NCBI RefSeq assembly: GCF_007859935.1
Contig: NZ_SJPO01000018.1
Span: forward strand, 1 to 64,000
Origin: Posidoniimonas polymericola
GTDB taxonomy: Bacteria; Planctomycetota; Planctomycetia; Pirellulales; Lacipirellulaceae
Direction: 5' to 3'
DNA: 64,000 nucleotides
Shown: positions 1 through 64,000 of the stretch, one piece after another
How the letters are laid out: the number at the start of each line of letters is the position of its first letter
How positions within the stretch are numbered: the first letter of the stretch is position 1
The notes under the pieces: model-generated
Databases searched by the model: none
Told to the model about the DNA's origin: nothing
What the model saw: the letters and a program-made list of their open reading frames with translations, nothing else
Program-made: the position numbers and the translations under genes

Positions 1-52
1 AAGGGGACTCTCACGCACATTCCGACTGCACGACCTTCTAAGTACACTTATC

Positions 53-85
53 CCGGACGCTACTGGGCGGAGCCAGTGGCGCCCG
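53..85. repeat. 33-bp hairpin repeat, copy 1
   Basis: This 33-base stretch recurs at 3958-3990 with one mismatch (G versus A in the loop). Its core pairs GCTACTGG with CCAGTGGC, giving an 8-bp stem with a six-base loop. The two copies are direct repeats that lie on either side of the large surface-protein gene. It resembles REP-type dispersed elements; function is unknown. Confidence 0.7.
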
Positions 86-283
86 ATTCTTGCTCCGCGA
101 CTGCGCCACCCACCGAATGACTTATGCTCAGAACCCCGCGTTTCGCATTCGTGCGCCCCCCGGTTTGGTGGCGTTTGGAGCCGCCCTGGATTACGATTGT
201 TCTTGAAGGCACAAGCCCCCGGATTGATCCGCCCCTTTTCTTGATGCCGCCAGACTCCACGAAGACGACAAGGGATAGTCGGT

Positions 284-3200
284 ATGAGCCTCAAGCAACG
301 GACCAATCTGCGCACGCAACCGCCAGCTTTACCTAGGTACGCTTCGCGGAAGCCGGCCGGCGCCGGCGAGCGCCGGCTGGGCTTTGAACCGCTCGAAGAC
401 CGCCGGATGTTGGCGGTGTTTGCGGTCAGCAATCTCGACGACTCCGGCAGCGGTAGTCTGCGCGAGGCCGTCGCGTTGGCAAACTCGGCGGCGGGCGCCG
501 ATGAGATTGTATTCTCCGGGGCCGCCGCCAGCGGAACGATCGCGCTAACGTCTGGCGAGTTGCAGGTCACCGATGCTTTGACGATGACCGGTCCCGGCGA
601 GCGCGAGCTGACGATCGAAGGCGCCGGGTTCTCGCGAGTGATCAACTTTGCCGCCCCCGATGGTTCGGAGAGCTCAGCGGACCTCGCGATTTCGGGATTG
701 ACCCTTACCGGCGGGGTGACGGTCGCATCGAACGCGGTCGTCGATGGCCTGCCCGAGACCTTGCACAGCGGCGGGGGGATTCGCTTCCTGTCCAGCGGTC
801 AGCTCACTGTCACCCGCAGCACAATTGATAGCAACCACACGCTGGGCGACAACGCCGAGGGCGGCGGGATCTTCACGGTGTCGGGCGCTGTCGTGCTCGA
901 TGACGCGAGGATCAGCAACAACAGCACGTCGGGCGATGGGTCCTCCGGCGGCGGCGTTTTTACGCGGCATGGCGCCATCCAGGTCGTCGATAGCGTGTTG
1001 TTCGAGAACCGCACCTTGGGAACCGAAGCCTTCGGCGGTGCAATCGCGATCTTCGACGCAGTGGTCGAGATCACCGACAGTTTTCTGCAACACAACCGCG
1101 CAGAAGATTCCGACGGCGGCGCGATCGGAATGATGGGCGGCGATCTGACGCTGATGCGGGGGTTTGTCACGGACAATTATGCGCGACACGTAGGCGGCGG
1201 ACTGCTAACAAGCGGGGTGAACGCCGCCATCCATTTCAGCGTGATTGCCGGAAACAACACTTCGGGGACAGGTTTAGGCGGAGGCATTAGCGCAACCTCT
1301 GGTAGTTTCCTCCTCGCCGATAGCATGGTCGACGATAACTTCGCTAGAAATGTGGGAGGCTTGCATCTGGATTCCGTGCAAAACCCGATCATCGAGCGTA
1401 CGACGATCTCGAACAATACCAGCGCTGGTGGCGTTTGGGGGGCCGGGATTCGCTACGTCAGTCCCTCTCCAAGCGATAGTAGTGAACTGTTTGTGGTCGA
1501 CACCGATATCCGCGGGAACGTCACCCAGCGACCCGGCGGACGTGGCGTAGGAGCGGGCATTAACGCGACAGGTCCGATTCGCCTCCTGCGCACCACGGTC
1601 AGCGATAATCATGTGCTCGACCCGGATGGAATTGCACAGGGCGGAGCGATCGCTGGATTCGACGTCGTCTTGATCGACAGCACCGTTAGCGGCAACTCGA
1701 CAGCCGCGACGTATGCTAACGGCGGCGGGATCGGGGGCTCCAACGTTACGTTGATTAACAGCACGGTGTCGGGCAACACGATGACCGGCCAGCAATCCGA
1801 GGGAGGGGGAATCTTTGCGAGCTCGCTGTTGCTATTGAACAGCACTGTCAGCGGCAACTCCGCGGGGGGCGATTCGTCCACGGGCGGCGGCATTAGAGCG
1901 GGTTCGATTCGCGTGATCAGTAGCACCGTCACGGGCAATCGTTCGGGGGGAGCGGGAGGGGGCATACACACGAGCGGTTCCGCCACAGGCAGCGAATTGC
2001 TGATTGAGAACTCCATCGTCGCGGGTAACCTGCGCAACACGGCGACCACCGCCCAGCCCAACGATCTCACGCCTGGCTCCGGAAACCGTCTGAGCGTCCG
2101 CCACAGCCTGATCGGCGTCAACACCTCGGTAAACCTTACCGGCGGAGCCCCGAACGCCGATGGCAACTACGTCGGCACCCTCGCGGAGGTCGGCCTAATT
2201 GATCCGCTCCTCGGCCCACTCGCCGACAATGGAGGGCCGACACAAACCCATGCCCTGCTGCCGGGAAGTCCTGCGATTGACACGGGCGCCGTGCAGACTG
2301 CCGCGCCGCTGTACGACTACCGGCTCGATACGTTTGCCGATTCTTTAGGCGCCGGCGACGATCTCACGAATCTGGGCGGCGCCGGCGAGTTCAGCAACGG
2401 CGCCTACAACATGCTGCTTAACCAAGGCCTGCAAACCGAAATCCCGGCGGTAAATGCCGACAACTACACCCTCGAGCTCTTCATCAAGTTCGACGATCTC
2501 CACGCTTTCCTCTTTGCGGAAGACTATCAGAAAATTATCGACTTCGGAGCCGACGCGCATCCTCTTGCAGGGCTCTATGTCTACAGCAGCTCGGGCTCGG
2601 TCCCGCGACTCCGCTACGTGGCCAATCCGAATGGCGGTTTTTTCACGGGCGGCACTCAACTTGCTGAAGACACGTGGCACCACTTGGTGCTAACTCGCGA
2701 CGATACGGCCACGAATCCCCTGAGCTTGTACATCGACGGACAGTTCGAAAGAGATTTTCCACGGCTGGCTGACGCCACCCACATGGTCGGTGTATTCACT
2801 GAGGAAGGGGACTCCAGCGCGACGCGGCTACTGACGATGCTGCACAGCGATAGCGAGCCGCTGTTCGGTCTGCCACGGGGTGGCGCGGTTGATCGAATTC
2901 GCTTTTTTGATCGCCCGCTTGACGCCGATGAGATTGAAGACCTTTACGTTGCCGGGCCCAGCAACTTCGTGACCGAGTTCGATCAACGAGGGCCTGGGTT
3001 CGCGAGGGTCGTTGGCGGCCGCGCTGACATGGGCGCCTATGAACTGCAAGTGTCGCTTGCCAATCCGGGCGATTTCAACAACGACGGAAAGGTGGATGCG
3101 GCCGATTACACGGTGTGGCGGGACAACAAGGGGTCCGCTGACGAGACGGTGATCGCCGGGCATGGCGATAATCAGAACGGCGTGGACATCGGCGACTACA

Positions 3201-3664
3201 CGCTTTGGAAAGAGAACTTTGGCAATCAGTACGCAGCGTCTGTCGCCACTTCCAGTTTGGCCATCGGCGAAAGCAGGCCCGACGGTTGTTCTTTACGGGA
3301 ATCTTTGAGTGCCCCCGCCACTGAACCGAGTCACCCAGGCATAGAAACCGGTCGCACCTCTTCTAACGCTGCCACCGCCACGGCTACGGACGAAGGTTTG
3401 GGCAATCCAGTAGGCCCAAACAAGAGTGCTTCCCCAACGTTCTCGCTCAGCCACGCCACGCACGGCGGCGAACAATCCTGGACGACAGACAACCCCACGG
3501 ACGACGGCCACGCTCAAGCGAGTCTGTTGCTGCTGCTGGACCGCCAGCACCGCGAGCGCAGCAGCAACTTGGACGCGCTAGACGAAGTGTTTACCGCCTC
3601 GGTCGACGAGGATCGCGCGGACGAGAGCAGCGGGCTGGAAGTCATGGCGTGGAGCGAATTCTGA
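284..3664 (+). CDS. Giant surface protein: EPLEDRRML N-terminus, beta-helix, LamG-like and dockerin-like domains
   Basis: The 1126-residue product carries the planctomycete N-terminal motif FEPLEDRRML at residues 34-43, which is thought to act in export or surface placement. Residues ~60-640 are a run of short G- and N-rich repeats (STVSGNS, GGGI) typical of a right-handed parallel beta-helix of the polymorphic outer-membrane-protein kind. Residues ~725-890 look like a LamG/concanavalin fold. Residues ~929-982 hold two dockerin-type calcium loops (GDFNNDGKVDAADY and a second DNQNGVDIGDY). About 140 residues of low-complexity tail follow, ending in a Leu-run and an acidic stretch (MAWSEF). It probably sits on the cell surface. 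The ATG start is chosen because it places the EPLEDRRML motif near the N-terminus, though no clear ribosome-binding site precedes it. Ligand and partner are unknown. Confidence 0.85.
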   Translation: MSLKQRTNLRTQPPALPRYASRKPAGAGERRLGFEPLEDRRMLAVFAVSNLDDSGSGSLREAVALANSAAGADEIVFSGAAASGTIALTSGELQVTDALTMTGPGERELTIEGAGFSRVINFAAPDGSESSADLAISGLTLTGGVTVASNAVVDGLPETLHSGGGIRFLSSGQLTVTRSTIDSNHTLGDNAEGGGIFTVSGAVVLDDARISNNSTSGDGSSGGGVFTRHGAIQVVDSVLFENRTLGTEAFGGAIAIFDAVVEITDSFLQHNRAEDSDGGAIGMMGGDLTLMRGFVTDNYARHVGGGLLTSGVNAAIHFSVIAGNNTSGTGLGGGISATSGSFLLADSMVDDNFARNVGGLHLDSVQNPIIERTTISNNTSAGGVWGAGIRYVSPSPSDSSELFVVDTDIRGNVTQRPGGRGVGAGINATGPIRLLRTTVSDNHVLDPDGIAQGGAIAGFDVVLIDSTVSGNSTAATYANGGGIGGSNVTLINSTVSGNTMTGQQSEGGGIFASSLLLLNSTVSGNSAGGDSSTGGGIRAGSIRVISSTVTGNRSGGAGGGIHTSGSATGSELLIENSIVAGNLRNTATTAQPNDLTPGSGNRLSVRHSLIGVNTSVNLTGGAPNADGNYVGTLAEVGLIDPLLGPLADNGGPTQTHALLPGSPAIDTGAVQTAAPLYDYRLDTFADSLGAGDDLTNLGGAGEFSNGAYNMLLNQGLQTEIPAVNADNYTLELFIKFDDLHAFLFAEDYQKIIDFGADAHPLAGLYVYSSSGSVPRLRYVANPNGGFFTGGTQLAEDTWHHLVLTRDDTATNPLSLYIDGQFERDFPRLADATHMVGVFTEEGDSSATRLLTMLHSDSEPLFGLPRGGAVDRIRFFDRPLDADEIEDLYVAGPSNFVTEFDQRGPGFARVVGGRADMGAYELQVSLANPGDFNNDGKVDAADYTVWRDNKGSADETVIAGHGDNQNGVDIGDYTLWKENFGNQYAASVATSSLAIGESRPDGCSLRESLSAPATEPSHPGIETGRTSSNAATATATDEGLGNPVGPNKSASPTFSLSHATHGGEQSWTTDNPTDDGHAQASLLLLLDRQHRERSSNLDALDEVFTASVDEDRADESSGLEVMAWSEF

Positions 3665-3957
3665 GGATCGCCCCGGAGAGGATGTTCAAGGCCGCCCCCC
3701 CGAGGGCAGCCCGGACACCGCTGTGATTTTGTCACCCAAAAACCCGCCGGTGGTTGCACCGCCCGCCGCGGATTGCAGCAGGTGACACCTTGCAGCGGTC
3801 TTCATTTTCCTCGGCGAGCTCTGCGAGTTTCGCGCGCATTCACGACGATGTCGCGCCAGGGTTTCCGACGTGCTCGACGGGCGGACTTTATCACGCGGCC
3901 TCGCACTGATTCGCCCGACACAGAAACAGCACAAGACCGACACTCCTTCGCAGCACG

Positions 3958-3990
3958 CCGGACGCTACTGGGCAGAGCCAGTGGCGCCCG
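3958..3990. repeat. 33-bp hairpin repeat, copy 2
   Basis: Direct repeat of 53-85 with one mismatch. It lies ~290 bp downstream of the surface-protein stop codon, so the two copies bracket that gene. Confidence 0.7.
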
Positions 3991-4035
3991 TGTGTGGCAT
4001 TACGAGTGCCGATGCGATTAGGACGCTGGGACTCG

Positions 4036-4100
4036 GTATTCCTCCCCATTTCTTTGTAGAAATCCCCACCCCACCGTGCTCCAATAAGGGTCGCTGCGCG
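4036..4100. repeat. Composite intergenic repeat, copy A
   Basis: The run with blocks GTAGAAA, CCAC, CACCGTG, TCCAATA and GGGTC matches 11067-11115 in order and spacing with scattered substitutions. In both places a GGACAAAA/TTTTGTCC cluster follows within ~150 bases, so the two appear to be parts of one composite element. Confidence 0.55.
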
Positions 4101-4166
4101 AAGTAGGTGGGGACTCACTTTCGGTCAAGCGGCCGACGCGTTTGGTCCCTGTCGGCCGCTGGGCAG

Positions 4167-4512
4167 TTTTGTCCGCGCGGGCGGGCGGCGTGGGTCTCGC
4201 CTGGCGAGCGGGTTGGGGGAGCGGGCGATTGAGATTGGGCTCGGCTTTTGTCGCTAACAATCGATGCGCTCCTGAGGGACAAAACTCGGCCGGCCGGCGG
4301 CGTGGGATCGGCTCGGGGTTAGCGGTGCTCTGGTACAGTTTCAGCGGTAGGGCAGCGGTCCGGGCGGGGGTTTTGTCCCCTCCGCGCGATGTTTTGGACT
4401 TTATGTGCGTAGGGCGGCGGCGGGGGCGGCGTTGTAAGTCGTTTGATAGAAGTGGTTTGCGGGGCTCTCGGGACGCTGGGCCTGAAGCGGCGGCAAACAG
4501 TGGCGGACAAAA
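4167..4512. repeat. GGACAAAA/TTTTGTCC cluster 1 (four copies)
   Basis: The octamer TTTTGTCC occurs at 4167-4174 and 4371-4378 and its complement GGACAAAA at 4277-4284 and 4505-4512, so orientation alternates. The flanks are GC-rich (GGACAAAACTCGGCC, GGACAAAATCCGGCC). Clusters of the same octamer lie at 11.2-11.3 kb and 32.5-32.6 kb. Four consecutive A bases are rare in this high-GC background, which makes chance clustering unlikely. Confidence 0.65.
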
Positions 4513-4601
4513 TCCGGCCGCGGCTGGCGGGGCAGTCGGGCGGCAGGGCAATTCGGACGGGACCAATACCCAAGGAACAAGCGAGGCCGGGCCGACGGGC
4601 C

Positions 4602-5294
4602 TCAGTCAGCGAGCTGGCCCTTCGGCTCGATCGTGGTGACCGTGGCGCCGATCGCCACGGCGATCATCACCAGGCTCAGCAGCGTGTGCGAGATGGCGAT
4701 GCCCAGCATCAGCGGCGCGGGCCCGCCGGTCAGGGGATCGCCGGCCGCGGGGTGGATATCGCTGTAGCCGAGCGTGGTGCCGGAGATGAACGCGCTGCAG
4801 ATGGCGTGCAGCACCGAGGTCGGCTCGGGGTCGAGCCGCGACCGCTCGAGCCAGTAGACCAGGCCGAACAGCCAGTTCATGGTCGCGAAGCCGATCAGGG
4901 CGTTCACCAGGTTGCGGCCGTAGATCCGGGGCAGGCCGCCGTCGCGGTGGGTGATGCGGCGCCACATGTTGCGGTGCACGTTCACCTGCACGACCTGCAG
5001 CGCACAAAACCACGCCAAGAGGGTCCAGCCGAGCGAGAAGTCGGCCGCCCGGTAGGCCTCGGTGTCGAGGGCGAACGACACGGCCCCCAACCCGGCCAAC
5101 CAGACCAGGATGTAGCCGTCGACGAACCAGGCCGGGATGCGGCCCGGGGCGAAGAAGAAGTGGTTCGGGTACTCCAGCAGCGAGAGCCGTCGCAGGATCA
5201 CGAACAGCATCCCCACGCCCCACAGGATCGGGCTGCGGTTCTCGGGCTGCTGGGAGGTCCACAGATCACGGCGGAAGTCGAGCCACCAGTCCAC
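4602..5294 (-). CDS. Membrane protein with K+-channel-like pore loop and altered filter
   Basis: The 230-residue protein has hydrophobic segments near residues 24-40, 57-77, 86-104, 129-148 and 195-220. Between the last two lies a pore-helix-like stretch with SGTTLGYSDIHPA at residues 171-183. This matches the K+-channel signature TVGYGDIxP except that the second filter glycine is serine (TLGYSD) and valine is leucine. The layout TM - pore loop - TM is that of two-TM ion channels, so a channel or a degenerate channel-like protein of the inner membrane is the best reading. Ion selectivity cannot be inferred because the altered glycine is critical in known K+ channels. It is transcribed alone, with no partner gene nearby. 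The assignment rests on the short motif and the topology only. Confidence 0.65.
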   Translation of the reverse strand: MDWWLDFRRDLWTSQQPENRSPILWGVGMLFVILRRLSLLEYPNHFFFAPGRIPAWFVDGYILVWLAGLGAVSFALDTEAYRAADFSLGWTLLAWFCALQVVQVNVHRNMWRRITHRDGGLPRIYGRNLVNALIGFATMNWLFGLVYWLERSRLDPEPTSVLHAICSAFISGTTLGYSDIHPAAGDPLTGGPAPLMLGIAISHTLLSLVMIAVAIGATVTTIEPKGQLAD

Positions 5295-5749
5295 GAGCCA
5301 GCGGGTCCTGGTGGCGGGCGTCCAGGGGGCGCCTCGTGGTTGGGAGTCGTTCGCTCCCGGACAGCTTACCCAAAGAGGCAGCCCCGTCGACCGGCTTGGG
5401 GAAAGAAGCGTCTGCCACCGGCAGTGCGTTCCAGGTTGACGCAGATCGCCCTGCGGCGAGTTCGCCGGCGCCTACGCTGAGCGAGAGGATTCCGGCCGCG
5501 TTGCCAGGGAGGCACGTTCGTCAACGAGCTTGAGAATCGCGAGCCCCGCACAATCTCCCCGGCTCGCGGCGAAAATCCCGCAGATTGGCTCAGTCGTCGG
5601 CCCCCTCCAAAACCCCTCGAGAACTCGTCGGCCACTGTTGGGGACCAAGCAATGCAGTATATCCTACGTGATCGCGGGCGGCCCTCAGGGGCCGTGAGTG
5701 GCCGCGTCGCTGGGAGTACTACGAATCCGATCCATGGGATGAGCGAAGC
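5295..5749. other. 455-bp gene-free stretch
   Basis: It separates the divergent channel-like gene and the DUF2760-Hsp70 operon and so should contain both promoters. The only structure noticed is a perfect 8-bp inverted repeat CGCGAGCC (5538-5545) / GGCTCGCG (5561-5568) with a 15-base loop. No convincing -35/-10 pair was found. Confidence 0.4.
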
Positions 5750-6292
5750 ATGCGATTGCTACTCGCCGTTAGGTGTTTTTTTGGGGTGTTGTTCAACGGG
5801 GCGTTTGCAGAACGCGTGCAGCTCCTGTCCTCGCCAGCCGCAGAGGAACAGCCGCCCCAGCGTGCGCCCGCCGCGGAGACTGCGCCCCCGCCCGCCCCGC
5901 CGGCGCCGAAGCGTAGCGACGCCATCTCGCTGCTGGCGACGCTGCAGCGCGAGGCCCGGTTTGTCGACATCGTCAGCGAGCCGCTGGACGGCTACAGCGA
6001 CGCCCAGGTCGGCGCGGCGACGCGCGAGGTGCTGACCGACTGCGGCAAGGTCATCCGCAGGATGTTCGCGCTGAAGCCGCTGGTCGACTCCCCCGAAGGC
6101 GAGTCGCTTGAAGTCCCCGCCGACTACAGCTCGGGTCGCTACCGCCTGACAGGCAATGTATCGAAGCCACTGCCGGCGAGCGGCGCGCTGCTGCACGCCG
6201 GGTGGGAGGCTACCAGGTGCGACCTGCCCGCGTGGACCGGCGGGGAGGAAGCCGCCCTCGTGATCGCGCCCGCTGAAATTGAGATCGCCTGA
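5750..6292 (+). CDS. DUF2760-domain protein, Hsp70-operon partner
   Basis: The 180-residue product starts with a hydrophobic N-terminus (residues 1-20), has a Pro/Ala-rich linker at ~30-55, then a conserved domain from SDAISLLATLQREARFVDIV to the end that matches my memory of DUF2760. DUF2760 proteins are commonly encoded directly before pairs of Hsp70-like ATPases, as here: the next gene begins 14 bases after this stop codon. A role with those ATPases, perhaps in client binding, is inferred from context only. The molecular function is unknown. Whether the N-terminal hydrophobic stretch is a true membrane anchor or an over-long start is uncertain. Confidence 0.8.
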   Translation: MRLLLAVRCFFGVLFNGAFAERVQLLSSPAAEEQPPQRAPAAETAPPPAPPAPKRSDAISLLATLQREARFVDIVSEPLDGYSDAQVGAATREVLTDCGKVIRRMFALKPLVDSPEGESLEVPADYSSGRYRLTGNVSKPLPASGALLHAGWEATRCDLPAWTGGEEAALVIAPAEIEIA

Positions 6293-6306
6293 CAACCCAT
6301 CCGCCT

Positions 6307-8115
6307 ATGAACGCCAAGTACGCCGTAGGGATTGACCTGGGCACGACCAACAGCGTGTTGTCCTACGCCGAGGTCGATGCGCCGGCGCCCGAAGTCAAGC
6401 TGCTGAAGATCCCCCAGCTGGTCGCGGCCAGCACGCTGGAGGACCGGACCGCGCTGCCGTCGTTCCAGTACCTCGCGCCGGAGCACGAGGCAAAGTCGGG
6501 CGCGCTCGACCTGCCGTGGGCCACGGGGCGGGGTTTCGCCGTTGGCGACTTCGCCCGCCGGCAGGGCGCCGAGATGCCCGAGCGAACGGTCGCGGCGGCC
6601 AAGTCTTGGTTGTGCCACAGCCGGGTAGACCGCCGGCAGGCCATCCTGCCGTACGGCGCGCCGCCAGAGGTCGACAAGGTCTCGCCGGTGGCCGCTTCGC
6701 AGGCGTACCTGGAGCACCTCGTGGCGTGCTGGAACACGCAGATGCCCGACGCGCCGATCGCCGAGCAGAGCGTGATCCTCACCGTGCCGGCCTCGTTCGA
6801 CGCCGCCGCACGCGAGCTGACGCGCGAGGCCGCGATCGCGGCCGGCCTTCCGGACGACCTGGTGCTGCTCGAAGAGCCCCAGGCGGCGGTCTACGCCTGG
6901 CTCGCCGAACGCGGCGACCAGTGGCGCAAAGACCTCGCCGCGGGCGATCGGTTGCTGGTCTGCGATATCGGTGGCGGCACAACCGACCTCACGCTGATCG
7001 ACGTCGCGGAAGACGCCGGCGAGCTGGAGCTGCGGCGGCTCGCGGTGGGCGACCACCTGCTGGTGGGCGGCGACAACATGGACCTCACGCTCGCCCACAG
7101 CGTCGCGGGCCTGTTCAAGCAGCAGGGCGTGAAGCTCAACGCCTGGCAGTCGGTCTCGCTGTGGCACTCGTGCCGTGACGCGAAGGAGACGCTGCTGGGC
7201 GACCATGCGCCCGACACCCACCGCATCTCGGTGCTGGGCCGGGGCAGCAAGCTGATCGGCGGCACGGTCTCCGTGGACGTGTCGCGCGAGGACGCGGTCC
7301 GGCTGCTCGCGGACGGGTTTTTCCCGGGCTGCGGCCTGGGCGACAAGCCGCAGCGGCAGCGTGCGTCGGGCTTTCAGGAAATTGGCCTGCCGTTCGAGTC
7401 GGACGTCGCGATCACGCGTCACCTGGCCGCGTTCCTCTCCGCCCACGGCGACGACCAGACGCGGGCGGCGTTCCCCACCCACGTGCTCTTCAACGGCGGC
7501 GTGTTCAAGGGGGACATGCTGAGGACGCGCGTGCTGGACACGATCGGCGGCTGGTCGCCCGAGGGCGCGCCGCTTCAGGAACTGCCCGGCCAGCGGGACC
7601 TCGACAACGCGGTTGCGCGTGGCGCCGCGTTCTACGGCTGGACCAAGCAGCGGGGCGGCATCCGCATCCGCGGCGGCACGGCCCGCTCGTACTACGTCGG
7701 CATCGAGACCGCCGGCCTTGCGATCCCCGGCATGCCCCGCCCGCTCCGCGCGCTGTGCGTGGCGCCGTTCGGCATGGAAGAGGGGACGTCCGCCGACGTG
7801 CCCTCTGGCGAGATCGGGCTGGTCCTCGGCGAGCCGGCGCACTTCCGCTTCTTCAGCTCCGCGGTCCGCCAGCAGGACCAGCCGGGCGAGGTGCTGCCCG
7901 ACATCGACGAAGACGAGCTGGCCGAAACCGACTCGCTAGAGACCGCGCTCGAGGCCAGCGTCGAGGAGGAAGAGGCCTACGTGCCGGTGCGGTTTGAGAC
8001 CCGCATCACCGAACTGGGCGTCTTCGAGCTGTGGTGCGTCAGCACAAACTCCGACCGGCGGTGGAAGCTCGAATTCAGCATCCGCGACGACGCGCAGGAC
8101 GGAACGCCAGAGTGA
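6307..8115 (+). CDS. Hsp70-family ATPase (DnaK-like, short form)
   Basis: The 602-residue product opens with the Hsp70 phosphate-1 loop GIDLGTTNSVLSY and has the phosphate-2 loop LLVCDIGGGTTDLTLIDV near residues 216-233. The nucleotide-binding fold continues to ~residue 500. The C-terminus is a short, acidic, non-canonical region rather than the classical DnaK substrate-binding domain and lid, as in the YegD-like group. It is the middle gene of a DUF2760-Hsp70-Hsp70 operon. Its stop codon overlaps the next start (GTGA), so translation of the two ATPases is probably coupled. It is likely a specialised chaperone-like ATPase; no client can be named. Confidence 0.92.
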   Translation: MNAKYAVGIDLGTTNSVLSYAEVDAPAPEVKLLKIPQLVAASTLEDRTALPSFQYLAPEHEAKSGALDLPWATGRGFAVGDFARRQGAEMPERTVAAAKSWLCHSRVDRRQAILPYGAPPEVDKVSPVAASQAYLEHLVACWNTQMPDAPIAEQSVILTVPASFDAAARELTREAAIAAGLPDDLVLLEEPQAAVYAWLAERGDQWRKDLAAGDRLLVCDIGGGTTDLTLIDVAEDAGELELRRLAVGDHLLVGGDNMDLTLAHSVAGLFKQQGVKLNAWQSVSLWHSCRDAKETLLGDHAPDTHRISVLGRGSKLIGGTVSVDVSREDAVRLLADGFFPGCGLGDKPQRQRASGFQEIGLPFESDVAITRHLAAFLSAHGDDQTRAAFPTHVLFNGGVFKGDMLRTRVLDTIGGWSPEGAPLQELPGQRDLDNAVARGAAFYGWTKQRGGIRIRGGTARSYYVGIETAGLAIPGMPRPLRALCVAPFGMEEGTSADVPSGEIGLVLGEPAHFRFFSSAVRQQDQPGEVLPDIDEDELAETDSLETALEASVEEEEAYVPVRFETRITELGVFELWCVSTNSDRRWKLEFSIRDDAQDGTPE

Positions 8116-10958
8116 GCGGCAACGCACAGCACGCAGCGGCCGCAGACGACTCGCCGAGTCGGTACGTGGTGGGCATCGACCTCGGCACATCGAACTCCGC
8201 GGTCGCCTACGTCGACACCAAAGAGACGCCCTGGCGGGTGCGTGCGTTCTCGGCGCCGCAGGTCGTGGCGCCGTTTGAGGTCGACGCGCGCGAGACCCTG
8301 CCGTCGGCCCACTACCAGGCGACCGACACCGAGGCCGAGTCGGGCTCGCTCAAGCTGCCGTGGGGCGACGCGCAGCCCGGCGTAGCGGTCGGCGTGTTCG
8401 CGCGTGACGAGGGCGCGGCCAAGCCGGGGCGGGTGATCACGTCGGCTAAGAGCTGGCTGTCGCACTCTGGGGTGGACCGCACGGCCGATCTGCTTCCGTG
8501 GCAGAGCGACGTCGACGTCGAGCGGCTGTCGCCGGTTGAAGCCTCCGCCCGCTTCCTCGGGCACCTGCACGACGCGTGGAACGCGGCCTTCCCGGGTTAC
8601 CCGCTAGCCGAACAAGAAGTCGTCGTCACCCTGCCCGCATCGTTCGACGAGGTGGCGCGTGAGCTGACGGTCGCCGCGGCCAAGCGGGCCAAGCTGCCGC
8701 GGGTGGTGCTGCTAGAAGAACCGCAGGCCGCGTTCTACGCCTGGGTCTACCGCCACGGCGCCGACTGGCGCGAGCACGCGTCGGCCGGGCAGAAGGTGCT
8801 GGTCTGCGATATCGGCGGCGGCACGTCCGACTTCACGCTGATCCGCGTGGGCCGTAAGCCCGACTCCGACGATCTGCAGTTCCACCGCGTGGCGGTCGGC
8901 AACCACCTGATCCTGGGGGGCGACAACCTGGACCTCGCTTTGGCGCGGCACGTCGAGCAGAAGCTGACGCCCGGCGGCAAGTTGCCGGCCCGCCAATGGG
9001 AGGTGCTTCTCCGCGCCGCGCAACGCGTCAAGGAAACCCTGCTGGGCGAGCGGCCGCCGGAGTCGGTCACCGTCAACGTGCCCGCGTCGGGAGCCAAGCT
9101 GATCGGCTCCGCCGTGCAGGCCGAAGTAGGTCTGGCCGAGGCCCGCCAGGTGTTGGTCGACGGCTTCTTGCCGCGGGTGGATCTGACCGATCAGCCGTCG
9201 CGGCGCCGCTCGGGCTTCCAGGAGCTGGGGCTGCCCTACGCGGCCGACCCGGCTATCACGCGGTACCTGGCGGCGTTCCTCACAGCGCACCGCCACACCG
9301 GCGACGAGCAGCCCGCGGAGGACTGGCAGGCGCGGGGCCTGCCCGACCCCGCGCGGCCGGACATCGTGCTGCTGAACGGCGGGTTCTTTGCGTCCCCGGT
9401 GTTGCGTGAGCGGCTCCTCGACGTGCTTTCGTCTTGGTTCCCCAGCGACGACGACGCCTGGCGTCCGCTTGTGCTGGAGAACGAGCGGCTCGACCTCGCG
9501 GTCTCGCAGGGAGCCGCGTACTACGGCATGGTGCGGCGCGGCGAGGGCGTCGGCATCAAGGCGTCGCTGGCACGCAGCTACTACGTCGGCATCGGGGGGC
9601 ATCCGCCCCGCGCAGTCTGTCTGGCGCCCGGCAACGCCACCGAAGGGCAAGACTTCGAGGTCAGCAACCTCGACTTTCAGCTGGCGCTGGCCGAGCCGGT
9701 CGAGTTTCCGCTGTACGTGTCGAGCACGCGGCTGGTCGACCCGCCCGGGGCGCTGATTGACATCGACCACGCCGAGCTGACGCCACTGCCGCCGATCCGC
9801 ACGGTGCTGCACACCCGCAAGAAGGGCGAACCGCAGACCGCAACCGTCCGGCTGCACTCGCACCTCTCGGAGGTCGGCGTGCTAGAGCTCTCGTGCCACG
9901 AGATCGACGCCAAGCGGAGCTGGCGGCTGCAGTTCGACGTCCGCTCGACTACGCAGACCGACCTCGCGCCGCACGAGTCGCAGGGCGAGCAGGAAGGCAT
10001 GGTCGACGACGCCACGCTGGATGCCTGCCGGGAATCAATCGAACGGGTGTTCGGCAAGCAGGGCGGTGAGAAGCCGTCGCAGCTGATGAAGGAGCTCGCT
10101 CAGGCGATCGGCGGCCCCAAGCCCGAGTGGCCGACTTCGGTGCTTCGCGGCCTGTGGGAGATGCTGATGGAGCTCGAGCCGGGGCGGCGGAAGTCGCCGG
10201 CGCACGAGTCGCGCTGGCTCAACCTGGCCGGCTACGCGCTGCGTCCTGGCTTTGGGTTTGCGGTGGACGACTGGCGGGTCTCCGAAACGTGGCGCACCCT
10301 GCACGGCAAGATCGCGTTCCCCACTTCGCGGCCGGAAGTGTTTGTGCTGTGGCGGCGTGTCGCCGGCGGGCTGAGTCGCGGGCAGCAGTTGGGGCTTGCG
10401 GAGTCGCTGCTCGCGGACGTCCGCGCTCTGAGGCGACGGTTCCAGGGCGGCAAGGCGACCGCCCCCGTGGCGCTCGACCCATCGCAGTCGGCCGAGGTCT
10501 GGCGGCTGTTGGGCGGGCTGGAGCTCCTGCCGGTGGAAGCGAAGATCGAACTCGGCGAGACCATTGTCGAACTGCTGCCGAAGCGAAAGCTTGAGAAACG
10601 CTTACCCGAGATGCTCTGGGCGCTCGGTCGGATTGGGCAGCGCGTGCCGCTCTACGGGCCGCTGAACACGCTCGTCCCCGTGGACGACGCGGAGCGGTGG
10701 GTCCGGTGGCTGCTCGACTGGGACGCCCCGCCCGAGGCCGCGACGGTCACCGCCATGCAACTGGCCCGCCGCACCGACGACCGCCACCGCGACATCGACG
10801 ACGGACTGCGTGAACGCGTGGTCGGATGGCTAGAGAGACGCGCCGCGCCGGATCACTTTGTCCAACTGGTTCTAGCAAGCGGCAGCCTCGAGCATCAGGA
10901 GCGTGACTTCGTCTTCGGCGAGTCACTCCCCAGCGGGCTCAGGCTGGGAGACGGCTAG
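8112..10958 (+). CDS. Hsp70-family ATPase with C-terminal DnaK-related (DUF3731-type) domain
   Basis: The start is the GTG at 8112, which overlaps the previous TGA as GTGA; the reading frame is open further upstream, but earlier starts lie inside the previous gene. The 948-residue product has VVGIDLGTSNSAVAY near the N-terminus and KVLVCDIGGGTSDFTLI near residue 230 as Hsp70 nucleotide-binding loops. From about residue 650 a long helical region begins (SQLMKELAQAIGG, ESRWLNLAGYALRPGFGF) that matches the DnaK-related domain known from other tandem Hsp70 loci. The overlap with the previous gene and the parallel architecture suggest the two ATPases arose by duplication and work together with the DUF2760 protein. 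Confidence 0.92.
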   Translation: MSGNAQHAAAADDSPSRYVVGIDLGTSNSAVAYVDTKETPWRVRAFSAPQVVAPFEVDARETLPSAHYQATDTEAESGSLKLPWGDAQPGVAVGVFARDEGAAKPGRVITSAKSWLSHSGVDRTADLLPWQSDVDVERLSPVEASARFLGHLHDAWNAAFPGYPLAEQEVVVTLPASFDEVARELTVAAAKRAKLPRVVLLEEPQAAFYAWVYRHGADWREHASAGQKVLVCDIGGGTSDFTLIRVGRKPDSDDLQFHRVAVGNHLILGGDNLDLALARHVEQKLTPGGKLPARQWEVLLRAAQRVKETLLGERPPESVTVNVPASGAKLIGSAVQAEVGLAEARQVLVDGFLPRVDLTDQPSRRRSGFQELGLPYAADPAITRYLAAFLTAHRHTGDEQPAEDWQARGLPDPARPDIVLLNGGFFASPVLRERLLDVLSSWFPSDDDAWRPLVLENERLDLAVSQGAAYYGMVRRGEGVGIKASLARSYYVGIGGHPPRAVCLAPGNATEGQDFEVSNLDFQLALAEPVEFPLYVSSTRLVDPPGALIDIDHAELTPLPPIRTVLHTRKKGEPQTATVRLHSHLSEVGVLELSCHEIDAKRSWRLQFDVRSTTQTDLAPHESQGEQEGMVDDATLDACRESIERVFGKQGGEKPSQLMKELAQAIGGPKPEWPTSVLRGLWEMLMELEPGRRKSPAHESRWLNLAGYALRPGFGFAVDDWRVSETWRTLHGKIAFPTSRPEVFVLWRRVAGGLSRGQQLGLAESLLADVRALRRRFQGGKATAPVALDPSQSAEVWRLLGGLELLPVEAKIELGETIVELLPKRKLEKRLPEMLWALGRIGQRVPLYGPLNTLVPVDDAERWVRWLLDWDAPPEAATVTAMQLARRTDDRHRDIDDGLRERVVGWLERRAAPDHFVQLVLASGSLEHQERDFVFGESLPSGLRLGDG

Positions 10959-11066
10959 CGGGGCTCCCTAATCGCAGCCTCTACTCACTGAAACGCACGC
11001 CGTCTGCGAACGCGAAGCGTTGTCGAACCGGCGCCCCTGCACAGGCGTTCTCCGCCACCCCTTTCC

Positions 11067-11115
11067 CATTCCCTGGTAGAAAAGCGCCACGCACCGTGGT
11101 CCAATAGGGTCTGCG
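11067..11115. repeat. Composite intergenic repeat, copy B
   Basis: Matches 4036-4100: CATT, GTAGAAA, CCAC, CACCGTG, TCCAATA and GGTC blocks occur in the same order and nearly the same spacing. As in copy A, octamer repeats follow downstream. Confidence 0.55.
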
Positions 11116-11182
11116 CTGGGGAGTCTCTGGGCGCCGAGCGGGGCCGGTTATGGCGGTGCGATCGAACGTGTACGCCGGGGGG

Positions 11183-11340
11183 TTTTGTCCGCTCGAGTGC
11201 GCAAGAAGGGACAGAAGTCGGACCCGCCTGAGTCTAGCGGCCGCCGCAAGTGACGGCTGTTTAAGCGGTTGCAAAATCCGGCGCGCGAAAACGGGCCGGA
11301 CTTTTGTCCCTATAAATAGGTGCGGTAGCAGGGGACAAAA
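11183..11340. repeat. GGACAAAA/TTTTGTCC cluster 2 (three copies)
   Basis: TTTTGTCC lies at 11183-11190 and 11302-11309 and GGACAAAA at 11333-11340. The second is part of the palindrome GGACTTTTGTCC. The third continues as GGACAAAACTCCGCC, almost the same as the copy at 4277. Degenerate versions (GGACAGAA, GCAAAATCCGG) lie between. Confidence 0.65.
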
Positions 11341-11350
11341 CTCCGCCGCC

Positions 11351-11380
11351 AAGTGTCGGGGATCCAAGTGTCGGGGATCC
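11351..11380. repeat. 15-bp tandem duplication before the isomerase gene
   Basis: AAGTGTCGGGGATCC occurs twice back to back (11351-11365, 11366-11380), ending 29 bases before the ATG of the isomerase gene. It could affect expression of that gene or be a simple slippage product. Confidence 0.8.
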
Positions 11381-11409
11381 AAGGGGCCATCCATTCGGAG
11401 GACGGGGCG

Positions 11410-12336
11410 ATGCAGCTAGGTTTCATGAGCGCGATCCTGCCGGAGCTGTCGCTCGAGCAGGTGGCGGACGTCGCGGCCGACATCGGCTACTCGTGCGTCG
11501 AGGTGATGTGCTGGCCGAGCGGCCAGGCGGACCGGCGGTACTCGGGCATCGCGCACCTTGACTTCGCGCAGGTCGAGGGCGGCGGCGGGCAGCGGGTGCT
11601 CGACCTGTTCGATAGCCGCGGGCTGTCGATCAGCGGGCTGGGCTACTACTCGAACCCGCTCGACCCCGACGAGGAGTCCGCCCGTGCGAGCGCCCTGCAC
11701 CTGCGGCGGGTGATCGACGCGGCGCACACGCTGGGGGTGACGCGGGTCAACTCGTTTGTCGGCCGCGACTGGACTCGATCGGTCGACGACAACTGGCCCA
11801 GGTTCCTCGACGTCTGGCGGCCGATCATCGCCCACGCCGAGCAGGCGGGCGTGCGGGTCGGGATCGAGAACTGCCCGATGCTGTTCACGGCGGACGAGTG
11901 GCCGGGCGGCAAGAACCTGGCCAACGCGCCGCGGCAGTGGCGGCGGATGTTCGCGGATATCCCTAGCGACTCGTTCGGCCTGAACTACGACCCCTCGCAC
12001 CTGGCGTTCCAGCAGATGGACTACCTGAAGCCGCTGACGCAGTTCACCAGCAAGCTGTTCCACCTGCACGCCAAGGACGTCCGCCTGCACCGCGACCGGC
12101 TCGACGAGGTCGGGATGTTCGCGCACCCGAACGAATACCACTCGCCGAAACTGCCGGGCCTGGGGGACATCGACTGGGGTGGGTTCTTCGGCACGCTGGG
12201 CGACATCGGCTACGCCGGGCCGATCTGCGTGGAGGTCGAGGACCGCTCGTACGAGGGCTCGCTCGAGAACCGCAAGGCGGCGCTGCGGCAGAGCCACACG
12301 TACCTGCGGCAGTTCATCCAGCAGGACGTCCGGTGA
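11410..12336 (+). CDS. Sugar phosphate isomerase/epimerase (TIM barrel)
   Basis: The chosen ATG gives 308 residues beginning [18 protein letters not shown], which is the usual start of this family; the longer frame upstream runs through the tandem repeat. Four likely metal ligands follow the xylose-isomerase-like TIM-barrel pattern: Glu in GIENCPM, Asp/His in NYDPSHL, His in LFHLHAKD and Glu in ICVEVED. Members isomerise or epimerise sugars or inositols, but the substrate cannot be told from the sequence. Planctomycetes encode many paralogues, often beside dehydrogenases; here the gene stands alone, so its pathway is unclear. The enzyme should be cytoplasmic, since no signal peptide is present. 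Confidence 0.9.
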
Positions 12337-12940
12337 CGCGTCGGCACGAACACGGTCGGCGTCGGCAACGTCGGCCGCCAGGCCGTCCAACACCAAACGC
12401 CATCAAGCATTCAAGCAATCCGCGAGAGCGCAAAGAAGCGCCCCCACGCGGGCCCATCGGCTGTTTCGAGCCTCACCTCACGAAACAACCATTACTCAGG
12501 TGTCGGTTGCGTCACGCAAACAACCTTCACCAAGCCGCGGCCGTGCGGAGAAGAGACGACCGCTGCGTATCACACTGGGCCCGCGCTACGGGGGCGTTGT
12601 TATTGATTAGCGTAGCGATGCTTCACGGCTGTGCCGTAGTGTCGTGCTCCTAGAGGAGCCAGCCGTTCAGTCCCACGTTGGGCGAACGCCACGCACTTTC
12701 CTCTTAAAGCAACGGGCGTGCCAACGGCGACAAACGACCTCCAGATTGACCGTCGTCGACGGATTCCGGCGAATCGAAAATGGCGATCAAGGGGGCCGCT
12801 TTCTGCGTCGTGCGGAACCGCACAGTCGGCGCGCTTACCACGGTGCACAGGGAGCGCATTGCGGCGTAGAGGAGGAGCTGGTCTGGAAAAGGAGAAGCCC
12901 TGGAGAGTCCGTCGTCGCCCGGCGGCCGGGCAACTGCGGG
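12337..12940. other. 604-bp gene-free stretch
   Basis: It lies between two convergent genes. Open frames on both strands (up to ~170 codons) show no domain, no ribosome-binding site and Arg-rich shadow composition. No repeat or terminator was recognised. It may contain decayed sequence; I see nothing I can support. Confidence 0.4.
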
Positions 12941-13372
12941 CTATTTCGCGATCAGACGGGCCCTTCGTACCATCGCCCTGTGGGACCAGAAGAAGCCGCC
13001 TGCCAGGCCGACAAACTGGCACGCGACGCCCGCAATGTTGACTGTTAGCCTCCACTGCAGCTGCCACTCGTGCCAGCCGGGTGCGAGTCGGAGACCCCCC
13101 GCCTTCGACAGCCAGAGCATCCACGCGGCGAGCGGGATCGAGCCAATGAGATAGCCGGCAAGGAAAGGAGTAAGCCCGTAGAACAACGTGTCACGCCAGG
13201 TGAGGGCAACGGCCCCGCCGCAAGCGTTGCACTGGGCGACGCTGAGGGGGGGTACAGCGGCCTTCTGGCGGGCGGTCAGCGCCTGCTCGCCGCACCTGGT
13301 GCAGAGCAATCCCGGCGGTGGAAGAGCGGCCGATCGGTTGTCGGCCTGCGGGCTCTGGTAGGGGTTCGGCAT
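12941..13372 (-). CDS. Small membrane protein with zinc-ribbon-like cysteines (NPYQSP type)
   Basis: The 143-residue product begins MPNPYQSPQ, an N-terminal signature seen in many planctomycete membrane proteins. Two cysteine pairs (LLCTRCGEQ and AQCNACGGA) at ~23-52 form a zinc-ribbon-like module, followed by two hydrophobic segments (~65-88 and ~110-130). It is the last gene of the minus-strand run that carries korAB, starting 18 bases after the zinc-ribbon CBS gene, so it may be co-transcribed. The function is unknown. Confidence 0.75.
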   Translation of the reverse strand: MPNPYQSPQADNRSAALPPPGLLCTRCGEQALTARQKAAVPPLSVAQCNACGGAVALTWRDTLFYGLTPFLAGYLIGSIPLAAWMLWLSKAGGLRLAPGWHEWQLQWRLTVNIAGVACQFVGLAGGFFWSHRAMVRRARLIAK

Positions 13373-13390
13373 GCGGCCGCGGCGCGCGAG

Positions 13391-13918
13391 CTAGCCGGAG
13401 GCGCCGACCCGGTCGGCAAGGTAGCGGAGGATGTCGCGGATCGAGACCAGCATCACCGGCCGGCCCTCGCGGTCGAGCACCGGCAGGTGGCGGTAGCCGC
13501 CGGTGTCCATCTGCTGCAACGCGAACGCGATGCGGCAGTGCTGGTCGACAGTCACCGGGTTGGGGGTCATGTACTTCATGATCGGCTGGGTGCGGCGATC
13601 GACCGCGTCTGCGCCCAAGCGGGTCACGGCGTCGCGCTCGCTGAAGATGCCGGCCAGGCGGCCCTGCTTGTCGACGATCGTCACGCAGCCGACCGACATG
13701 TCGACCATCATCTGCAGCACCTCGCCGACCGACGCCTCGGGCGAGACGCTGCCGTGCATCCGCACGTCGAGCCGGTCGACCGAGTCGTCCAGCAGGCTGG
13801 CCTCGACCGACGACTGCGGCGCCCGGACCGAGAGCTCGGCGAGCGGCGCCCCGCACGACTCGCACGCGTCGGCGCCCTCGATGTTCTCGGCGCCGCAGGC
13901 GGGGCAAGGGATAAGCAT
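13391..13918 (-). CDS. Zinc-ribbon protein with two CBS domains
   Basis: The internal ATG at 13918 is preferred because it gives MLIPCPACGAENIEGADACE, a clean zinc ribbon with two CxxC pairs at the very N-terminus, in a 175-residue protein. A CBS pair (Bateman module) follows, recognisable by ERDAVTRLGADAVD, VTVDQHCRIAFAL and GGYRHLPVLDREGRPV. Such modules bind adenine nucleotides and regulate partner enzymes. The gene lies 57 bases after korB and a second CBS protein precedes korA, so a regulatory role towards the oxidoreductase is plausible but inferred from position alone. Confidence 0.85.
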   Translation of the reverse strand: MLIPCPACGAENIEGADACESCGAPLAELSVRAPQSSVEASLLDDSVDRLDVRMHGSVSPEASVGEVLQMMVDMSVGCVTIVDKQGRLAGIFSERDAVTRLGADAVDRRTQPIMKYMTPNPVTVDQHCRIAFALQQMDTGGYRHLPVLDREGRPVMLVSIRDILRYLADRVGASG

Positions 13919-13975
13919 GGCTAACTGCCGAGTTTGGGGACGGGGCAAACGAGCGGGCGGCGACACGGGCGGGGC

Positions 13976-15001
13976 CTACTCGACCTCCCAGGTCTCGCCG
14001 GCGTTGTAGAGCTTCTCGAGGTCGCCGATGCCGTGCATCTTGGTGGCCTCTTCGATCTGGTCGTTGATCATGTCGTCGTACTTGGGCTTCTCGACCGCGC
14101 GGAACACGCCGATCGGCTCGGGGAAGCCGTCCTCGTACCGCATGCGGCTGAGGAGGTAGGCGAGGCTCGGCTCGGGCGAGCGCTCGTCGTGGAAGAGCAG
14201 GTCGTCCTCGGCGATGCCGCCGCCGAGCGCCACGACCTCCGGCTCGAGGCCGTTGAGGCGGACGCCCTTGTCACGGTCCTTGCCGAAGATGAGGGGCTTG
14301 CCGTGCTCGAGCTCGAGGGTGGTCTCGGCCTTGGTGTTGCGGTCCTTGGCGTAGCTCCAGGCGCCGTCGTTAAAGACGTTGCAGTTCTGGTAGACCTCAA
14401 CGAACGCGGTGCCGCGGTGGTCGGCGGCCCGCTTGAGGGTCTCGGCCAGGTGCTTGATGTTGGTGTCGATGCTGCGGGCGACGAAGGTGGCCTCGGCGCC
14501 GATCGCGATCGACAGCGGGTGCAGCGGGTTGTCGATGGAGCCCATCGGCGTGCTCTTGGTCTTCTTGCCGGCGGGCGAGGTGGGCGAGTACTGCCCCTTG
14601 GTGAGCCCGTAGATCCGGTTGTTGAACAGCACGATGTTGAGGTCCATGTTGCGGCGGATGGCGTGCATCAGGTGGTTGCCGCCGATGGACAGGCCGTCGC
14701 CGTCGCCGGTGATGACCCAAACCTGCAGGTCGGGCCGGCAGGTCTTGAGGCCGGTCGCCACGGCGGGGGCGCGGCCGTGGATGCTGTGCATGCCGTAGGT
14801 GTTCATGTAGTACGGGAATCGGCTGCTGCAGCCGATGCCGCTGATGAACACGATCTTTTCGCGCGGCAGGCCGAGGGTCGGCATGACCTTCTTCATCTGC
14901 GCGAGGATGGAGTAGTCACCACAGCCGGGGCACCAGCGGACGTCCTGGTCGCTGGCGAAGTCGTTGGGGGTCAGGACGGGGAGCGGCAGGTCGACGGACA
15001 T
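13976..15001 (-). CDS. korB: 2-oxoacid:ferredoxin oxidoreductase, beta subunit (KorB-like)
   Basis: The 341-residue protein has the thiamine-diphosphate binding region of the family: RWCPGCGDYSI near the N-terminus, GIGCSSRFPYYMNTYG, GDGDGLSIGGNH and NNRIYGLTKGQYSP. With KorA it oxidatively decarboxylates a 2-oxoacid, most likely 2-oxoglutarate, to the acyl-CoA while reducing ferredoxin. The length and the lack of fused ferredoxin domains fit the two-subunit KorAB type rather than pyruvate:ferredoxin oxidoreductase. It follows korA by ~130 bases on the same strand. In planctomycetes such enzymes can replace or supplement the 2-oxoglutarate dehydrogenase step of the TCA cycle; the substrate is inferred. 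Confidence 0.92.
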   Translation of the reverse strand: MSVDLPLPVLTPNDFASDQDVRWCPGCGDYSILAQMKKVMPTLGLPREKIVFISGIGCSSRFPYYMNTYGMHSIHGRAPAVATGLKTCRPDLQVWVITGDGDGLSIGGNHLMHAIRRNMDLNIVLFNNRIYGLTKGQYSPTSPAGKKTKSTPMGSIDNPLHPLSIAIGAEATFVARSIDTNIKHLAETLKRAADHRGTAFVEVYQNCNVFNDGAWSYAKDRNTKAETTLELEHGKPLIFGKDRDKGVRLNGLEPEVVALGGGIAEDDLLFHDERSPEPSLAYLLSRMRYEDGFPEPIGVFRAVEKPKYDDMINDQIEEATKMHGIGDLEKLYNAGETWEVE

Positions 15002-15130
15002 GGGAAACCTTCGTGCAGCTGGCCCCGGCGAGGTAGTCGCCAGGCGGGGGCTTCGATGCGAGATGTAAGTTTGTTGGTCTTGTTTGCGGAGGTCGGGAGG
15101 CGGCGCTCGTGGCGGGGCTCGTGGCGGGGC

Positions 15131-16999
<1,869 letters not shown>

Positions 17000-17179
17000 C
17001 GTAAACGTTGATTCCTTGTGTTGCCGGGCGTTTCTTGGCCCGGCGTAATAAGAGAGGGGAGCTCGGACGGCCGTCGGCGCTCAAGGGATGGGTAGGGTTG
17101 CGGCGGCGGGCGGCAGTGGTTGGGGCGGCTCGGCGGGAGTTGAGCCAATGGGTGGCAACATGGCGGGTTCGGCCGGGGG

Positions 17180-17644
17180 TCAGGCGCCTTCCCGCTCGGC
17201 GTGGGGGCGGTCGCCGGAGGGCGACTGCGTGTAGACCGCGTCTGGGAAATGCTCGACCAGGTAGTGGACGATCCCGCGGACCGCGACAACCCCCGATGGC
17301 GAGCGGTCGCCGTCGACCACCGGCAGGTGCCGGTAGCCGCCCTCGGACATCAGCCGGATCGCGGCGCCGACCGTGGTGTCCTTGGCGATTGTCATCAGGT
17401 CGGTCGACATGGCCGACGAGACCGGCGCCGACAGGTCCGAGCCGGCTGCTAGCAGCTTCAGCGCATCACGCTCGGTGAAGATGCCCACCAGCTGGGGGCC
17501 CTCGCAGATCATCACCGCCGCCTGCTTCTGGGCGCGTAGCAGCCCCAGCACGTTCGCGAGAGGCTCGTCGGGCGTGGTTGCTAAGGGGGGGTCGGGCTGG
17601 GTAGCGCCGACGCTCTCACTCGAAAGACTGAGCTGGAAGTCCAC
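17180..17644 (-). CDS. CBS-domain protein upstream of korAB
   Basis: The 154-residue protein is essentially one CBS pair: EPLANVLGLLRAQKQAAVMI, GIFTERDALKLLAAG, TTVGAAIRLMSEGGYRHLPVVD. It has no zinc ribbon, unlike the CBS protein after korB. CBS pairs usually sense adenosine nucleotides. Its position at the head of the korAB run suggests it may tune the oxidoreductase to energy state, an inference from context. The start ATG gives MDFQLSLSSESVG and is the longest candidate. Confidence 0.85.
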   Translation of the reverse strand: MDFQLSLSSESVGATQPDPPLATTPDEPLANVLGLLRAQKQAAVMICEGPQLVGIFTERDALKLLAAGSDLSAPVSSAMSTDLMTIAKDTTVGAAIRLMSEGGYRHLPVVDGDRSPSGVVAVRGIVHYLVEHFPDAVYTQSPSGDRPHAEREGA

Positions 17645-18137
17645 GTCAGTAGGACCTGAGACGTCGGGGCACGCGGGCGCCGCCGAGCGCGCAAACTAGA
17701 TAGGGGCGTCAAGCGAGTCGGGCAACACGCCCGGCAAAACGCTGTGGCATTCAACTGTGGCATTCAAGAGGGCCGGTCTACAAAAACGCCGCGGGACAGC
17801 CTGGCCAATCCCTCTCTGCCGGGTTGCCAAGCTGGCGTATTTGCTACAACACTCTTTCACGCCGGAGTTTAACACGCCCTCTTCCGGGATTGAACCGCAA
17901 AAGCGAGCCAATCTGCGCGGAATTCGGTTTAATTCCCGCAGCACGCTACCGCCGCCTCCGCGACTCCAGCGATTCGCCGCCGGGTGGCCAGCGATTCGCC
18001 TCCTGGTAGGCAGTTGTCTATGATGTAACGTCGCCAGACGCGACCCCAGCCCGCGGGGGCAACCGAGAGGGACTCACCACCCGCCGCCCGCCGAAACCGC
18101 GACCAAAACCCTGCCCACGGGGCAACCCGATCCGCCT
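17645..18137. other. 493-bp divergent intergenic region with short tandem repeats
   Basis: It separates the CBS-korAB run (minus) from the glycosyltransferase gene (plus) and should contain promoters for both. A 13-bp unit CTGTGGCATTCAA is duplicated in tandem at 17742-17767, and CCAGCGATTCGCC occurs twice 22 bases apart (17966-17978, 17988-18000). Small frames here show no domain. Confidence 0.5.
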
Positions 18138-18917
18138 ATGAACTCGCGCTCCCGCTGCCTGACCGCGCTGCCCGTCTACAATGAGCGCGCCCACCTGACC
18201 GCCGTGCTGGACGAGGTCCAGCGGTACGCCAAGGACGTGCTGGTCGTCGACGATGGTTCGACCGACGGGGTCGGCGAGTGCCTTGACAAACGAACCGACA
18301 TCTATGTCGAAACTCATTCGGTGAACAGGGGTTACGGCGCGGCCCTCAGGACGGCCTTCGACTACGCCATCAAGCACGACTACCTGGTCGTCGTCACCAT
18401 CGACTGCGACGGCCAGCACGAGCCGCAGCGGATCTCCGAGCTGTTCGACGCCTGCCGCCACGCCGACATCGCTTCGGGTAGCCGCTACCTCGAGCTCGAC
18501 GAGGCGACCGCCAGCACCGCCCCGACCGACCGGCGGCGGATCAACCGACAAATCACCGAGGAGCTCAACGAGCGCCTTGGCCTCGAGCTGACCGACGCCT
18601 TCTGTGGCTTCAAGGCGTACCGCGTCGACGCCCTGAAGAAGCTCAACCTCACCGAGGAAGGCTACGCGATGCCGCTCGAGCTGTGGGTGCAGGCGGTGCA
18701 CGCCAACCTGCGGATCACCGAGGTCCCCGTGCCGCTCATCTACCTCGACGAGAAGCGCAGCTTCGGCGGAGCCCTCGACCAGTCCGAGAAACGCCTGGCC
18801 TACTACCGTGAGGTGGTCGACCGCGCGGTCGCCAAGCTCCCTTCTCCCCTGGCGCCGGGCGTGTCGCACGACCCGGCCCCGCTGTCGCTCGACCCGTGCC
18901 TTTCCCAGGACAAGTAG
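18138..18917 (+). CDS. Family 2 glycosyltransferase, dolichol-phosphate-mannose-synthase-like
   Basis: The 259-residue GT-A enzyme shows ALPVYNERAHL, the nucleotide-binding VVDDGSTDG (residues 37-45) and the metal-binding DCDGQHEP (89-96), with NRGYGAALRTAF between, the order seen in DPM1/polyprenyl-phosphate glycosyltransferases. It lacks a C-terminal membrane domain, so it is probably a soluble or peripheral enzyme transferring sugar from a nucleotide sugar to a lipid phosphate. The next gene starts directly after the stop codon, so both are likely translated from one mRNA. Donor and acceptor are unknown. Confidence 0.88.
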   Translation: MNSRSRCLTALPVYNERAHLTAVLDEVQRYAKDVLVVDDGSTDGVGECLDKRTDIYVETHSVNRGYGAALRTAFDYAIKHDYLVVVTIDCDGQHEPQRISELFDACRHADIASGSRYLELDEATASTAPTDRRRINRQITEELNERLGLELTDAFCGFKAYRVDALKKLNLTEEGYAMPLELWVQAVHANLRITEVPVPLIYLDEKRSFGGALDQSEKRLAYYREVVDRAVAKLPSPLAPGVSHDPAPLSLDPCLSQDK

Positions 18918-20501
18918 GTGGCTGGGGTCGATCGTTCGGCGTTCCGACAGTTCCGCGCGCCGCGCGGTCAGGGGCAGTCGCTGGTCGACCCAGGCTGGGA
19001 CGAGCTCCTGCCGCTCGTGGAAGCCAACCGTCAGCTGGCCGCCGGGCTGCCGTATGACTTCGGCGGCACGCCGCTCGTCGAGCTCCGCGCCGCGGCCCGC
19101 TCCAGCCTGCTGCACGCCGCTACCGGCGCGACGGTGACCGACGCGCTCGAGCGGCCGCTGATCATGTCGGGCCACCAGCCCGAGCTGTTCCACCCGGGTG
19201 TCTGGTTCAAGAATTTCGTGCTCGACCGGCTGGCTCGGGAATCCGCGGGCCGGGCGGTAAACCTGGTCATCGACTCCGACCTGTGCCGCGCGCCGAGCAT
19301 TAGCGTCCCCACCGGCGGGGCGACCTCTCCCCGGGTCGACGCGGTCGCGTTCGACGCCGCTTCGACCCCCCTGCCCTTCGAGCAGCGCGGCGTGCTCGAC
19401 CGGTCGGTGCTCGAGTCGTTCCCCGACCGGGTCGGCGAGGCGCTGGCCGGGCTGATCGACCAGCCGCTGGTCACCGGGCTGTGGCCCCGGGTCGTCGCGG
19501 CGGTCGCCGAGGGGCAGCCGCTCGGCGCGGCGATCGGCGTCGCGCGGCACGCGCTCGAGCTCGACTGGGGGCTCGCCCACAGCGAGGCTCCGATCAGCTC
19601 GGTGTGCGACGCTTCGCCGTTTCGCTGGTTCGCACTGGACATTCTGCTCCGCCTCGACGATTTCCACCGCGCCCACAACCAGGCGCTGGCCGAGTACCGC
19701 ACCGCCCACAAGATCCGCACGCCGGCCCAGCCGATCCCCGACCTGCACCAGCGCGACGGCTGGCTCGAGGCGCCCTTCTGGGTCTGGACCGACGACCAGC
19801 CCGAGCGCCGCCCGCTGTTCGCCCGCCGCGACTCGGGCCGCCTCGTGCTCTCCGACCTGTTAGGCGGCGAGTGGCCGATCGCCGACGCGGCCAACTTCGA
19901 CTCCGGCGCCGCCCGACTGGCCGAGCTCCGCTTCCAGCACGGCGTCAAGATCCGCTCCCGCGCGCTGGTCACGACAGTGTTCGCCCGGCTGCTCTTGGCC
20001 GACGTCTTCATCCACGGCATCGGCGGCGCGAAGTACGACCAGGTCGCCGACCGGGCGGCCGAGCTGTACTTCGGCTTCGCCCCCCCGCCGCACGCCACCG
20101 CGACCGCCACGCTGCAGCTGCCGATCCCGCACGCCCCGCGGATCAGCCGCGACCGCCCCCGCGAGATCGCCGCCGAGCTCCGCGCGCTCCAGTACCACCC
20201 CGAGCGTCACCTCGAGTCGCCTCCGTCTAACGCTGCGGCGCACATCGACGCCAAACGCCGCTGGGTCCAAACCGACAAGACCCCCGCCAATGCCGCCGAG
20301 CGGCACCACGCCATCGAGTCGGCCAACGCCGCCCTGCAGCCGTTCGTCGAGCCCCGCCGCGCCGAGCTGCTCGTCGAGCAAGAGCGAACCACCGAACTGC
20401 TCCGCACCACCGCCGTGCTCGAGTCCCGCGAGTACGCCTTCTGCCTATTCCCGGCCGACTGGCTGCGCGAGCAGCTCCGCCAGGTCACGGCCCAGGCGTA
20501 G
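18918..20501 (+). CDS. Conserved planctomycete protein of unknown function (weak BshC resemblance)
   Basis: The frame opens with GTG directly after the stop codon of the glycosyltransferase gene and encodes 527 residues. Notable blocks are MSGHQPELFHPGVWFKNF (~residues 90-107), VNLVIDSDLC, and HGIGGAKYDQVADR (~366-379). The GHQPE...FHPG..KN block recalls the GQQ...TGP..T.YK block of BshC, the cysteine-adding enzyme of bacillithiol synthesis, but identity is too low for assignment by eye. The C-terminal third is helical and Arg/Glu-rich, perhaps a coiled coil. There is no signal peptide. I do not recognise a definite function. Confidence 0.7.
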   Translation: MAGVDRSAFRQFRAPRGQGQSLVDPGWDELLPLVEANRQLAAGLPYDFGGTPLVELRAAARSSLLHAATGATVTDALERPLIMSGHQPELFHPGVWFKNFVLDRLARESAGRAVNLVIDSDLCRAPSISVPTGGATSPRVDAVAFDAASTPLPFEQRGVLDRSVLESFPDRVGEALAGLIDQPLVTGLWPRVVAAVAEGQPLGAAIGVARHALELDWGLAHSEAPISSVCDASPFRWFALDILLRLDDFHRAHNQALAEYRTAHKIRTPAQPIPDLHQRDGWLEAPFWVWTDDQPERRPLFARRDSGRLVLSDLLGGEWPIADAANFDSGAARLAELRFQHGVKIRSRALVTTVFARLLLADVFIHGIGGAKYDQVADRAAELYFGFAPPPHATATATLQLPIPHAPRISRDRPREIAAELRALQYHPERHLESPPSNAAAHIDAKRRWVQTDKTPANAAERHHAIESANAALQPFVEPRRAELLVEQERTTELLRTTAVLESREYAFCLFPADWLREQLRQVTAQA

Positions 20502-20799
20502 TGCGTGCCGTAATGACACCCCATTAGCCGCGGGGCGCCAGTCGCCGGTTTGGGATTGCGCTCTCGGAAGCCGAACGCCAAGACGGGCAAGCCGTTGGAT
20601 TCCACCGCGCTAGCGCGTCGTGAGTACAGCGTTCCAGATCGCATCCGTCAAGCTATTAATAGTCGGTCGTGGTGACTAGACTCGAGGGTGCCCATTCAAA
20701 TTTTTGATTCGCCGGCGTCTCACCGGCACAGCACGGGTGAGACGACCGCTTGCCACATGCGTCGCTCGGTTAGACGCCTCTTACAGTTAGTACAGCCAA
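20502..20799. other. 298-bp intergenic region before the repeat protein
   Basis: AT-richer than its surroundings (CTATTAATAGTCGG, CAAATTTTTGATTCG). It probably carries the promoter of the following secreted protein, but no clear -35/-10 pair is assignable. Confidence 0.35.
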
Positions 20800-22365
20800 A
20801 TGAAGACCGTGTTGTGTTCTTGGGCAATCGCCGCCACGTGGATCTTGTTGAACGCGTGTGTCAGTCCCGGCTTCGCCGCGATCAACTCGTCTGGAGACGT
20901 GATTCCAGCGGATCTAGATGCGGGGGCCTCGCTCACGGTCGGCAACACCGGTGCAGGAGCTCTCGGCATTGATGAGGGGAGTCAGTTGTACTCTGGCACC
21001 AGTTGCATAGCGCGTTCGCCTGGCGCGCAAGGCGCCGTGACAGTCGTCGGCCCGGACTCCAGGTGGGAGAATGGCTGGCTCGTTGTCGGCGACGAAGGGG
21101 ACGCGACGCTGGACGTCAACTCGGGCGGACTTGTTGCGACTCGGTCTGGCGCTTACATCGCCGCCGCCGCCGGATCAACAAGCTCGGCTGCGGTTGCTGG
21201 CGCCGGATCGCTGTGGGAGATGGCCACCTTTTTCAGGATCGGCAATGGGGGCTACGGCGCCCTAACCGTTTCGGCCGGCGGTCGGGTGGTCAACGGTTTT
21301 GGCAGCTCCCTTGGGACCAACTTAGGTGGAATCGGCCTGGCGACCGTCACCGGGGCGGGCTCGGAGTGGGACGCCGGCAGTGCGCTTCGAGTCGGCGAGG
21401 ACGGCGTCGGGACCCTGCTCATTGAAGCAGGGGGGCAGGTCGTTAGCGGGACCAGCGACCTGGGGAGTAGCGTCGGGTCGATGGGCAGCGTGCGGGTCAC
21501 CGGCGCCGGATCTAGCTGGACAATCACTCCCCGAAGCACGCTCGCCGATCCGCTGTCGATCGGCCACGACGGCCGCGGCGCGCTGACCATCGACTCGGGG
21601 GCGCAGGTGAGCAGCCGGGTCAGCTACATCGGGGAGCAGCCTGGCTCTACAGGGGCGGTGGTGATTGCCGGCGCGGGGTCGGTGTGGAACAGCCGCTACG
21701 AGTTGTCGGTTGGCCTGGATGGCGATGGGGAGCTAACCATAGAGTCGGGAGGGCGCAAGAACAGCCGTTCGGGGACGCTCGGCCATTCGACCAACGCGGT
21801 AGGCGCCGCGACGGTCACCGGTGTGGGGTCGCAGTGGAACAACGACCGCTCACTCGAGGTCGGAATTAACGGGCGCGGCGAACTCTGGATTTCTAGAGGC
21901 GGGCTCGTGAGCGTTGGCGACCGGCTGAGCGTCGACCAGGACCACGACGGCGACAGCCGTATCTATTTATCGAGTGGGGGGATGCTGGCCCTGCGGGGCC
22001 GAACCGACAGTTCCCTCGAGCATTTCTCAGACGCGATCAGCGGGTCCGAAGCAATCCGGTTCTGGGACAAGTCGCTAGCTGACTGGGCGCCGCTGGCGAC
22101 CGCGACCTACGGAGTCGATTACTCCCTGGACTACCTGATCTCGGGCGATCTCGCCGGCTTCACGCTGCTAACTGTCGGCGACGTGTCAGACCCCGTTCCG
22201 GCGCCGAGTGGCGTCGCGTTGCTAGCCGCGGTTATCCCCGCATGCGGAACTCGGCGGTTTAGCCGCCAGCAATGCCGACGCACGTTGGCCTCGTCTCCTG
22301 ATTGGAAAGAGAATCGCGGAGACGCCGACGATGCGAATAGGCGTCGTGGCAGGTATCCCGGGTAA
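20800..22365 (+). CDS. Secreted T5SS/PEP-CTERM-associated repeat protein
   Basis: The 521-residue product has a signal peptide (residues 1-26, ending SPGFA). The body is made of ~10 repeats with the pattern VTGAGSxW..LxVGxxGxGxLTIxxGG, with related units every ~40-60 residues, matching the T5SS/PEP-CTERM-associated repeat family predicted to form a beta-solenoid. Near residue 465 a sorting-tail-like segment VPAPSGVALLAAVIPACG-TRR appears. It reads PAP where the PEP-CTERM consensus has PEP, and the hydrophobic stretch is short. About 35 charged residues follow where such proteins normally end, so the tail may have suffered a frameshift or stop loss. It is predicted to be an extracellular or surface protein. 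Confidence 0.8.
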   Translation: MKTVLCSWAIAATWILLNACVSPGFAAINSSGDVIPADLDAGASLTVGNTGAGALGIDEGSQLYSGTSCIARSPGAQGAVTVVGPDSRWENGWLVVGDEGDATLDVNSGGLVATRSGAYIAAAAGSTSSAAVAGAGSLWEMATFFRIGNGGYGALTVSAGGRVVNGFGSSLGTNLGGIGLATVTGAGSEWDAGSALRVGEDGVGTLLIEAGGQVVSGTSDLGSSVGSMGSVRVTGAGSSWTITPRSTLADPLSIGHDGRGALTIDSGAQVSSRVSYIGEQPGSTGAVVIAGAGSVWNSRYELSVGLDGDGELTIESGGRKNSRSGTLGHSTNAVGAATVTGVGSQWNNDRSLEVGINGRGELWISRGGLVSVGDRLSVDQDHDGDSRIYLSSGGMLALRGRTDSSLEHFSDAISGSEAIRFWDKSLADWAPLATATYGVDYSLDYLISGDLAGFTLLTVGDVSDPVPAPSGVALLAAVIPACGTRRFSRQQCRRTLASSPDWKENRGDADDANRRRGRYPG

Positions 22366-22387
22366 TGCCGTCTGTCGACTCGTCTGC

Positions 22388-23530
22388 CTAGAACCGGCAG
22401 ATCGCCGCCACGTCACCCTTCACCGGCATGTTGTCCGGCGAGCACACCAGCACATCGCCGCCGGTGCGGAGCGTTTCGACGCCGGCGTGGGCCAGCTCAG
22501 CGCTCCGCTCTTCGGAGGCGGTCTCGTGGTGCTGCATCGCCGCTTCGGAGAAGACGAGCGTCTGCAGGCGCCCCTGCTCGGCGTGCTTGCAGATGGCGGA
22601 CAGGTCGTCGGTCGCCAGGTCGCGTGACGCGGCCAGGCCGTACTTCTCGCTCAGTTCGCTCCAACGGGTCGCGTAGTGCGGACGCACGATCTCCCACGCC
22701 GGGTCGTGCAGCTCGTCGGCTGACGCTTCGTCGGGGTTGCGTGTGAGCGGCTCGTCGAGCAGACCGCGGTAGTCGCACGCCTCGCGGAAGATCGGGAATA
22801 GGTAGCCCACGCCGGCGAACAGGAGCGGCGTCGGCGAGCCGGTCTGCTCGCCCGCCAAGACCTTCGAGAGGGGCGTCGCGAGTCGATGGAAGAACTGCAG
22901 CAGCTCCTTCTTCTGGTCCTCGCCCTCACCGCCGCCGTGCCCGTGGTAGACCGGATCGCCCCCCGAGGCGCCGGCCTGCGCGGTCGAGTGGTACTGCAGG
23001 GCGGACTGGTACTCGTCGATGTTCAAGGCATCGCGGAGGTCGTCGGGCAGCAGGTCGGTTTCGATTTCGGAAAGCTGACGCGAATCGCCCTCGAACAGAC
23101 GCACCTTGTTCTGGCTGACCGCCAGCAGGTAGAAGCGGCCGTCAGACTGCAGCGAGCGGAGCAGCGGGTTGAGGAAGTACTGCTCGGCAGCGAGCACAAA
23201 CTCGGGCGTCGGGCCGTGCAGCCGGAACGCCTGGGCGCCGTCGGAGTTGAGCAGCACGGCGAGGCCATCGGTCGAGTACCGCCAGAAGTCGGTGTCGGCG
23301 TTATCTGGGAGTTCGGCCAGCGGCGCCAGCAGCTGCTGGCGTTTGTCGTGGTCAAGGCCACGCTTGGCGAGCTGTTCGTCGGCTTCTTTGAGCAGGTTCT
23401 TCAGCCGGATCGGGTCCTGCTGCGTCTCGCGGCCGGCGCGGTGCGTCGGCATGTAGAGCGACACACACGGCGACGCCTCGTTGTCGGCCAGGGCGATGAT
23501 GTCGGTTTGCTGAACGGTCTTGGGTTGCAC
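22388..23530 (-). CDS. baeRF-family protein (bacterial archaeo-eukaryotic release factor-like)
   Basis: I chose the GTG at 23530 because AAGGAG (23538-23543) precedes it by seven bases; an upstream ATG would add 14 residues and overrun this site. The 380-residue product starts VQPKTVQQTDI and has the baeRF layout: CVSLYMPTHRAGRETQQDP near the N-terminus, a middle domain with YLLAVSQNKVRLFEGD, and the C-terminal end CSPDNMPVKGDVAAICRF typical of the family. These proteins resemble the eRF1/Pelota fold and are thought to act on stalled ribosomes or in stress response, but few have been tested. The His/Gly-rich loop (VYHGHGGGEGEDQ) is typical too. It appears monocistronic. Confidence 0.85.
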   Translation of the reverse strand: MQPKTVQQTDIIALADNEASPCVSLYMPTHRAGRETQQDPIRLKNLLKEADEQLAKRGLDHDKRQQLLAPLAELPDNADTDFWRYSTDGLAVLLNSDGAQAFRLHGPTPEFVLAAEQYFLNPLLRSLQSDGRFYLLAVSQNKVRLFEGDSRQLSEIETDLLPDDLRDALNIDEYQSALQYHSTAQAGASGGDPVYHGHGGGEGEDQKKELLQFFHRLATPLSKVLAGEQTGSPTPLLFAGVGYLFPIFREACDYRGLLDEPLTRNPDEASADELHDPAWEIVRPHYATRWSELSEKYGLAASRDLATDDLSAICKHAEQGRLQTLVFSEAAMQHHETASEERSAELAHAGVETLRTGGDVLVCSPDNMPVKGDVAAICRF

Positions 23531-23537
23531 GGCGATG

Positions 23538-23543
23538 CTCCTT
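23538..23543 (-). promoter_or_regulatory. Ribosome-binding site deciding the baeRF start
   Basis: AAGGAG on the minus strand, seven bases before the GTG at 23530. It makes the GTG more likely than the ATG at 23572. Confidence 0.6.
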
Positions 23544-23866
23544 CGTTCGGTATGATTGGTAGCGGCGCCCAAGAGTGGGGCCGCTAGTCGCTTGCTGCGT
23601 AGGGCTGACGCCCGTCTGGCGTTACCAAAGGCAAACGGGGCGCCACCCAGCAGAGGGACCTACCCCGCAAGGGTTTGCGACGCAGCACGCGAAGCATGTT
23701 GGGTGGTGAGCGACCAACCCGGGCGGTCAACGCCCGCCACGCGCGACGCGTGCTGGCAGCGGACGATGAGATGAGAACCGCCAAGACGCCAAGGCCGCCA
23801 AGTGGCGTGGCCAACGCCGTTCCGTGGGAGGCCTCTCCGGGCCCGATTCCGCGCGAAGGGCCTGAG
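23544..23866. other. Gene-free stretch between baeRF and pntB genes
   Basis: No coding frame is supported. The stretch holds a fragment of a widespread intergenic repeat (23773-23802), listed separately. Confidence 0.4.
23773..23802. repeat. CCGCCAAGACGCCAAGG-type dispersed intergenic repeat
   Basis: The run GAACCGCCAAGACGCC followed by AAGGCCGCCAAG has the six/nine-base periodicity of a repeat that I recall from spurious translations (NRQDAKxAK) in many environmental bacteria. Only one clear copy is present in the window. Confidence 0.45.
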
Positions 23867-25276
23867 TTACAGCGCCCCGACCAACGCGTTCATCGTGTTG
23901 TGGGCGTCGCCGAAGAGCATGTGGGTGTTGTCGTAGTAGAACAGCGGGTTGTCGACGCCCGCGTAGCCGGCGGAGCGGCCGCGCTTGAGCATCACCACGC
24001 GGTCGGCCTCCCAGACCTCGAGGACCGGCATGCCGGCGATCGGGCTATTCGGGTCGGTCAGGGCGCTAGGGTTCACGATGTCGTTGGCGCCGATCACGAG
24101 GACGACGTCGGTCTGGGGCAGGTCGTCGTTGATCTCGTCCATCTCGAGGACGATGTCGTAGGGGACGCTGGCCTCGGCGAGCAGCACGTTCATGTGGCCC
24201 GGCAGCCGGCCGGCGACCGGGTGGATCGCGAAGCGGACGTTCACCCCCTTGGCCCGCAGCTTGTCGCTTACCTCGCGGACGGCGTGCTGCGCCCGGGCGA
24301 CCGCCATGCCGTAGCCGGGCACGATCACCACGCTCTTGGCGTGCTGCAGCTCGTCGGCCAGCTCGGCGACCGTGGTCTCGGTGATTGTGCCGGTCTGCTC
24401 GGCGGCCTCGCCGCTGCCGGCGGTTGGGGCGGGGGCGGCGCCGAAGCCGCCGAACACGACGTTCACGATCGAGCGGTTCATCGCCTTGCACATGACGTAG
24501 CTGAGGATGGCTCCCGACGCGCCGACCAGGGCGCCGGTGACGATCAAGAGGTCATTGGAGAGCATGAAGCCGGCCGCAGCCGCGGTCCAGCCGGAGTAGC
24601 TGTTGAGCAGCGACACCACCACCGGCATGTCGGCCCCGCCGATGGCGGCCACCAGGTGGTAGCCGAGAAAGAGCGCGATCGCGGTGGCGATCACGAGCGG
24701 CAGGACCCCGTCGGCGATCACCGGGCCGGCGACCAGCACAAAGTAGACGCCGATCGCCAGGCTGCCCACCACCGCGGCCAGGTTGAGCAGGTGCCGGCCG
24801 GGCAGCAAGAGCGGGCGGCCGGACAGCTTGCCGCACAGCTTGCCGAAGGCGACCAGCGAGCCGGTGAACGTGATCGCGCCGATCCAGACCGCCAGGTAGA
24901 TCTCGGTCAGGTGGATACGGACGCCGATGACGGTCTCGCCGTGTTCGCCGAAGTAGCTCGCGAAGCCAACCAGCACCGCCGCCGCGCCGACAAAGCTGTG
25001 CAGGAGCGCGACCAGCTCGGGCATCGAGGTCATCGCCACGCGGGCGGCCATCACCGCGCCGATCGCGGCGCCGATGAGCACTGCGATCCCGACGTACACC
25101 AGCCCCTGGCTAGTGATCTGGTGCGAGGTCATCGTCGCGCCGACGGCGATCGCCATGCCGATGATGCCGTACAGGTTGCCGCGCCGGGCGGTCTCCTGGC
25201 TGCTGAGCCCCTTGAGGCTCAGGATGAACAGCACCGCGGCGACAAGGTACGGGATGGAAAGGAGAACCTGGTCCAA
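23867..25276 (-). CDS. pntB: NAD(P) transhydrogenase, beta subunit (proton-translocating)
   Basis: The TTG at 25276 is preferred as start: it gives (M)[16 protein letters not shown], aligning with known PntB N-termini and a 469-residue protein of normal length; the open frame upstream runs into intergenic repeat DNA. No strong ribosome-binding site supports it, so the start is uncertain. About eight or nine membrane segments fill residues 1-265, then the cytoplasmic NADP(H)-binding domain III follows, with [35 protein letters not shown] and [17 protein letters not shown]. With PntA it couples hydride transfer from NADH to NADP+ to proton entry, supplying NADPH. Confidence 0.93.
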
Positions 25277-25320
25277 GGTGGTATCGCGTGGTTGGAGGGG
25301 GCCGATTGGGGAATGCGGAT

Positions 25321-25377
25321 TTCGGATTGCGGATTCAGCCAGGGCCGGCATTGCGACGAGACAACCCGCAATCCGAA
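25321..25377. repeat. Inverted repeat between pntA and pntB (GCGGATT-type repeat)
   Basis: TTCGGATTGCGG at 25321-25332 pairs perfectly with CCGCAATCCGAA at 25366-25377 across a 33-base loop; further GCGGATT/AATCCGC units lie on each side (25315-25320, 25384-25390). It sits in the 121-base spacer of the pnt operon. The GGATTGCGGATT motif is a dispersed repeat I recall from many genomes. It could lower expression of pntB relative to pntA or protect mRNA ends. Confidence 0.6.
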
Positions 25378-25397
25378 GTCCCCAATCCGCAGCCAGC

Positions 25398-26987
25398 TCA
25401 TCCTCTTCTGAACATCTTGAGCATGCGCTGGGTCACCAGGAAACCGCCGGCGACGTTGATCATCGCCAGCAGGATGGCGACCAGGCCGAGCGCGACCGCC
25501 GGGGTGAAGCCCGCCTCGCCGAGCGAGCCGCCGGTCAGCAGGCCGCCGACGATGATGATGCCGCTGATCGCGTTGGTGACCGCCATCAGCGGCGTGTGCA
25601 GCGCCGCCGAGACGTTCCAGATCACGTGCCAGCCGACGATGCACGCCATCACGAACACGGTCAGGTGCTGGACGAACTGCTGGGCCTCGCCGCCGGTGGC
25701 GCCGGGCGCCTCGTGCAGCTGGAACCGCATGTACAGCCAGACCGCGGCGAGCAGCAGCCCGGCGCCGATCATCACCGCGTCGAGCGGCGAGCGGCGGTCG
25801 TCGGCAGGAGCGGCCGCCTCGGTGGGCTTGGCCGCAGGTTTCGCCGGCGGCGCGGCGGCGGGCGTGGGGGCAGGCAGGGGTGGCGGCGGCCAGGTGACCG
25901 CGCCGTCATGCGTGACGGTGATCGCCCGGGTGACGGTGTCGTCCATGTCGATCTGCGGCTCGGCTCCGCCGAGGTGCTTGATCAGGTTGACCATCACGTT
26001 GGCGTACAGCGCGCTGGCGGTGTCGGCCATGCGGCTCACCAGGTCGGTGTAGCCGATCACGGTGACGCCGTGGGTCTGGATCTTCTGGCCGGGCTCGGTG
26101 TACTCGCAGTTGCCCCCCTGCTCGCCCGCCAGGTCGACCACCACCGAGCCGGGCTTCATCAGCTCGACCATGTCCTTCAGCCACAGCTTGGGCGCCGGCT
26201 TGCCGGGGATCAGCGCGGTGGTGATGACGATGTCGACTTCCTGGGCCTGCGCGCGGAACAGGGCGAACTCGGCGTCGAGGAACGCCTGCGAGACCTCCTT
26301 GGCGTAGCCGCCGGCGCCCTCGCCCGACTCCTCGATCTCGACCGTCAGGAACTCGCCGCCGAGGCTCTCGACCTGCTCCTTGGTGGCGGGCCGGGTGTCG
26401 AACGCGCGGACCACGGCGCCCAGGCCCTTGGCGGCGCCCACGGCGGCCAGGCCCGCGACGCCGGCGCCGATCACCAGCACCTTGGCCGGGGGCAGCCGGC
26501 CCGCGGCGGTCATCTGGCCGCCGAAGAAGCGGCCGAAGTTGCTGGCCGCCTCGACCACGGCGCGGTAGCCGGCGATGTTGGCCATCGCGCTGAGGGTGTC
26601 CATCGACTGGGCGCGGGTGATCCGCGGCACCGCCTCGAGGGCCAGGGCGGTGACCCCCTTGGCCGCTAGCTTGGCGAGCAGCTCGCCGTTCTGGGCCGGC
26701 TGCAGATAGCAGGCCAGCAGGTCCCCTTTCTCCAGCAGCTCGACTTCGGCGTCGGACGGCGGGCGGACCTTGAGGACCAGCTCGGCGTCGAACCACAAGG
26801 GCTGCGTGTGGTCGGTCACCTCGGCCCCGGCGTCGCGGTAGGCGTCGTCGGTGAAGCCGGCGGCCTCGCCGGCGCCGGACTCGATAGCCACTGAGTGGCC
26901 CAGCTTCAGCAGGGCCCGGACAGAATCGGGCGACGCGGCGACGCGTCGTTCTCCCGGGGCGGTTTCTCTGGGGATCGCGATTCGCAC
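25398..26987 (-). CDS. pntA: NAD(P) transhydrogenase, alpha subunit (full-length)
   Basis: The 529-residue protein starts [20 protein letters not shown] as PntA proteins do. Residues ~1-380 form the NAD(H)-binding domain I ([39 protein letters not shown]). An Ala/Pro-rich linker at ~395-425 follows, then about four membrane segments to the end ([20 protein letters not shown]). The alpha1 and alpha2 parts, split into two genes in some bacteria, are fused here as in E. coli. pntB lies downstream, separated by a repeat-bearing spacer. Confidence 0.94.
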
Positions 26988-27161
26988 GACGAGGGCCCGC
27001 GTCTGTAGGGAGGATGAATGCCTTGGGTGAATTACTCAGGATAACGCTCGCCGCAAGCGCTGTCACCGGCGCCTTTGCGTTGTGAGCTTCGCGCCGTTGC
27101 GGCCCCAGCGCACAATGCAGGGACCCCGAACGCCCCGCAACCCACCGGCAGGACGCTTCCG

Positions 27162-29117
27162 ATGCACCGTCTCCTCGTGTTGTCCTCGCTCACTTTCGGC
27201 CTGCTGGCCGCGCCCCTGCTCGCCCCGCAGGCGGCCCACGCCGCGCCCCGGCTGGTCGCCGACTTCACGCTGCCCGACCACCTCGGCAAGCCGTGGTCCC
27301 TGGCCGACCAGGCCGCCAGCGAGCTGGTGGTGGTCGCCTTCCTGGGGACCGAGTGCCCGCTCGCCAAGCTGTACGGGCCGCGGCTCCAGGCGCTGGCCGA
27401 CGAGTACGGCCCCCGCGGCGTGCGGTTCGTGGCGGTCGACTCCAACTCGCAGGACTCGCTCGCCGAGATCACCGCCTACGTCCGCCGGCACGAAGTCCAG
27501 TACCCGGTGCTCAAGGACCAGGCCAACCGCGTGGCCGACCAGTTTGGCGCGACGCGGACGCCCGAAGTGTTCGTGCTCGACCGCTCGCGGCGGGTCCGCT
27601 ACCAGGGCCGCGTCGACGACCAGTACGTCGTCGGCATCCAGCGCGATGAGCCAACCCGCGAGGACCTCCGCGCGGCGCTCGACGAGCTGCTGGCCGGCAA
27701 AGAAGTCTCGCAGCCAGCGACCAAGGCGCTCGGCTGCCTGATCGGCCGCACCCGCGAGACCAAAGAAGACAGCCAAGTGACCTACACGCGCGACATCGCG
27801 CCGATCTTCCAGCAGCGGTGCGTCGAGTGCCACCAGGAGGGCGAGATCGGCCCCTTCCCGCTGCTGACCTACGAGCAGGCGTCGGGCTGGGGCGACATGA
27901 TCACCGAGGTGATCCGCGAGCAACGCATGCCGCCCTGGCACGCCAACCCCGACTACGGCCACTTCGCCAACGACCGCAGCATGCCCGACGACGAGAAGCA
28001 GCTCGTCTACCAGTGGGTCGAGAACGGCTGCCCCGAAGGCGAGCCGTCCGAAGCGATTGAGCCGACCACCACGGCCGCCGGCTGGCCAACGGCCCGCGAG
28101 CCCGACGCCGTGACCGACATGGCCGACCAGCCGTTCACGATCCCCGCCGAAGGCGGCCCCTCGGGCGTGCCGTACCAGTACTTCACGCGCCCATCGGGTT
28201 ACGAAGAAGACCGCTGGGTCGAGGCCGCCGTTGTGCAGCCCGGCAACCGGCAGGTGGTGCACCACATTATCGTCTACGCCGACCCGCCCGGCGGCGAGGA
28301 CCGCCGCGGCTGGATCTTCCTCACCGCGTACGTGCCCGGCCTGCGGTTCGACCCGATGCCCACCGGCGCGGCCAAGCTGGTGCCGGCGGGGTCCAACTTT
28401 GTGTTCGAGATGCACTACACGCCGATCGGCTCCGAGCAGACCGACATGAGCCGCCTCGGCGTGCTGTTCGCCGAGCCCCAGCAGGTCAGCAGCGAGGTCG
28501 TGACCTGCGAGATCGGCAACATGCGGTTCGAGATCCCGCCCGGTGAGCCAGAGCATGTCGTGACCGCCAGCAGCCGGCCGCTCGACCGGGCCACGACGCT
28601 CTTGTCGCTCTCGCCGCACATGCACCTGCGGGGCAAGGCGTTCCGCTACGAGCTCGCCACGCCGGGCGGCGCCCGCGAGGTGCTGCTCGACGTGCCCGCC
28701 TACGACTTCAACTGGCAGACCCGCTACGTGCTCACGGAGCCGCGCGAGCTGCCGGCGGGGTCGGTGATCCACTGCCGCGCGGCGTTCGACAACTCGAAGC
28801 AGAACCTGGCCAACCCCGACCCGTCGGCCACGGTCCGCTGGGGCGACCAGTCGTGGGACGAGATGATGCTCGGCTACTTCGACGTGGTGCTGCCGCGCGA
28901 CGATGCTCGCCGCGCCGGCTCCAAGCCGGTGCACACCGGCCAGGACCTGGTCGGCATGTTCGACCTAGCCGACGCCGACCACAACGGCGGCCTGAGCGTC
29001 GAGGAGGCGACCGCCAACGAACGCCTCACCAAGCACTTCGCTTTGATCGACACCAGCGGCGACAAGCTGCTGCAGTTGGGGGAGATCCTGACGGCGGTGG
29101 CTCGGTATTTGAAGTAG
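27162..29117 (+). CDS. Secreted redoxin / cytochrome c / copper monooxygenase-like / EF-hand fusion
   Basis: The ATG at 27162 gives a signal peptide (MHRLLVLSSLTFGLLAAPLL..., cleavage near AHAAP, residue 28) and 651 residues. Domains in order: a thioredoxin-like AhpC/TSA domain (~31-160; GTECPLAKLYGP with Cys65), a single-heme cytochrome c motif CVECH at 220-224, a region resembling copper type II ascorbate-dependent monooxygenases with HH at 367-368 and HMH at 486-488 as likely copper ligands, and a C-terminal EF-hand pair (ADADHNGGLSVEE, IDTSGDKLLQLGE). This architecture recurs in planctomycetes. It is probably periplasmic and redox-active; the substrate is unknown. Upstream sequence in the same frame lacks a signal peptide, which supports this start. 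Confidence 0.85.
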   Translation: MHRLLVLSSLTFGLLAAPLLAPQAAHAAPRLVADFTLPDHLGKPWSLADQAASELVVVAFLGTECPLAKLYGPRLQALADEYGPRGVRFVAVDSNSQDSLAEITAYVRRHEVQYPVLKDQANRVADQFGATRTPEVFVLDRSRRVRYQGRVDDQYVVGIQRDEPTREDLRAALDELLAGKEVSQPATKALGCLIGRTRETKEDSQVTYTRDIAPIFQQRCVECHQEGEIGPFPLLTYEQASGWGDMITEVIREQRMPPWHANPDYGHFANDRSMPDDEKQLVYQWVENGCPEGEPSEAIEPTTTAAGWPTAREPDAVTDMADQPFTIPAEGGPSGVPYQYFTRPSGYEEDRWVEAAVVQPGNRQVVHHIIVYADPPGGEDRRGWIFLTAYVPGLRFDPMPTGAAKLVPAGSNFVFEMHYTPIGSEQTDMSRLGVLFAEPQQVSSEVVTCEIGNMRFEIPPGEPEHVVTASSRPLDRATTLLSLSPHMHLRGKAFRYELATPGGAREVLLDVPAYDFNWQTRYVLTEPRELPAGSVIHCRAAFDNSKQNLANPDPSATVRWGDQSWDEMMLGYFDVVLPRDDARRAGSKPVHTGQDLVGMFDLADADHNGGLSVEEATANERLTKHFALIDTSGDKLLQLGEILTAVARYLK

Positions 29118-29203
29118 CGGAGGCTAGATCCGAGCTGCCAGTGAAGCACGCCGACGTCGCGTGGTTAGTCGGTGGAGCCAAGGCGACGTCCGAAGAGGCG
29201 TTT

Positions 29204-30880
29204 CTATCTAATCGGCCGTTGCTGTCGATCATAGGATTTGAGCAGATCGTCTAAGTACTCTACGGGAACCGCCTGCCCGTAGGGTCTCGACGGCGCGGTG
29301 ATTCCGCCAGCATCGGCGGCCTGCATGAATACGTTTTCCACAACTACACCCAGAAGGTTGCCTCCAGCATCAATCAAACTTCCTCCACTCAAGCCACCGC
29401 CACTTTGGAAGCTGACTTGGATGAATCGGAGACGGTCACTGTAATTCACAGGAAGCGCTTCGACGATTCCGCTGTGTACCACCTGCGTAACATTGCGTTG
29501 GGGGATACTGGGAAACCCAATCGCCACTATCTCTTCACCGAGTTCCGGCAACCGAACTTGTGTCGGGATTCTCGCGAGCTTCGAAAGCGCATTGCAGCTT
29601 AATAGGGCGACATCAGGCGTATTCGCGTCTGCATCGAGCGGTGCGAGCACATTGGCAACGAACTCATTGCCATCGTGCTTGAGCCTCAGGTCGTCGTGTA
29701 CTGCACCACATTCTGTAAAGACGTTGTGGCGGGCTGTCGCAAAAGTGCCTTTTCCGATGTGGAAAGCAGTTCCGCAAGAAGGGTCGCCTTCTGGCGAAGT
29801 AAAGAGAAGGTGAAGCACACCTTCCGAGTATTTGCGAATCCAAGTCTGCCACTCAGCCCGGGAATTGTGCCGAGGGCTAGGGCGTGCGGTCGTGAGAGGT
29901 TTGACGTTAATGCTTGGTTGGCCTAGATCGTTGAATTCGCGTGAAAGGCGCCGCACGATAAAGTCATCTTTTCCTCGCACCATGCTTAGAAAGGCTATTC
30001 GCCCTCGTAGTACGCTCGAAAGTTCTGAGCCTCCACCTTCGTGGTACTTTTCTAGAAAATGTGCTTGCGCAGCGTCGTACCCGAATCTTCTCCAGGACGA
30101 TAGGGCTGCCTCTATCCCTCTGACGAATTTGCGGCTTACGTTTGGGAAAGCGTTGACTGTTAGCCCTGTCACTTCTTGCCGGCGCGTCGACGTTCTGAAC
30201 ACCATTTTCGAGTGATTCAGTCGGAAGTCGTTGCTGGTTATAAGTTCCACGAGCCGCTCGCCAGGTTGCGGCTGCTCGACATCGAGTTCTACTACTTCGT
30301 GCGGAAAGTATCGGTCGTTGCTGGAAAAGGTTAGGTCGTCTGCGTAGCGAGAGTAACGCAACCGATGTTGTCTTGACAGTCGTAGTAGGTCGTTGTCGAG
30401 TGACCTGCACGCGAGGTTGGAAAGATAAGGCGACATGACGCCTCCCTGGGGGAGTTTCCCGTCGTCGCAGCAACAGATTTGAGCAAGGACCTCCGAAGCG
30501 TCCTCGCCAAATGAGAAGGGAGGGTTCTTGAAAATCCCTTTCACGCGTCCTATGTGGATGCTGGGAAAGAAATCTTCCAGGTCGAATGATGCTGTTAGGC
30601 GTCTTCCACAGTGAACACGAGCATTAGTCACGATGCTTCTGTTCTTCACGAATCCATGGACGCACACCTTTGGAGTGTACTGGCCCTCCAGCCGTCGCAG
30701 GAGCGTAGACTGCAGCCACTTGAGTCGCTTGGGCGGCGCGAGGATTTTCCTATGGCCACCGGAGGCCTTAGGGATCTGGAATTCTGTGTAACGTCGCCGA
30801 TCGCAGTAGCCGTAGAGTATGGCGCATAGCCGGGCGTCACTGATCCCTAGGTAAGTTGCGACGTCTTGACGAGAATTCAT
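29204..30880 (-). CDS. Retron-type reverse transcriptase fused to a trypsin-like serine protease
   Basis: The 558-residue protein has two halves. Residues 1-~320 are a retron RT: the retron-specific NAxxH motif is NARVH (86-90), catalytic Asp lies in FDLEDFF (D100), QGG is at 145-147, YADD at 179-182 and the region-Y VTG motif at 237-239. Residues ~350-545 are a trypsin-like protease with TARHN (H385), DVALL (D423) and GLSGGSL (S498) forming a complete triad. Retron RTs use an adjacent ncRNA as template and primer to make a DNA-RNA hybrid, and known retrons with effectors act in anti-phage defence; the fused protease would be the effector. A matching ncRNA candidate lies 24 bases upstream. 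GC is about 52%, clearly below the neighbouring genes, suggesting horizontal acquisition. No ribosome-binding site is evident. Confidence 0.93.
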   Translation of the reverse strand: MNSRQDVATYLGISDARLCAILYGYCDRRRYTEFQIPKASGGHRKILAPPKRLKWLQSTLLRRLEGQYTPKVCVHGFVKNRSIVTNARVHCGRRLTASFDLEDFFPSIHIGRVKGIFKNPPFSFGEDASEVLAQICCCDDGKLPQGGVMSPYLSNLACRSLDNDLLRLSRQHRLRYSRYADDLTFSSNDRYFPHEVVELDVEQPQPGERLVELITSNDFRLNHSKMVFRTSTRRQEVTGLTVNAFPNVSRKFVRGIEAALSSWRRFGYDAAQAHFLEKYHEGGGSELSSVLRGRIAFLSMVRGKDDFIVRRLSREFNDLGQPSINVKPLTTARPSPRHNSRAEWQTWIRKYSEGVLHLLFTSPEGDPSCGTAFHIGKGTFATARHNVFTECGAVHDDLRLKHDGNEFVANVLAPLDADANTPDVALLSCNALSKLARIPTQVRLPELGEEIVAIGFPSIPQRNVTQVVHSGIVEALPVNYSDRLRFIQVSFQSGGGLSGGSLIDAGGNLLGVVVENVFMQAADAGGITAPSRPYGQAVPVEYLDDLLKSYDRQQRPIR

Positions 30881-30904
30881 GCAATTCTGGAGGCAAAGAA
30901 AAGT

Positions 30905-31052
30905 GCCCTACACTTGGTCCCCTTCCGCGATAGTGCGCCGATCGGACACACATGTAACGATGCTAATCGTCACGAGGTTGCAGTAGCGTGTGCTAGCAAC
31001 ATTGCTAGCGTTCCATCGCATACAGACGATGAAAACTCGACCAAGTGAGGGC
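30905..31052 (-). ncRNA. Putative retron msr-msd ncRNA
   Basis: Read on the minus strand, a1 (31052-31039, GCCCTCACTTGGTC) is complementary to a2 (30919-30905, GACCAAGTGTAGGGC) over 14 bp with one bulged base. Inside are four stem-loops in order: CATCG/CGATG (31014-31031), the near-perfect palindrome GCTAGCAA/TTGCTAGC (30992-31009), GTGACGAT-TAGC-ATCGTTAC (30954-30973, one G-U pair) and an imperfect CCGAT/ATCGCGG hairpin (30925-30945). A G directly after a1 (TCGAG) is a candidate branching nucleotide. Position just upstream of the RT, the a1/a2 end pairing and the short-hairpin interior match retron ncRNAs; the length of 148 nt is in the usual range. Exact msr/msd boundaries are inferred. Confidence 0.75.
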
Positions 31053-31059
31053 CCCAGTA

Positions 31060-31295
31060 GCCTATCATCTGCACTTCACGCGATCTATGGGGCCAGCCAA
31101 TAGCAATCGGTGCGCGCGGTCTTTGGCGAATCCGGCTCCACCTCGTTAGGCAGGTAGAAGCAGGCACTCGGCCATTTCCAATCGACTGGATTCTGCTAGA
31201 GTGCCCGGCGGATGGGATTTGTGTGCAGGCAGTCGAAACTGGACTCGATGGCTCTGTTGTCGCAAGAGGATGTTGCTGTCGAGCAGGAACCTCAT
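31060..31295 (-). pseudogene. Broken VapC-like PIN-domain toxin gene
   Basis: The ATG at 31295 overlaps the antitoxin stop as ATGA, the usual vapBC arrangement. The product begins MRFLLDSNILLR, the typical first strand and catalytic Asp of a PIN ribonuclease, but the frame then loses homology and stops after 49 codons (stop at 31146-31148). In another frame further on, RPRAPIAIGWPHRS resembles the later PIN segment (TRP...NGIGW). The remnant ends at the border of the retron ncRNA. Frameshift plus truncation is the simplest reading; the second fragment is a weak match. Confidence 0.5.
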
Positions 31296-31537
31296 TCACC
31301 GCGGCCTTCGTAGATCGACTCGCGGCTGTCGTCCATCGTTGTCTTCCGCTGGGGAAAGCTGTCGACCCAGCTCTTGAAGCCGGCCTGCCACTCCTCTTCG
31401 CTTAGCGAGGGGTCTTCCTGCGTATGCCGCTCAAACCCTTCACGCAGGGTCTGCGCGACAAACTGCTGGACATCGGCGCCGCTGGCGGCGAGCCGGTTGA
31501 GCTGGCTTTCGATGTCGGGGGGCAGTTGCATGTCCAT
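31292..31537 (-). CDS. Antitoxin-like small protein (VapB-type partner of the broken PIN gene)
   Basis: The ATG at 31537 is preferred because GAGGAA lies about nine bases before it; three upstream codons could also start. The 81-residue product (MDMQLPPDIESQLNRLAASG) looks like the small helical antitoxins that precede PIN toxins: an N-terminal segment with LPPDIESQLNRLA, then FVAQTLREGFERH, and a charged C-terminal tail (EEEWQAGFKSWVDSF) that could bind the toxin. Its ATGA overlap with a PIN start codon supports the role. Since the toxin gene is broken, it may be an orphan antitoxin, perhaps acting against other VapC copies. Confidence 0.65.
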   Translation of the reverse strand: MDMQLPPDIESQLNRLAASGADVQQFVAQTLREGFERHTQEDPSLSEEEWQAGFKSWVDSFPQRKTTMDDSRESIYEGRGE

Positions 31538-31918
31538 GGCATGGTTCCTCACTACGATCATGCGGCATGGTTGCCTGGAAGTCAATCAAACGATGTCTGG
31601 CCTTGGGAGGCCTCGCCGGGGGCTAACGCCCCGCGGCTGATGGCCTGCAGCGGGGGCTGGGGTTGCTGGGTGGCACGCCCTCAAAGGGCGTGGTGAATCA
31701 CCAGCGGGGCTACCACGCCCTTTCAGCGCGTGCCACCTGATGGCCGGCTCATGTGTGTGGGCACGCTTTCTTTGAGCGGCGGCGTTGCTTGTTGACGGCT
31801 CGGAGAGTGGTGCTACTTCGGTGCTTTTCAGTGGGAATGGGCCACCTAGTCGGCGAAAATTCGAATGTGGACAGAGGTGTCTATTCGCGATCGAACCGAC
31901 AACGACAGGGGGCCGACG
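31538..31918. other. 381-bp intergenic stretch with double-hairpin repeat
   Basis: The stretch marks the edge between the accessory island and the following chromosome. It contains one copy of the ~67-bp double-hairpin element (31669-31737) and a GC-rich palindromic run near 31605-31640. No gene is supported. Confidence 0.45.
31669..31737 (-). repeat. ~67-bp double-hairpin repeat, copy 1
   Basis: The element has two hairpins made of CACGCCC/GGGCGTG-type arms joined by a central GCTGGTGATTCACC block (read on the minus strand). Copies lie at 48801-48868 and 53451-53518 on the plus strand, all between genes. The hairpin arms vary but stay complementary in part, suggesting a selected structure. 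Confidence 0.75.
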
Positions 31919-32791
31919 ATGGCGCGACCACGGGTGCTGGATGAGGGGAAGCAGCGGGAGGTTTGTGCGCTGCTGACGGCGGGGATGACCATGGGCGAGG
32001 CGGCCGCGTATGTCGGCTGCTGCGAGAAGACGATCGGGCGGGAGCAGACCCGGGACGAGGGCTTTGACGAGCGGGTCCGCCGGGCGCGGATGGCGGCGCG
32101 GCTCGGGCCGCTGCAGGCCGTGCGGCAGGCGGCGGCCACGCACTGGCGGGCCGCGGCGTGGTTGGTCGACCGGCAGGACCGCCAGGAAGATCGCGAACGC
32201 CGGGCGCGGCGCGAGCAGGTTAAACGCAAGCAGCAGCTGGCCAAGTCGAAGCCGAAGCAGCCGGCGGAGCGGTGGAATCTCGAGCAGGAGATCCAGCAGA
32301 TTGCTTCCGCGCGACCCGCGGCCGGTGAGCGTTGTTCGATCAACAAGAGTCCTCGGCGTCAGCCGAGGGAGCAGCCCAGCACCGCCGCCCTGCCGCCGAC
32401 CACCAGAACCAAGCGGCCCTCACCGGTCGCCGCAGCGCTCCGCGAGATGGCGGGGCAGCTCGCCGCGTCGGCCAACCGGGAGTCGGCGCAGCGGACAAAA
32501 TCGGCGCCGCAGCGTGTGTCGGAAACCTCGGCAGAGCCTGCAGCAGTAGGGGGAAACACGAACGACGGCGATCCGGCCGGTGAGGGTTTTGTCCCCTCGC
32601 TTCGTATTCTTGGACAAAACGAAGAGGGGGCCGCGATGGAGGCTGGCGAGCTCGCGGGCACTGTACCCTCCGCGGAACCCCCGGCTGCCGCCGGGGGCTG
32701 CTCCTCAAGTTTGGCTATGAGTGATCGGGCGGACAAGCCGTGTCTCCGCTTTACCCCCACCCCGGCCCTCCCCCGGAGGGGGAGCGAGTGA
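31919..32791 (+). CDS. HTH protein of the MARPRVLDEGKQ family, with repeat-derived C-terminal part
   Basis: The ATG at 31919 follows a purine-rich AGGGGG seven bases upstream and gives MARPRVLDEGKQREVCALLT, the conserved start of a multi-copy planctomycete family. Residues ~5-95 contain a helix-turn-helix (GMTMGEAAAYVGCCEKTIGRE) and the conserved RLGPLQAVRQAAATHWRAAA block, resembling phage terminase small-subunit-type DNA binders. Beyond ~residue 110 the frame becomes Arg/Gln-rich, then crosses three copies of the GGACAAAA octamer and a GGAGGGGGAG palindrome. The C-terminal half therefore looks like translated repeat DNA, perhaps after an ancestral frameshift. Total length 290 residues. Role unknown, presumably DNA binding. 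Confidence 0.65.
   Translation: MARPRVLDEGKQREVCALLTAGMTMGEAAAYVGCCEKTIGREQTRDEGFDERVRRARMAARLGPLQAVRQAAATHWRAAAWLVDRQDRQEDRERRARREQVKRKQQLAKSKPKQPAERWNLEQEIQQIASARPAAGERCSINKSPRRQPREQPSTAALPPTTRTKRPSPVAAALREMAGQLAASANRESAQRTKSAPQRVSETSAEPAAVGGNTNDGDPAGEGFVPSLRILGQNEEGAAMEAGELAGTVPSAEPPAAAGGCSSSLAMSDRADKPCLRFTPTPALPRRGSE
32493..32619. repeat. GGACAAAA/TTTTGTCC cluster 3 (three copies)
   Basis: GGACAAAA at 32493-32500, TTTTGTCC at 32587-32594 and GGACAAAA at 32612-32619, all inside the 3' half of the HTH reading frame. The last two face each other with CCCCTCGCTTCG and CGAAGAGGGG beside them. Confidence 0.6.
32770..32786. repeat. CTCCCCC-GGA-GGGGGAG palindrome
   Basis: A 7-bp stem with a three-base loop at the end of the HTH frame. 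Coordinates are approximate within a few bases. Related C-run/G-run palindromes occur at 50767-50790 and 52240-52262, forming a further dispersed family. Confidence 0.5.
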
Positions 32792-32797
32792 AATTGC

Positions 32798-34042
32798 CTA
32801 GCGGAACAGGCTGAATGAGCCGCTGATGCTCCGCTTGGGGGCCTCGATCACGTGCGGGTGGATGTCGAAGGGGATCACCCGGGCGTTGGGGTCCTTCGGC
32901 GGGACGCGGGCGAACTTGGGGTTCAACCCGCTGGCGACCTGGCCGTGCTTCTGCTGGAACATCTGCTTGAACTGGCCCTCGACCTGCGAGACCTCGCTGG
33001 CGACCTGGTCCGGCAGGCGGACGCGCTGCAGCGGGTCGGACGGGGTGTTGTAGGCGGCTCCGAAGGCGCGGATCACCGGCATCATCGCGTCGGTCGGGTA
33101 CAGGCGGCCCTCGTCGTCGATTTTCGCGACCTCGTCGTACGAGCCGACCACGACGTAGCTCTCGTAGCGGTCGTGGAACTCGTAGGCCTCGATGTTCAGG
33201 CGGCGCATCTCCTCGGTCAGCAGGTGGGCGTTCTCGGCGGCCTCGACCAGCGGGTCGACGTCCGACCGCTTCTGGCTCCGCGTGTTGGCGAGCGAGGCGG
33301 TCTGCAGCTGGGCCTTGCCGGCGAACGTGGCGACCTTCACCGTGTAGCGGCCCTTCATATCGAGCAGGCTGTGCTTGACGCCCTTGTTCATGTCCGACAC
33401 GAACTTGTCGACCCCCTTGGGGACGAAGTACTCCTGCGGCAGCAGCGGGTTGCGGGTGATGAACGCGGTGCGCATCGGCCCGTGGGGCTCGGCGTTGCTC
33501 ACCTTCTGGATGATCTGTTCCTGGTGACGGCGGATGTAGGCGAGCGTCTGGAAGGTCGGCTTGTCGTCCTCGATCTTGAGGGCGTCGGGCTCGAACCGCT
33601 TGACGTTGTCGAGCATCCGCTGGGCCTCGGGGTCGTCGATGGCCGGGTAGTCGCCGACCAGCACGGCCCACTCGTGGACGGTGTCGCCGCCGCGGTACTT
33701 CATGTGCTTCTTGTTGCCGTACTTGTCGACCCCGCGGCCGACGTCGGTCGTGTCGAGCTCGAGCTTGAGGTCGTGCACGTAGGAGCTGGCGTTGAGCCGC
33801 TGACGCAGCTCGAGGGCGACCTGGTTGGCCTGCTGCTCGGCGCCGTCGCCGGTGAAGGTGGCGGCCATGATCAGCCACGGGCCGTGCGACTGCCTAAGCC
33901 CGTAGGACGCGCCCGGGTCGGCGGCGACGCGTTCCACCGGCACGAAGCGGCGGAAGATGTTCTGCGCGGCGGCGTCGGTGGGCGCAAGCGACGCCGCGAC
34001 GAGGGCGAGCGTGAGGGGCGGGGTGAGCATGCGGCCGAGCAT
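32798..34042 (-). CDS. Secreted protein of unknown function, conserved in planctomycetes
   Basis: The ATG at 34042 (MLGRMLTPPLTLALVAASLA, signal peptide ending near TDAAAQ) is chosen because CGGAGA lies about eight bases upstream; the open frame extends further but lacks these features. The mature part of about 390 residues has repeated mixed alpha/beta segments such as GPWLIMAATFTGDGAEQQAN, HEWAVLVGDYPAIDDPEAQR, RYTVKVATFAGKAQLQ and SYVVVGSYDEVAKIDD. These look like SPOR-type folds (K/VATF.G....A), so peptidoglycan binding is possible but unproven. It converges with the HTH gene, only six bases apart. Confidence 0.75.
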   Translation of the reverse strand: MLGRMLTPPLTLALVAASLAPTDAAAQNIFRRFVPVERVAADPGASYGLRQSHGPWLIMAATFTGDGAEQQANQVALELRQRLNASSYVHDLKLELDTTDVGRGVDKYGNKKHMKYRGGDTVHEWAVLVGDYPAIDDPEAQRMLDNVKRFEPDALKIEDDKPTFQTLAYIRRHQEQIIQKVSNAEPHGPMRTAFITRNPLLPQEYFVPKGVDKFVSDMNKGVKHSLLDMKGRYTVKVATFAGKAQLQTASLANTRSQKRSDVDPLVEAAENAHLLTEEMRRLNIEAYEFHDRYESYVVVGSYDEVAKIDDEGRLYPTDAMMPVIRAFGAAYNTPSDPLQRVRLPDQVASEVSQVEGQFKQMFQQKHGQVASGLNPKFARVPPKDPNARVIPFDIHPHVIEAPKRSISGSFSLFR

Positions 34043-34347
34043 GGGCGATCTCCGTTGTGCCGGGGCGGGCACTGGGTTGGTTTGGTCGAGGGCGTGTCGG
34101 TTGGTCAGGGGGCGGACGTTAGCGAAATGGGAAGAATCGAGCCAGACCGGCCGCGGGGCGTTTTTCAGCGCCCGAGGGCGGCCCCTGCGGTAAGATGGGG
34201 TAGGTGCGTCCGGCCCGTGCTGTTTAACGCTGCGGCCGCCCAGAATGAAGCGATTCCTGCTGCAAGAACCGGCGGCGTGGGGCGAATGCCCCCCAGAGCC
34301 TTGCCGCGTCACGATACACCCAGCCCTGCAACGACCACGACAAGATC
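34043..34347. other. 305-bp divergent intergenic region
   Basis: It lies between the secreted unknown (minus) and sppA (plus) and should hold both promoters. No repeat or clear promoter motif was recognised. Confidence 0.35.
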
Positions 34348-36240
34348 ATGAACCACCGCTGCTCCAATCGTTCAAATTACCGCGCTGCTCGCCCGCTCGT
34401 GCTAGCACTGCTGCTGGCCCTGGTCGCCGGGCCCATCGTCGGCCCCGCCGCCCAGGCGGCCGATCCCCAGACCGAGGGGGTGCGGGTCGCCCAGAAGGGA
34501 TCTGAGAAGGGTGAAACGAAGAGCGACAAGCCGGCCGCCAAGCAGCCCAAGGAAAAGGTCCGCTACGCCAACGTGGTGCTCAGCGGCGCGGTGCCCGAGG
34601 GCCCAGGCAGCGGCGGTCCGTTTGCGGACCTCAAGCCGCACCTGGCGAAGCTGATCGCCCGCTTCGACCGCGCGGCCGAGGACGACAGCATCGAGGGCCT
34701 GGTGCTCGACATCCGCAGCCCGGGCGTGGGTCGCGGCGGCGTGTGCGAGCTGCGGGCCGCCATCACGCGGTTCCGCGAGTCGGGCAAGACGGTTCATGCC
34801 CAGCTCGAGATGGCGACCGCCGGCGACTACCTGATCGCCTGCGCGTGCGACCAGATCATCATGCCCGAGAGCGGCCTGCTGGTGCTGCCGGGCGTGCGGG
34901 CGGAGGGCCTGTTCATGAAGGGCCTGCTGGCGAAGATCGGCGTCGAGGCCGACTTCCTGCACATGGGCGACGCCAAGGGCGCCGGTGAGACCTACACCCG
35001 CGACTCCTGGAGCCCGCCGGTCAAGAAGAACCTCACCGCGCTGATTGACGACCTGTACATCCAGATGTACGAGACCATCGGCCTCGACCGGCCGATGACC
35101 GAGGCCCAGGTCCGCGAGGCGATGGACCAGGGCGTGCTCGGCGCCGGCGAGGCGAAGCGGCTCGGCCTGATCGACCGCATCGCGTACCCCGACGAGGTCC
35201 GCCAGACGCTGGCCGACAAGCACGAGGGGAGCAAGCTGGTGTATGTCGAGAACTACGGCGGCAAGAAGGTCGACACCGACTTCTCTGGCCCGGCTGGGTT
35301 CTTCAAGCTGATGGGCGTGCTGGCGGGCGCCGGCAACGACGCCCCGGCCCGCGGCAAGAAAATCGCCGTGGTCTACGCGGTCGGCCCGATCATGACCGGC
35401 GAGAGCGAGTCCGACCTGTTCGGCGCGTCGACCATCGGCTCGACCTCGCTGGTCAAGGCGCTCGACGAGGCCGACCGTGACAAGGACGTCGTGGCGATCG
35501 TGCTGCGGGTCAACAGCCCGGGCGGGTCGGCGATCGCGAGCGACCTCATCTGGCGGAAGACGCAGGAGATCGACAAGCCGATCATCGCCAGCATGGGCGA
35601 CGTCGCGGCGAGCGGCGGTTACTACATCTCGATGGGCGCCGACAAGATCTTCGCCGAACCGCAGACCGTGACCGGCTCGATTGGCGTGGTGAGCGGCAAG
35701 ATGGCGCTCGCCGGCCTGTACGACAAGCTCGGCCTGAACGTCGATGTCATCAGCCGGGGCGAGAACAGCGGGGTGTTCAGCAGCACCAACAAGTTCAGCG
35801 ACAAAGAACGCCAGGCGATGCTGGGGATGATGGAGGAGATCTACGAGCTCTTCACCAGCAAGGCGGCCAAGGGCCGTGGCATGGAGCACGAGGCCCTGCT
35901 CAAGCTCGCCAGTGGCAAGGTCTACACCGGCCGCCAGGCAAAGGAGAACGGCCTGGTCGACGAGCTCGGCTCGCTGCAGCAGGCGATCAACGCGGCCAAG
36001 GTGCAGGCCGGCCTGAAAGCAGACGACAAGGTCCGCATTATGACCCTGCCGGAGCAGCCCGACTTGTTCCAGGAGCTGTTCGGCGGCGGCAAGGAGCAGC
36101 GGGAGGTCTCGGTGCGGGTAGAGGGCCTGGCCCTGCCGGCCGGGTTGCGGGACGCTGTCGGTCGGATGGGCCTGTGGGCCCGACTGCTGCAGCAGGAACG
36201 CGTCGGGCTGTTTATGCCGGTCGAGGTCGTGGTGGAGTAG
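34348..36240 (+). CDS. sppA: Signal peptide peptidase SppA, long (two-domain) form
   Basis: The 630-residue protein has an N-terminal signal/anchor (hydrophobic at ~17-36) and two tandem ClpP-like domains, as in the E. coli 67-kDa enzyme. The catalytic Lys aligns with K210 in MGDAKGAGE and the nucleophile is S422 in GDVAASGGYY; QTVTGSIGVVSGKMAL follows as in the family. It degrades signal peptides left in the membrane after secretion. A charged linker (KGSEKGETKSDKPAAKQ) separates the anchor from the first domain. Its 3' end overlaps the convergent peptidase gene by 29 bases. Confidence 0.93.
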   Translation: MNHRCSNRSNYRAARPLVLALLLALVAGPIVGPAAQAADPQTEGVRVAQKGSEKGETKSDKPAAKQPKEKVRYANVVLSGAVPEGPGSGGPFADLKPHLAKLIARFDRAAEDDSIEGLVLDIRSPGVGRGGVCELRAAITRFRESGKTVHAQLEMATAGDYLIACACDQIIMPESGLLVLPGVRAEGLFMKGLLAKIGVEADFLHMGDAKGAGETYTRDSWSPPVKKNLTALIDDLYIQMYETIGLDRPMTEAQVREAMDQGVLGAGEAKRLGLIDRIAYPDEVRQTLADKHEGSKLVYVENYGGKKVDTDFSGPAGFFKLMGVLAGAGNDAPARGKKIAVVYAVGPIMTGESESDLFGASTIGSTSLVKALDEADRDKDVVAIVLRVNSPGGSAIASDLIWRKTQEIDKPIIASMGDVAASGGYYISMGADKIFAEPQTVTGSIGVVSGKMALAGLYDKLGLNVDVISRGENSGVFSSTNKFSDKERQAMLGMMEEIYELFTSKAAKGRGMEHEALLKLASGKVYTGRQAKENGLVDELGSLQQAINAAKVQAGLKADDKVRIMTLPEQPDLFQELFGGGKEQREVSVRVEGLALPAGLRDAVGRMGLWARLLQQERVGLFMPVEVVVE

Positions 36241-37429
36241 CCGCCCTGCGGCGGCGTGACCACCATCCGAGGCCGGTGAGCAGCACAATCGCCGAGGGCT
36301 CGGGCGCGGCGGTCGCGCCGGGCGCAGTGGCCGCCGCGCCGTAGTTGTCGCTCCACGCCCGGTACTGCTCGGATCCGATGGTCGTGCTGGAGGGGTCGTT
36401 CGGCAGCGAGCCGGCGGGCTGGCCGACACTGTCGCGCCAGAGGGTGTAGTCGGCGGCGTCAACGAAGCCGTCGTCGTTGTAGTCGCCGAACAGCGGGTCG
36501 CCCCCGATCGGCGGCGCGATGGTCGCGACCTCCCAGCCGATGTCCTTGAGGGCGGCGGCGTCGAGCGTGGTGAGGTACTTCCGCGTGCCGTTGGTGACGT
36601 CGGGGTCGAGGGCCGCCTCCTGCACGGTGTCGAGGCCGAGCACGGTGCTCTCGACGCCGAACTGCCAGTGGCCGCCGAACGCCGACGGGTAGGAGCCCCC
36701 GTTGGCCGCGTACGCGTTGGCGCCGAGGAAGCTGTTGTTCTGCACAAGCGAGGACCACTCGTTGGACGCGCCGAGCCCGAGGGCGTGCCCGAGCTCGTGC
36801 ACGGCGACCGAGTAGAAGTCGCTCTCTAGGAACTCAACGTCGGTGGTCCAGTCCCAGTGCCAGTTGGTGCTGGTGTCTGAGTCGAAGCTGATCGATCCTC
36901 CCCACGCGGCGAACTCGCCGTCGGGCTCGCCCCGGTGCACCACCTGCGAGAGGAACTGATCGGTGGTGCTGTTGATGAGGGCCAGGTCGGACGGGAAGTA
37001 CGAACCTCCGAGGTTGTACCCGTAGCCGCCCGGGCCCCCGATGCCGAGCGTTGTGCCGGCGATCGACCTGGCCCCGGCGTAGATGCGGTACTCGTCGGCG
37101 TTGATGGTCGGGTCGACGATCGTGACGTTTGAGCCGGTGGCCGGGTGGGTGAACGTCTGGCTCCAGGTCCAGGAGTACTCGGCCGAGCCGTTGACGACCG
37201 GATCGGGGGTCCGCACCTCGGAGAACGAATCCTGCAGGATCTCTGAGTAGTAGCGTGCGACCTCTTCCAGGGCGGCCTTCGCGGCGGCGCCGGCCGCGGG
37301 GCCGTCCGGGTTGCCGGCGCCGAAGAAGTTGCTCGAGTCGTAGGAGTAGTCGAGCACGAGATTGACCGCGGCCGCTGGGCCGACCGCCACCAGGACCAGG
37401 CACAGCGACACCGTGTTCCGAAGCTTCAT
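36212..37429 (-). CDS. Secreted metzincin-like peptidase with dockerin-like segment and PEP-CTERM tail
   Basis: The ATG at 37429 follows GGAGGTG by six bases and gives a signal peptide (MKLRNTVSLCLVLVAVG). The 405-residue protein has the zinc motif HELGHALGLG with H211, E212 and H215. The position of the third metzincin ligand (HExxHxxGxxH) is alanine (GLGAS), so the third ligand is missing or displaced. LTTLDAAALKDIGWEV (~287-301) is a usual closing motif of this group. A single dockerin-like loop GDYNDDGFVDAADYTLWRDS (315-334) and a PEP-CTERM signal (PEPSAIVLLTGLGWWSRRRR, 377-395) follow. It is likely exported and anchored transiently before surface release or attachment. Confidence 0.85.
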   Translation of the reverse strand: MKLRNTVSLCLVLVAVGPAAAVNLVLDYSYDSSNFFGAGNPDGPAAGAAAKAALEEVARYYSEILQDSFSEVRTPDPVVNGSAEYSWTWSQTFTHPATGSNVTIVDPTINADEYRIYAGARSIAGTTLGIGGPGGYGYNLGGSYFPSDLALINSTTDQFLSQVVHRGEPDGEFAAWGGSISFDSDTSTNWHWDWTTDVEFLESDFYSVAVHELGHALGLGASNEWSSLVQNNSFLGANAYAANGGSYPSAFGGHWQFGVESTVLGLDTVQEAALDPDVTNGTRKYLTTLDAAALKDIGWEVATIAPPIGGDPLFGDYNDDGFVDAADYTLWRDSVGQPAGSLPNDPSSTTIGSEQYRAWSDNYGAAATAPGATAAPEPSAIVLLTGLGWWSRRRRAATPPRPRPA

Positions 37430-37715
37430 CGTCCACCTCCGTGAGATAAGGAACTCCCCCGCGTCCGTCTGCGGCAGCCTAGAGCCGATTTGTGGGGCGG
37501 TCAACGATAGCTGCCCCGGCCGCCTGCTGGCCGGTGGGCCGGCGGCCGGCCGCGGGACGCCGGCGGTTGACCCTTGGTCGAAAGCCCGCGTAGAATCTGG
37601 GTTTGCAGCCGGGCGGGCATCCGTCCGGGGATCGGCCGGCGTTGGCTTGGGCAAGCGTCGGCTCGTTTTCTGTCCAGATTGAATCTGCCCACTATGCTAC
37701 GAGCGGGGGTCCCGC

Positions 37716-39002
37716 GTGCCTGGCGTTTGTGTGATCGGCCTCCAGTGGGGCGACGAGGCGAAGGGGAAGATCGTCGATCTTCTGACCCAGCAGTCCGACT
37801 TTGTGGTCCGTTATCAGGGGGGTGCCAACGCCGGCCACACGGTGGTCGTCGGCGACCAGACCTACAAGCTGTCGCTGCTCCCCTCCGGCGTGCTTACCCC
37901 GGGGGTCACCTGCGTGATCGCCGGCGGCGTGGTGATCAACCCGGCCAAGGCGATCGAGGAGCTCGAGGAGCTGGAGGGTCGAGGGATGACCCACCTCGAC
38001 AACCTCAAGATCAGCGACCGCGCGCACGTCATCATGCCGTGGCACTTCGCCGAGGACCGCGTGCTCGACAAAAGCACCGGGGGCGAGGACATCGGCACCA
38101 CGCAGCGCGGCATCGGCCCCTGCTACCGCGACAAGGTCGGCCGCTCGTTCGCCATCCGCATGGGCGACCTGTACCGCGACTCGTTCCCGGACCGCGTCCG
38201 CCACATCGTGGCCGCCAAGAACGAGATGCTCACCGCCCCCGACCACCTCGACGCCGACGCCGTGATCGAGCAGTACACGGTCTTCGCCGAGAAGCTCCGC
38301 TCGCACGTCTGCGACACCACCGACATGCTGCTGACCGCCGCCGAAGAGGGCAAGCAGCTGCTGTTCGAGGGCGCGCAGGGCTCGCTGCTGGACGTCGACC
38401 ACGGCACCTACCCGTATGTCACGAGCAGCAACAGCTCGGGCGTCGGCGTGTCGAACGGCTCGGGCGTGCCGGCCAAGCACATCACGCACACGCTGGGCAT
38501 CGTCAAGGCGTACTCGACCCGCGTCGGCGGCGGGCCGTTCCCGACCGAGCAGGACAACGAGTACGGCCAGCACCTGCGCGAGCAGGGCAACGAGTACGGC
38601 ACGGTCACCAAGCGGCCGCGCCGCTGCGGCTGGCTCGACGCGGTCGCGCTGCGGTACACGGCGCGGCTGAGCGGCGTCGACGGCATCAGCGTGATGCTGA
38701 TGGACGTCTTGAGCGGCCTCAAGGAGATCAAGATCTGCACCGCCTACGAGCTGGACGGCCGCACCACCGACACCTACCCCAGCCACGTCGACGACCTGCG
38801 TCGCGTCACCGCCGTTTACGAGACCCTGCCCGGCTGGGACGAGGACATCACCGGCTGCACGGAGATGGACCAGCTGCCCGCCGCGGCGCTGGGCTACCTG
38901 AAGCGGGTGAGCGAGCTGGTCGGCGCTCCGGTGGAGTACGTCTCGGTCGGCCCGGGGCGTGAGCAGACGATCCAAGCTGCCGCCGCCGCGGTCGGAGCCT
39001 GA
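37716..39002 (+). CDS. purA: Adenylosuccinate synthetase
   Basis: The 428-residue enzyme starts at GTG and shows the GTP-binding N-terminus VCVIGLQWGDEAKGKIVD (usually GDEGKGK; here Ala replaces the first Gly after DE). RYQGGANAGHTVV, FEGAQGSLLDVDHGTYPYVT and TRVGGGPFPTE are family blocks. It joins IMP and aspartate with GTP hydrolysis in the first step from IMP to AMP. Length is normal. It is followed 66 bases later by uppS and cdsA on the same strand, so it may head an operon with phospholipid and isoprenoid genes. Confidence 0.95.
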   Translation: MPGVCVIGLQWGDEAKGKIVDLLTQQSDFVVRYQGGANAGHTVVVGDQTYKLSLLPSGVLTPGVTCVIAGGVVINPAKAIEELEELEGRGMTHLDNLKISDRAHVIMPWHFAEDRVLDKSTGGEDIGTTQRGIGPCYRDKVGRSFAIRMGDLYRDSFPDRVRHIVAAKNEMLTAPDHLDADAVIEQYTVFAEKLRSHVCDTTDMLLTAAEEGKQLLFEGAQGSLLDVDHGTYPYVTSSNSSGVGVSNGSGVPAKHITHTLGIVKAYSTRVGGGPFPTEQDNEYGQHLREQGNEYGTVTKRPRRCGWLDAVALRYTARLSGVDGISVMLMDVLSGLKEIKICTAYELDGRTTDTYPSHVDDLRRVTAVYETLPGWDEDITGCTEMDQLPAAALGYLKRVSELVGAPVEYVSVGPGREQTIQAAAAAVGA

Positions 39003-39068
39003 GCGAAAGACACCCACCAGTAACCGCCCCGCGAAGGCGCCCCCTCCATTCCGACCGCACCGACCCCC

Positions 39069-39824
39069 ATGACCGCCGGCGTCGACCCGCCATTGTCGCT
39101 TGCCGAGCTGCCCCCCGAGCGGTGGCCGAAGCATATCGCGATCATCATGGACGGCAACGGCCGCTGGGCCGAGCGCCGTGGCCTGCCCCGCATGCAGGGC
39201 CACCAGCGCGGCGTGTCGTCCGTGCGGGCGGTCACCGAGGAGGCGGCCCGGCTCGGGCACATCCAGGCGCTCACCCTCTACTGCCTGAGCAGCGAGAACT
39301 GGAAGCGGCCGCAGGAAGAGCTCGACTTCCTGATGCAGATGCTCGCCCGGTACATGATCGATGAACGCCCGACGATCACGCAGAACAACATCCGCGTGTC
39401 GATGCTGGGCCGACGCTGCGGCCTGCCCGACGACGTCCTCGCCGAGGTCGACAAGACCATCGAGCTGAGCTCCGCCAACACCGGCATGCGGCTCAACCTG
39501 GCGATCAACTACGGCGGCCGCGCCGAGCTGACCGACGCCATGACCCGCATCGCCGAGGAGGTCGAGGCCGGCGACCTCGCGCCCGACCAGATCAACGAGC
39601 AGCTGATCGCCGACCGCCTGACCACCGCCGGCATCCCCGATCCGGACCTCCTGATACGCACGGCGGGCGAGCTGCGGATCAGCAACTTCCTGTTGTGGCA
39701 GGTGAGCTACTCCGAGATCTGGGTCACCGACGACTGCTGGCCCGACTTCGACGAGGCGACCCTCCACCGGGCAATCCAAGACTACGCCCGACGCGAGCGC
39801 CGCTACGGCGGGCTGAACGTCTAA
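39069..39824 (+). CDS. uppS: Isoprenyl transferase (undecaprenyl diphosphate synthase type)
   Basis: The 251-residue cis-prenyltransferase has the catalytic IIMDGNGRWAERRGLPR block, LTLYCLSSENWKRP and DPDLLIRTAGELRISNFL with WQVSYSEIWVT. It elongates farnesyl diphosphate with isopentenyl diphosphate to the C55 lipid carrier of cell-wall and polysaccharide synthesis. The gene lies 37 bases before cdsA, the common uppS-cdsA order. Residues ~1-20 before the conserved block make a short N-terminal extension. Confidence 0.95.
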   Translation: MTAGVDPPLSLAELPPERWPKHIAIIMDGNGRWAERRGLPRMQGHQRGVSSVRAVTEEAARLGHIQALTLYCLSSENWKRPQEELDFLMQMLARYMIDERPTITQNNIRVSMLGRRCGLPDDVLAEVDKTIELSSANTGMRLNLAINYGGRAELTDAMTRIAEEVEAGDLAPDQINEQLIADRLTTAGIPDPDLLIRTAGELRISNFLLWQVSYSEIWVTDDCWPDFDEATLHRAIQDYARRERRYGGLNV

Positions 39825-39861
39825 CCCCGCCGCGCACCCCTAACTCGATCGACTACCACCT

Positions 39862-40815
39862 GTGCTCATCTGGCGACTAGTACTCGGCGTGCTGCTGGTG
39901 AGCGTGCTGGTAGGGCTGGCCTGGCTCGACTACGATTCGCCCCGGCCGGGCCTGTGGCTCTCGCCGCTGGCGTTCCTGGGGTCGTTCCTCGGCGCGGGCG
40001 AGCTGGTGCGGCTGTTCGAGAGCAACGCCAAGCTGTACGAGAGCGACTCCGCCACCGGCCAGCCCCGCCACATCACGCCTACCCGCTACGTCGTGGCGAC
40101 CGGGGCGCTGATCACCGTGGTCATCAGCTTCGCGCCGCTGTTCTACCCGACCCGTGGCGAGGCGGTCGCCAGCGCGGGCTGGACAGCCATCGGCCTGGCG
40201 CTCAGCGTGCTAATGGCGATCGTCGTCGAGATGGCCCGCTACCAGCAGCCGGGCATCGCGACCATCCGGTTGTCGCAGTCGGTGCTGGCGATCGCCTACA
40301 GCGGCGGCCTGATGGGTTTCGTGGTGCAGCTGCGGCTGATCACCGGCGGCCGCTGGGGCGAGGAGGGCCGCTGGGGGCTGCTGGCATTGCTCTCGGTCGT
40401 GGCGATCACCAAGTGCAACGACACCGGCGCCTACTTCAGCGGCAAGTTTTTCGGCAAGCACAAGATGACGCCGATCCTCAGCCCGGGCAAAACCTGGGAG
40501 GGCGCCGCCGGCGGGATGGCCCTCGGGCTGCTCGGCGGCTTCCTGGTGCTGGGCCCGGTCGCCGAGCGGCTGGGCTGCGTCTCGGAGAAGGGCCCGGTGG
40601 CCTGGGTGGTTGGTGTGGGGCTGTACTCGGTGGCAATGGTGCTGGCGGCGGTCGGCGGTGACCTGGCGATCTCGCTGCTCAAACGCGACGCCGGTCTCAA
40701 GAATTCGAGCAGCTGGCTGCCCGGGTTTGGCGGCGTGCTCGACCTGCTCGATTCGATCATCTTTGCGGCTCCCATCGCCTACGTGCTGTGGGTGACCCAG
40801 CTGGTTGGGCCGTGA
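39862..40815 (+). CDS. cdsA: Phosphatidate cytidylyltransferase
   Basis: The 317-residue integral membrane protein starts at GTG and has about eight hydrophobic segments. The CDP-alcohol signature near the C-terminus reads SLLKRDAGLKN...LPGFGGVLDLLDS, deviating from the consensus S..KR....KD.G..PGHGG..DR.D: KD is KN, GHGG is GFGG and DR is DL. NDTGAYFSGKFFGKHK and SPGKTWEGAAGG are well kept. It makes CDP-diacylglycerol from phosphatidate and CTP. The deviations match other planctomycete copies as I recall them, so activity is likely retained. Confidence 0.9.
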   Translation: MLIWRLVLGVLLVSVLVGLAWLDYDSPRPGLWLSPLAFLGSFLGAGELVRLFESNAKLYESDSATGQPRHITPTRYVVATGALITVVISFAPLFYPTRGEAVASAGWTAIGLALSVLMAIVVEMARYQQPGIATIRLSQSVLAIAYSGGLMGFVVQLRLITGGRWGEEGRWGLLALLSVVAITKCNDTGAYFSGKFFGKHKMTPILSPGKTWEGAAGGMALGLLGGFLVLGPVAERLGCVSEKGPVAWVVGVGLYSVAMVLAAVGGDLAISLLKRDAGLKNSSSWLPGFGGVLDLLDSIIFAAPIAYVLWVTQLVGP

Positions 40816-41123
40816 GGGCCGGGCAGGGACCTGCGCCGCGGGGCGGCGGCGGCGGCTGTCTACCGCAGGAGATTTGTCGCAATCGTCACAACCCGAGTCC
40901 CTTGCGCCACTTGCGCCCGGCAACAAGCCAACTCCTGGCGTCGGTATCCGCGGATCAGGTATAGTTTGAAGCAGCGGCGGGGACACGTGCCCCGCTGTGT
41001 CGGCGGCCGCGGGCCGCCGTTGTTGTTCCTAGGAAAGACCCCATTCTTCAGCCACAGGCCGAAGGCGTTGCGTAGGCATGCGACAGCCGCCCGCTCGGCG
41101 GCCCGCCTCCCTACGCCCCTAGT
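40816..41123. other. 308-bp intergenic region upstream of phoH
   Basis: It separates cdsA from the phoH operon. A near-palindrome CGGGGACACGTGCCCCG lies at 40978-40994 and a GC-rich hairpin GGCGGCC-GCG-GGCCGCC near 41003-41020. TATAGT near 40970 could be part of a promoter for the phoH operon, but no matching -35 is clear. Confidence 0.4.
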
Positions 41124-42074
41124 ATGATCGAAGCTTTCATCCCGGTCAGTGGTCCCGACCAGCTCATACAGCTCTTCGGCCCTTCAGATCAACACCTTCG
41201 CCGCATCCGCGAAGCGGTGCCCGCGAAGATCCACGCGCGGGAGGGCAAGATCCGCGTCAGCGGTGACGAGGACGCCGTGCTGCAGGCGACCGCCATCATC
41301 GAGCGGCTGAAGAACGAGGTCGCGATCGGCGGGATCATCTCGCCCGAGTTTGTCGACAGCGTGCTCGCCGACCTCACCGACGCCAAGCCGACCGGGGCGT
41401 CGGAGATGAAGGTGGACGTCCAGCGGGCGGGCGTGAGCATCCGCCCCCGCACGTCGGGCCAGGGCCGCTACATCGAGGCGATCCGCTCGAACGACCTCGT
41501 CTTCTGCATCGGCCCGGCCGGCACCGGCAAGACCTACCTGGCCGTGGCCGCGGCGGTCGAGGCCCTGCGGCAGGACAAGGTCCGCAAGGTGGTGCTGGTC
41601 CGCCCCGCGGTCGAGGCCGGCGAGAGCCTCGGCTACCTGCCGGGCGACCTGCGGGCCAAGATCAACCCGTACCTCCGCCCGCTGCTGGACGGCCTGGGCG
41701 AGATGATGGACTTCGACCAGCTCAAGCGTTACATGGCCGAGGACGTGATCGAGGTCGCGCCGCTGGCCTACATGCGCGGCCGCACGCTCAACAACGCGTT
41801 CATCATTATGGACGAGGCGCAGAATACGACCGTCGGCCAGATGAAGATGTTCCTCACCCGCATGGGCGCCAACAGCAGGGTGGTCGTCACCGGCGACGCG
41901 ACGCAGGTCGACCTGCCGCCGCACACCATGAGCGGCCTGATCGACGCCCGGCGGCGGCTGCTGGGGATCGAGGGCTCGGAGTGGGTGGAGCTTTCCAAGG
42001 AGGACATCGTGCGGCACCGCCTGGTGCAGGCGATTGTCGACGCCTACGAGGAGGGCTCGGACACTCGTTCGTAA
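41124..42074 (+). CDS. phoH: PhoH-family ATPase (YbeZ-like)
   Basis: The 316-residue protein has an N-terminal KH-like region (~1-85), then the PhoH ATPase domain with Walker A GPAGTGKT at 130-137 and Walker B FIIMDEAQ at 226-233; VVVTGDATQVDLP follows. Near ybeY, PhoH proteins (YbeZ) are linked to rRNA maturation and RNA metabolism. The next gene starts seven bases downstream and ybeY is two genes on, so this is the first gene of a tight four-gene operon. Confidence 0.93.
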   Translation: MIEAFIPVSGPDQLIQLFGPSDQHLRRIREAVPAKIHAREGKIRVSGDEDAVLQATAIIERLKNEVAIGGIISPEFVDSVLADLTDAKPTGASEMKVDVQRAGVSIRPRTSGQGRYIEAIRSNDLVFCIGPAGTGKTYLAVAAAVEALRQDKVRKVVLVRPAVEAGESLGYLPGDLRAKINPYLRPLLDGLGEMMDFDQLKRYMAEDVIEVAPLAYMRGRTLNNAFIIMDEAQNTTVGQMKMFLTRMGANSRVVVTGDATQVDLPPHTMSGLIDARRRLLGIEGSEWVELSKEDIVRHRLVQAIVDAYEEGSDTRS

Positions 42075-42080
42075 TGCCTC

Positions 42081-44351
42081 ATGTCTACCGGCGCTAAAAC
42101 GCGAACACGGAGCCAGCGGGTGGCCTCGGTCGAGCTGCCCCGGGGCAGGTTCGCCATGCTGGCGGCTAACCTCCGCAAGGGCCGCGTGCTGCTGCGCATC
42201 GCGCTCTGCATGATCACCGCGCTGGCGATGCTCGCCATGACCCGCGGCTGGGACCCGCCCCGCGACTTCCGTCCCGACCGCATCCCCGAGCGGGCCGTCA
42301 CCGTGCGGACGCCGTTCGAGGAGATCGACCCGGTCGCCACCGAGAAGGCCCGCGACGAGGCCCGCCGCCTGGCCGTGGCGGTCTACGACCACGGCGCCGC
42401 CCCGATCACGCTGCTCAAGTCGGAGCTCAAGAACGACCTCAGCAAGCTGATCAGCGCCGACGACTTCGAGTCGGTCGACCAGGGCCTGTGGGAGAGCTTC
42501 TCCCCGCCGCTGGCCGAGGGGACCCCCGAGCCGACCACTGAGGAGCAGGCCGAGGAATTCGCACGGTTCAAGCAGGCGCTTTCGCAAGAGGGCGCGATGG
42601 ACGCGCTCAACAACACAATCGACGAGCTCTTCCTGCCGCTCGAGCAGCACGGCGTGCTGGCGCGGCTCGACCCCGAGCACAACGCCAACCCCGAACGCAT
42701 CGAGGTCCGCCCGCTTGGCAGCTCCGGCAGCTTCGACGCCACCGTGCCGATCAGCGAGGTCCGCCTCGAGGACGTGCTCAACCGCCTGCAGCGGCAGGTC
42801 ACCCAGAAGGCGTCGAGCCTGGAGATCGCCAACCGGGTGTTCGCCCGGATCAGCGAGCGTCTGCCGCTGGCGGTGTCGCTCAAGCTGAACCGCGACGCCA
42901 CGACCGCGGCCCAGCAGGAGGCGGCCGACAAGGTCGAAGTAGAAGAAAAGCACTTCGAGCCCGGCGACCTGATCGCCGCCGCCGGCCAGCCGCTCTCCGA
43001 GGAGCAGCTCGGCCGGCTGGAGCTGGAGTACCAGAAGGAGCTCTCCGAGCGTAGCGCCGCCGAGCGGCTCGGCCTGGCGCTGGCCGTGCTGGGGATGTAC
43101 CTCGCCCTGTTCACGGTCGGCGGCTTCTTTGTCTACCGGCTGGACGGCGGCTTCGTGTCGGAATTGCCCCGGCTGGTGACCCTGCTGCTGACCATCCTCG
43201 CGACCGTCGGCGTGATGCTGCTGACGCACGCCAACGGCTGGCGGGCCGAGGCGATCCCGCTCTTGCTGTTCGGCATGACCATCGCCGTGGTGAGCCGGCA
43301 GGACGTCGCGCTCTTGCTGTCGGCGGCCATGACCCTGGTGATCGTCATGGCGGTCGGCTACGACCTGGTCGACGCCATCGTGCTGCAGGCGGCCGCCACC
43401 GGCGCGATCCTCACCCTCGACTCGGTCCGCACCCGCAGCAAGCTGCTGGTCGTCGGCTTCCTGGCCGCGGTGGTCGGGCTGCTGACCGCGATCGGCGCCG
43501 GCGTGGTGGCCGGGCACGAGCTGGCCCCGACCCTCCGCCTGGCGCTGAACCTGGCGCTGTGGTGCATCATCGCCGGCTCTTTGATGACCTGCCTGCTGCC
43601 GCTGGTCGAACGCGTGTACGGCGTGCAGACCGACCTCAGCCTGATCGAGCTGGGCGACCCGGCCCACCCGCTGCTGCAGGAGCTGATCCGCCGCGCGCCC
43701 GGCACGTACAACCACTCGATCACGGTCGCCTCGCTCGCCCAGGCGGCGGCCGAGTCGATCGGCGGCCGCGGCCTGCTGGTGCGGGTGGGGGCCTACTTCC
43801 ACGACATCGGCAAGATGCTCAAGCCGGGCTACTTCATCGAGAACCAGACCCGCGGCGCCAACCGGCACGACACCCTGGTGCCGGCGATGAGCACGCTGGT
43901 GATCATCGCCCACGTCAAGGACGGCGCCGACCTCGCGCGGCAGAACAACCTGCCGGAGTGCATCGTCGACTTCATCCAGCAGCACCACGGCACTACGCTG
44001 GTCGAGTACTTCTACCGCCAGGCCGCTAACAAGAAGAACGAGGACCCGGACGCCGCCGAGGTCGACGAACGCTCGTTCCGCTACCCCGGTCCCAAGCCGC
44101 AGACCAAGGAGGCCGGCGTGCTGATGCTGGCCGACGCGGTCGAGAGCGCCAGCCGCGTGCTGGTCGAGCCGACCCCGGCGCGTATCGAGAACCTGGTCGA
44201 GGAGATCACCCGCAAGCGGCTCGACGACGGGCAGTTCGACGAGTGCGGCCTGACCCTGCAGGAGCTCCGCAAGGTGGGCGACAGCCTGGTGAAGTCGTTG
44301 ACCGCCGTCTACCACGGCCGCGTGAAGTACCCCGATCAGGAGACCGCCTAG
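42081..44351 (+). CDS. 7TM-HD phosphohydrolase (PgpH-like, putative c-di-AMP hydrolase)
   Basis: The 756-residue protein has one N-terminal membrane segment (~30-53), a large extracytoplasmic domain (7TMR-HDED type, ~60-320), about seven membrane segments (~330-520) and a C-terminal HD domain with FHDIG (H574, D575), NHSITVASLAQAAA and QQHHGTTLVEYFY. The order matches PgpH-type enzymes, which hydrolyse cyclic di-AMP in other phyla; whether this one does is not shown here. It lies between phoH and ybeY, an order common in many bacteria. Confidence 0.9.
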   Translation: MSTGAKTRTRSQRVASVELPRGRFAMLAANLRKGRVLLRIALCMITALAMLAMTRGWDPPRDFRPDRIPERAVTVRTPFEEIDPVATEKARDEARRLAVAVYDHGAAPITLLKSELKNDLSKLISADDFESVDQGLWESFSPPLAEGTPEPTTEEQAEEFARFKQALSQEGAMDALNNTIDELFLPLEQHGVLARLDPEHNANPERIEVRPLGSSGSFDATVPISEVRLEDVLNRLQRQVTQKASSLEIANRVFARISERLPLAVSLKLNRDATTAAQQEAADKVEVEEKHFEPGDLIAAAGQPLSEEQLGRLELEYQKELSERSAAERLGLALAVLGMYLALFTVGGFFVYRLDGGFVSELPRLVTLLLTILATVGVMLLTHANGWRAEAIPLLLFGMTIAVVSRQDVALLLSAAMTLVIVMAVGYDLVDAIVLQAAATGAILTLDSVRTRSKLLVVGFLAAVVGLLTAIGAGVVAGHELAPTLRLALNLALWCIIAGSLMTCLLPLVERVYGVQTDLSLIELGDPAHPLLQELIRRAPGTYNHSITVASLAQAAAESIGGRGLLVRVGAYFHDIGKMLKPGYFIENQTRGANRHDTLVPAMSTLVIIAHVKDGADLARQNNLPECIVDFIQQHHGTTLVEYFYRQAANKKNEDPDAAEVDERSFRYPGPKPQTKEAGVLMLADAVESASRVLVEPTPARIENLVEEITRKRLDDGQFDECGLTLQELRKVGDSLVKSLTAVYHGRVKYPDQETA

Positions 44352-44360
44352 GCCGCCCCG

Positions 44361-44813
44361 ATGGAGATCTCAGTCAACAACTCGCAGGCGACCCTCGCCG
44401 TCGACGAGCAGCGGCTCATCGACGCCGCGGCAGCCGTGCTCGCCGAGGCCGAGGTGGCCGACGGCGTGCTCAGCATCGCCGTCGTGGACGACGAGCAGAT
44501 GCACAAGCTCAACCGCGAGTTCCTCGACCACGACTACCCGACCGACGTCCTCAGCTTCGACCTCTCCGGCGGGGTCGGCCCTTTCCAGGGCGAGGTGATC
44601 GTCAGCTCCGACACGGCCGCCAGCAACGCGGTGGAGTACGGCTCGCCCGCCGCGCAGGAGCTGCTGCTGTACGTCATCCACGGGACGCTCCACCTAGTGG
44701 GCTACAACGACAAGTCCGACGACCAGGCGGCCGAGATGCGCCGGGCCGAGCAACGCTGGCTGAGCCGGTTCTTCCCCTCACCGACCCCCGCTCCCCCCAC
44801 AGGAGACAACTGA
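44361..44813 (+). CDS. ybeY: Endoribonuclease YbeY (rRNA maturation)
   Basis: The 150-residue metal-dependent RNase has DVLSFDLSGG and the zinc site HGTLHLVGYNDKSDD. The usual ligand pattern is H-x3-H-x5-H (HGxLHLxGYDH); here the third His position is Asp, a variant also known in other phyla, so metal binding may persist through the Asp. YbeY processes the 16S rRNA 3' end and helps ribosome quality control. It starts nine bases after the HD gene stop and is followed two bases later by the CNNM gene. Confidence 0.93.
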   Translation: MEISVNNSQATLAVDEQRLIDAAAAVLAEAEVADGVLSIAVVDDEQMHKLNREFLDHDYPTDVLSFDLSGGVGPFQGEVIVSSDTAASNAVEYGSPAAQELLLYVIHGTLHLVGYNDKSDDQAAEMRRAEQRWLSRFFPSPTPAPPTGDN

Positions 44814-44815
44814 CT

Positions 44816-46132
44816 GTGTCCCCCGACGCGCTGTTGTGGCTCGCCGTCATCTCCGCCGTACTCACCTGCCTGGGCGCCATCGGCGCCCGGACGCTGCGGG
44901 AATTCTCGCGGCACGACCTGCAGGAGCTCTGCCAGCGATCCGACCGGCTCGACCGCTTCAGCGAGATCCTCAAGGCCCACGACCGCAACGCGTTGGCCGC
45001 CGAGATCTTGGTGGTGGTCTGCACGTCGGTCTTCTTCGCGGCGGCCGCCTACTGGGCGCTGTTCGAGTGGTTCGGCGAGATCCTCGCCGAGGCCGAGGTG
45101 ATGCCGAGCCTGCGAGTGGTGGTCGCCGGCGCGGCGCTGCTGGGCGTCGGGTTCAGCGCGCTGCGGATCTGGCTGCCGTGGTCGGTGTCGCGGCTGTGCG
45201 CGTCGTCGTTCCTGTACTACACCTGGCCCGCCTGGAAGCTGGTCGGCTGGGGGATGACCCCCGTGCTCTGGCTGGCCGGCGGGCTCGACGCGCTGCTGCA
45301 CCGCATGATGGGCCAGACGCCGGTCACCCTCGACGGCGAGACCATCGAGGAAGAGATCCGCACGATCGTCACCGAGGGCCACCGCGAGGGCCTGCTCGAA
45401 GAAGATGCCCGCGGAATGATCGAGGGCGTTATGGAGCTCGGCGACGTTGACGTCGGGCACGTGATGACGCCCCGCACCGATATGCACATGCTGCAGGCCG
45501 ACACGCCCTGGCAGGACATCCTGGCCGACGTGATCAAGATGGGCCACACGCGGATCCCGGTGTACGGCGTCAACCGCGACGACATCCTCGGTGTGCTGTA
45601 CGTGAAGGACCTGCTGCCGGAGCTCGCCAAGCCGGGCGACGAGCCACGCACCCCGCTCGCCGAGCTGGTCCGCAAGCCGGTGTTTGTGCCTGAGTCCAAG
45701 GCGGTCGACGACCTGCTGGAGATGTTCCAGCAGCTCCGCACCCACATCGCCATTGTGCTGGACGAGTACGGCGGGGTCGCCGGGCTGGTGACCATCGAGG
45801 ACGTCCTGGAGGAAATCGTCGGCGAGATTGTCGACGAGTACGACCCGGAGGTGGTGCAGGAGGTCCAACGCATCAACGAGGACGTCTGCGAGGCGATCGG
45901 CCGGGCCCACGTCGACGAGATCAACGAGATGATGGGCTTCGACCTCCCCGAGGACCAGGACTTCGACACCATCGGCGGGTTCGTCTTTTCCGAGCTGGGC
46001 CGTGTGCCGGTGCCGGGCGAGTCGTTCGTCTGGCAGGAGCTGATGCACCTCACCGTGGTCGACGCCAGCAAGCGCCGGGTCGAGCGGGTCCGCGTCGAAC
46101 GCCTGCAAAAAGCGGCCGCGGAAAGCGCGTAG
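44816..46132 (+). CDS. CNNM/CorC (HlyC)-family membrane protein
   Basis: The GTG at 44816 is preferred since AGGAGA lies nine bases before it and it follows the ybeY stop by two bases; the longer open frame upstream overlaps two genes. The 438-residue protein has a DUF21-type membrane part (~5-150, about three to four segments), a CBS pair with VMTPRTDMHMLQAD and GHTRIPVYGVNRDDILG, then HIAIVLDEYGGVAGLVTIED leading into the C-terminal CorC/HlyC domain. Relatives are linked to Mg2+ and Co2+ transport. It ends the phoH operon, where CorC-type proteins are often found beside ybeY. Confidence 0.9.
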   Translation: MSPDALLWLAVISAVLTCLGAIGARTLREFSRHDLQELCQRSDRLDRFSEILKAHDRNALAAEILVVVCTSVFFAAAAYWALFEWFGEILAEAEVMPSLRVVVAGAALLGVGFSALRIWLPWSVSRLCASSFLYYTWPAWKLVGWGMTPVLWLAGGLDALLHRMMGQTPVTLDGETIEEEIRTIVTEGHREGLLEEDARGMIEGVMELGDVDVGHVMTPRTDMHMLQADTPWQDILADVIKMGHTRIPVYGVNRDDILGVLYVKDLLPELAKPGDEPRTPLAELVRKPVFVPESKAVDDLLEMFQQLRTHIAIVLDEYGGVAGLVTIEDVLEEIVGEIVDEYDPEVVQEVQRINEDVCEAIGRAHVDEINEMMGFDLPEDQDFDTIGGFVFSELGRVPVPGESFVWQELMHLTVVDASKRRVERVRVERLQKAAAESA

Positions 46133-46266
46133 CCGGCAATGCTGCGCCATCCGCCATCCGCGGGCTGATGGCCGCCGGCGGGTGGCCGCCGCGGCAACCT
46201 TGCGGACTCGCGGGCCGGCAATCAAACTAGATGCTCCCTCAACCTATTCCTACCTCTGCGGTTTCG

Positions 46267-47241
46267 ATGTCCCAAATCAAGCGTATCCTCGTGACCGGCG
46301 GCGCCGGCTTCCTCGGCTCCCACCTGTGCGAGCGGCTCGTCGCCGACGGGCACGACGTCATCTGCCTGGACAACTTCTTCACCAGCCAGAAGTCGAACGT
46401 CACGCACCTGTTGGACCGGGCGAATTTCGAGCTGGTGCGGCACGACGTCACGCACGATATCTTTTTGGAGGTCGACGAGATCTACAACCTGGCGTGCCCC
46501 GCCGCGCCGGGCCACTACCAGTACAACCCGATCAAGACGATGAAGACGTCCGTCATGGGCGCCATCAACCTGCTGGGCATGGCCAAGCGGTGCCGCGCGA
46601 AGATCCTCCAGGCGTCGACCAGCGAGGTCTACGGCGACCCCGAGGTGCACCCCCAGCCAGAGAGCTACCGCGGCGCCGTCAACCCGATCGGCACCCGTGC
46701 GTGCTACGACGAGGGCAAGCGAGCCGCCGAGACCCTCTTCATGGACTACCACCGCCAGAACGGCGTGAACGTCCGTGTGGTGCGGATCTTCAACACCTAC
46801 GGCCCGCGGATGCACCCCTACGACGGCCGCGTGGTGTCGAACTTCATCCGCCAGGCGCTGTACGGCGAGGACATCACGATCTTTGGCGAGGGGAACCAGA
46901 CCCGCTCGTTCTGCTACCGCGACGACCTCATCGAGGGGATGATCCGGATGATGAACGGGCCGGACGACTTCATCGGCCCTGTCAACATCGGCAACCCGGG
47001 CGAGTTCACCATCAAGGAGCTGGCCGAGCAGGTGGTAGAGCTGACCGGCTCGAAGTCGAAGTTCGTCACCAAGCCGCTCCCGTCCGACGACCCGACGCAG
47101 CGTCAGCCGGACATCACGCTGGCCAAGAAGCACCTCGGCTGGGAGCCGCAGGTCCCCCTGCGCGAGGGCCTGACCAAGACCATCGAGTGGTTCAAGTCGG
47201 TCGACCTCGACGACTTCCGCGCCCCGACGCCGAACTACTAG
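46267..47241 (+). CDS. UDP-glucuronate decarboxylase (UDP-xylose synthase)
   Basis: The ATG at 46267 gives [20 protein letters not shown] with the NAD-binding GGAGFLGSH at the N-terminus; an in-frame ATG 36 bases upstream would add an unconserved dozen residues. The 324-residue short-chain dehydrogenase has [12 protein letters not shown] and the catalytic YDEGKR (YxxxK), then [21 protein letters not shown], all typical of UXS. It converts UDP-glucuronate to UDP-xylose, a donor for polysaccharide or glycan synthesis. It stands alone rather than in a polysaccharide cluster. Confidence 0.93.
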
Positions 47242-47256
47242 GCGAGCCGCAAGACG

Positions 47257-47838
47257 ATGCTGTGGCCGCTTGTACTCCCATTTCAGATCTCGGCGGCCTG
47301 CTTGGCGTCGCTGGTGGTCGTGCTCACCGCGGCGGCGCCGCGGTGGCGGTGGAAGCGGGGGTCTACGTTCCTGATCGCCACGATGCTCGCGTTATTCGCC
47401 CTGGTCCCCTCGTGCACGGTAGTGCAGCTCGGGATCGACGCCCTGCGATTCGGTCGCTTCGACTACGCCGACGTTAGCCAGATCGATGACTTCCGCGCCC
47501 GACGCTACCTGCCGGACGCAGCGGTCGACATCGAGATGCACAAGCACGCGCAGGGGTACCGAGCCCGTTACTCGATTTCGGAGGCGGATTTCCAGTCGTA
47601 CCTTGATGGCCTCTGGGAGACTTACGGCTCGCGCTCTGCCGTGGAGCGAGGGGGATACGCGGGAGAGGAGTCTGCGGCGGACGCCACGACAATGCAACTA
47701 GCGTTTGGCGATCTCGGGTGGCCGACTCTAGAAAGCGCGGTCGAGTTTCACAGCCCCACCGAGCCGGACGGCGGTGGCGCCGTCTACTACTTTGACCGCC
47801 AAACCGGTATCGCCTATCAGCGGACCGGCTATTGGTGA
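47257..47838 (+). CDS. Small membrane-anchored protein of unknown function
   Basis: The 193-residue product has two N-terminal hydrophobic segments (~4-27 and ~36-60), then a polar domain with RYLPDAAVDIEMHKHAQGYR and a C-terminal PDGGGAVYYFDRQTGIAYQR. The gene begins 15 bases after the UXS gene, so it may be co-transcribed. I do not recognise the family; its composition with normal codon use and GC suggests a real gene. Confidence 0.6.
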   Translation: MLWPLVLPFQISAACLASLVVVLTAAAPRWRWKRGSTFLIATMLALFALVPSCTVVQLGIDALRFGRFDYADVSQIDDFRARRYLPDAAVDIEMHKHAQGYRARYSISEADFQSYLDGLWETYGSRSAVERGGYAGEESAADATTMQLAFGDLGWPTLESAVEFHSPTEPDGGGAVYYFDRQTGIAYQRTGYW

Positions 47839-47867
47839 CGCGGTGGCCCACCCGGCCGCTTACCCTC

Positions 47868-48269
47868 TCAATCCGTCACCGGGCATGCGCCGCTACGTAT
47901 ATTCAGCCAGACGGCGCTGCCTATCGCCGCGCCGACCAGGTCGGCCAGCAGGTCAAGCGGGTCGCACATGCGGTTGAAGTACGGCTGCGTGATCTCGTCA
48001 AGCAGCCCGATACCGAACGCGATGGCGGTCGTGAGCAGCACGGTTTTGATTGCCGAGGACTGCGGCAGCCGCATGGCGATCAGCAGGCCGAGCACGCCGT
48101 AGGCCAGCACGTGCACCACCTTGTCGATGCCGATGATACTCTCGCTTGGCAGCACGTCGGCCGGGTAGTGCGTCGCAAAGACCAACACCACGAGGTAGAC
48201 TGGCAGCAGCCACTGCGACCGCCGATCGATGGCGTGCAGCGTGTTTCTGAGGGTGGATCGCGGGGGCAT
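47868..48269 (-). CDS. VanZ-family membrane protein
   Basis: The 133-residue protein has four hydrophobic segments with [38 protein letters not shown] and [15 protein letters not shown], including the conserved D-x-HxxAY-type block and the DE(I/L)xQ motif of VanZ-like proteins. The family is named for teicoplanin resistance in enterococci, but most members have no proven role. It converges with the preceding gene and is divergent from tadA. Confidence 0.85.
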
Positions 48270-48334
48270 CGGCGCGGGGGCAGGCTGCGGGCGGGACGAA
48301 TGAGGACGCGGGGAATGACGACGCGGAGCGAAGC

Positions 48335-48799
<465 letters not shown>

Positions 48800-48800
48800 T

Positions 48801-48868
48801 CAGCACGCCCTGCGTGGGCTTGGGGCTCTCGTGGCGATTCACCACGCCCTTGTCAGGGCGTGCGACCC
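48801..48868 (+). repeat. ~67-bp double-hairpin repeat, copy 2
   Basis: Begins CAGCACGCCCTGCGTGGGC, contains GCGATTCACCACGCCC and ends GGGCGTGCGACCC. It matches the element at 53451-53518 and the reverse complement of 31669-31737. It lies directly after the tadA stop codon, so it may also act as a 3'-end structure. Confidence 0.75.
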
Positions 48869-48910
48869 TTGGACTTAGTTCCTCGCGCATCGTCCCGATC
48901 GCTTCGCGGC

Positions 48911-50656
48911 TCAACTCTCGCCGCTGCGGAGGATCATCCAGAACAGCCCGAAGCAGAGCACGCCGGCCGCGGTGGGCGCGGCGATCAACAGCGTGCGGCT
49001 GGGGGGCTCGGGCGCGGGGTCGAGCGTTGCGACCGAGTTGGCGGCGGCTGGTTTTGGATCCTCGGGATTGGCGGCCGGGGCGTCTGCGACCGATTCCCCC
49101 TCCGCCGCCTTCTGCTCGTCCGCCGCGGGGCCGGGCATCACGCCCTGCAGCTCGTCGGTGTCGGACGGCCGCGGGTTCGCCATCCGACTCCCCTGCGGCG
49201 TCGCGAAGGCAGACGGGTCGGGCAGGTTGTTGTCGGCGGACTCCATTTCGGCGGGCGGCTCGTCGGTGGCCTCGTCCTCGGCTAGCACGACCGGGTCATC
49301 GCCCACGTTGCTCAGGCCGGTGGGCTGGCGGGCGTCCGCGGTTGTGCTCGCCTTGGGCCGAGCCTGGGCCAGGAAACCAAACGCCCGCAGGCTGCGGGCC
49401 CGCTTCACGGCGGCCGGGTCGACGCCCTCGATCTCTTCGAGCGCCGCGGCGGCGCGGTCGGCTACCTCGCCCTCCTGCTCGGCTGCGACGTCCAGGTAGG
49501 TGATGATCGGCTCGCGGACGTACTTCTGCACGCCGGAGTCCTCCTCGCCCGCCCGGGCGTACATGTCGGTCAGCCGCTCGAGCACGGACCAGTCTTCCCA
49601 GCGTGCCAAGTCGGGGATGACCTGGTCGGCGAAGTCGGGGTTGTCGAGCAGCAGCCGCGCCGACGTGACCAGGCGGTCCATCGGCACGATGTCGGACTCC
49701 TCGGCCAGGAACCGCAATGCCATCAGCGCCGAGTAGATGTGGGAGTAGTCGGCCGCCATGCCGTTGACCTTCTCGCCCGACAGAAACCGCTGGTCGATTA
49801 GGTCGAGGCCATCCGGGCCGCGGAGCGTGAGGTAGCAGGCGATCAGCGCGTCGAGGCCCTGCTTCTTGGCGCGTTCGTTCAGGCGGATCGCCTCGATGGT
49901 GAGGGTCGAGCCGAGCGGGGCTCCGGCCGCGAACGAGGCGGCGGCCGCGGCCTCGGCCGCGGGGATCAGCCGCCGCGAGTCCGACGTCAGCATCGACTCG
50001 AGCCGCGGGAGGTCTTCTTCTGTGCCGCACACGCCGAGCATCGTCAGGAACAGCCGCCGGCGGCTCGGGCTGACCGCCGGGTCCTCGATCCAGGCGAGCA
50101 GCTGCTGGCGGTCCATCTGGTCCTTGATCCCGCGGACATCCGAGTACGGGGCGCGGGCGAACTCGTCGTACGCGTCCTGCGCCAGCATCGGGTCTTCGTC
50201 CTGCAGGAAGTCCTGGAAGAACGCGATCCGGCCGGGGCCGGACTCGGGCAGCGAGCGGAGCTGCTTCACGTAGTCGACCGCCCGGTCGGACAGCTTGAGC
50301 GGGATGGCCCACTCGTACGGCTCGCCGATGCCGCGGATCAGGTACGCGGCCTCCTTGTCCGACTCGCCAAAGTAGATGGCGTCGAACTCGGTCTTGCCGG
50401 GCTCGATCCCCTCGCCGAACAGCACGTCCTCGACGCGGAACCCGGCCTTGCCGGCGTCGGGGTCGAGGGGGCCGTTACCCGCGTCCATCACCGACGACGC
50501 CTCGCGGACCAGCCGGGCGATCACCGCGGCGTCGGCCGTGCCGAGCTCCTCGGTCAGCGTGCTCTGCTCGGCCGAGCAGAACGGGCAGGCGAACACGCGG
50601 GCCGTCGGTCCGGTGAGCAGCGAGAGGGTTAGCAGGAAGATGGCAATTCGACGCAT
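48911..50656 (-). CDS. Secreted/anchored protein of unknown function, planctomycete-conserved
   Basis: The 581-residue product has a signal peptide (residues 1-22) followed by ACPFCSAEQSTL, a CxxC pair directly at the start of the mature protein. A beta-rich part (~40-130, GKAGFRVEDVLFGEGI) is followed by alpha-helical repeats of HEAT type (~170-420), a Pro/Ala/Glu-rich stretch (~430-550) and a C-terminal membrane segment (TLLIAAPTAAGVLCFGLFWM). It is thus probably a periplasmic protein anchored at its C-terminus. The CPFC motif could bind metal or form a disulphide. Function unknown. Confidence 0.75.
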   Translation of the reverse strand: MRRIAIFLLTLSLLTGPTARVFACPFCSAEQSTLTEELGTADAAVIARLVREASSVMDAGNGPLDPDAGKAGFRVEDVLFGEGIEPGKTEFDAIYFGESDKEAAYLIRGIGEPYEWAIPLKLSDRAVDYVKQLRSLPESGPGRIAFFQDFLQDEDPMLAQDAYDEFARAPYSDVRGIKDQMDRQQLLAWIEDPAVSPSRRRLFLTMLGVCGTEEDLPRLESMLTSDSRRLIPAAEAAAAASFAAGAPLGSTLTIEAIRLNERAKKQGLDALIACYLTLRGPDGLDLIDQRFLSGEKVNGMAADYSHIYSALMALRFLAEESDIVPMDRLVTSARLLLDNPDFADQVIPDLARWEDWSVLERLTDMYARAGEEDSGVQKYVREPIITYLDVAAEQEGEVADRAAAALEEIEGVDPAAVKRARSLRAFGFLAQARPKASTTADARQPTGLSNVGDDPVVLAEDEATDEPPAEMESADNNLPDPSAFATPQGSRMANPRPSDTDELQGVMPGPAADEQKAAEGESVADAPAANPEDPKPAAANSVATLDPAPEPPSRTLLIAAPTAAGVLCFGLFWMILRSGES

Positions 50657-50766
50657 GGGGTCACCTGATGGTGCGGACGCGTTGCAAAAGGCAAGGATTC
50701 TATTCTACGCGGGGTCGGCAGAACCCCAAGCCATCTAATCCCCCTCCGCCGCGGCTAGCCCTTAAT

Positions 50767-50790
50767 CTCCCTCTCCCCCGTGAGTGAGGG
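50767..50790. repeat. CCCTC...GAGGG palindromic dispersed repeat
   Basis: TCTCCCTCTCCCCCGTGAG then TGAGGG forms a short C-run/G-run hairpin in the spacer downstream of the ABC permease gene. Related to the palindromes at ~32770 and 52240. Confidence 0.4.
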
Positions 50791-50838
50791 AAACTAGCGA
50801 TTGCCGCTTGGCGACTTGCTCTGGAGGGGAAAGCTCGC

Positions 50839-52200
50839 CTACCGGGCGCCGCTCAGCGACCGGGCCACATCGGTGCGGTAGGCCGAGATTGCCGGGATCA
50901 AACCCGCCAGCGACGCCAGCACCACCAACGCGGGGATAATCTGCAGCTCCAGCGGGTCGAACTCCCAGACCGCCAGCCGCACGCCGGTCGCCTCGACCAC
51001 GTACGGCGCCGCGGCGCCGACAATCATGTGCCCGAGCGCAATACCCGCCAGGCCGCCGGCGACCGACAGCAGGATCGACTCGAACAGCACGATCAGCATC
51101 ACGGCCACCCGGCTGGCGCCCAGCGCCCGCATCACGGCGATGTCGTGGCTCCGCTCGCTCATCGAGTTGTAGATGCTCACCAGGATGCTGATGGACGCCA
51201 CGATGACGATCATGATCGTGAGCACCAGCAGCACGACCTGCACCGGGCCGACGATCTCCTCGAGCAGCTTGGTAACCACACCGCCCGGCGCCACGGCCTG
51301 GGCGCTGCGGGTGGCGTCCTTGTTGATGGCGTAGATCAGCGCATTGGAGCCGAACGGGTTTGCGCACAGCACGAGGACCGAGGTCACCTCGCGCAGCTCG
51401 GGCGCGAGCGGCTCGACCTCGTTGCCGTCGTTGTCGTAGAGTACCGGCTGCGCGACGACGCCCTTCAGCTCGGCGTCCGCGGCGGGCGGGGGCGGGGTCT
51501 CGATCCCCTCGTGCGGCTTGGTGAGCGAGTGGCCCGCCAGCAGGTAGAAGCCCTCGATGTTGACGAACACCGCGCGGTCGTTGGCGGTGCCGGTCGGCTC
51601 GAGCACGCCGACCACCTTGAACGGCTCGTGCTTGTCCCCCTCGGCGCTGATGCCGTGGGTTGGGTTGAAGGTGGAGCCAACGTTGAGGCCGGCCTGCGAG
51701 GCGACCATCGATCCGACAACTGCCTCGAAGCAGCGGTCGGCTTTGAAGTTCTCGCCGTCGGCAAACTGGTACATCCGCGGCGTGCCGTCGGGGTCCGTGC
51801 CGTACTGAATCTTGTCGAACAGGTCGGGCGTCACGCCGACGACGCGGTACAGGCGGCCGTTTGCCTCGTAGCTGTCGCCCAGGCAGTACGGGATCGCGAC
51901 CGCGGTCAGGTCGGCGTGCGGGCCGTCGGTGAAGTCGCGGTAGTAGGCGTACGGGATCGGGAACAGTGGCGTGCCGACGTGGAACACAGTGCTGAGCACC
52001 AGGTCGGTCTTGCTCCCCTTGCCGCTGCCGATGATCAAGTGGTAGCCGGCCGCGTCCTGGTTGAACTGCTTGACCGCGACGCTGTGGATCACGATCACGC
52101 AGACCATCACCGCCACGCCAAGCGCCATCGACAGCCCCGTCAGCGACGACGCGAGCCACCGCTGCTGCATGTTCCGCCAGGCGATCGTCCAGAAACTCAT
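50839..52200 (-). CDS. ABC transporter permease, MacB/FtsX type
   Basis: The 453-residue protein has the MacB-type layout: one N-terminal membrane segment (WLASSLTGLSMALGVAVMV, ~15-38), a large periplasmic domain (~45-310), then three C-terminal segments including VVLLVLTIMIVIVASISILV, with DIAVMRALGASRVAVMLIV between, the FtsX signature loop. With the ATPase gene upstream it forms a complete transporter of the type that extrudes lipoproteins, peptides or macrolides or powers periplasmic work. Substrate unknown. Confidence 0.9.
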   Translation of the reverse strand: MSFWTIAWRNMQQRWLASSLTGLSMALGVAVMVCVIVIHSVAVKQFNQDAAGYHLIIGSGKGSKTDLVLSTVFHVGTPLFPIPYAYYRDFTDGPHADLTAVAIPYCLGDSYEANGRLYRVVGVTPDLFDKIQYGTDPDGTPRMYQFADGENFKADRCFEAVVGSMVASQAGLNVGSTFNPTHGISAEGDKHEPFKVVGVLEPTGTANDRAVFVNIEGFYLLAGHSLTKPHEGIETPPPPAADAELKGVVAQPVLYDNDGNEVEPLAPELREVTSVLVLCANPFGSNALIYAINKDATRSAQAVAPGGVVTKLLEEIVGPVQVVLLVLTIMIVIVASISILVSIYNSMSERSHDIAVMRALGASRVAVMLIVLFESILLSVAGGLAGIALGHMIVGAAAPYVVEATGVRLAVWEFDPLELQIIPALVVLASLAGLIPAISAYRTDVARSLSGAR

Positions 52201-52239
52201 TGCGTGATGGTGGTTGGTGGCTAGTGGCTGGCCAAAACT

Positions 52240-52262
52240 CTCCCCCTACCCGGCAGGGGGAG
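52240..52262. repeat. CTCCCCCT/AGGGGGAG hairpin within the ABC operon
   Basis: A perfect 8-bp inverted repeat (52240-52247, 52255-52262) with a seven-base loop, in the short spacer between ATPase and permease genes. It may alter the ratio of the two products or simply be a dispersed repeat. Confidence 0.55.
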
Positions 52263-52265
52263 GGG

Positions 52266-52988
52266 CTAGGGGAGGGGGTTAGCCCCGCTAGTTGCATCGG
52301 TGTGGTGCGCAAGTGAATCCGAGCTGGCGACCACGCGGTTGACCTCTTCGAGCTGCTCGACCCGCTCGAACTGGCCGGAGACCTCCGGCGAGTGGGTCAC
52401 CAGCAGCATCGCCACGTTCTCGTCGCGGCAGACCTGCCGCAGCAGGTCGACTACCTGCTGCTGGTGGCCCGGGTCGACGTTGGCGGTTGGCTCGTCGGCC
52501 AGCAGCAGCACCGGCTGGTTGGCCAGCGCCCGCGCGACCGCGGTCCGCTGCTGCTCGCCGACGCTCATCGCCTGCGGCTTGTGGTGCAGGCGGTGGCCAA
52601 GGCCGACCTTCCCCAGCAGCTCCTCTGCCCTGCCCCGGTCCTTGGTCTGGCCGGTGAAGGTCATGCCGAGCATCACGTTCTCCAGCGCCGTGAACGCCGG
52701 CAGCAGGTTGAACGTCTGGAACACGAAGCCGAGCTTGCGGGCGCGGAAGCGGTCGCGGCCCGACTCGGGGAGCCTGGTGACCTCGACGCCCGCGATCGAG
52801 ATCGAGCCGCTGTCGATGGTGGTGAGCCCGCTGATGGCGTTGAGCAGCGTGGTCTTGCCGCAGCCGCTGCGGCCCCGGATCACGACCTGCTCGCCCTCGT
52901 TGACCTCAAACCGCGGGACGTCGAGGATCGGCAGCCGTGTGCCGCCGGGCTCCGGGTACGACTTCTTGACGTCGGTCAGCGATAGCAT
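52266..52988 (-). CDS. ABC transporter ATP-binding protein (LolD/MacB type)
   Basis: The 240-residue ATPase has Walker A GRSGCGKT (39-46), a signature motif written MSVGEQQR (141-148) in place of LSGGQQQR, and Walker B LLLADE (161-166) followed by PTANVDPGHQQ. Serine-Val in place of the second and third positions of LSGGQ is seen in several LolD-like proteins. It precedes the permease gene on the same strand by 65 bases and energises that transporter. Confidence 0.92.
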   Translation of the reverse strand: MLSLTDVKKSYPEPGGTRLPILDVPRFEVNEGEQVVIRGRSGCGKTTLLNAISGLTTIDSGSISIAGVEVTRLPESGRDRFRARKLGFVFQTFNLLPAFTALENVMLGMTFTGQTKDRGRAEELLGKVGLGHRLHHKPQAMSVGEQQRTAVARALANQPVLLLADEPTANVDPGHQQQVVDLLRQVCRDENVAMLLVTHSPEVSGQFERVEQLEEVNRVVASSDSLAHHTDATSGANPLP

Positions 52989-53527
52989 CGGTCGCCAAAT
53001 AGGGGCAAAAGAGGACAGGCGGGTGTTTGGGGCGGCGTCAGCTGTCTGGTACGCCGGGGCGGGTGGCTCGGTTCAGACCAGTTTGGAACCTTCTACAATC
53101 TGGTGGTCCCAGGCTTACACGCTAGCACGCCCAGCTGCCATTCTTCCCCGCCGGCCCCACGGTGGGAAGGCGCCATCGAAATGGCTTGCCAGTAACGAGT
53201 TGCGACCGACGCCGCTGAACGCCTCCGCGGCGGATGGCCGATTGGCACACCGCGTGCAATTGCTGTCTTCCGGTAGAAGAGATCGGGCAGTGAGCCAGGC
53301 CGGCGTTGGCGGGACCCAAGCAACGCAGGCCAAACAAGCCGCCCACCGAGACACGTTCCCACCGACAGATTCCCTCCCCAGATGAGGCCGTCGAGTCCCC
53401 GCAGCTCGGCGGCCTTTCTTATGCGCCGAGCGGGAGGCTACGTCCACAGCGTGACACGCCCGGCATGGGCGTGGGGCCCCGCTGGTGGTTCACCATGCCC
53501 ATGCTGGGCGCGCCACCCGTGGCCGGA
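52989..53527. other. 539-bp gene-free stretch
   Basis: It lies between two minus-strand genes. Apart from a copy of the double-hairpin repeat (53451-53518), listed separately, nothing was recognised. It must contain the ABC operon promoter. Confidence 0.4.
53451..53518 (+). repeat. ~67-bp double-hairpin repeat, copy 3
   Basis: GTGACACGCCCGGCATGGGC, GGGGCCCCGCTGGTGGTTCA and CCATGCCCATGCTGGGC blocks align with the copies at 48801 and 31669 (reverse). It ends ten bases before the downstream gene's stop codon. Confidence 0.75.
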
Positions 53528-54895
53528 TTACTTCTTGTTCGTTGCCTTCTGAGCCACCGCGCTGCCCAGCGGCCGGGCCGCGTCGGCCAGCAGCTTGTCG
53601 GCGTCGGCCACTGCGGCCAGGTCGCCGGCCGCCAGGGTCACCACCAGCGAAACGGTGCGGCCGTCGCCGGGCGAGCGGACCAGGTAGTGCCGGTGCTCTA
53701 GCTCGATGTCGTCGACTTTGCCGCGGGCGATCACGCCCAGGCAGCCGCAGCCGGCCTGGTTGGTCCACTCGCCGGCCGAGATCAGCTCGCTGAACGCCCC
53801 GCCGATCGAGGATCGCACGTCGGCCTCAAACTGCTTGAGCGACGGCTCGACGCCTGCTTTGGACGGCAGCCGGGTGATGGTGGCCTGGGCCACCAGGGCG
53901 CCCTCGTGCATCCGCCGCAGCGAGACCCGCGGACCCCCGGCCGAGGCGACGAACCACGAGCGGTCGTGCTGGAACTCGAACCCCAGGTCCTGCGAGGGAA
54001 GCACCAGGTTGGCGTCGGTCTGACCCTTGGCGGCCGCCAGCGCGTCCGCGATCAGGAACTCGGGCTTGCTGATCGGGTCCCGCTTGATGTTGATTTTCGC
54101 GACGCCGACAAAGCCGGGCGTGGCCGGGCCGAGCGAGCGTTTTTCCTTGATCGCCAGGTTCAGCCGCGTCACGCAGCTGGCGTGGCGGTCGAACAGGCCC
54201 AGGCCGCGGATGTCGAACTCGGTCGTGGCGCCCTCGACCTCGCCGTGCACCACCCCGGCGACCTGGAACTTCACGTAGCCGGCGGTCCCCTCGTCGATGA
54301 CGTTGGAAATCTCGCAGACCGACACCGAGTCGAGCCCCAGCAGGGCGCCCATCACTTCGCCGTCGACCGCCCAGGCCTTGCCCTCGGGGAGCGACTCGCC
54401 CGGCAGCAGACCGTCGAGGAACGGCGTGCCGCCGACCACGTCGATCAGGTCGAGCTGCTCTCGGGTGAGCGGCCCGTTCGGGCAGGCCAACTTGACGCCC
54501 TGGGGTGTCTGCTCGGCGACCACCAGGCGGCGGCCATCGGTCAGGTTGGGCGTTTTGCCGCCATCGCCTACCTTGATGGTCGCCATCGCGACGCTGTAGT
54601 GGCGGGCGGTCTGTTTCTCGGCGAGCGGCGCCTCCTCGTAGGCCAACCGGCCCTCGACGCTCATCGGCAGCTTGCGGACCGGGCCCTCGGCCTGCTCCTC
54701 ACCCTCCTTCTGAGTGGCGGGCGCGGCGTCGAGGTCCCGCACGGTCAGGTCCCCACCGACCTTCAGCTGCACCTCGACCTGGTAGGCCTGGCCGGCCTTG
54801 GCCGAGGGCGTCAGGTTGTATTCGGCAGCGTCAGTGGCGGCCGCAGTCAGGCCGCACAGCGTCGCGAGCAGGGCGGCGGTCAGGGAGCGGGGCAT
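53528..54895 (-). CDS. Secreted protein of unknown function
   Basis: The ATG at 54895 gives a signal peptide MPRSLTAALLATLCGLTAAA and is preceded by GAGG about seven bases away; the frame extends 41 codons further without a signal. The 455-residue protein is beta-rich, with AYQVEVQLKVGGDLTV, RHYSVAMATIKVGDGG and AGYVKFQVAGVVHGEVEG. This recalls planctomycete secreted proteins that are described only as hypothetical. CGC at AGCGCLGV gives two adjacent cysteines. No catalytic motif was recognised. Confidence 0.75.
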   Translation of the reverse strand: MPRSLTAALLATLCGLTAAATDAAEYNLTPSAKAGQAYQVEVQLKVGGDLTVRDLDAAPATQKEGEEQAEGPVRKLPMSVEGRLAYEEAPLAEKQTARHYSVAMATIKVGDGGKTPNLTDGRRLVVAEQTPQGVKLACPNGPLTREQLDLIDVVGGTPFLDGLLPGESLPEGKAWAVDGEVMGALLGLDSVSVCEISNVIDEGTAGYVKFQVAGVVHGEVEGATTEFDIRGLGLFDRHASCVTRLNLAIKEKRSLGPATPGFVGVAKINIKRDPISKPEFLIADALAAAKGQTDANLVLPSQDLGFEFQHDRSWFVASAGGPRVSLRRMHEGALVAQATITRLPSKAGVEPSLKQFEADVRSSIGGAFSELISAGEWTNQAGCGCLGVIARGKVDDIELEHRHYLVRSPGDGRTVSLVVTLAAGDLAAVADADKLLADAARPLGSAVAQKATNKK

Positions 54896-55538
54896 CAAGA
54901 ACCTCGTGTTCGCTGAGAAGGAGTACCGTTTCGGACGGACGTGCTGGATTTGATAAATCGTCCACAAGCGGTGGAAGAATTCATGGGAAAGCCGCTGCGG
55001 GCGGGCGGAGAGGGGCAAATCCTCCCCGAAAGTAAGCGCGCTAACCCTCTGCCAGACACGGGCATCCGATTTAGGGTGTTGGTCTAAGTCTATAATATGG
55101 TAGGGTTTAGGTGTGGTGTTTGGGGTGCGCTGCGAGGGCGTGTGGGCGGTCGGTTTAATGAACCAGTGAACTTTCTCTCGACCCCACGCGACTTACCTGC
55201 GTACAACAAATGCCGCCTCGCCCCGCTAGCAGACTTGACCCAAAGGGTCGGCCAGTTAGGGCGTCCCAAGCGTTTGGGCGCCATTCGTGCTAGCACTTGG
55301 ATAGGCGGCAGCTGAGCTTGCGTTATTCAACGCCGTGGGCCGTGTCGCCCCGGCGGAGGAGCGGGCCGGCCCGCCCAATTGGCGTGGCCCCCGCAGGGAA
55401 CCGAACGCTCTGGCAGCAGAAATGCTGAGAGCATGGCAAGCACTGGAGGGACGCGGCGAATACACGAGATTGACGGTAAGGAGACCGGCGTTGGTAGGCC
55501 GACGCTGGTAGACCGAACCCGAGAAGAAGGCCCACGCC
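54896..55538. other. 643-bp divergent intergenic region upstream of the sigma-factor gene
   Basis: It separates the secreted unknown (minus) from the sigma-factor gene (plus). No gene is supported. A perfect TATAAT occurs in an AT-rich pocket (listed separately), implying a long 5' untranslated leader of about 440 bases if used. Confidence 0.4.
55091..55096 (+). promoter_or_regulatory. Candidate -10 box (TATAAT)
   Basis: A consensus TATAAT stands in AAGTCTATAATATGG, unusual in this GC-rich DNA. No good -35 element lies 16-18 bases upstream, so the call is weak. It could serve the sigma-factor gene. Confidence 0.25.
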
Positions 55539-57203
55539 ATGCAACGCGCATACACCCATTCCATCCTGGACCAATTCCGCGATCAGCAGGTGCGCTATGC
55601 GCCCCGCGAGAAGCGGATCGAGCAGATCGAGGCCGCCGAGCGTCTGGTTGCGGAGATCGATCCGGCCAAAAAGTACCCGTTCGACTTCGTGTTCTTCCGG
55701 ATTACCGGCTACCGCCCGGCCGAGGACAGCTTCGTCAAGATCGTCGGCGAGGAGCTGCTGCACGACCTGCGGCTGTTCATCGAGGACCTGTCGGACGCCA
55801 CCGACCTGCCGGCCGACGCCATGGGCGAGCCGGTGCTGACGGTCGACCAGGTCGCCGAGCAGTTCAACGTCTCAACCAAAACGATCAGCCGCTGGCGCGA
55901 GCAGGGCCTCGTGAGCCGCCGGTTCGTGTTCGACGGCCGCAAGCGGGTCGGCTTCCTGCGGAGCAGCGTCGACCGCTTCGTGCAGTCCAACCGCGACCGC
56001 GTTGAGCGGGGCGCCCGCTTTAGCCAGCTCTCCGACGAGCAGCGCAACGAGATCCTCGAGCAGGCCCGCCGCCTCGCGTCCGACGGCAGCTGCCAGGCCG
56101 AGGTGTCGCGGCAGCTGGCCCGCCGCTCGGGCCGCAGCGTCGAGACCATCCGCGCCGCGCTCAAGCAGTTCGACCAGAAGCACCCCGACCTGGCGATCTT
56201 CCCCGACGTGAAGGGCCCCCTGAAGGACTCGCAGCGGGCGAAGATCTACCGCGACTTCCGCCGCGGCGTGTCGGTCGACAAACTCACCAAACGCTACGGC
56301 CGCACCAAGACCACCGTCTACCGCGTGATCAGCGAGGTCCGCGCGCAGCGGATCATGGAGCTCGAGCTCGACTACATACCCAACCCGCGGTTCACCCGCA
56401 AGGGCGCCGACAACGCGTGCCTGGGCGAGATGCCCGACTCCGACCAGCCGACCAAGAAGGTGCGTCGCCCGTCGGACCTGCCGCCGTACCTGGCTAGCCT
56501 GTACGAGATGCCGCTGCTGACCCGCGAGCAGGAGGGGCACGTCTTCCGCAAGTACAACTACCTGAAGCACAAGGCGGCCAAGCTCCGCGATCAACTCGAC
56601 CTCGAGCGACCCAAGTCGGCCCTGATGGACGAGATCGAGCAGCTGGCCGAGCAGGCGGTCGAGGTCAAGAACCAGATCGCCCGCTGCAACCTGCGGCTGG
56701 TGGTGTCGATCGCCAAGCGGCACGTGTCGGCGGACCAGAACTTCTTCGAGCTGGTGTCCGACGGCAATATGTCGCTGCTCCGCGCGATCGAGAAGTTCGA
56801 CTTCGCCCGCGGCAACAAGTTCAGCACCTACGCCAGCTGGGCGATCATGAAGAACTTCGCCCGGACGATCCCCGGCGAGTTCAAGCACCGCGACCGCTTC
56901 CGCACCAGCCACGACGAGCTGTTCGCGGCGACCGAGGAGTCGCGCGACAACCCGATGATCCACGAGACGGCCCAGAAGGACCGTGAGGCGAAGATCACGC
57001 GTCTGCTGCGGAAGCTCGACGAGCGCGAGCAGCAGATCGTCAGCTCGCGTTTCGGCCTGGACCACTCGAAAGAGCCGCTCACGCTCAAAGAGGTCGGCGC
57101 CGAGATGGGCGTCACCAAGGAGCGGATCCGCCAGATCGAGGTCCGGGCGCTGAACAAGCTCCGCGCCGCCGCGAAGGAAGAGAAGATCTCGCTGGAGATC
57201 TGA
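55539..57203 (+). CDS. Planctomycete sigma-70-family factor with N-terminal HTH domains
   Basis: The 554-residue protein has an unusual long N-terminal part. Residues ~98-150 form a MerR/excisionase-like HTH (LTVDQVAEQFNVSTKTISRW...FLRSSVDRFV), and ~230-270 hold another HTH-like stretch (RRGVSVDKLTKRYGRTKTTV). Sigma region 2 follows at ~385-450 (CNLRLVVSIAKRHVSADQNF, KFDFARGNKFSTYASWAIMK) and region 4 at ~489-548 (LTLKEVGAEMGVTKERIRQI). This layout is known in planctomycetes. It likely directs RNA polymerase to a subset of promoters; the extra HTH domains may bind DNA or regulators. AGAAGG precedes the ATG by eight or nine bases, and a strong terminator follows. Confidence 0.92.
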   Translation: MQRAYTHSILDQFRDQQVRYAPREKRIEQIEAAERLVAEIDPAKKYPFDFVFFRITGYRPAEDSFVKIVGEELLHDLRLFIEDLSDATDLPADAMGEPVLTVDQVAEQFNVSTKTISRWREQGLVSRRFVFDGRKRVGFLRSSVDRFVQSNRDRVERGARFSQLSDEQRNEILEQARRLASDGSCQAEVSRQLARRSGRSVETIRAALKQFDQKHPDLAIFPDVKGPLKDSQRAKIYRDFRRGVSVDKLTKRYGRTKTTVYRVISEVRAQRIMELELDYIPNPRFTRKGADNACLGEMPDSDQPTKKVRRPSDLPPYLASLYEMPLLTREQEGHVFRKYNYLKHKAAKLRDQLDLERPKSALMDEIEQLAEQAVEVKNQIARCNLRLVVSIAKRHVSADQNFFELVSDGNMSLLRAIEKFDFARGNKFSTYASWAIMKNFARTIPGEFKHRDRFRTSHDELFAATEESRDNPMIHETAQKDREAKITRLLRKLDEREQQIVSSRFGLDHSKEPLTLKEVGAEMGVTKERIRQIEVRALNKLRAAAKEEKISLEI

Positions 57204-57233
57204 TCGTCCGAGATTGAATGCCAATGTTCCCAA

Positions 57234-57262
57234 GGCCCCGTGGTTTCCACGGGGCCTTTTTT
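57234..57262 (+). terminator. Rho-independent terminator of the sigma-factor gene
   Basis: GGCCCCGTGG (57234-57243) pairs perfectly with CCACGGGGCC (57247-57256) across a TTT loop and is followed by six T. It begins 31 bases after the stop codon. Confidence 0.93.
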
Positions 57263-57342
57263 CGTGTTTCGGGCAGCCGGTTCTGGGCGATCCTGGGTCA
57301 GCGTTTCACGCTCAGCGGGGTCTGCCGCTACAATCCCTACGT

Positions 57343-57729
57343 ATGTCTCATCCACGTTTCAGATTGTTCTGCGGGTGCATTGCCGGCTGTGCGCTCGGGA
57401 TGCTGCTGGGGCTCTTGGCGGCGTTACAGACTGAGCTACCAGCCCTAGCGATGGTGGCATCGTGTATTCTCCCAACCGCTGGATGCTACGCCGCCGGCCT
57501 CAGGCAGCCAAAGATGCTGGCGAAAGTGGCGTTTCTGGCCGCGATTGGTTGGGGGCTCACCTACGCGCTCGAGCCTCAAGTCTCCCAGTCTTGGCTCTCT
57601 CACTGGCAGCGAACGGCGGCTTCTCCATTCGCTGGGTATGGCTGGTTCGTTGCCTGCGGCGCGGTGTCTAGCTTGTTGGCGATGGTTGGTGCGGCGTTTG
57701 TTCGGCAGGACGAGTTAGGACGTGTGTAG
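57343..57729 (+). CDS. Small membrane protein of unknown function
   Basis: The internal ATG at 57343 is chosen because the longer frame would start before the sigma-factor terminator. The 128-residue product has four hydrophobic segments (FCGCIAGCALGMLLGLLAAL, LAMVASCILPTAGCYAAGL, MLAKVAFLAAIGWGLTYAL and WFVACGAVSSLLAMVGAAFV). No motif was recognised; it resembles other short planctomycete inner-membrane proteins. Confidence is moderate because the gene is small. Confidence 0.55.
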   Translation: MSHPRFRLFCGCIAGCALGMLLGLLAALQTELPALAMVASCILPTAGCYAAGLRQPKMLAKVAFLAAIGWGLTYALEPQVSQSWLSHWQRTAASPFAGYGWFVACGAVSSLLAMVGAAFVRQDELGRV

Positions 57730-57960
57730 CGTGGCGCCCCCGGCGGCCAACGGCGGTCTCCGCCGACGCGGAACCGATGCCCGAGCATCTCAGCCAATCC
57801 ACGCGGACTTGTGATAGCAGTCCTTCGGATTGAGGTTTCACCGGCGACGGTTCTCGTGCAAAAATCTCACGAGCATCCACCTCTGGGTTGTTTGTCCGCG
57901 TCCGGCGTGTAGCCTCGGTACTCAGCACCCAGTACTCAGAACTTCGAGAAGAGCTTTCCC

Positions 57961-58479
57961 ATGGCCCTGAAGTCTTCGTTGGCGTTAGCGGCGTGCCTCG
58001 TCTGTCAGATCTGCGTAGGTGGGGAGCCAGCGGACCCGACGCCAAGCCTGCATGTGGGCGACCCGGTGCTACTAGAACTCACGGGCAAACCGGCGGTAGC
58101 TCTACTCAGGCTCCAGGGTTCAAGAGCTTTCGAGGCGGTGAAGAACGAAGAATTTAGATTCTGCGTCCCACTCGAAGGAACGGTCGTGGCCATCGGAAAA
58201 GCAGGCGAGGTCCTGTTGCAGCATCAGACGACTCCTCCCCGGGCTACCGAAAAGTCGCGGTTGGTGACGGTCGCTGTCCACATCGATAGCAGCCGAGTAG
58301 AGCCAGCATCGGCGTACGGCCCCGTCGATTCACCGGACCGCCTGAAAGGACTGACGGAACTAGCGAAGCAGGTGGGCGAACTGCAAGTGCGGCAATCCAA
58401 GCTCCCAAAGGTCCGGCTCGATAGCATGGAGGGGGTGCGTCTCTGCGCCTGGGAGATGGTGGAAGAAGTGGTGGAATAG
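57961..58479 (+). CDS. Secreted protein of unknown function
   Basis: The 172-residue product starts with a signal-like segment MALKSSLALAACLVCQICVG. The rest is polar with SLHVGDPVLLELTGKPAVAL and VPLEGTVVAIGKAGEVLL, which suggest beta strands. GC is lower than in neighbouring genes. No family was recognised. Confidence 0.55.
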   Translation: MALKSSLALAACLVCQICVGGEPADPTPSLHVGDPVLLELTGKPAVALLRLQGSRAFEAVKNEEFRFCVPLEGTVVAIGKAGEVLLQHQTTPPRATEKSRLVTVAVHIDSSRVEPASAYGPVDSPDRLKGLTELAKQVGELQVRQSKLPKVRLDSMEGVRLCAWEMVEEVVE

Positions 58480-58597
58480 CCCCCCGTTTATCGCGTTCGA
58501 ATCGCGGTCTCAATCGTTGCTTCGGCTTCATCACCCGGCGACAATGGGCCGAGGGCAATGAGCTCCATCGCTTACCAACCCATTTGGGAGAGACACG

Positions 58598-59461
58598 ATG
58601 TTGCGTACGATCGCCGCGATTGGGTTGGTGCTCTCCTGCGTGACCAGCGCAAGCGGAATGGGGATGGAGTCATTCGGCAACGATTGCCTTTCCGCCCTGA
58701 ACTACCGCGATTGGCCGGGCGCGATTCCGGTCATCAACAGCAAGCACCGGGTCTACCATCAGTGGGTCAATGGCAACGAGTCGTTCTACTACCAGGGCAG
58801 TACGGCCGATCTGAACGACGCGTTGGCTGACTTCGCCCGCATCAAGGCCGACCGCTTGGCCGTTGTGATCCACCCCGGGCCAGGCGAGACGCACTCCTTC
58901 AACCAAGAGCGTCAGGTCGAATTCGATTGGCAGCTGCATCTCCTCGGCGGGATCGCCAAGCACATGGCGACGCTTCCCCTCGGCAGTAACGTGTGGGACC
59001 CGAACCCGTACCTGCACATCTACCTCGGTGACGGCGTCGAGCTGGACGCCCTGAGGATTCCCGCGGGCGTCGACGTGCTGGAGTTGGCCGACCTGCAGAC
59101 CCGCTACGCCAAGGCCCTCGAGAGCACAGACCAGTCCGTGCGGGGGTGGACTTGCGGGCGCATCGCCAGCCTCGACCCCTACCGCCGCGAGTCGATGCAG
59201 GCTATCGCCCGCATGCTCAACGACAGCGACGACTGGGTCCGTCTCAACGCCGCCGGGGCGCTAGCCACCTTCACTACGTTCTCTGACGAGGCGATCCACG
59301 AGCTCGAGGCGGTCGAGACCAACGACGAAAAGCTGCAGGAGCGGATTGATAAATCAATCCAGCAGCTGCGCGACAGCCAGCACGAACCAGATAAGCAGCA
59401 GGCATTCCAGCAGCAGCTAGACGCGATCCATGCGTATGTGGAAGCCCTGACAGACCGTTAG
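58598..59461 (+). CDS. Secreted protein with HEAT-repeat-like C-terminus
   Basis: The 287-residue product has a signal peptide (MLRTIAAIGLVLSCVTSASG, residues 1-20). Residues ~70-150 form an alpha/beta part (ADRLAVVIHPGPGETHSF), and ~170-250 contain HEAT/armadillo-like helices (RESMQAIARMLNDSDDWVRL, NAAGALATFTTFSDEAIHEL). A Gln-rich helix closes it. GAGAGACACG precedes the ATG, a weak ribosome-binding site. A similar HEAT-type secreted protein lies at 48.9 kb. Function unknown. Confidence 0.65.
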   Translation: MLRTIAAIGLVLSCVTSASGMGMESFGNDCLSALNYRDWPGAIPVINSKHRVYHQWVNGNESFYYQGSTADLNDALADFARIKADRLAVVIHPGPGETHSFNQERQVEFDWQLHLLGGIAKHMATLPLGSNVWDPNPYLHIYLGDGVELDALRIPAGVDVLELADLQTRYAKALESTDQSVRGWTCGRIASLDPYRRESMQAIARMLNDSDDWVRLNAAGALATFTTFSDEAIHELEAVETNDEKLQERIDKSIQQLRDSQHEPDKQQAFQQQLDAIHAYVEALTDR

Positions 59462-59627
59462 CTTGGGGACGCGGCAGGATTGTCTCGTGGCCATTAGTCT
59501 CGCGCCCGCATGGTGGCGGGCATGCAGCCCCCGGCTGCTAGCAACAACCGGCATCGCGGTGGACCGCTTGTCGGGGAGTGGCTAAAGTCGCCGCCCTTTG
59601 CCCGTTTCGAACCGTCGAGCCGCCCGC

Positions 59628-60455
59628 ATGAAACGCCTGACGCAATACGCTGTGCTGTTGCTGCTGGTGGGCGCTGCCGCGTCGGTTGGTCAGACGCAGC
59701 AGCTCGAGGAGTTCCGCCAATCCGCGCACACCCCGCAGCCGGAGGAACCGAAGCCCGCCAAGCGGCGGCGGTCTTTCTACGACTGCGAAGATGATCCGTT
59801 CGACGACCTCAAGGCGATGGTGGTGTTCGGCGTACTGGCCGCGCCGTACTACCTGCCCTACGCGGCGTTCGACCAGCCGGGCTGCGACCGCTTCGAGAGC
59901 TACGCCGCGGAGCAGAGGCAGATCGCCTACAAAGACACCAACTGGTTCTGCAACAGCACCAACGTCGTCGCGTCGGCCCGGGCGCAGGTCGACTACGGGA
60001 CCGACTTCAGCGGGCTGGAGCAGATCGGCACGAAGCTGCAGGTCGACCTGCCGGTCTGGCGGCTGACGCTCGACGGCTCGATCAGCAGCTACTACGAGCA
60101 GCTGGCGGCCGGCGGCGAGGACCACCTTGCTATCGGCGACGCCAACCTGGTGTTCCGCTTCGCGCAGGGCGAGCGGATCGTCTGGCGGAGCGGCGTCGGC
60201 ATGAACTGGCTGGCCGACACGCACAACGAGGCCGGCTTCAATTTCACCTACGGCCTCGACGCGATGCCGTGGGAGCCGGTGGTGTTCTCGACCGAGATCG
60301 ACCTCGGCACACTCGGCCACGAGCGCCTGCTGCGCAGCCGCACCACCCTCGGCCTGCAATGGCGAGAGGTCGAGGTCTACACCGGCTACGAGTACGTCGA
60401 GGCCGGCTCGGCCGGCCTGTCGACCATGCTGTTCGGCGTGCGTGGGTGGTGGTAG
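59628..60455 (+). CDS. Secreted, probably outer-membrane-associated protein of unknown function
   Basis: The ATG at 59628 gives a signal peptide (MKRLTQYAVLLLLVGAAASV); the ORF extends ten codons further. The 275-residue product has SFYDCEDDPFDDLKAMVVFG, then LAAPYYLPYAAFDQPGCDRF and a string of amphipathic beta strands (RAQVDYGTDFSGLEQIGTKL, LRSRTTLGLQWREVEVYTGY) ending in GVRGWW. Strand alternation and the C-terminal aromatic residue suggest a beta-barrel. It looks like a conserved planctomycete hypothetical protein. Confidence 0.7.
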   Translation: MKRLTQYAVLLLLVGAAASVGQTQQLEEFRQSAHTPQPEEPKPAKRRRSFYDCEDDPFDDLKAMVVFGVLAAPYYLPYAAFDQPGCDRFESYAAEQRQIAYKDTNWFCNSTNVVASARAQVDYGTDFSGLEQIGTKLQVDLPVWRLTLDGSISSYYEQLAAGGEDHLAIGDANLVFRFAQGERIVWRSGVGMNWLADTHNEAGFNFTYGLDAMPWEPVVFSTEIDLGTLGHERLLRSRTTLGLQWREVEVYTGYEYVEAGSAGLSTMLFGVRGWW

Positions 60456-60461
60456 TCGGGG

Positions 60462-61040
60462 CTACACTCGCTTCGGGTGTCGGGCACTCGGCGTGGGTCG
60501 TCGGTAGCGACAAAACGCCCGCGTCTGGCGGTGCACCGGGCAGCGGTCAGCTCGGCCTAGATCCACCGCCAACCACCGCCGGCAGCAGCAAAATCGCCGT
60601 GGTGCGCCGCCTGCCAGCAGCACGTCGAGGAGGGCGCCGGCCTGGGGGTAGTCCTTGTCGGCGTTTGCTTGGATGAGCAAGAAGATCGCGTCGTTCCGCG
60701 AGCCAGGGACGTGCCTCAGCAGCAGCGTCGCGAGGTGGTAGCAAGCCTCCTCGCGACTGTAGGGCGTGATGGATGGCGAATCGATCGCGAGTCGATAGGC
60801 ATGCCGAGCCGCGGCGACCTCTCGCCGGACGCCTAATTGGTGATGCAGGCAGTAGGCGACCTCAAGCAGGTGGTCGCCGTCGCCGTTGGCGGCCGCTCGG
60901 ACCCACCAGCGGTAGGCCAGCTCGGGGCGGCCGAGAATGCGGCACTCGGCGGCGATGTTGTTGGCGGCGTAACCGTGGCCGCCCCGAGCCTTCCGGACCA
61001 GCCGGGCGAAGCGAGCATAGCTGTGTGGGCGGGTGGGCAT
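60462..61040 (-). CDS. Sel1/TPR-like repeat protein
   Basis: The ATG at 61040 gives MPTRPHSYARFARLVRKARG and is preferred to upstream codons that add a Cys/Pro-rich unlikely extension. Residues ~20-145 hold Sel1-like helical pairs (NNIAAECRILGRPELAYRWW, VRAAANGDGDHLLEVAYCLH, EACYHLATLLL). It is probably 192 residues long. The last ~45 residues are Cys/Arg-rich (RRFCCCRRWLAVDLGRADRC), which may be real or reflect a shifted frame. It converges with the 59.6-kb gene. Protein-protein interaction is likely; partner unknown. Confidence 0.6.
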   Translation of the reverse strand: MPTRPHSYARFARLVRKARGGHGYAANNIAAECRILGRPELAYRWWVRAAANGDGDHLLEVAYCLHHQLGVRREVAAARHAYRLAIDSPSITPYSREEACYHLATLLLRHVPGSRNDAIFLLIQANADKDYPQAGALLDVLLAGGAPRRFCCCRRWLAVDLGRADRCPVHRQTRAFCRYRRPTPSARHPKRV

Positions 61041-61316
61041 GATCGGGCAAGCAGGGCTGAGTGGCCGGCAAGCGATCGCAACATGGCGAATGTGGCAGGC
61101 GGCGAAACCAGACACCCGCTGGTTGGAAAAGGTTCGAGGTGAGCCGTAAGGACCAGCATTCATAGCCGGCGTTTTGTGGTGGCTATCCGCCAATGGGGCA
61201 CAAGTAGCAGCAGGCATGGAACCTGCGATCGATCATGGTGCAATACCTCAGCGCAGCCGCTGCGAGTATTGTCAACGTAGTTCCCAGTAAATTGCGGTGA
61301 CTAGCGGACGCGAGGT

Positions 61317-61889
61317 ATGCAAAGTATTCGGCAAGGGAGGATTCAGTTCGGCCTCATGCCGATGTTTGCCGGATTCACTCTTGCCGCTGTAGCGGCGGCA
61401 AACTGGATAGACATAGCCTACTTCTTGAGTGAGCACGTCGCCGCTATGGCGCCGTTCATTTCAGCGGTCGTCTACGCACTAACTTGCAGCCTACACGGAC
61501 GTAGCGAAGTCAGTACCGGAACGTGGTGTCGTCCATGGGCGACGGGGATAGCTATTTCCGTGGCGGTCTTGCTGCTGGGCGTCGCGTTGGTGTTTCGGCT
61601 TCGGTGGGGCACGCCCTGGGGCGATGCAGGCTGGCCGCGTCCCTTCCCCTACCCCGACTCCGCACTTGATGCGCTGCACGACTGGTGGGACAAGCGGAAT
61701 CCTCCCCCGCCCGGCTCGTTCAAGTACCACGGCGAGTACTACACGATTCTGCTCTTCCTGGATCTCACGGTCGTCTCAGTGTCTGCGCTGCTCGGTGTGA
61801 CGCTCGGAGTCGTTCTGCCGTTGAAGCGATTTATGAAGGGTACTGGGCAAGAGGCCGGCGAAGCGCCCTGCGCGGTCGCCAGCGACTGA
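61317..61889 (+). CDS. Four-TM membrane protein of unknown function
   Basis: The 190-residue protein has four hydrophobic segments near residues 12-36, 44-62, 76-94 and 143-168. Start ATG MQSIRQGRIQFGLMP is chosen as the first in frame. A bidirectional terminator follows. No family was recognised. Confidence 0.55.
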   Translation: MQSIRQGRIQFGLMPMFAGFTLAAVAAANWIDIAYFLSEHVAAMAPFISAVVYALTCSLHGRSEVSTGTWCRPWATGIAISVAVLLLGVALVFRLRWGTPWGDAGWPRPFPYPDSALDALHDWWDKRNPPPPGSFKYHGEYYTILLFLDLTVVSVSALLGVTLGVVLPLKRFMKGTGQEAGEAPCAVASD

Positions 61890-61926
61890 GGAAGTCCGTT
61901 GCGCTACAAGCAAAGCATGAACCAAC

Positions 61927-61960
61927 AAAAAAGGCCCCGCGGATCCCGCGGGGCCTTTTT
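61927..61960. terminator. Bidirectional rho-independent terminator
   Basis: GGCCCCGCGG (61933-61942) pairs with CCGCGGGGCC (61946-61955), with six A before and five T after, between two convergent genes. It can therefore end transcription from both sides. Confidence 0.92.
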
Positions 61961-61986
61961 CGTTTCTCGTTGAGTCGCCGGTTGGC

Positions 61987-63549
61987 TTACTGGCTGACCT
62001 GGTTGCTCAGCTCGTTGCCGCGGGCGCGGAAGTCGGCGGCGACGTCCGAGCGGCCGATGGCGTCGAGTTCGTCGGCCAGCTTCAGGTAGGCGGGGGCGAG
62101 CTGGTCGTCGAAGTCGACCGCCGTGGCGAGCGACTTCACCGCCTTGTCGTGCTTGCCCTGCAGGGCGTACGCGACGCCGCGGAAGTAGTAGTGCTGGCCG
62201 TTGGTCGGCTGCAGGCGGATGGCGTCGTTGAAGTCGGCGATGGCCCGCTCGTACTCGCCGAGCTGCACGTAGACCAGGCCGCGGTTGACGTAGGCGTCGG
62301 TGTAGCGGTCGCTGACGGCCAGGGCCTGGGCATACGACTTCAGGGCCTCGTAGTACTCGCCCAGCTGGGCATAGACGCGGCCCTTCCACAGCGCGGAGTG
62401 CGGCGTGGCGAAGTCGATGCTGGCCGCCTTGTCGAAGTCGTCGATCGCCATCCGCTCCTCGCCCATGTGGAAGAAGCAGATGCCGCGGCGGAAGTACGCC
62501 TGTGCCAGCCCGGGGTTGAGGTCGATCGCTTCGGTGAACGAGCCGACCGCGGAGGCCAGGTCGCCCAGCTGACGCTCGGCCACGCCGCGGCTGAACAGGG
62601 CGGAAGCCTTGGCGGCGGCCAGCTGCGGGCGGTCCGGCAGGGCGTCGAGCAGCCGCTGGCTCTCGTCGAGCTTCTCCTGGAACAGGCGACGCTGCTCCTC
62701 GGGGTCTTCACTTTCCTTGGCGGCCTCCTCAAGCATCGCGGCCCGCTGGAGCTGGCCCTCGACGTACGGCAGGTCGGAGTCCTCTTCGGGTTCGTAGTTC
62801 TCGATCGCCTTGCGGTAGGCCTCGGCTCCGGCGGCCCAGTCTTCCTGGATCGCGGCGATCATGCCCTGCAGGGCGTAGACCTCGTAGTCCTTGTCGTCGA
62901 TGGCGAGGGCGGCCTGGATGTCCGCGTTGGCGTCCTCGAACTTGCCGCTCTGGGCGTAGGTCTGGGCCCGCAGGCGGTAGGCCTCGGCGTTCTTCTCGGG
63001 GTCGTCGACGCCGGCCTCGATCCACTTGTCGAGGGCCTTGCGTCCTTGATCGGGGGCCCCGGCCAGGGCGTAGACCTTGCCGAGGTTGAACTGGTACAGC
63101 GGGTTGTTGGAGTCGGACTCGACGGCCTCTTCAAAGTCGGCCAGGGCGTCGCCGAGGGCGCCCATCTCGAGGTAGATCTCGCCGCTCAGGTTGCTCGCGG
63201 CGGCCAGCATGGCCGGGTCGCGCGACTGGTTGTACTGGCGGAAGTTCTTCAGGTCTTCCTGGGCCTTGGCGTATTCCTTGAGCTCTTTGCGGGCGGTGGC
63301 GCGGCCGATGTAGCCGGGCCCCGAAGCGCCGCCGCTGGCGGTGATCGCCTCGCTGAAGGTTGCGGCGGCCTCCTCGTACTCTTCGGCCTCGAGTTGCTGC
63401 TGCCCCTGCTCGAGCATGGCGTTGTACTTCTCGAGGGCCTCTTCCTGGGACATCTGGGCCCAAGCCGGCGCAGGCAGCAGGCAGCACGAGAGCAGGCAGC
63501 ACGTGACTAGCGCAGCGAGAGAGCGAAAGCGATAGGAGCGATGAATCAT
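61987..63549 (-). CDS. Secreted tetratricopeptide-repeat (TPR) protein
   Basis: The 520-residue product has a signal peptide (FRSLAALVTCCLLSCCLLPA, cleavage near AWAQ, about residue 32) and at least ten TPR units, for instance ADFEEAVESDSNNPLYQFNL, SFTEAIDLNPGLAQAYFRRG and AIADFNDAIRLQPTNGQHYY. The leading cysteines could include a lipobox but none is clear. TPR proteins act as scaffolds for protein complexes; here the location is probably periplasmic. The spacer after its start (63550-63819) holds no gene. Confidence 0.88.
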   Translation of the reverse strand: MIHRSYRFRSLAALVTCCLLSCCLLPAPAWAQMSQEEALEKYNAMLEQGQQQLEAEEYEEAAATFSEAITASGGASGPGYIGRATARKELKEYAKAQEDLKNFRQYNQSRDPAMLAAASNLSGEIYLEMGALGDALADFEEAVESDSNNPLYQFNLGKVYALAGAPDQGRKALDKWIEAGVDDPEKNAEAYRLRAQTYAQSGKFEDANADIQAALAIDDKDYEVYALQGMIAAIQEDWAAGAEAYRKAIENYEPEEDSDLPYVEGQLQRAAMLEEAAKESEDPEEQRRLFQEKLDESQRLLDALPDRPQLAAAKASALFSRGVAERQLGDLASAVGSFTEAIDLNPGLAQAYFRRGICFFHMGEERMAIDDFDKAASIDFATPHSALWKGRVYAQLGEYYEALKSYAQALAVSDRYTDAYVNRGLVYVQLGEYERAIADFNDAIRLQPTNGQHYYFRGVAYALQGKHDKAVKSLATAVDFDDQLAPAYLKLADELDAIGRSDVAADFRARGNELSNQVSQ

Positions 63550-63819
63550 GGTCCGGCAGCCCGTGTTACATGAGAGTCAGGGTGTGGCTCGCCGGGGCAT
63601 CACGGGGGAGACCGCCGGCCGCGCTTCGCGCAGAGCTACAGGCCATCGTACCACCGGGCTCCGGTCGCGCCCCTCAGATTGCGGGGGCGAACCAGCTTTT
63701 CCAGGGTGTGGATGCACCGGTTGCGCCAGGCCCGCGGGGCGGCGCTGATTGCAGCAGTTGACAGGCTCTGCCCGGGCTCCCCGCGGTGGGTTGCCGCGCG
63801 GGGCCGGTCGTGCCGGGCG

Positions 63820-64000
63820 TTACGGTTTTAGGACCGGCGAGGGCTCTTCGCCCTTGAGGGCGGGCACGGCGAAGCGGGTGTACGGCTTGGCGGTGCGGCT
63901 GTACTCGGCGGCGAAGGCCTCGGCGTCCTCGGCGGTGAAGTCGCGTTCGATCGTCCGCCGGTAGCCGGCGTGCTCGTAGATGTGCACGACGTAGTTGGCC
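63820..64000 (-). CDS. C-terminal end of a gene cut by the window edge
   Basis: On the minus strand, 59 codons run from the window end to a TAA at 63820-63822, encoding ...VVHIYEHAGYRRTIERDF and ending PALKGEEPSPVLKP. Composition and codon use match the other genes. A GC-rich hairpin without a T-run (CCCCGCGG / CCGCGCGGGG near 63779-63806) lies downstream of the stop and may end transcription. The family cannot be told from this fragment. Confidence 0.6.
   Translation of the reverse strand, partial: ANYVVHIYEHAGYRRTIERDFTAEDAEAFAAEYSRTAKPYTRFAVPALKGEEPSPVLKP

Follow-up and report, generated by a model that had tools for sequence, protein, structure and literature searches.

A structured RNA, very probably the msr-msd of a type XI retron, upstream of an RT-protease gene in Posidoniimonas polymericola

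We analyzed a stretch of 64,000 nt from the planctomycete Posidoniimonas polymericola (contig NZ_SJPO01000018.1, positions 1 to 64,000), hereafter called the window. Its minus strand contains an intact gene encoding a reverse transcriptase (RT) fused to a trypsin-like protease, directly preceded by a structured RNA element whose ends are complementary. The features of this locus are collected in Table 1.

Table 1. Features of the RT-protease locus. Positions are those of the window; the 19 loci are the collected RT-protease loci, the window included.
Feature	Position	Strand	Evidence
RT-protease fusion, 558 aa, intact	29204..30880	-	PADLOC RT-Protease_XI, 1.2e-133
Retron RT domain, residues 1-320	29921..30880	-	RVT_1, 1e-15 at residues 36-242; NAxxH 86-90, YADD 179-182, VTG 237-239
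Trypsin/DegS-like protease domain, residues 370-512	29345..29773	-	Trypsin_2, 1.7e-13; H385, D423, S498; DegS by sequence and fold
Probable retron msr-msd ncRNA, 148 nt	30905..31052	-	Fold z -4.41; comparable a1/a2 element upstream of 19 of 19 RT-protease loci
a1 arm, GCCCTCACTTGGTC	31039..31052	-	14 pairs with a2; inner 8 pairs compensatory in 16 representative loci
Candidate priming G just inside a1 (GAGT)	31038..31038	-	Suggested by position; no equivalent G evident in 5 of 19 loci
msr hairpin A, GCG 3' of the loop	31011..31034	-	7 of 7 pairs, two of them U-G; alignable with 13 other loci; covariation at 6 of 7 pairs
Hairpin B, 18-base near-palindrome GCTAGCAATGTTGCTAGC	30992..31009	-	Predicted fold
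Hairpin C, probably in msd	30954..30973	-	Predicted fold
Hairpin D, probably in msd	30933..30951	-	Predicted fold
Purine-rich 3' end of msd GCGGAAGGG, putative reverse-transcription start	30920..30928	-	By eye; similar in most loci
a2 arm, GACCAAGTGTAGGGC, one bulged U	30905..30919	-	Pairs with a1

Among all PADLOC models, RT-Protease_XI (PDLC02960) gave the best match to the fusion protein, aligning residues 2-523 with positions 7-487 of its 506, and this profile spans both the RT and the trypsin-like protease that together characterize type XI. The next-best kind was RT-TIR_XII (8.1e-114), which matched residues 2-321. According to one review, NAxxH in region X and VTG at the opening of region Y are the marks of retron RTs, NAxxH being present in 14 of 16 validated enzymes and VTG in 14 (PMC6868368). 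Both motifs could be read from the window protein, NAxxH taking the form NARVH. By sequence, the nearest solved chains were retron Ec67/Eco2 (1.2e-43) and then Ec86 (6.5e-25), with DegS (4.3e-9) nearest to the protease part. A structural model predicted from 15 sequences had a mean pLDDT of 77.4 and a pTM of 0.58, with confidence mostly near or above 90 in the RT part and low in the linker and parts of the protease. When the predicted fold was used for searching, Eco2 again came first (1.1e-24), and DegS and Deg2 were found for the C-terminal part. H385, D423 and S498 are the putative catalytic triad, assigned by motif.

Relatives with the same domain combination were drawn from plasmid records and viral contigs, which yielded at least 19 distinct loci including the window. 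Profiles built from six members retrieved at least 23 frames with both RT and protease, and 19 distinct ones were left after removal of four copies, namely L142 (a plasmid locus whose protein is the same as that of L082), L054 (identical to L053), and L023 and L133 (both identical to the window). L074, whose RT is cut by a contig end and which is similar to L082, was also excluded from the 19. One scan for relatives returned at least 80 loci, and the 19 loci are thus a sample and not a full census. All 19 proteins match PADLOC RT-Protease_XI, and identities between the window protein and the remaining 18 range from 27 to 33%. N86, H90, D181, D182, V237 and T238 are invariant in all of them and A87 and G239 are conserved in at least 90%; in the protease, H385 and D423 are invariant and S498 is present in 18 of 19, the exception being a Phaeobacter plasmid copy that ends early at an IS3 element. 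At this plasmid locus (L136, 2441-5086), the protease is cut short by an overlapping IS3 transposase gene, while the ncRNA helix and the RT remain.

A tree of 64 RT domains placed the window with L190 and L143 (96/88), its nearest RT relatives. Four changes of the protease label were needed on this tree, and no bootstrap tree had a single change, although the starred branches by themselves would still be compatible with one origin. Related genomes contained RTs without protease or proteases without RT. In a sample of 392 genomes from the phylum, nothing matched type XI better than the window's own protein; the two that ranked next (L024 and L025) covered the RT portion of this profile, L024 being interrupted by the end of its contig and L025 being without protease. 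The closest relative of the protease domain (L002, 51% over residues 387-550) was found at the end of a contig and has no RT. In 385 genomes of the class of G482, nothing matched the type XI profile of PADLOC with E up to 1e-100, a search in which no control matched either. Likewise, no match was obtained in a viral-contig scan with the window protein alone as query or in a comparison of L082 DNA with E. coli genomes, and BLAST of the window's ncRNA DNA against 97 genomes recovered only its own copy. The same P. polymericola genome contains another RT-like frame (G000:C16:64138-65064, minus strand), in which a 667-aa open frame is present, one match includes a TAA, and the match is limited to the RT part of the query.

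A sequence-only reading of this DNA had proposed the upstream element as a candidate retron msr-msd adjoining the RT gene, and this proposal is supported by end helices in 19 of 19 loci, by compensatory pairs and by covariation in hairpin A. The anatomy it described was recovered as well: the two ends form 14 pairs with one bulge, an unpaired U in a2; the minimum-energy fold of the ncRNA has exactly four interior hairpins (A-D); the nearly perfect 18-base palindrome is hairpin B; and 24 nt separate the end of the element (30905) from the ATG of the RT (30880). In retrons, the msr lies 5' of the msd in one cassette whose a1 and a2 ends pair over about 8-30 bases, the msr has one to three hairpins of about 7-10 bp with loops of about 3-10 nt, and the msd folds as one long hairpin with a stem of about 10-50 bp. 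The end pairing of the window element falls in this range and is retained with compensatory changes in its relatives. Predicted hairpins A (9 bp, 6-nt loop) and B (7 bp, 4-nt loop) correspond to msr hairpins, covariation being shown for A. The msd of the window is predicted to fold as RNA into two short hairpins beneath a weak outer stem and not into one long hairpin, and the degree of structure in the predicted msDNA strand is unremarkable (z -0.39).

The priming G of retrons is conserved and sits where a1 ends on its inner side, in the forms TAGC, CAGA, CAGC, GAGC or ACGC. The GAGT that directly follows a1 in the window differs from these four-letter forms, and G31038 is a plausible priming base. 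Five other loci (L060, L146, L145, L136 and L154) lack a G between the final 3 nt of a1 and hairpin A, which leaves two readings for them: a priming base situated elsewhere or misplaced helix ends. Purine-rich stretches, as judged by eye, occur at the same place as that of the window in most other loci.

How far such pairing could arise by chance was assessed for the single element. The 181-nt fold had an energy of -75.3 kcal/mol compared with -55.3 +/- 4.5 for shuffled sequences, and none of 200 shuffles was as low. When a single bulge or mismatch was permitted, the a1/a2 helix scored 33, and of 500 dinucleotide-shuffled versions of the upstream region one scored as high; when only uninterrupted helices were counted, the observed score was reached by 25 of 200. 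As a control on real DNA, 350-nt segments of the window were scored, and 72 of 1274 reached at least 33, a frequency that we put down to the GC-richness of much of the window. The statement that such an arrangement is not expected by chance in a 148-base span was therefore too strong for a single element, given those 72 segments. Taken alone, the pairing is moderately unlikely to be due to chance and is suggestive; what makes it convincing is its conservation in homologues rather than single-element statistics.

An a1/a2 helix was found in all 19 RT-protease loci, the window included, with a span of 120-159 nt and a position that ends shortly before or overlaps the presumed RT start, the start codons of the relatives being our own choice. 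The sequence-only reading had staked the candidate on homologous loci keeping this pairing, and they do, with pairs that are almost fully compensatory. In 18 of the 19 loci, no more than 3% of shuffled versions of the region equaled the helix score, the exception being L134 (7 of 100), and the same selection of the best helix was applied to these shuffles. When compared with segments of the GC-rich window, which served as control for all loci in place of each locus's own genome, the share of segments scoring as high ranged from 0.2% to 53% among the 19 loci, whose median score was 33.0 versus a control median of 25.0. The set includes three pairs of close kin (L058/L059, L145/L136 and L053/L153), and pairing was counted in 16 representatives (the 19 loci minus L059, L136 and L153). 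At the eight innermost positions, 127 of 128 cells were paired, a fraction biased upward by taking the best helix per region and by setting the inner ends of L053, L153 and L154 by hand. At least four pair types were seen at each of these positions. When partners were re-dealt in 2000 trials, 43% of cells were paired on average and 65% at most.

A similar picture was obtained for the first hairpin. A best hairpin could be drawn in all 19 loci at a spacing of 4-15 nt from a1, and GCG is present 3' of its loop in 11 of 19, the window among them. A seven-pair stem was aligned in 14 sequences (13 distinct), the window included, with 91% of cells pairing and changes on both sides at six of the seven pairs; L190, L143, L058, L059 and L144 were left out, as their first hairpins lack the motif or could not be aligned. 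The covariation score was 0.705 versus 0.268 in shuffles, none of 500 of which reached it, although such shuffles ignore kinship. A weaker signal came from further pair types (12 of 500 shuffles), and controls with a slid register were paired at 24-58%. Thus, the covariation called for in the sequence-only reading was found for hairpin A, at six of seven pairs in 14 sequences, whereas hairpins B-D could not be aligned across loci, so divergent is the middle of the RNA.

These comparisons bear on the possibility that the element is merely a chance inverted repeat, or a terminator or attenuator in front of the RT gene. Helix scores as high as that of the element do occur in 72 of 1274 window segments, but chance would hardly place an end helix of similar span, with compensatory changes, at the same position in all 19 loci, together with a first hairpin that covaries in 14 of them. 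We consider this explanation extremely improbable, and the chance repeat was rejected on the basis of the homologues, even though a single such element is not rare in GC-rich DNA. Another possibility is that the RT is a non-retron defense enzyme of the DRT/UG type, whose ncRNA would be reverse-transcribed in a different way, for instance by rolling or protein-primed synthesis. Such enzymes likewise use adjoining structured ncRNAs; however, NAxxH and VTG are both present here, the best HMM and fold matches are all retrons, and the end-pairing geometry of a1/a2 is that of a retron, which leaves very little room for this reading. The element at 30905-31052 is, with high confidence, a retron msr-msd of the RT-protease kind (type XI).

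A full-length alignment (MAFFT) brought the arms and the middle together poorly, and covariance modeling was confined to the first hairpin: model R1 was derived from hairpin A of 13 of the 18 non-window loci. Over the 451 nt at 30880-31330, R1 ranked window hairpin A first (31011-31047, 10.0 bits, E 0.077). Over the 64 kb, R1 gave nothing significant: two other places scored higher (10.8 and 10.6 bits), and hairpin A itself was absent among matches at E up to 10. When nine loci outside its training set were searched with R1, L137 (E 0.24) and L141 (E 1.5) gave matches upstream of the RT, and three further matches lay elsewhere; R1 missed the ncRNAs of L190, L143, L058, L059 and L144 and had no upstream match in L139 and L024. 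L137 (2201-2236) and L141 (2278-2315) represent cyanobacterial retron RTs without protease whose upstream hairpin weakly matches R1. In L137, the RT is followed by genes for a hypothetical protein and an ATP-binding protein, perhaps another effector set. In Rfam, no family reached its gathering score over the whole window, nor was any match found at E up to 10 on 351 bases.

With regard to the genomic setting, a genome of the same genus (G001, locus L209) retains both flanks of the retron, with 83.5% identity to window positions 27216-29089 and 86.4% to 32736-34061. Between them, about 3.6 kb with the retron (29090-32735) is replaced by about 3.0 kb without DNA match (L209, 4150-7195), containing two plus-strand ORFs (304 and 198 aa) and a minus-strand ORF of 224 aa. 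Therefore, the retron occupies a variable accessory spot between conserved genes. Next to it on the minus strand, a 97-aa ORF (31292-31585) has no Pfam match above cut-off and is followed by a frame starting MRFLLDSNILLRQ (the two together at 31146-31585). This second frame, which stops after 49 codons, resembles the start of a PIN/VapC toxin, and the two are probably a broken toxin-antitoxin pair beside the retron.

Another reading is that the retron is decayed or silent, with an RNA and an ORF that look intact and are no longer expressed or active. A scan for sigma-70-type sites found no sigma-70-like promoter in 28900-31400, the locus adjoins the cut-short PIN-like (VapC-type) frame, and the retron is absent at the same spot in the same-genus genome. 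However, the scan covers sigma-70-type sites only, the ORF is full-length, the catalytic residues of both RT and protease are kept, and the a1/a2 pairing is intact; we regard decay as quite unlikely.

For a functional type XI retron, a possible mode of action can be outlined, in which we infer msDNA synthesis, the priming base, self-inhibition, the trigger, the protease substrate and the outcome for the cell. The msr-msd RNA and, beginning 24 nt after it, the RT-protease frame would share one minus-strand transcript. Arm a1 would pair with a2 and the msr hairpins would be recognized by the RT domain, which may then copy the msd from the purine-rich stretch adjoining a2 to give a branched RNA-DNA molecule (msDNA). 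The RT, the msDNA and the fused DegS-like protease could be held together in a self-inhibited complex, much as in Eco2, a retron whose RT-Toprim fusion is likewise a single protein; this analogy is based on the kinship of the RTs and on the design of both systems as single-gene fusions. If a phage product cut, modified or displaced the msDNA, this might unleash the protease, which would cleave host or phage proteins and stop the infection, probably by cell death or arrest. For Eco2, PMC12405507 describes the RT-Toprim fusion and its msDNA as a self-inhibitory assembly triggered by phage DenB. The guarded-protease mechanism, resting on this analogy, has in our view about an even chance of being right, while a type XI retron as the best explanation, with the whole reading including the mechanism, appears likely.

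A different course can be imagined for the last step. The ncRNA may be genuinely of type XI and the protease no toxin but an enzyme that cuts one specific partner, for instance a pro-nuclease as in Hachiman and AVAST, where a fused trypsin-like protease activates a neighboring pro-nuclease. In those systems, however, the nuclease gene adjoins and the protease is N-terminal, whereas here it is C-terminal; no shared partner gene was seen in the reading frames of the window or in the annotated names of the plasmid loci, and PADLOC lists RT-Protease_XI as a single gene. A partner-specific protease therefore seems rather unlikely. Since no pro-nuclease neighbor was seen in the window or, by annotated name, in the plasmid loci, direct cleavage of cell or phage proteins is preferred. 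On a Haematobacter plasmid (L053, 4633-7368), the RT-protease retron is followed by genes annotated as an ATP-dependent endonuclease and a UvrD-like helicase, a Gabija-like pair.

More tentatively, RT-protease retrons in general may be self-contained immune machines, in which a DegS-like protease is held by msDNA, is freed by phage attack on that DNA and cuts host or phage proteins, and which often share a first hairpin with GCG; in some branches, where the usual priming G is missing, initiation may use another base or place. This generalization is possible, and we would hold it loosely.

Titles, opening parts of abstracts and passages of the literature searched contained no study on the function or the RNA of RT-protease retrons. 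Passing mention is made of protease domains among RT-fused effectors in PMC12405507 and of proteases among retron effector genes in PMC8867640, and the PADLOC web server, according to PMC9252829, searches retrons with msr-msd covariance models. Here, an end helix and a hairpin A supported by covariation are defined for a retron type with a protease effector. The working consensus from 19 loci (a1/a2, hairpin A and the purine-rich msd end) may be used for finding further members. Now that both the RNA and the protein have defined boundaries, direct tests of msDNA synthesis, self-inhibition and the protease substrate become possible.

Compared with known defense systems, the locus resembles Hachiman, AVAST, Lamassu and DRT pairs in having a trypsin-like protease fused to a defense protein, and differs in that those pairs have an N-terminal protease and an adjacent MBL-fold pro-nuclease, neither of which is seen in the window. 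RT-TIR retrons (type XII) are the next-best RT match and also a single gene in PADLOC, with a TIR effector instead of the protease; the C-terminal parts of L149 and L160 resemble TIR, and L140 is annotated as TIR. Eco2 (Ec67), an RT-Toprim retron, has the closest solved RT and is likewise a single fusion protein, but its effector is a Toprim RNase, whereas that of the window is a DegS-like protease. Type XI (PADLOC RT-Protease_XI) is alike in both the RT and the C-terminal trypsin-like protease within a single gene, and nothing outside this kind was found in the locus. We claim no priority for the RNA consensus; type XI is already an established class in PADLOC, and this locus is a further example of it.
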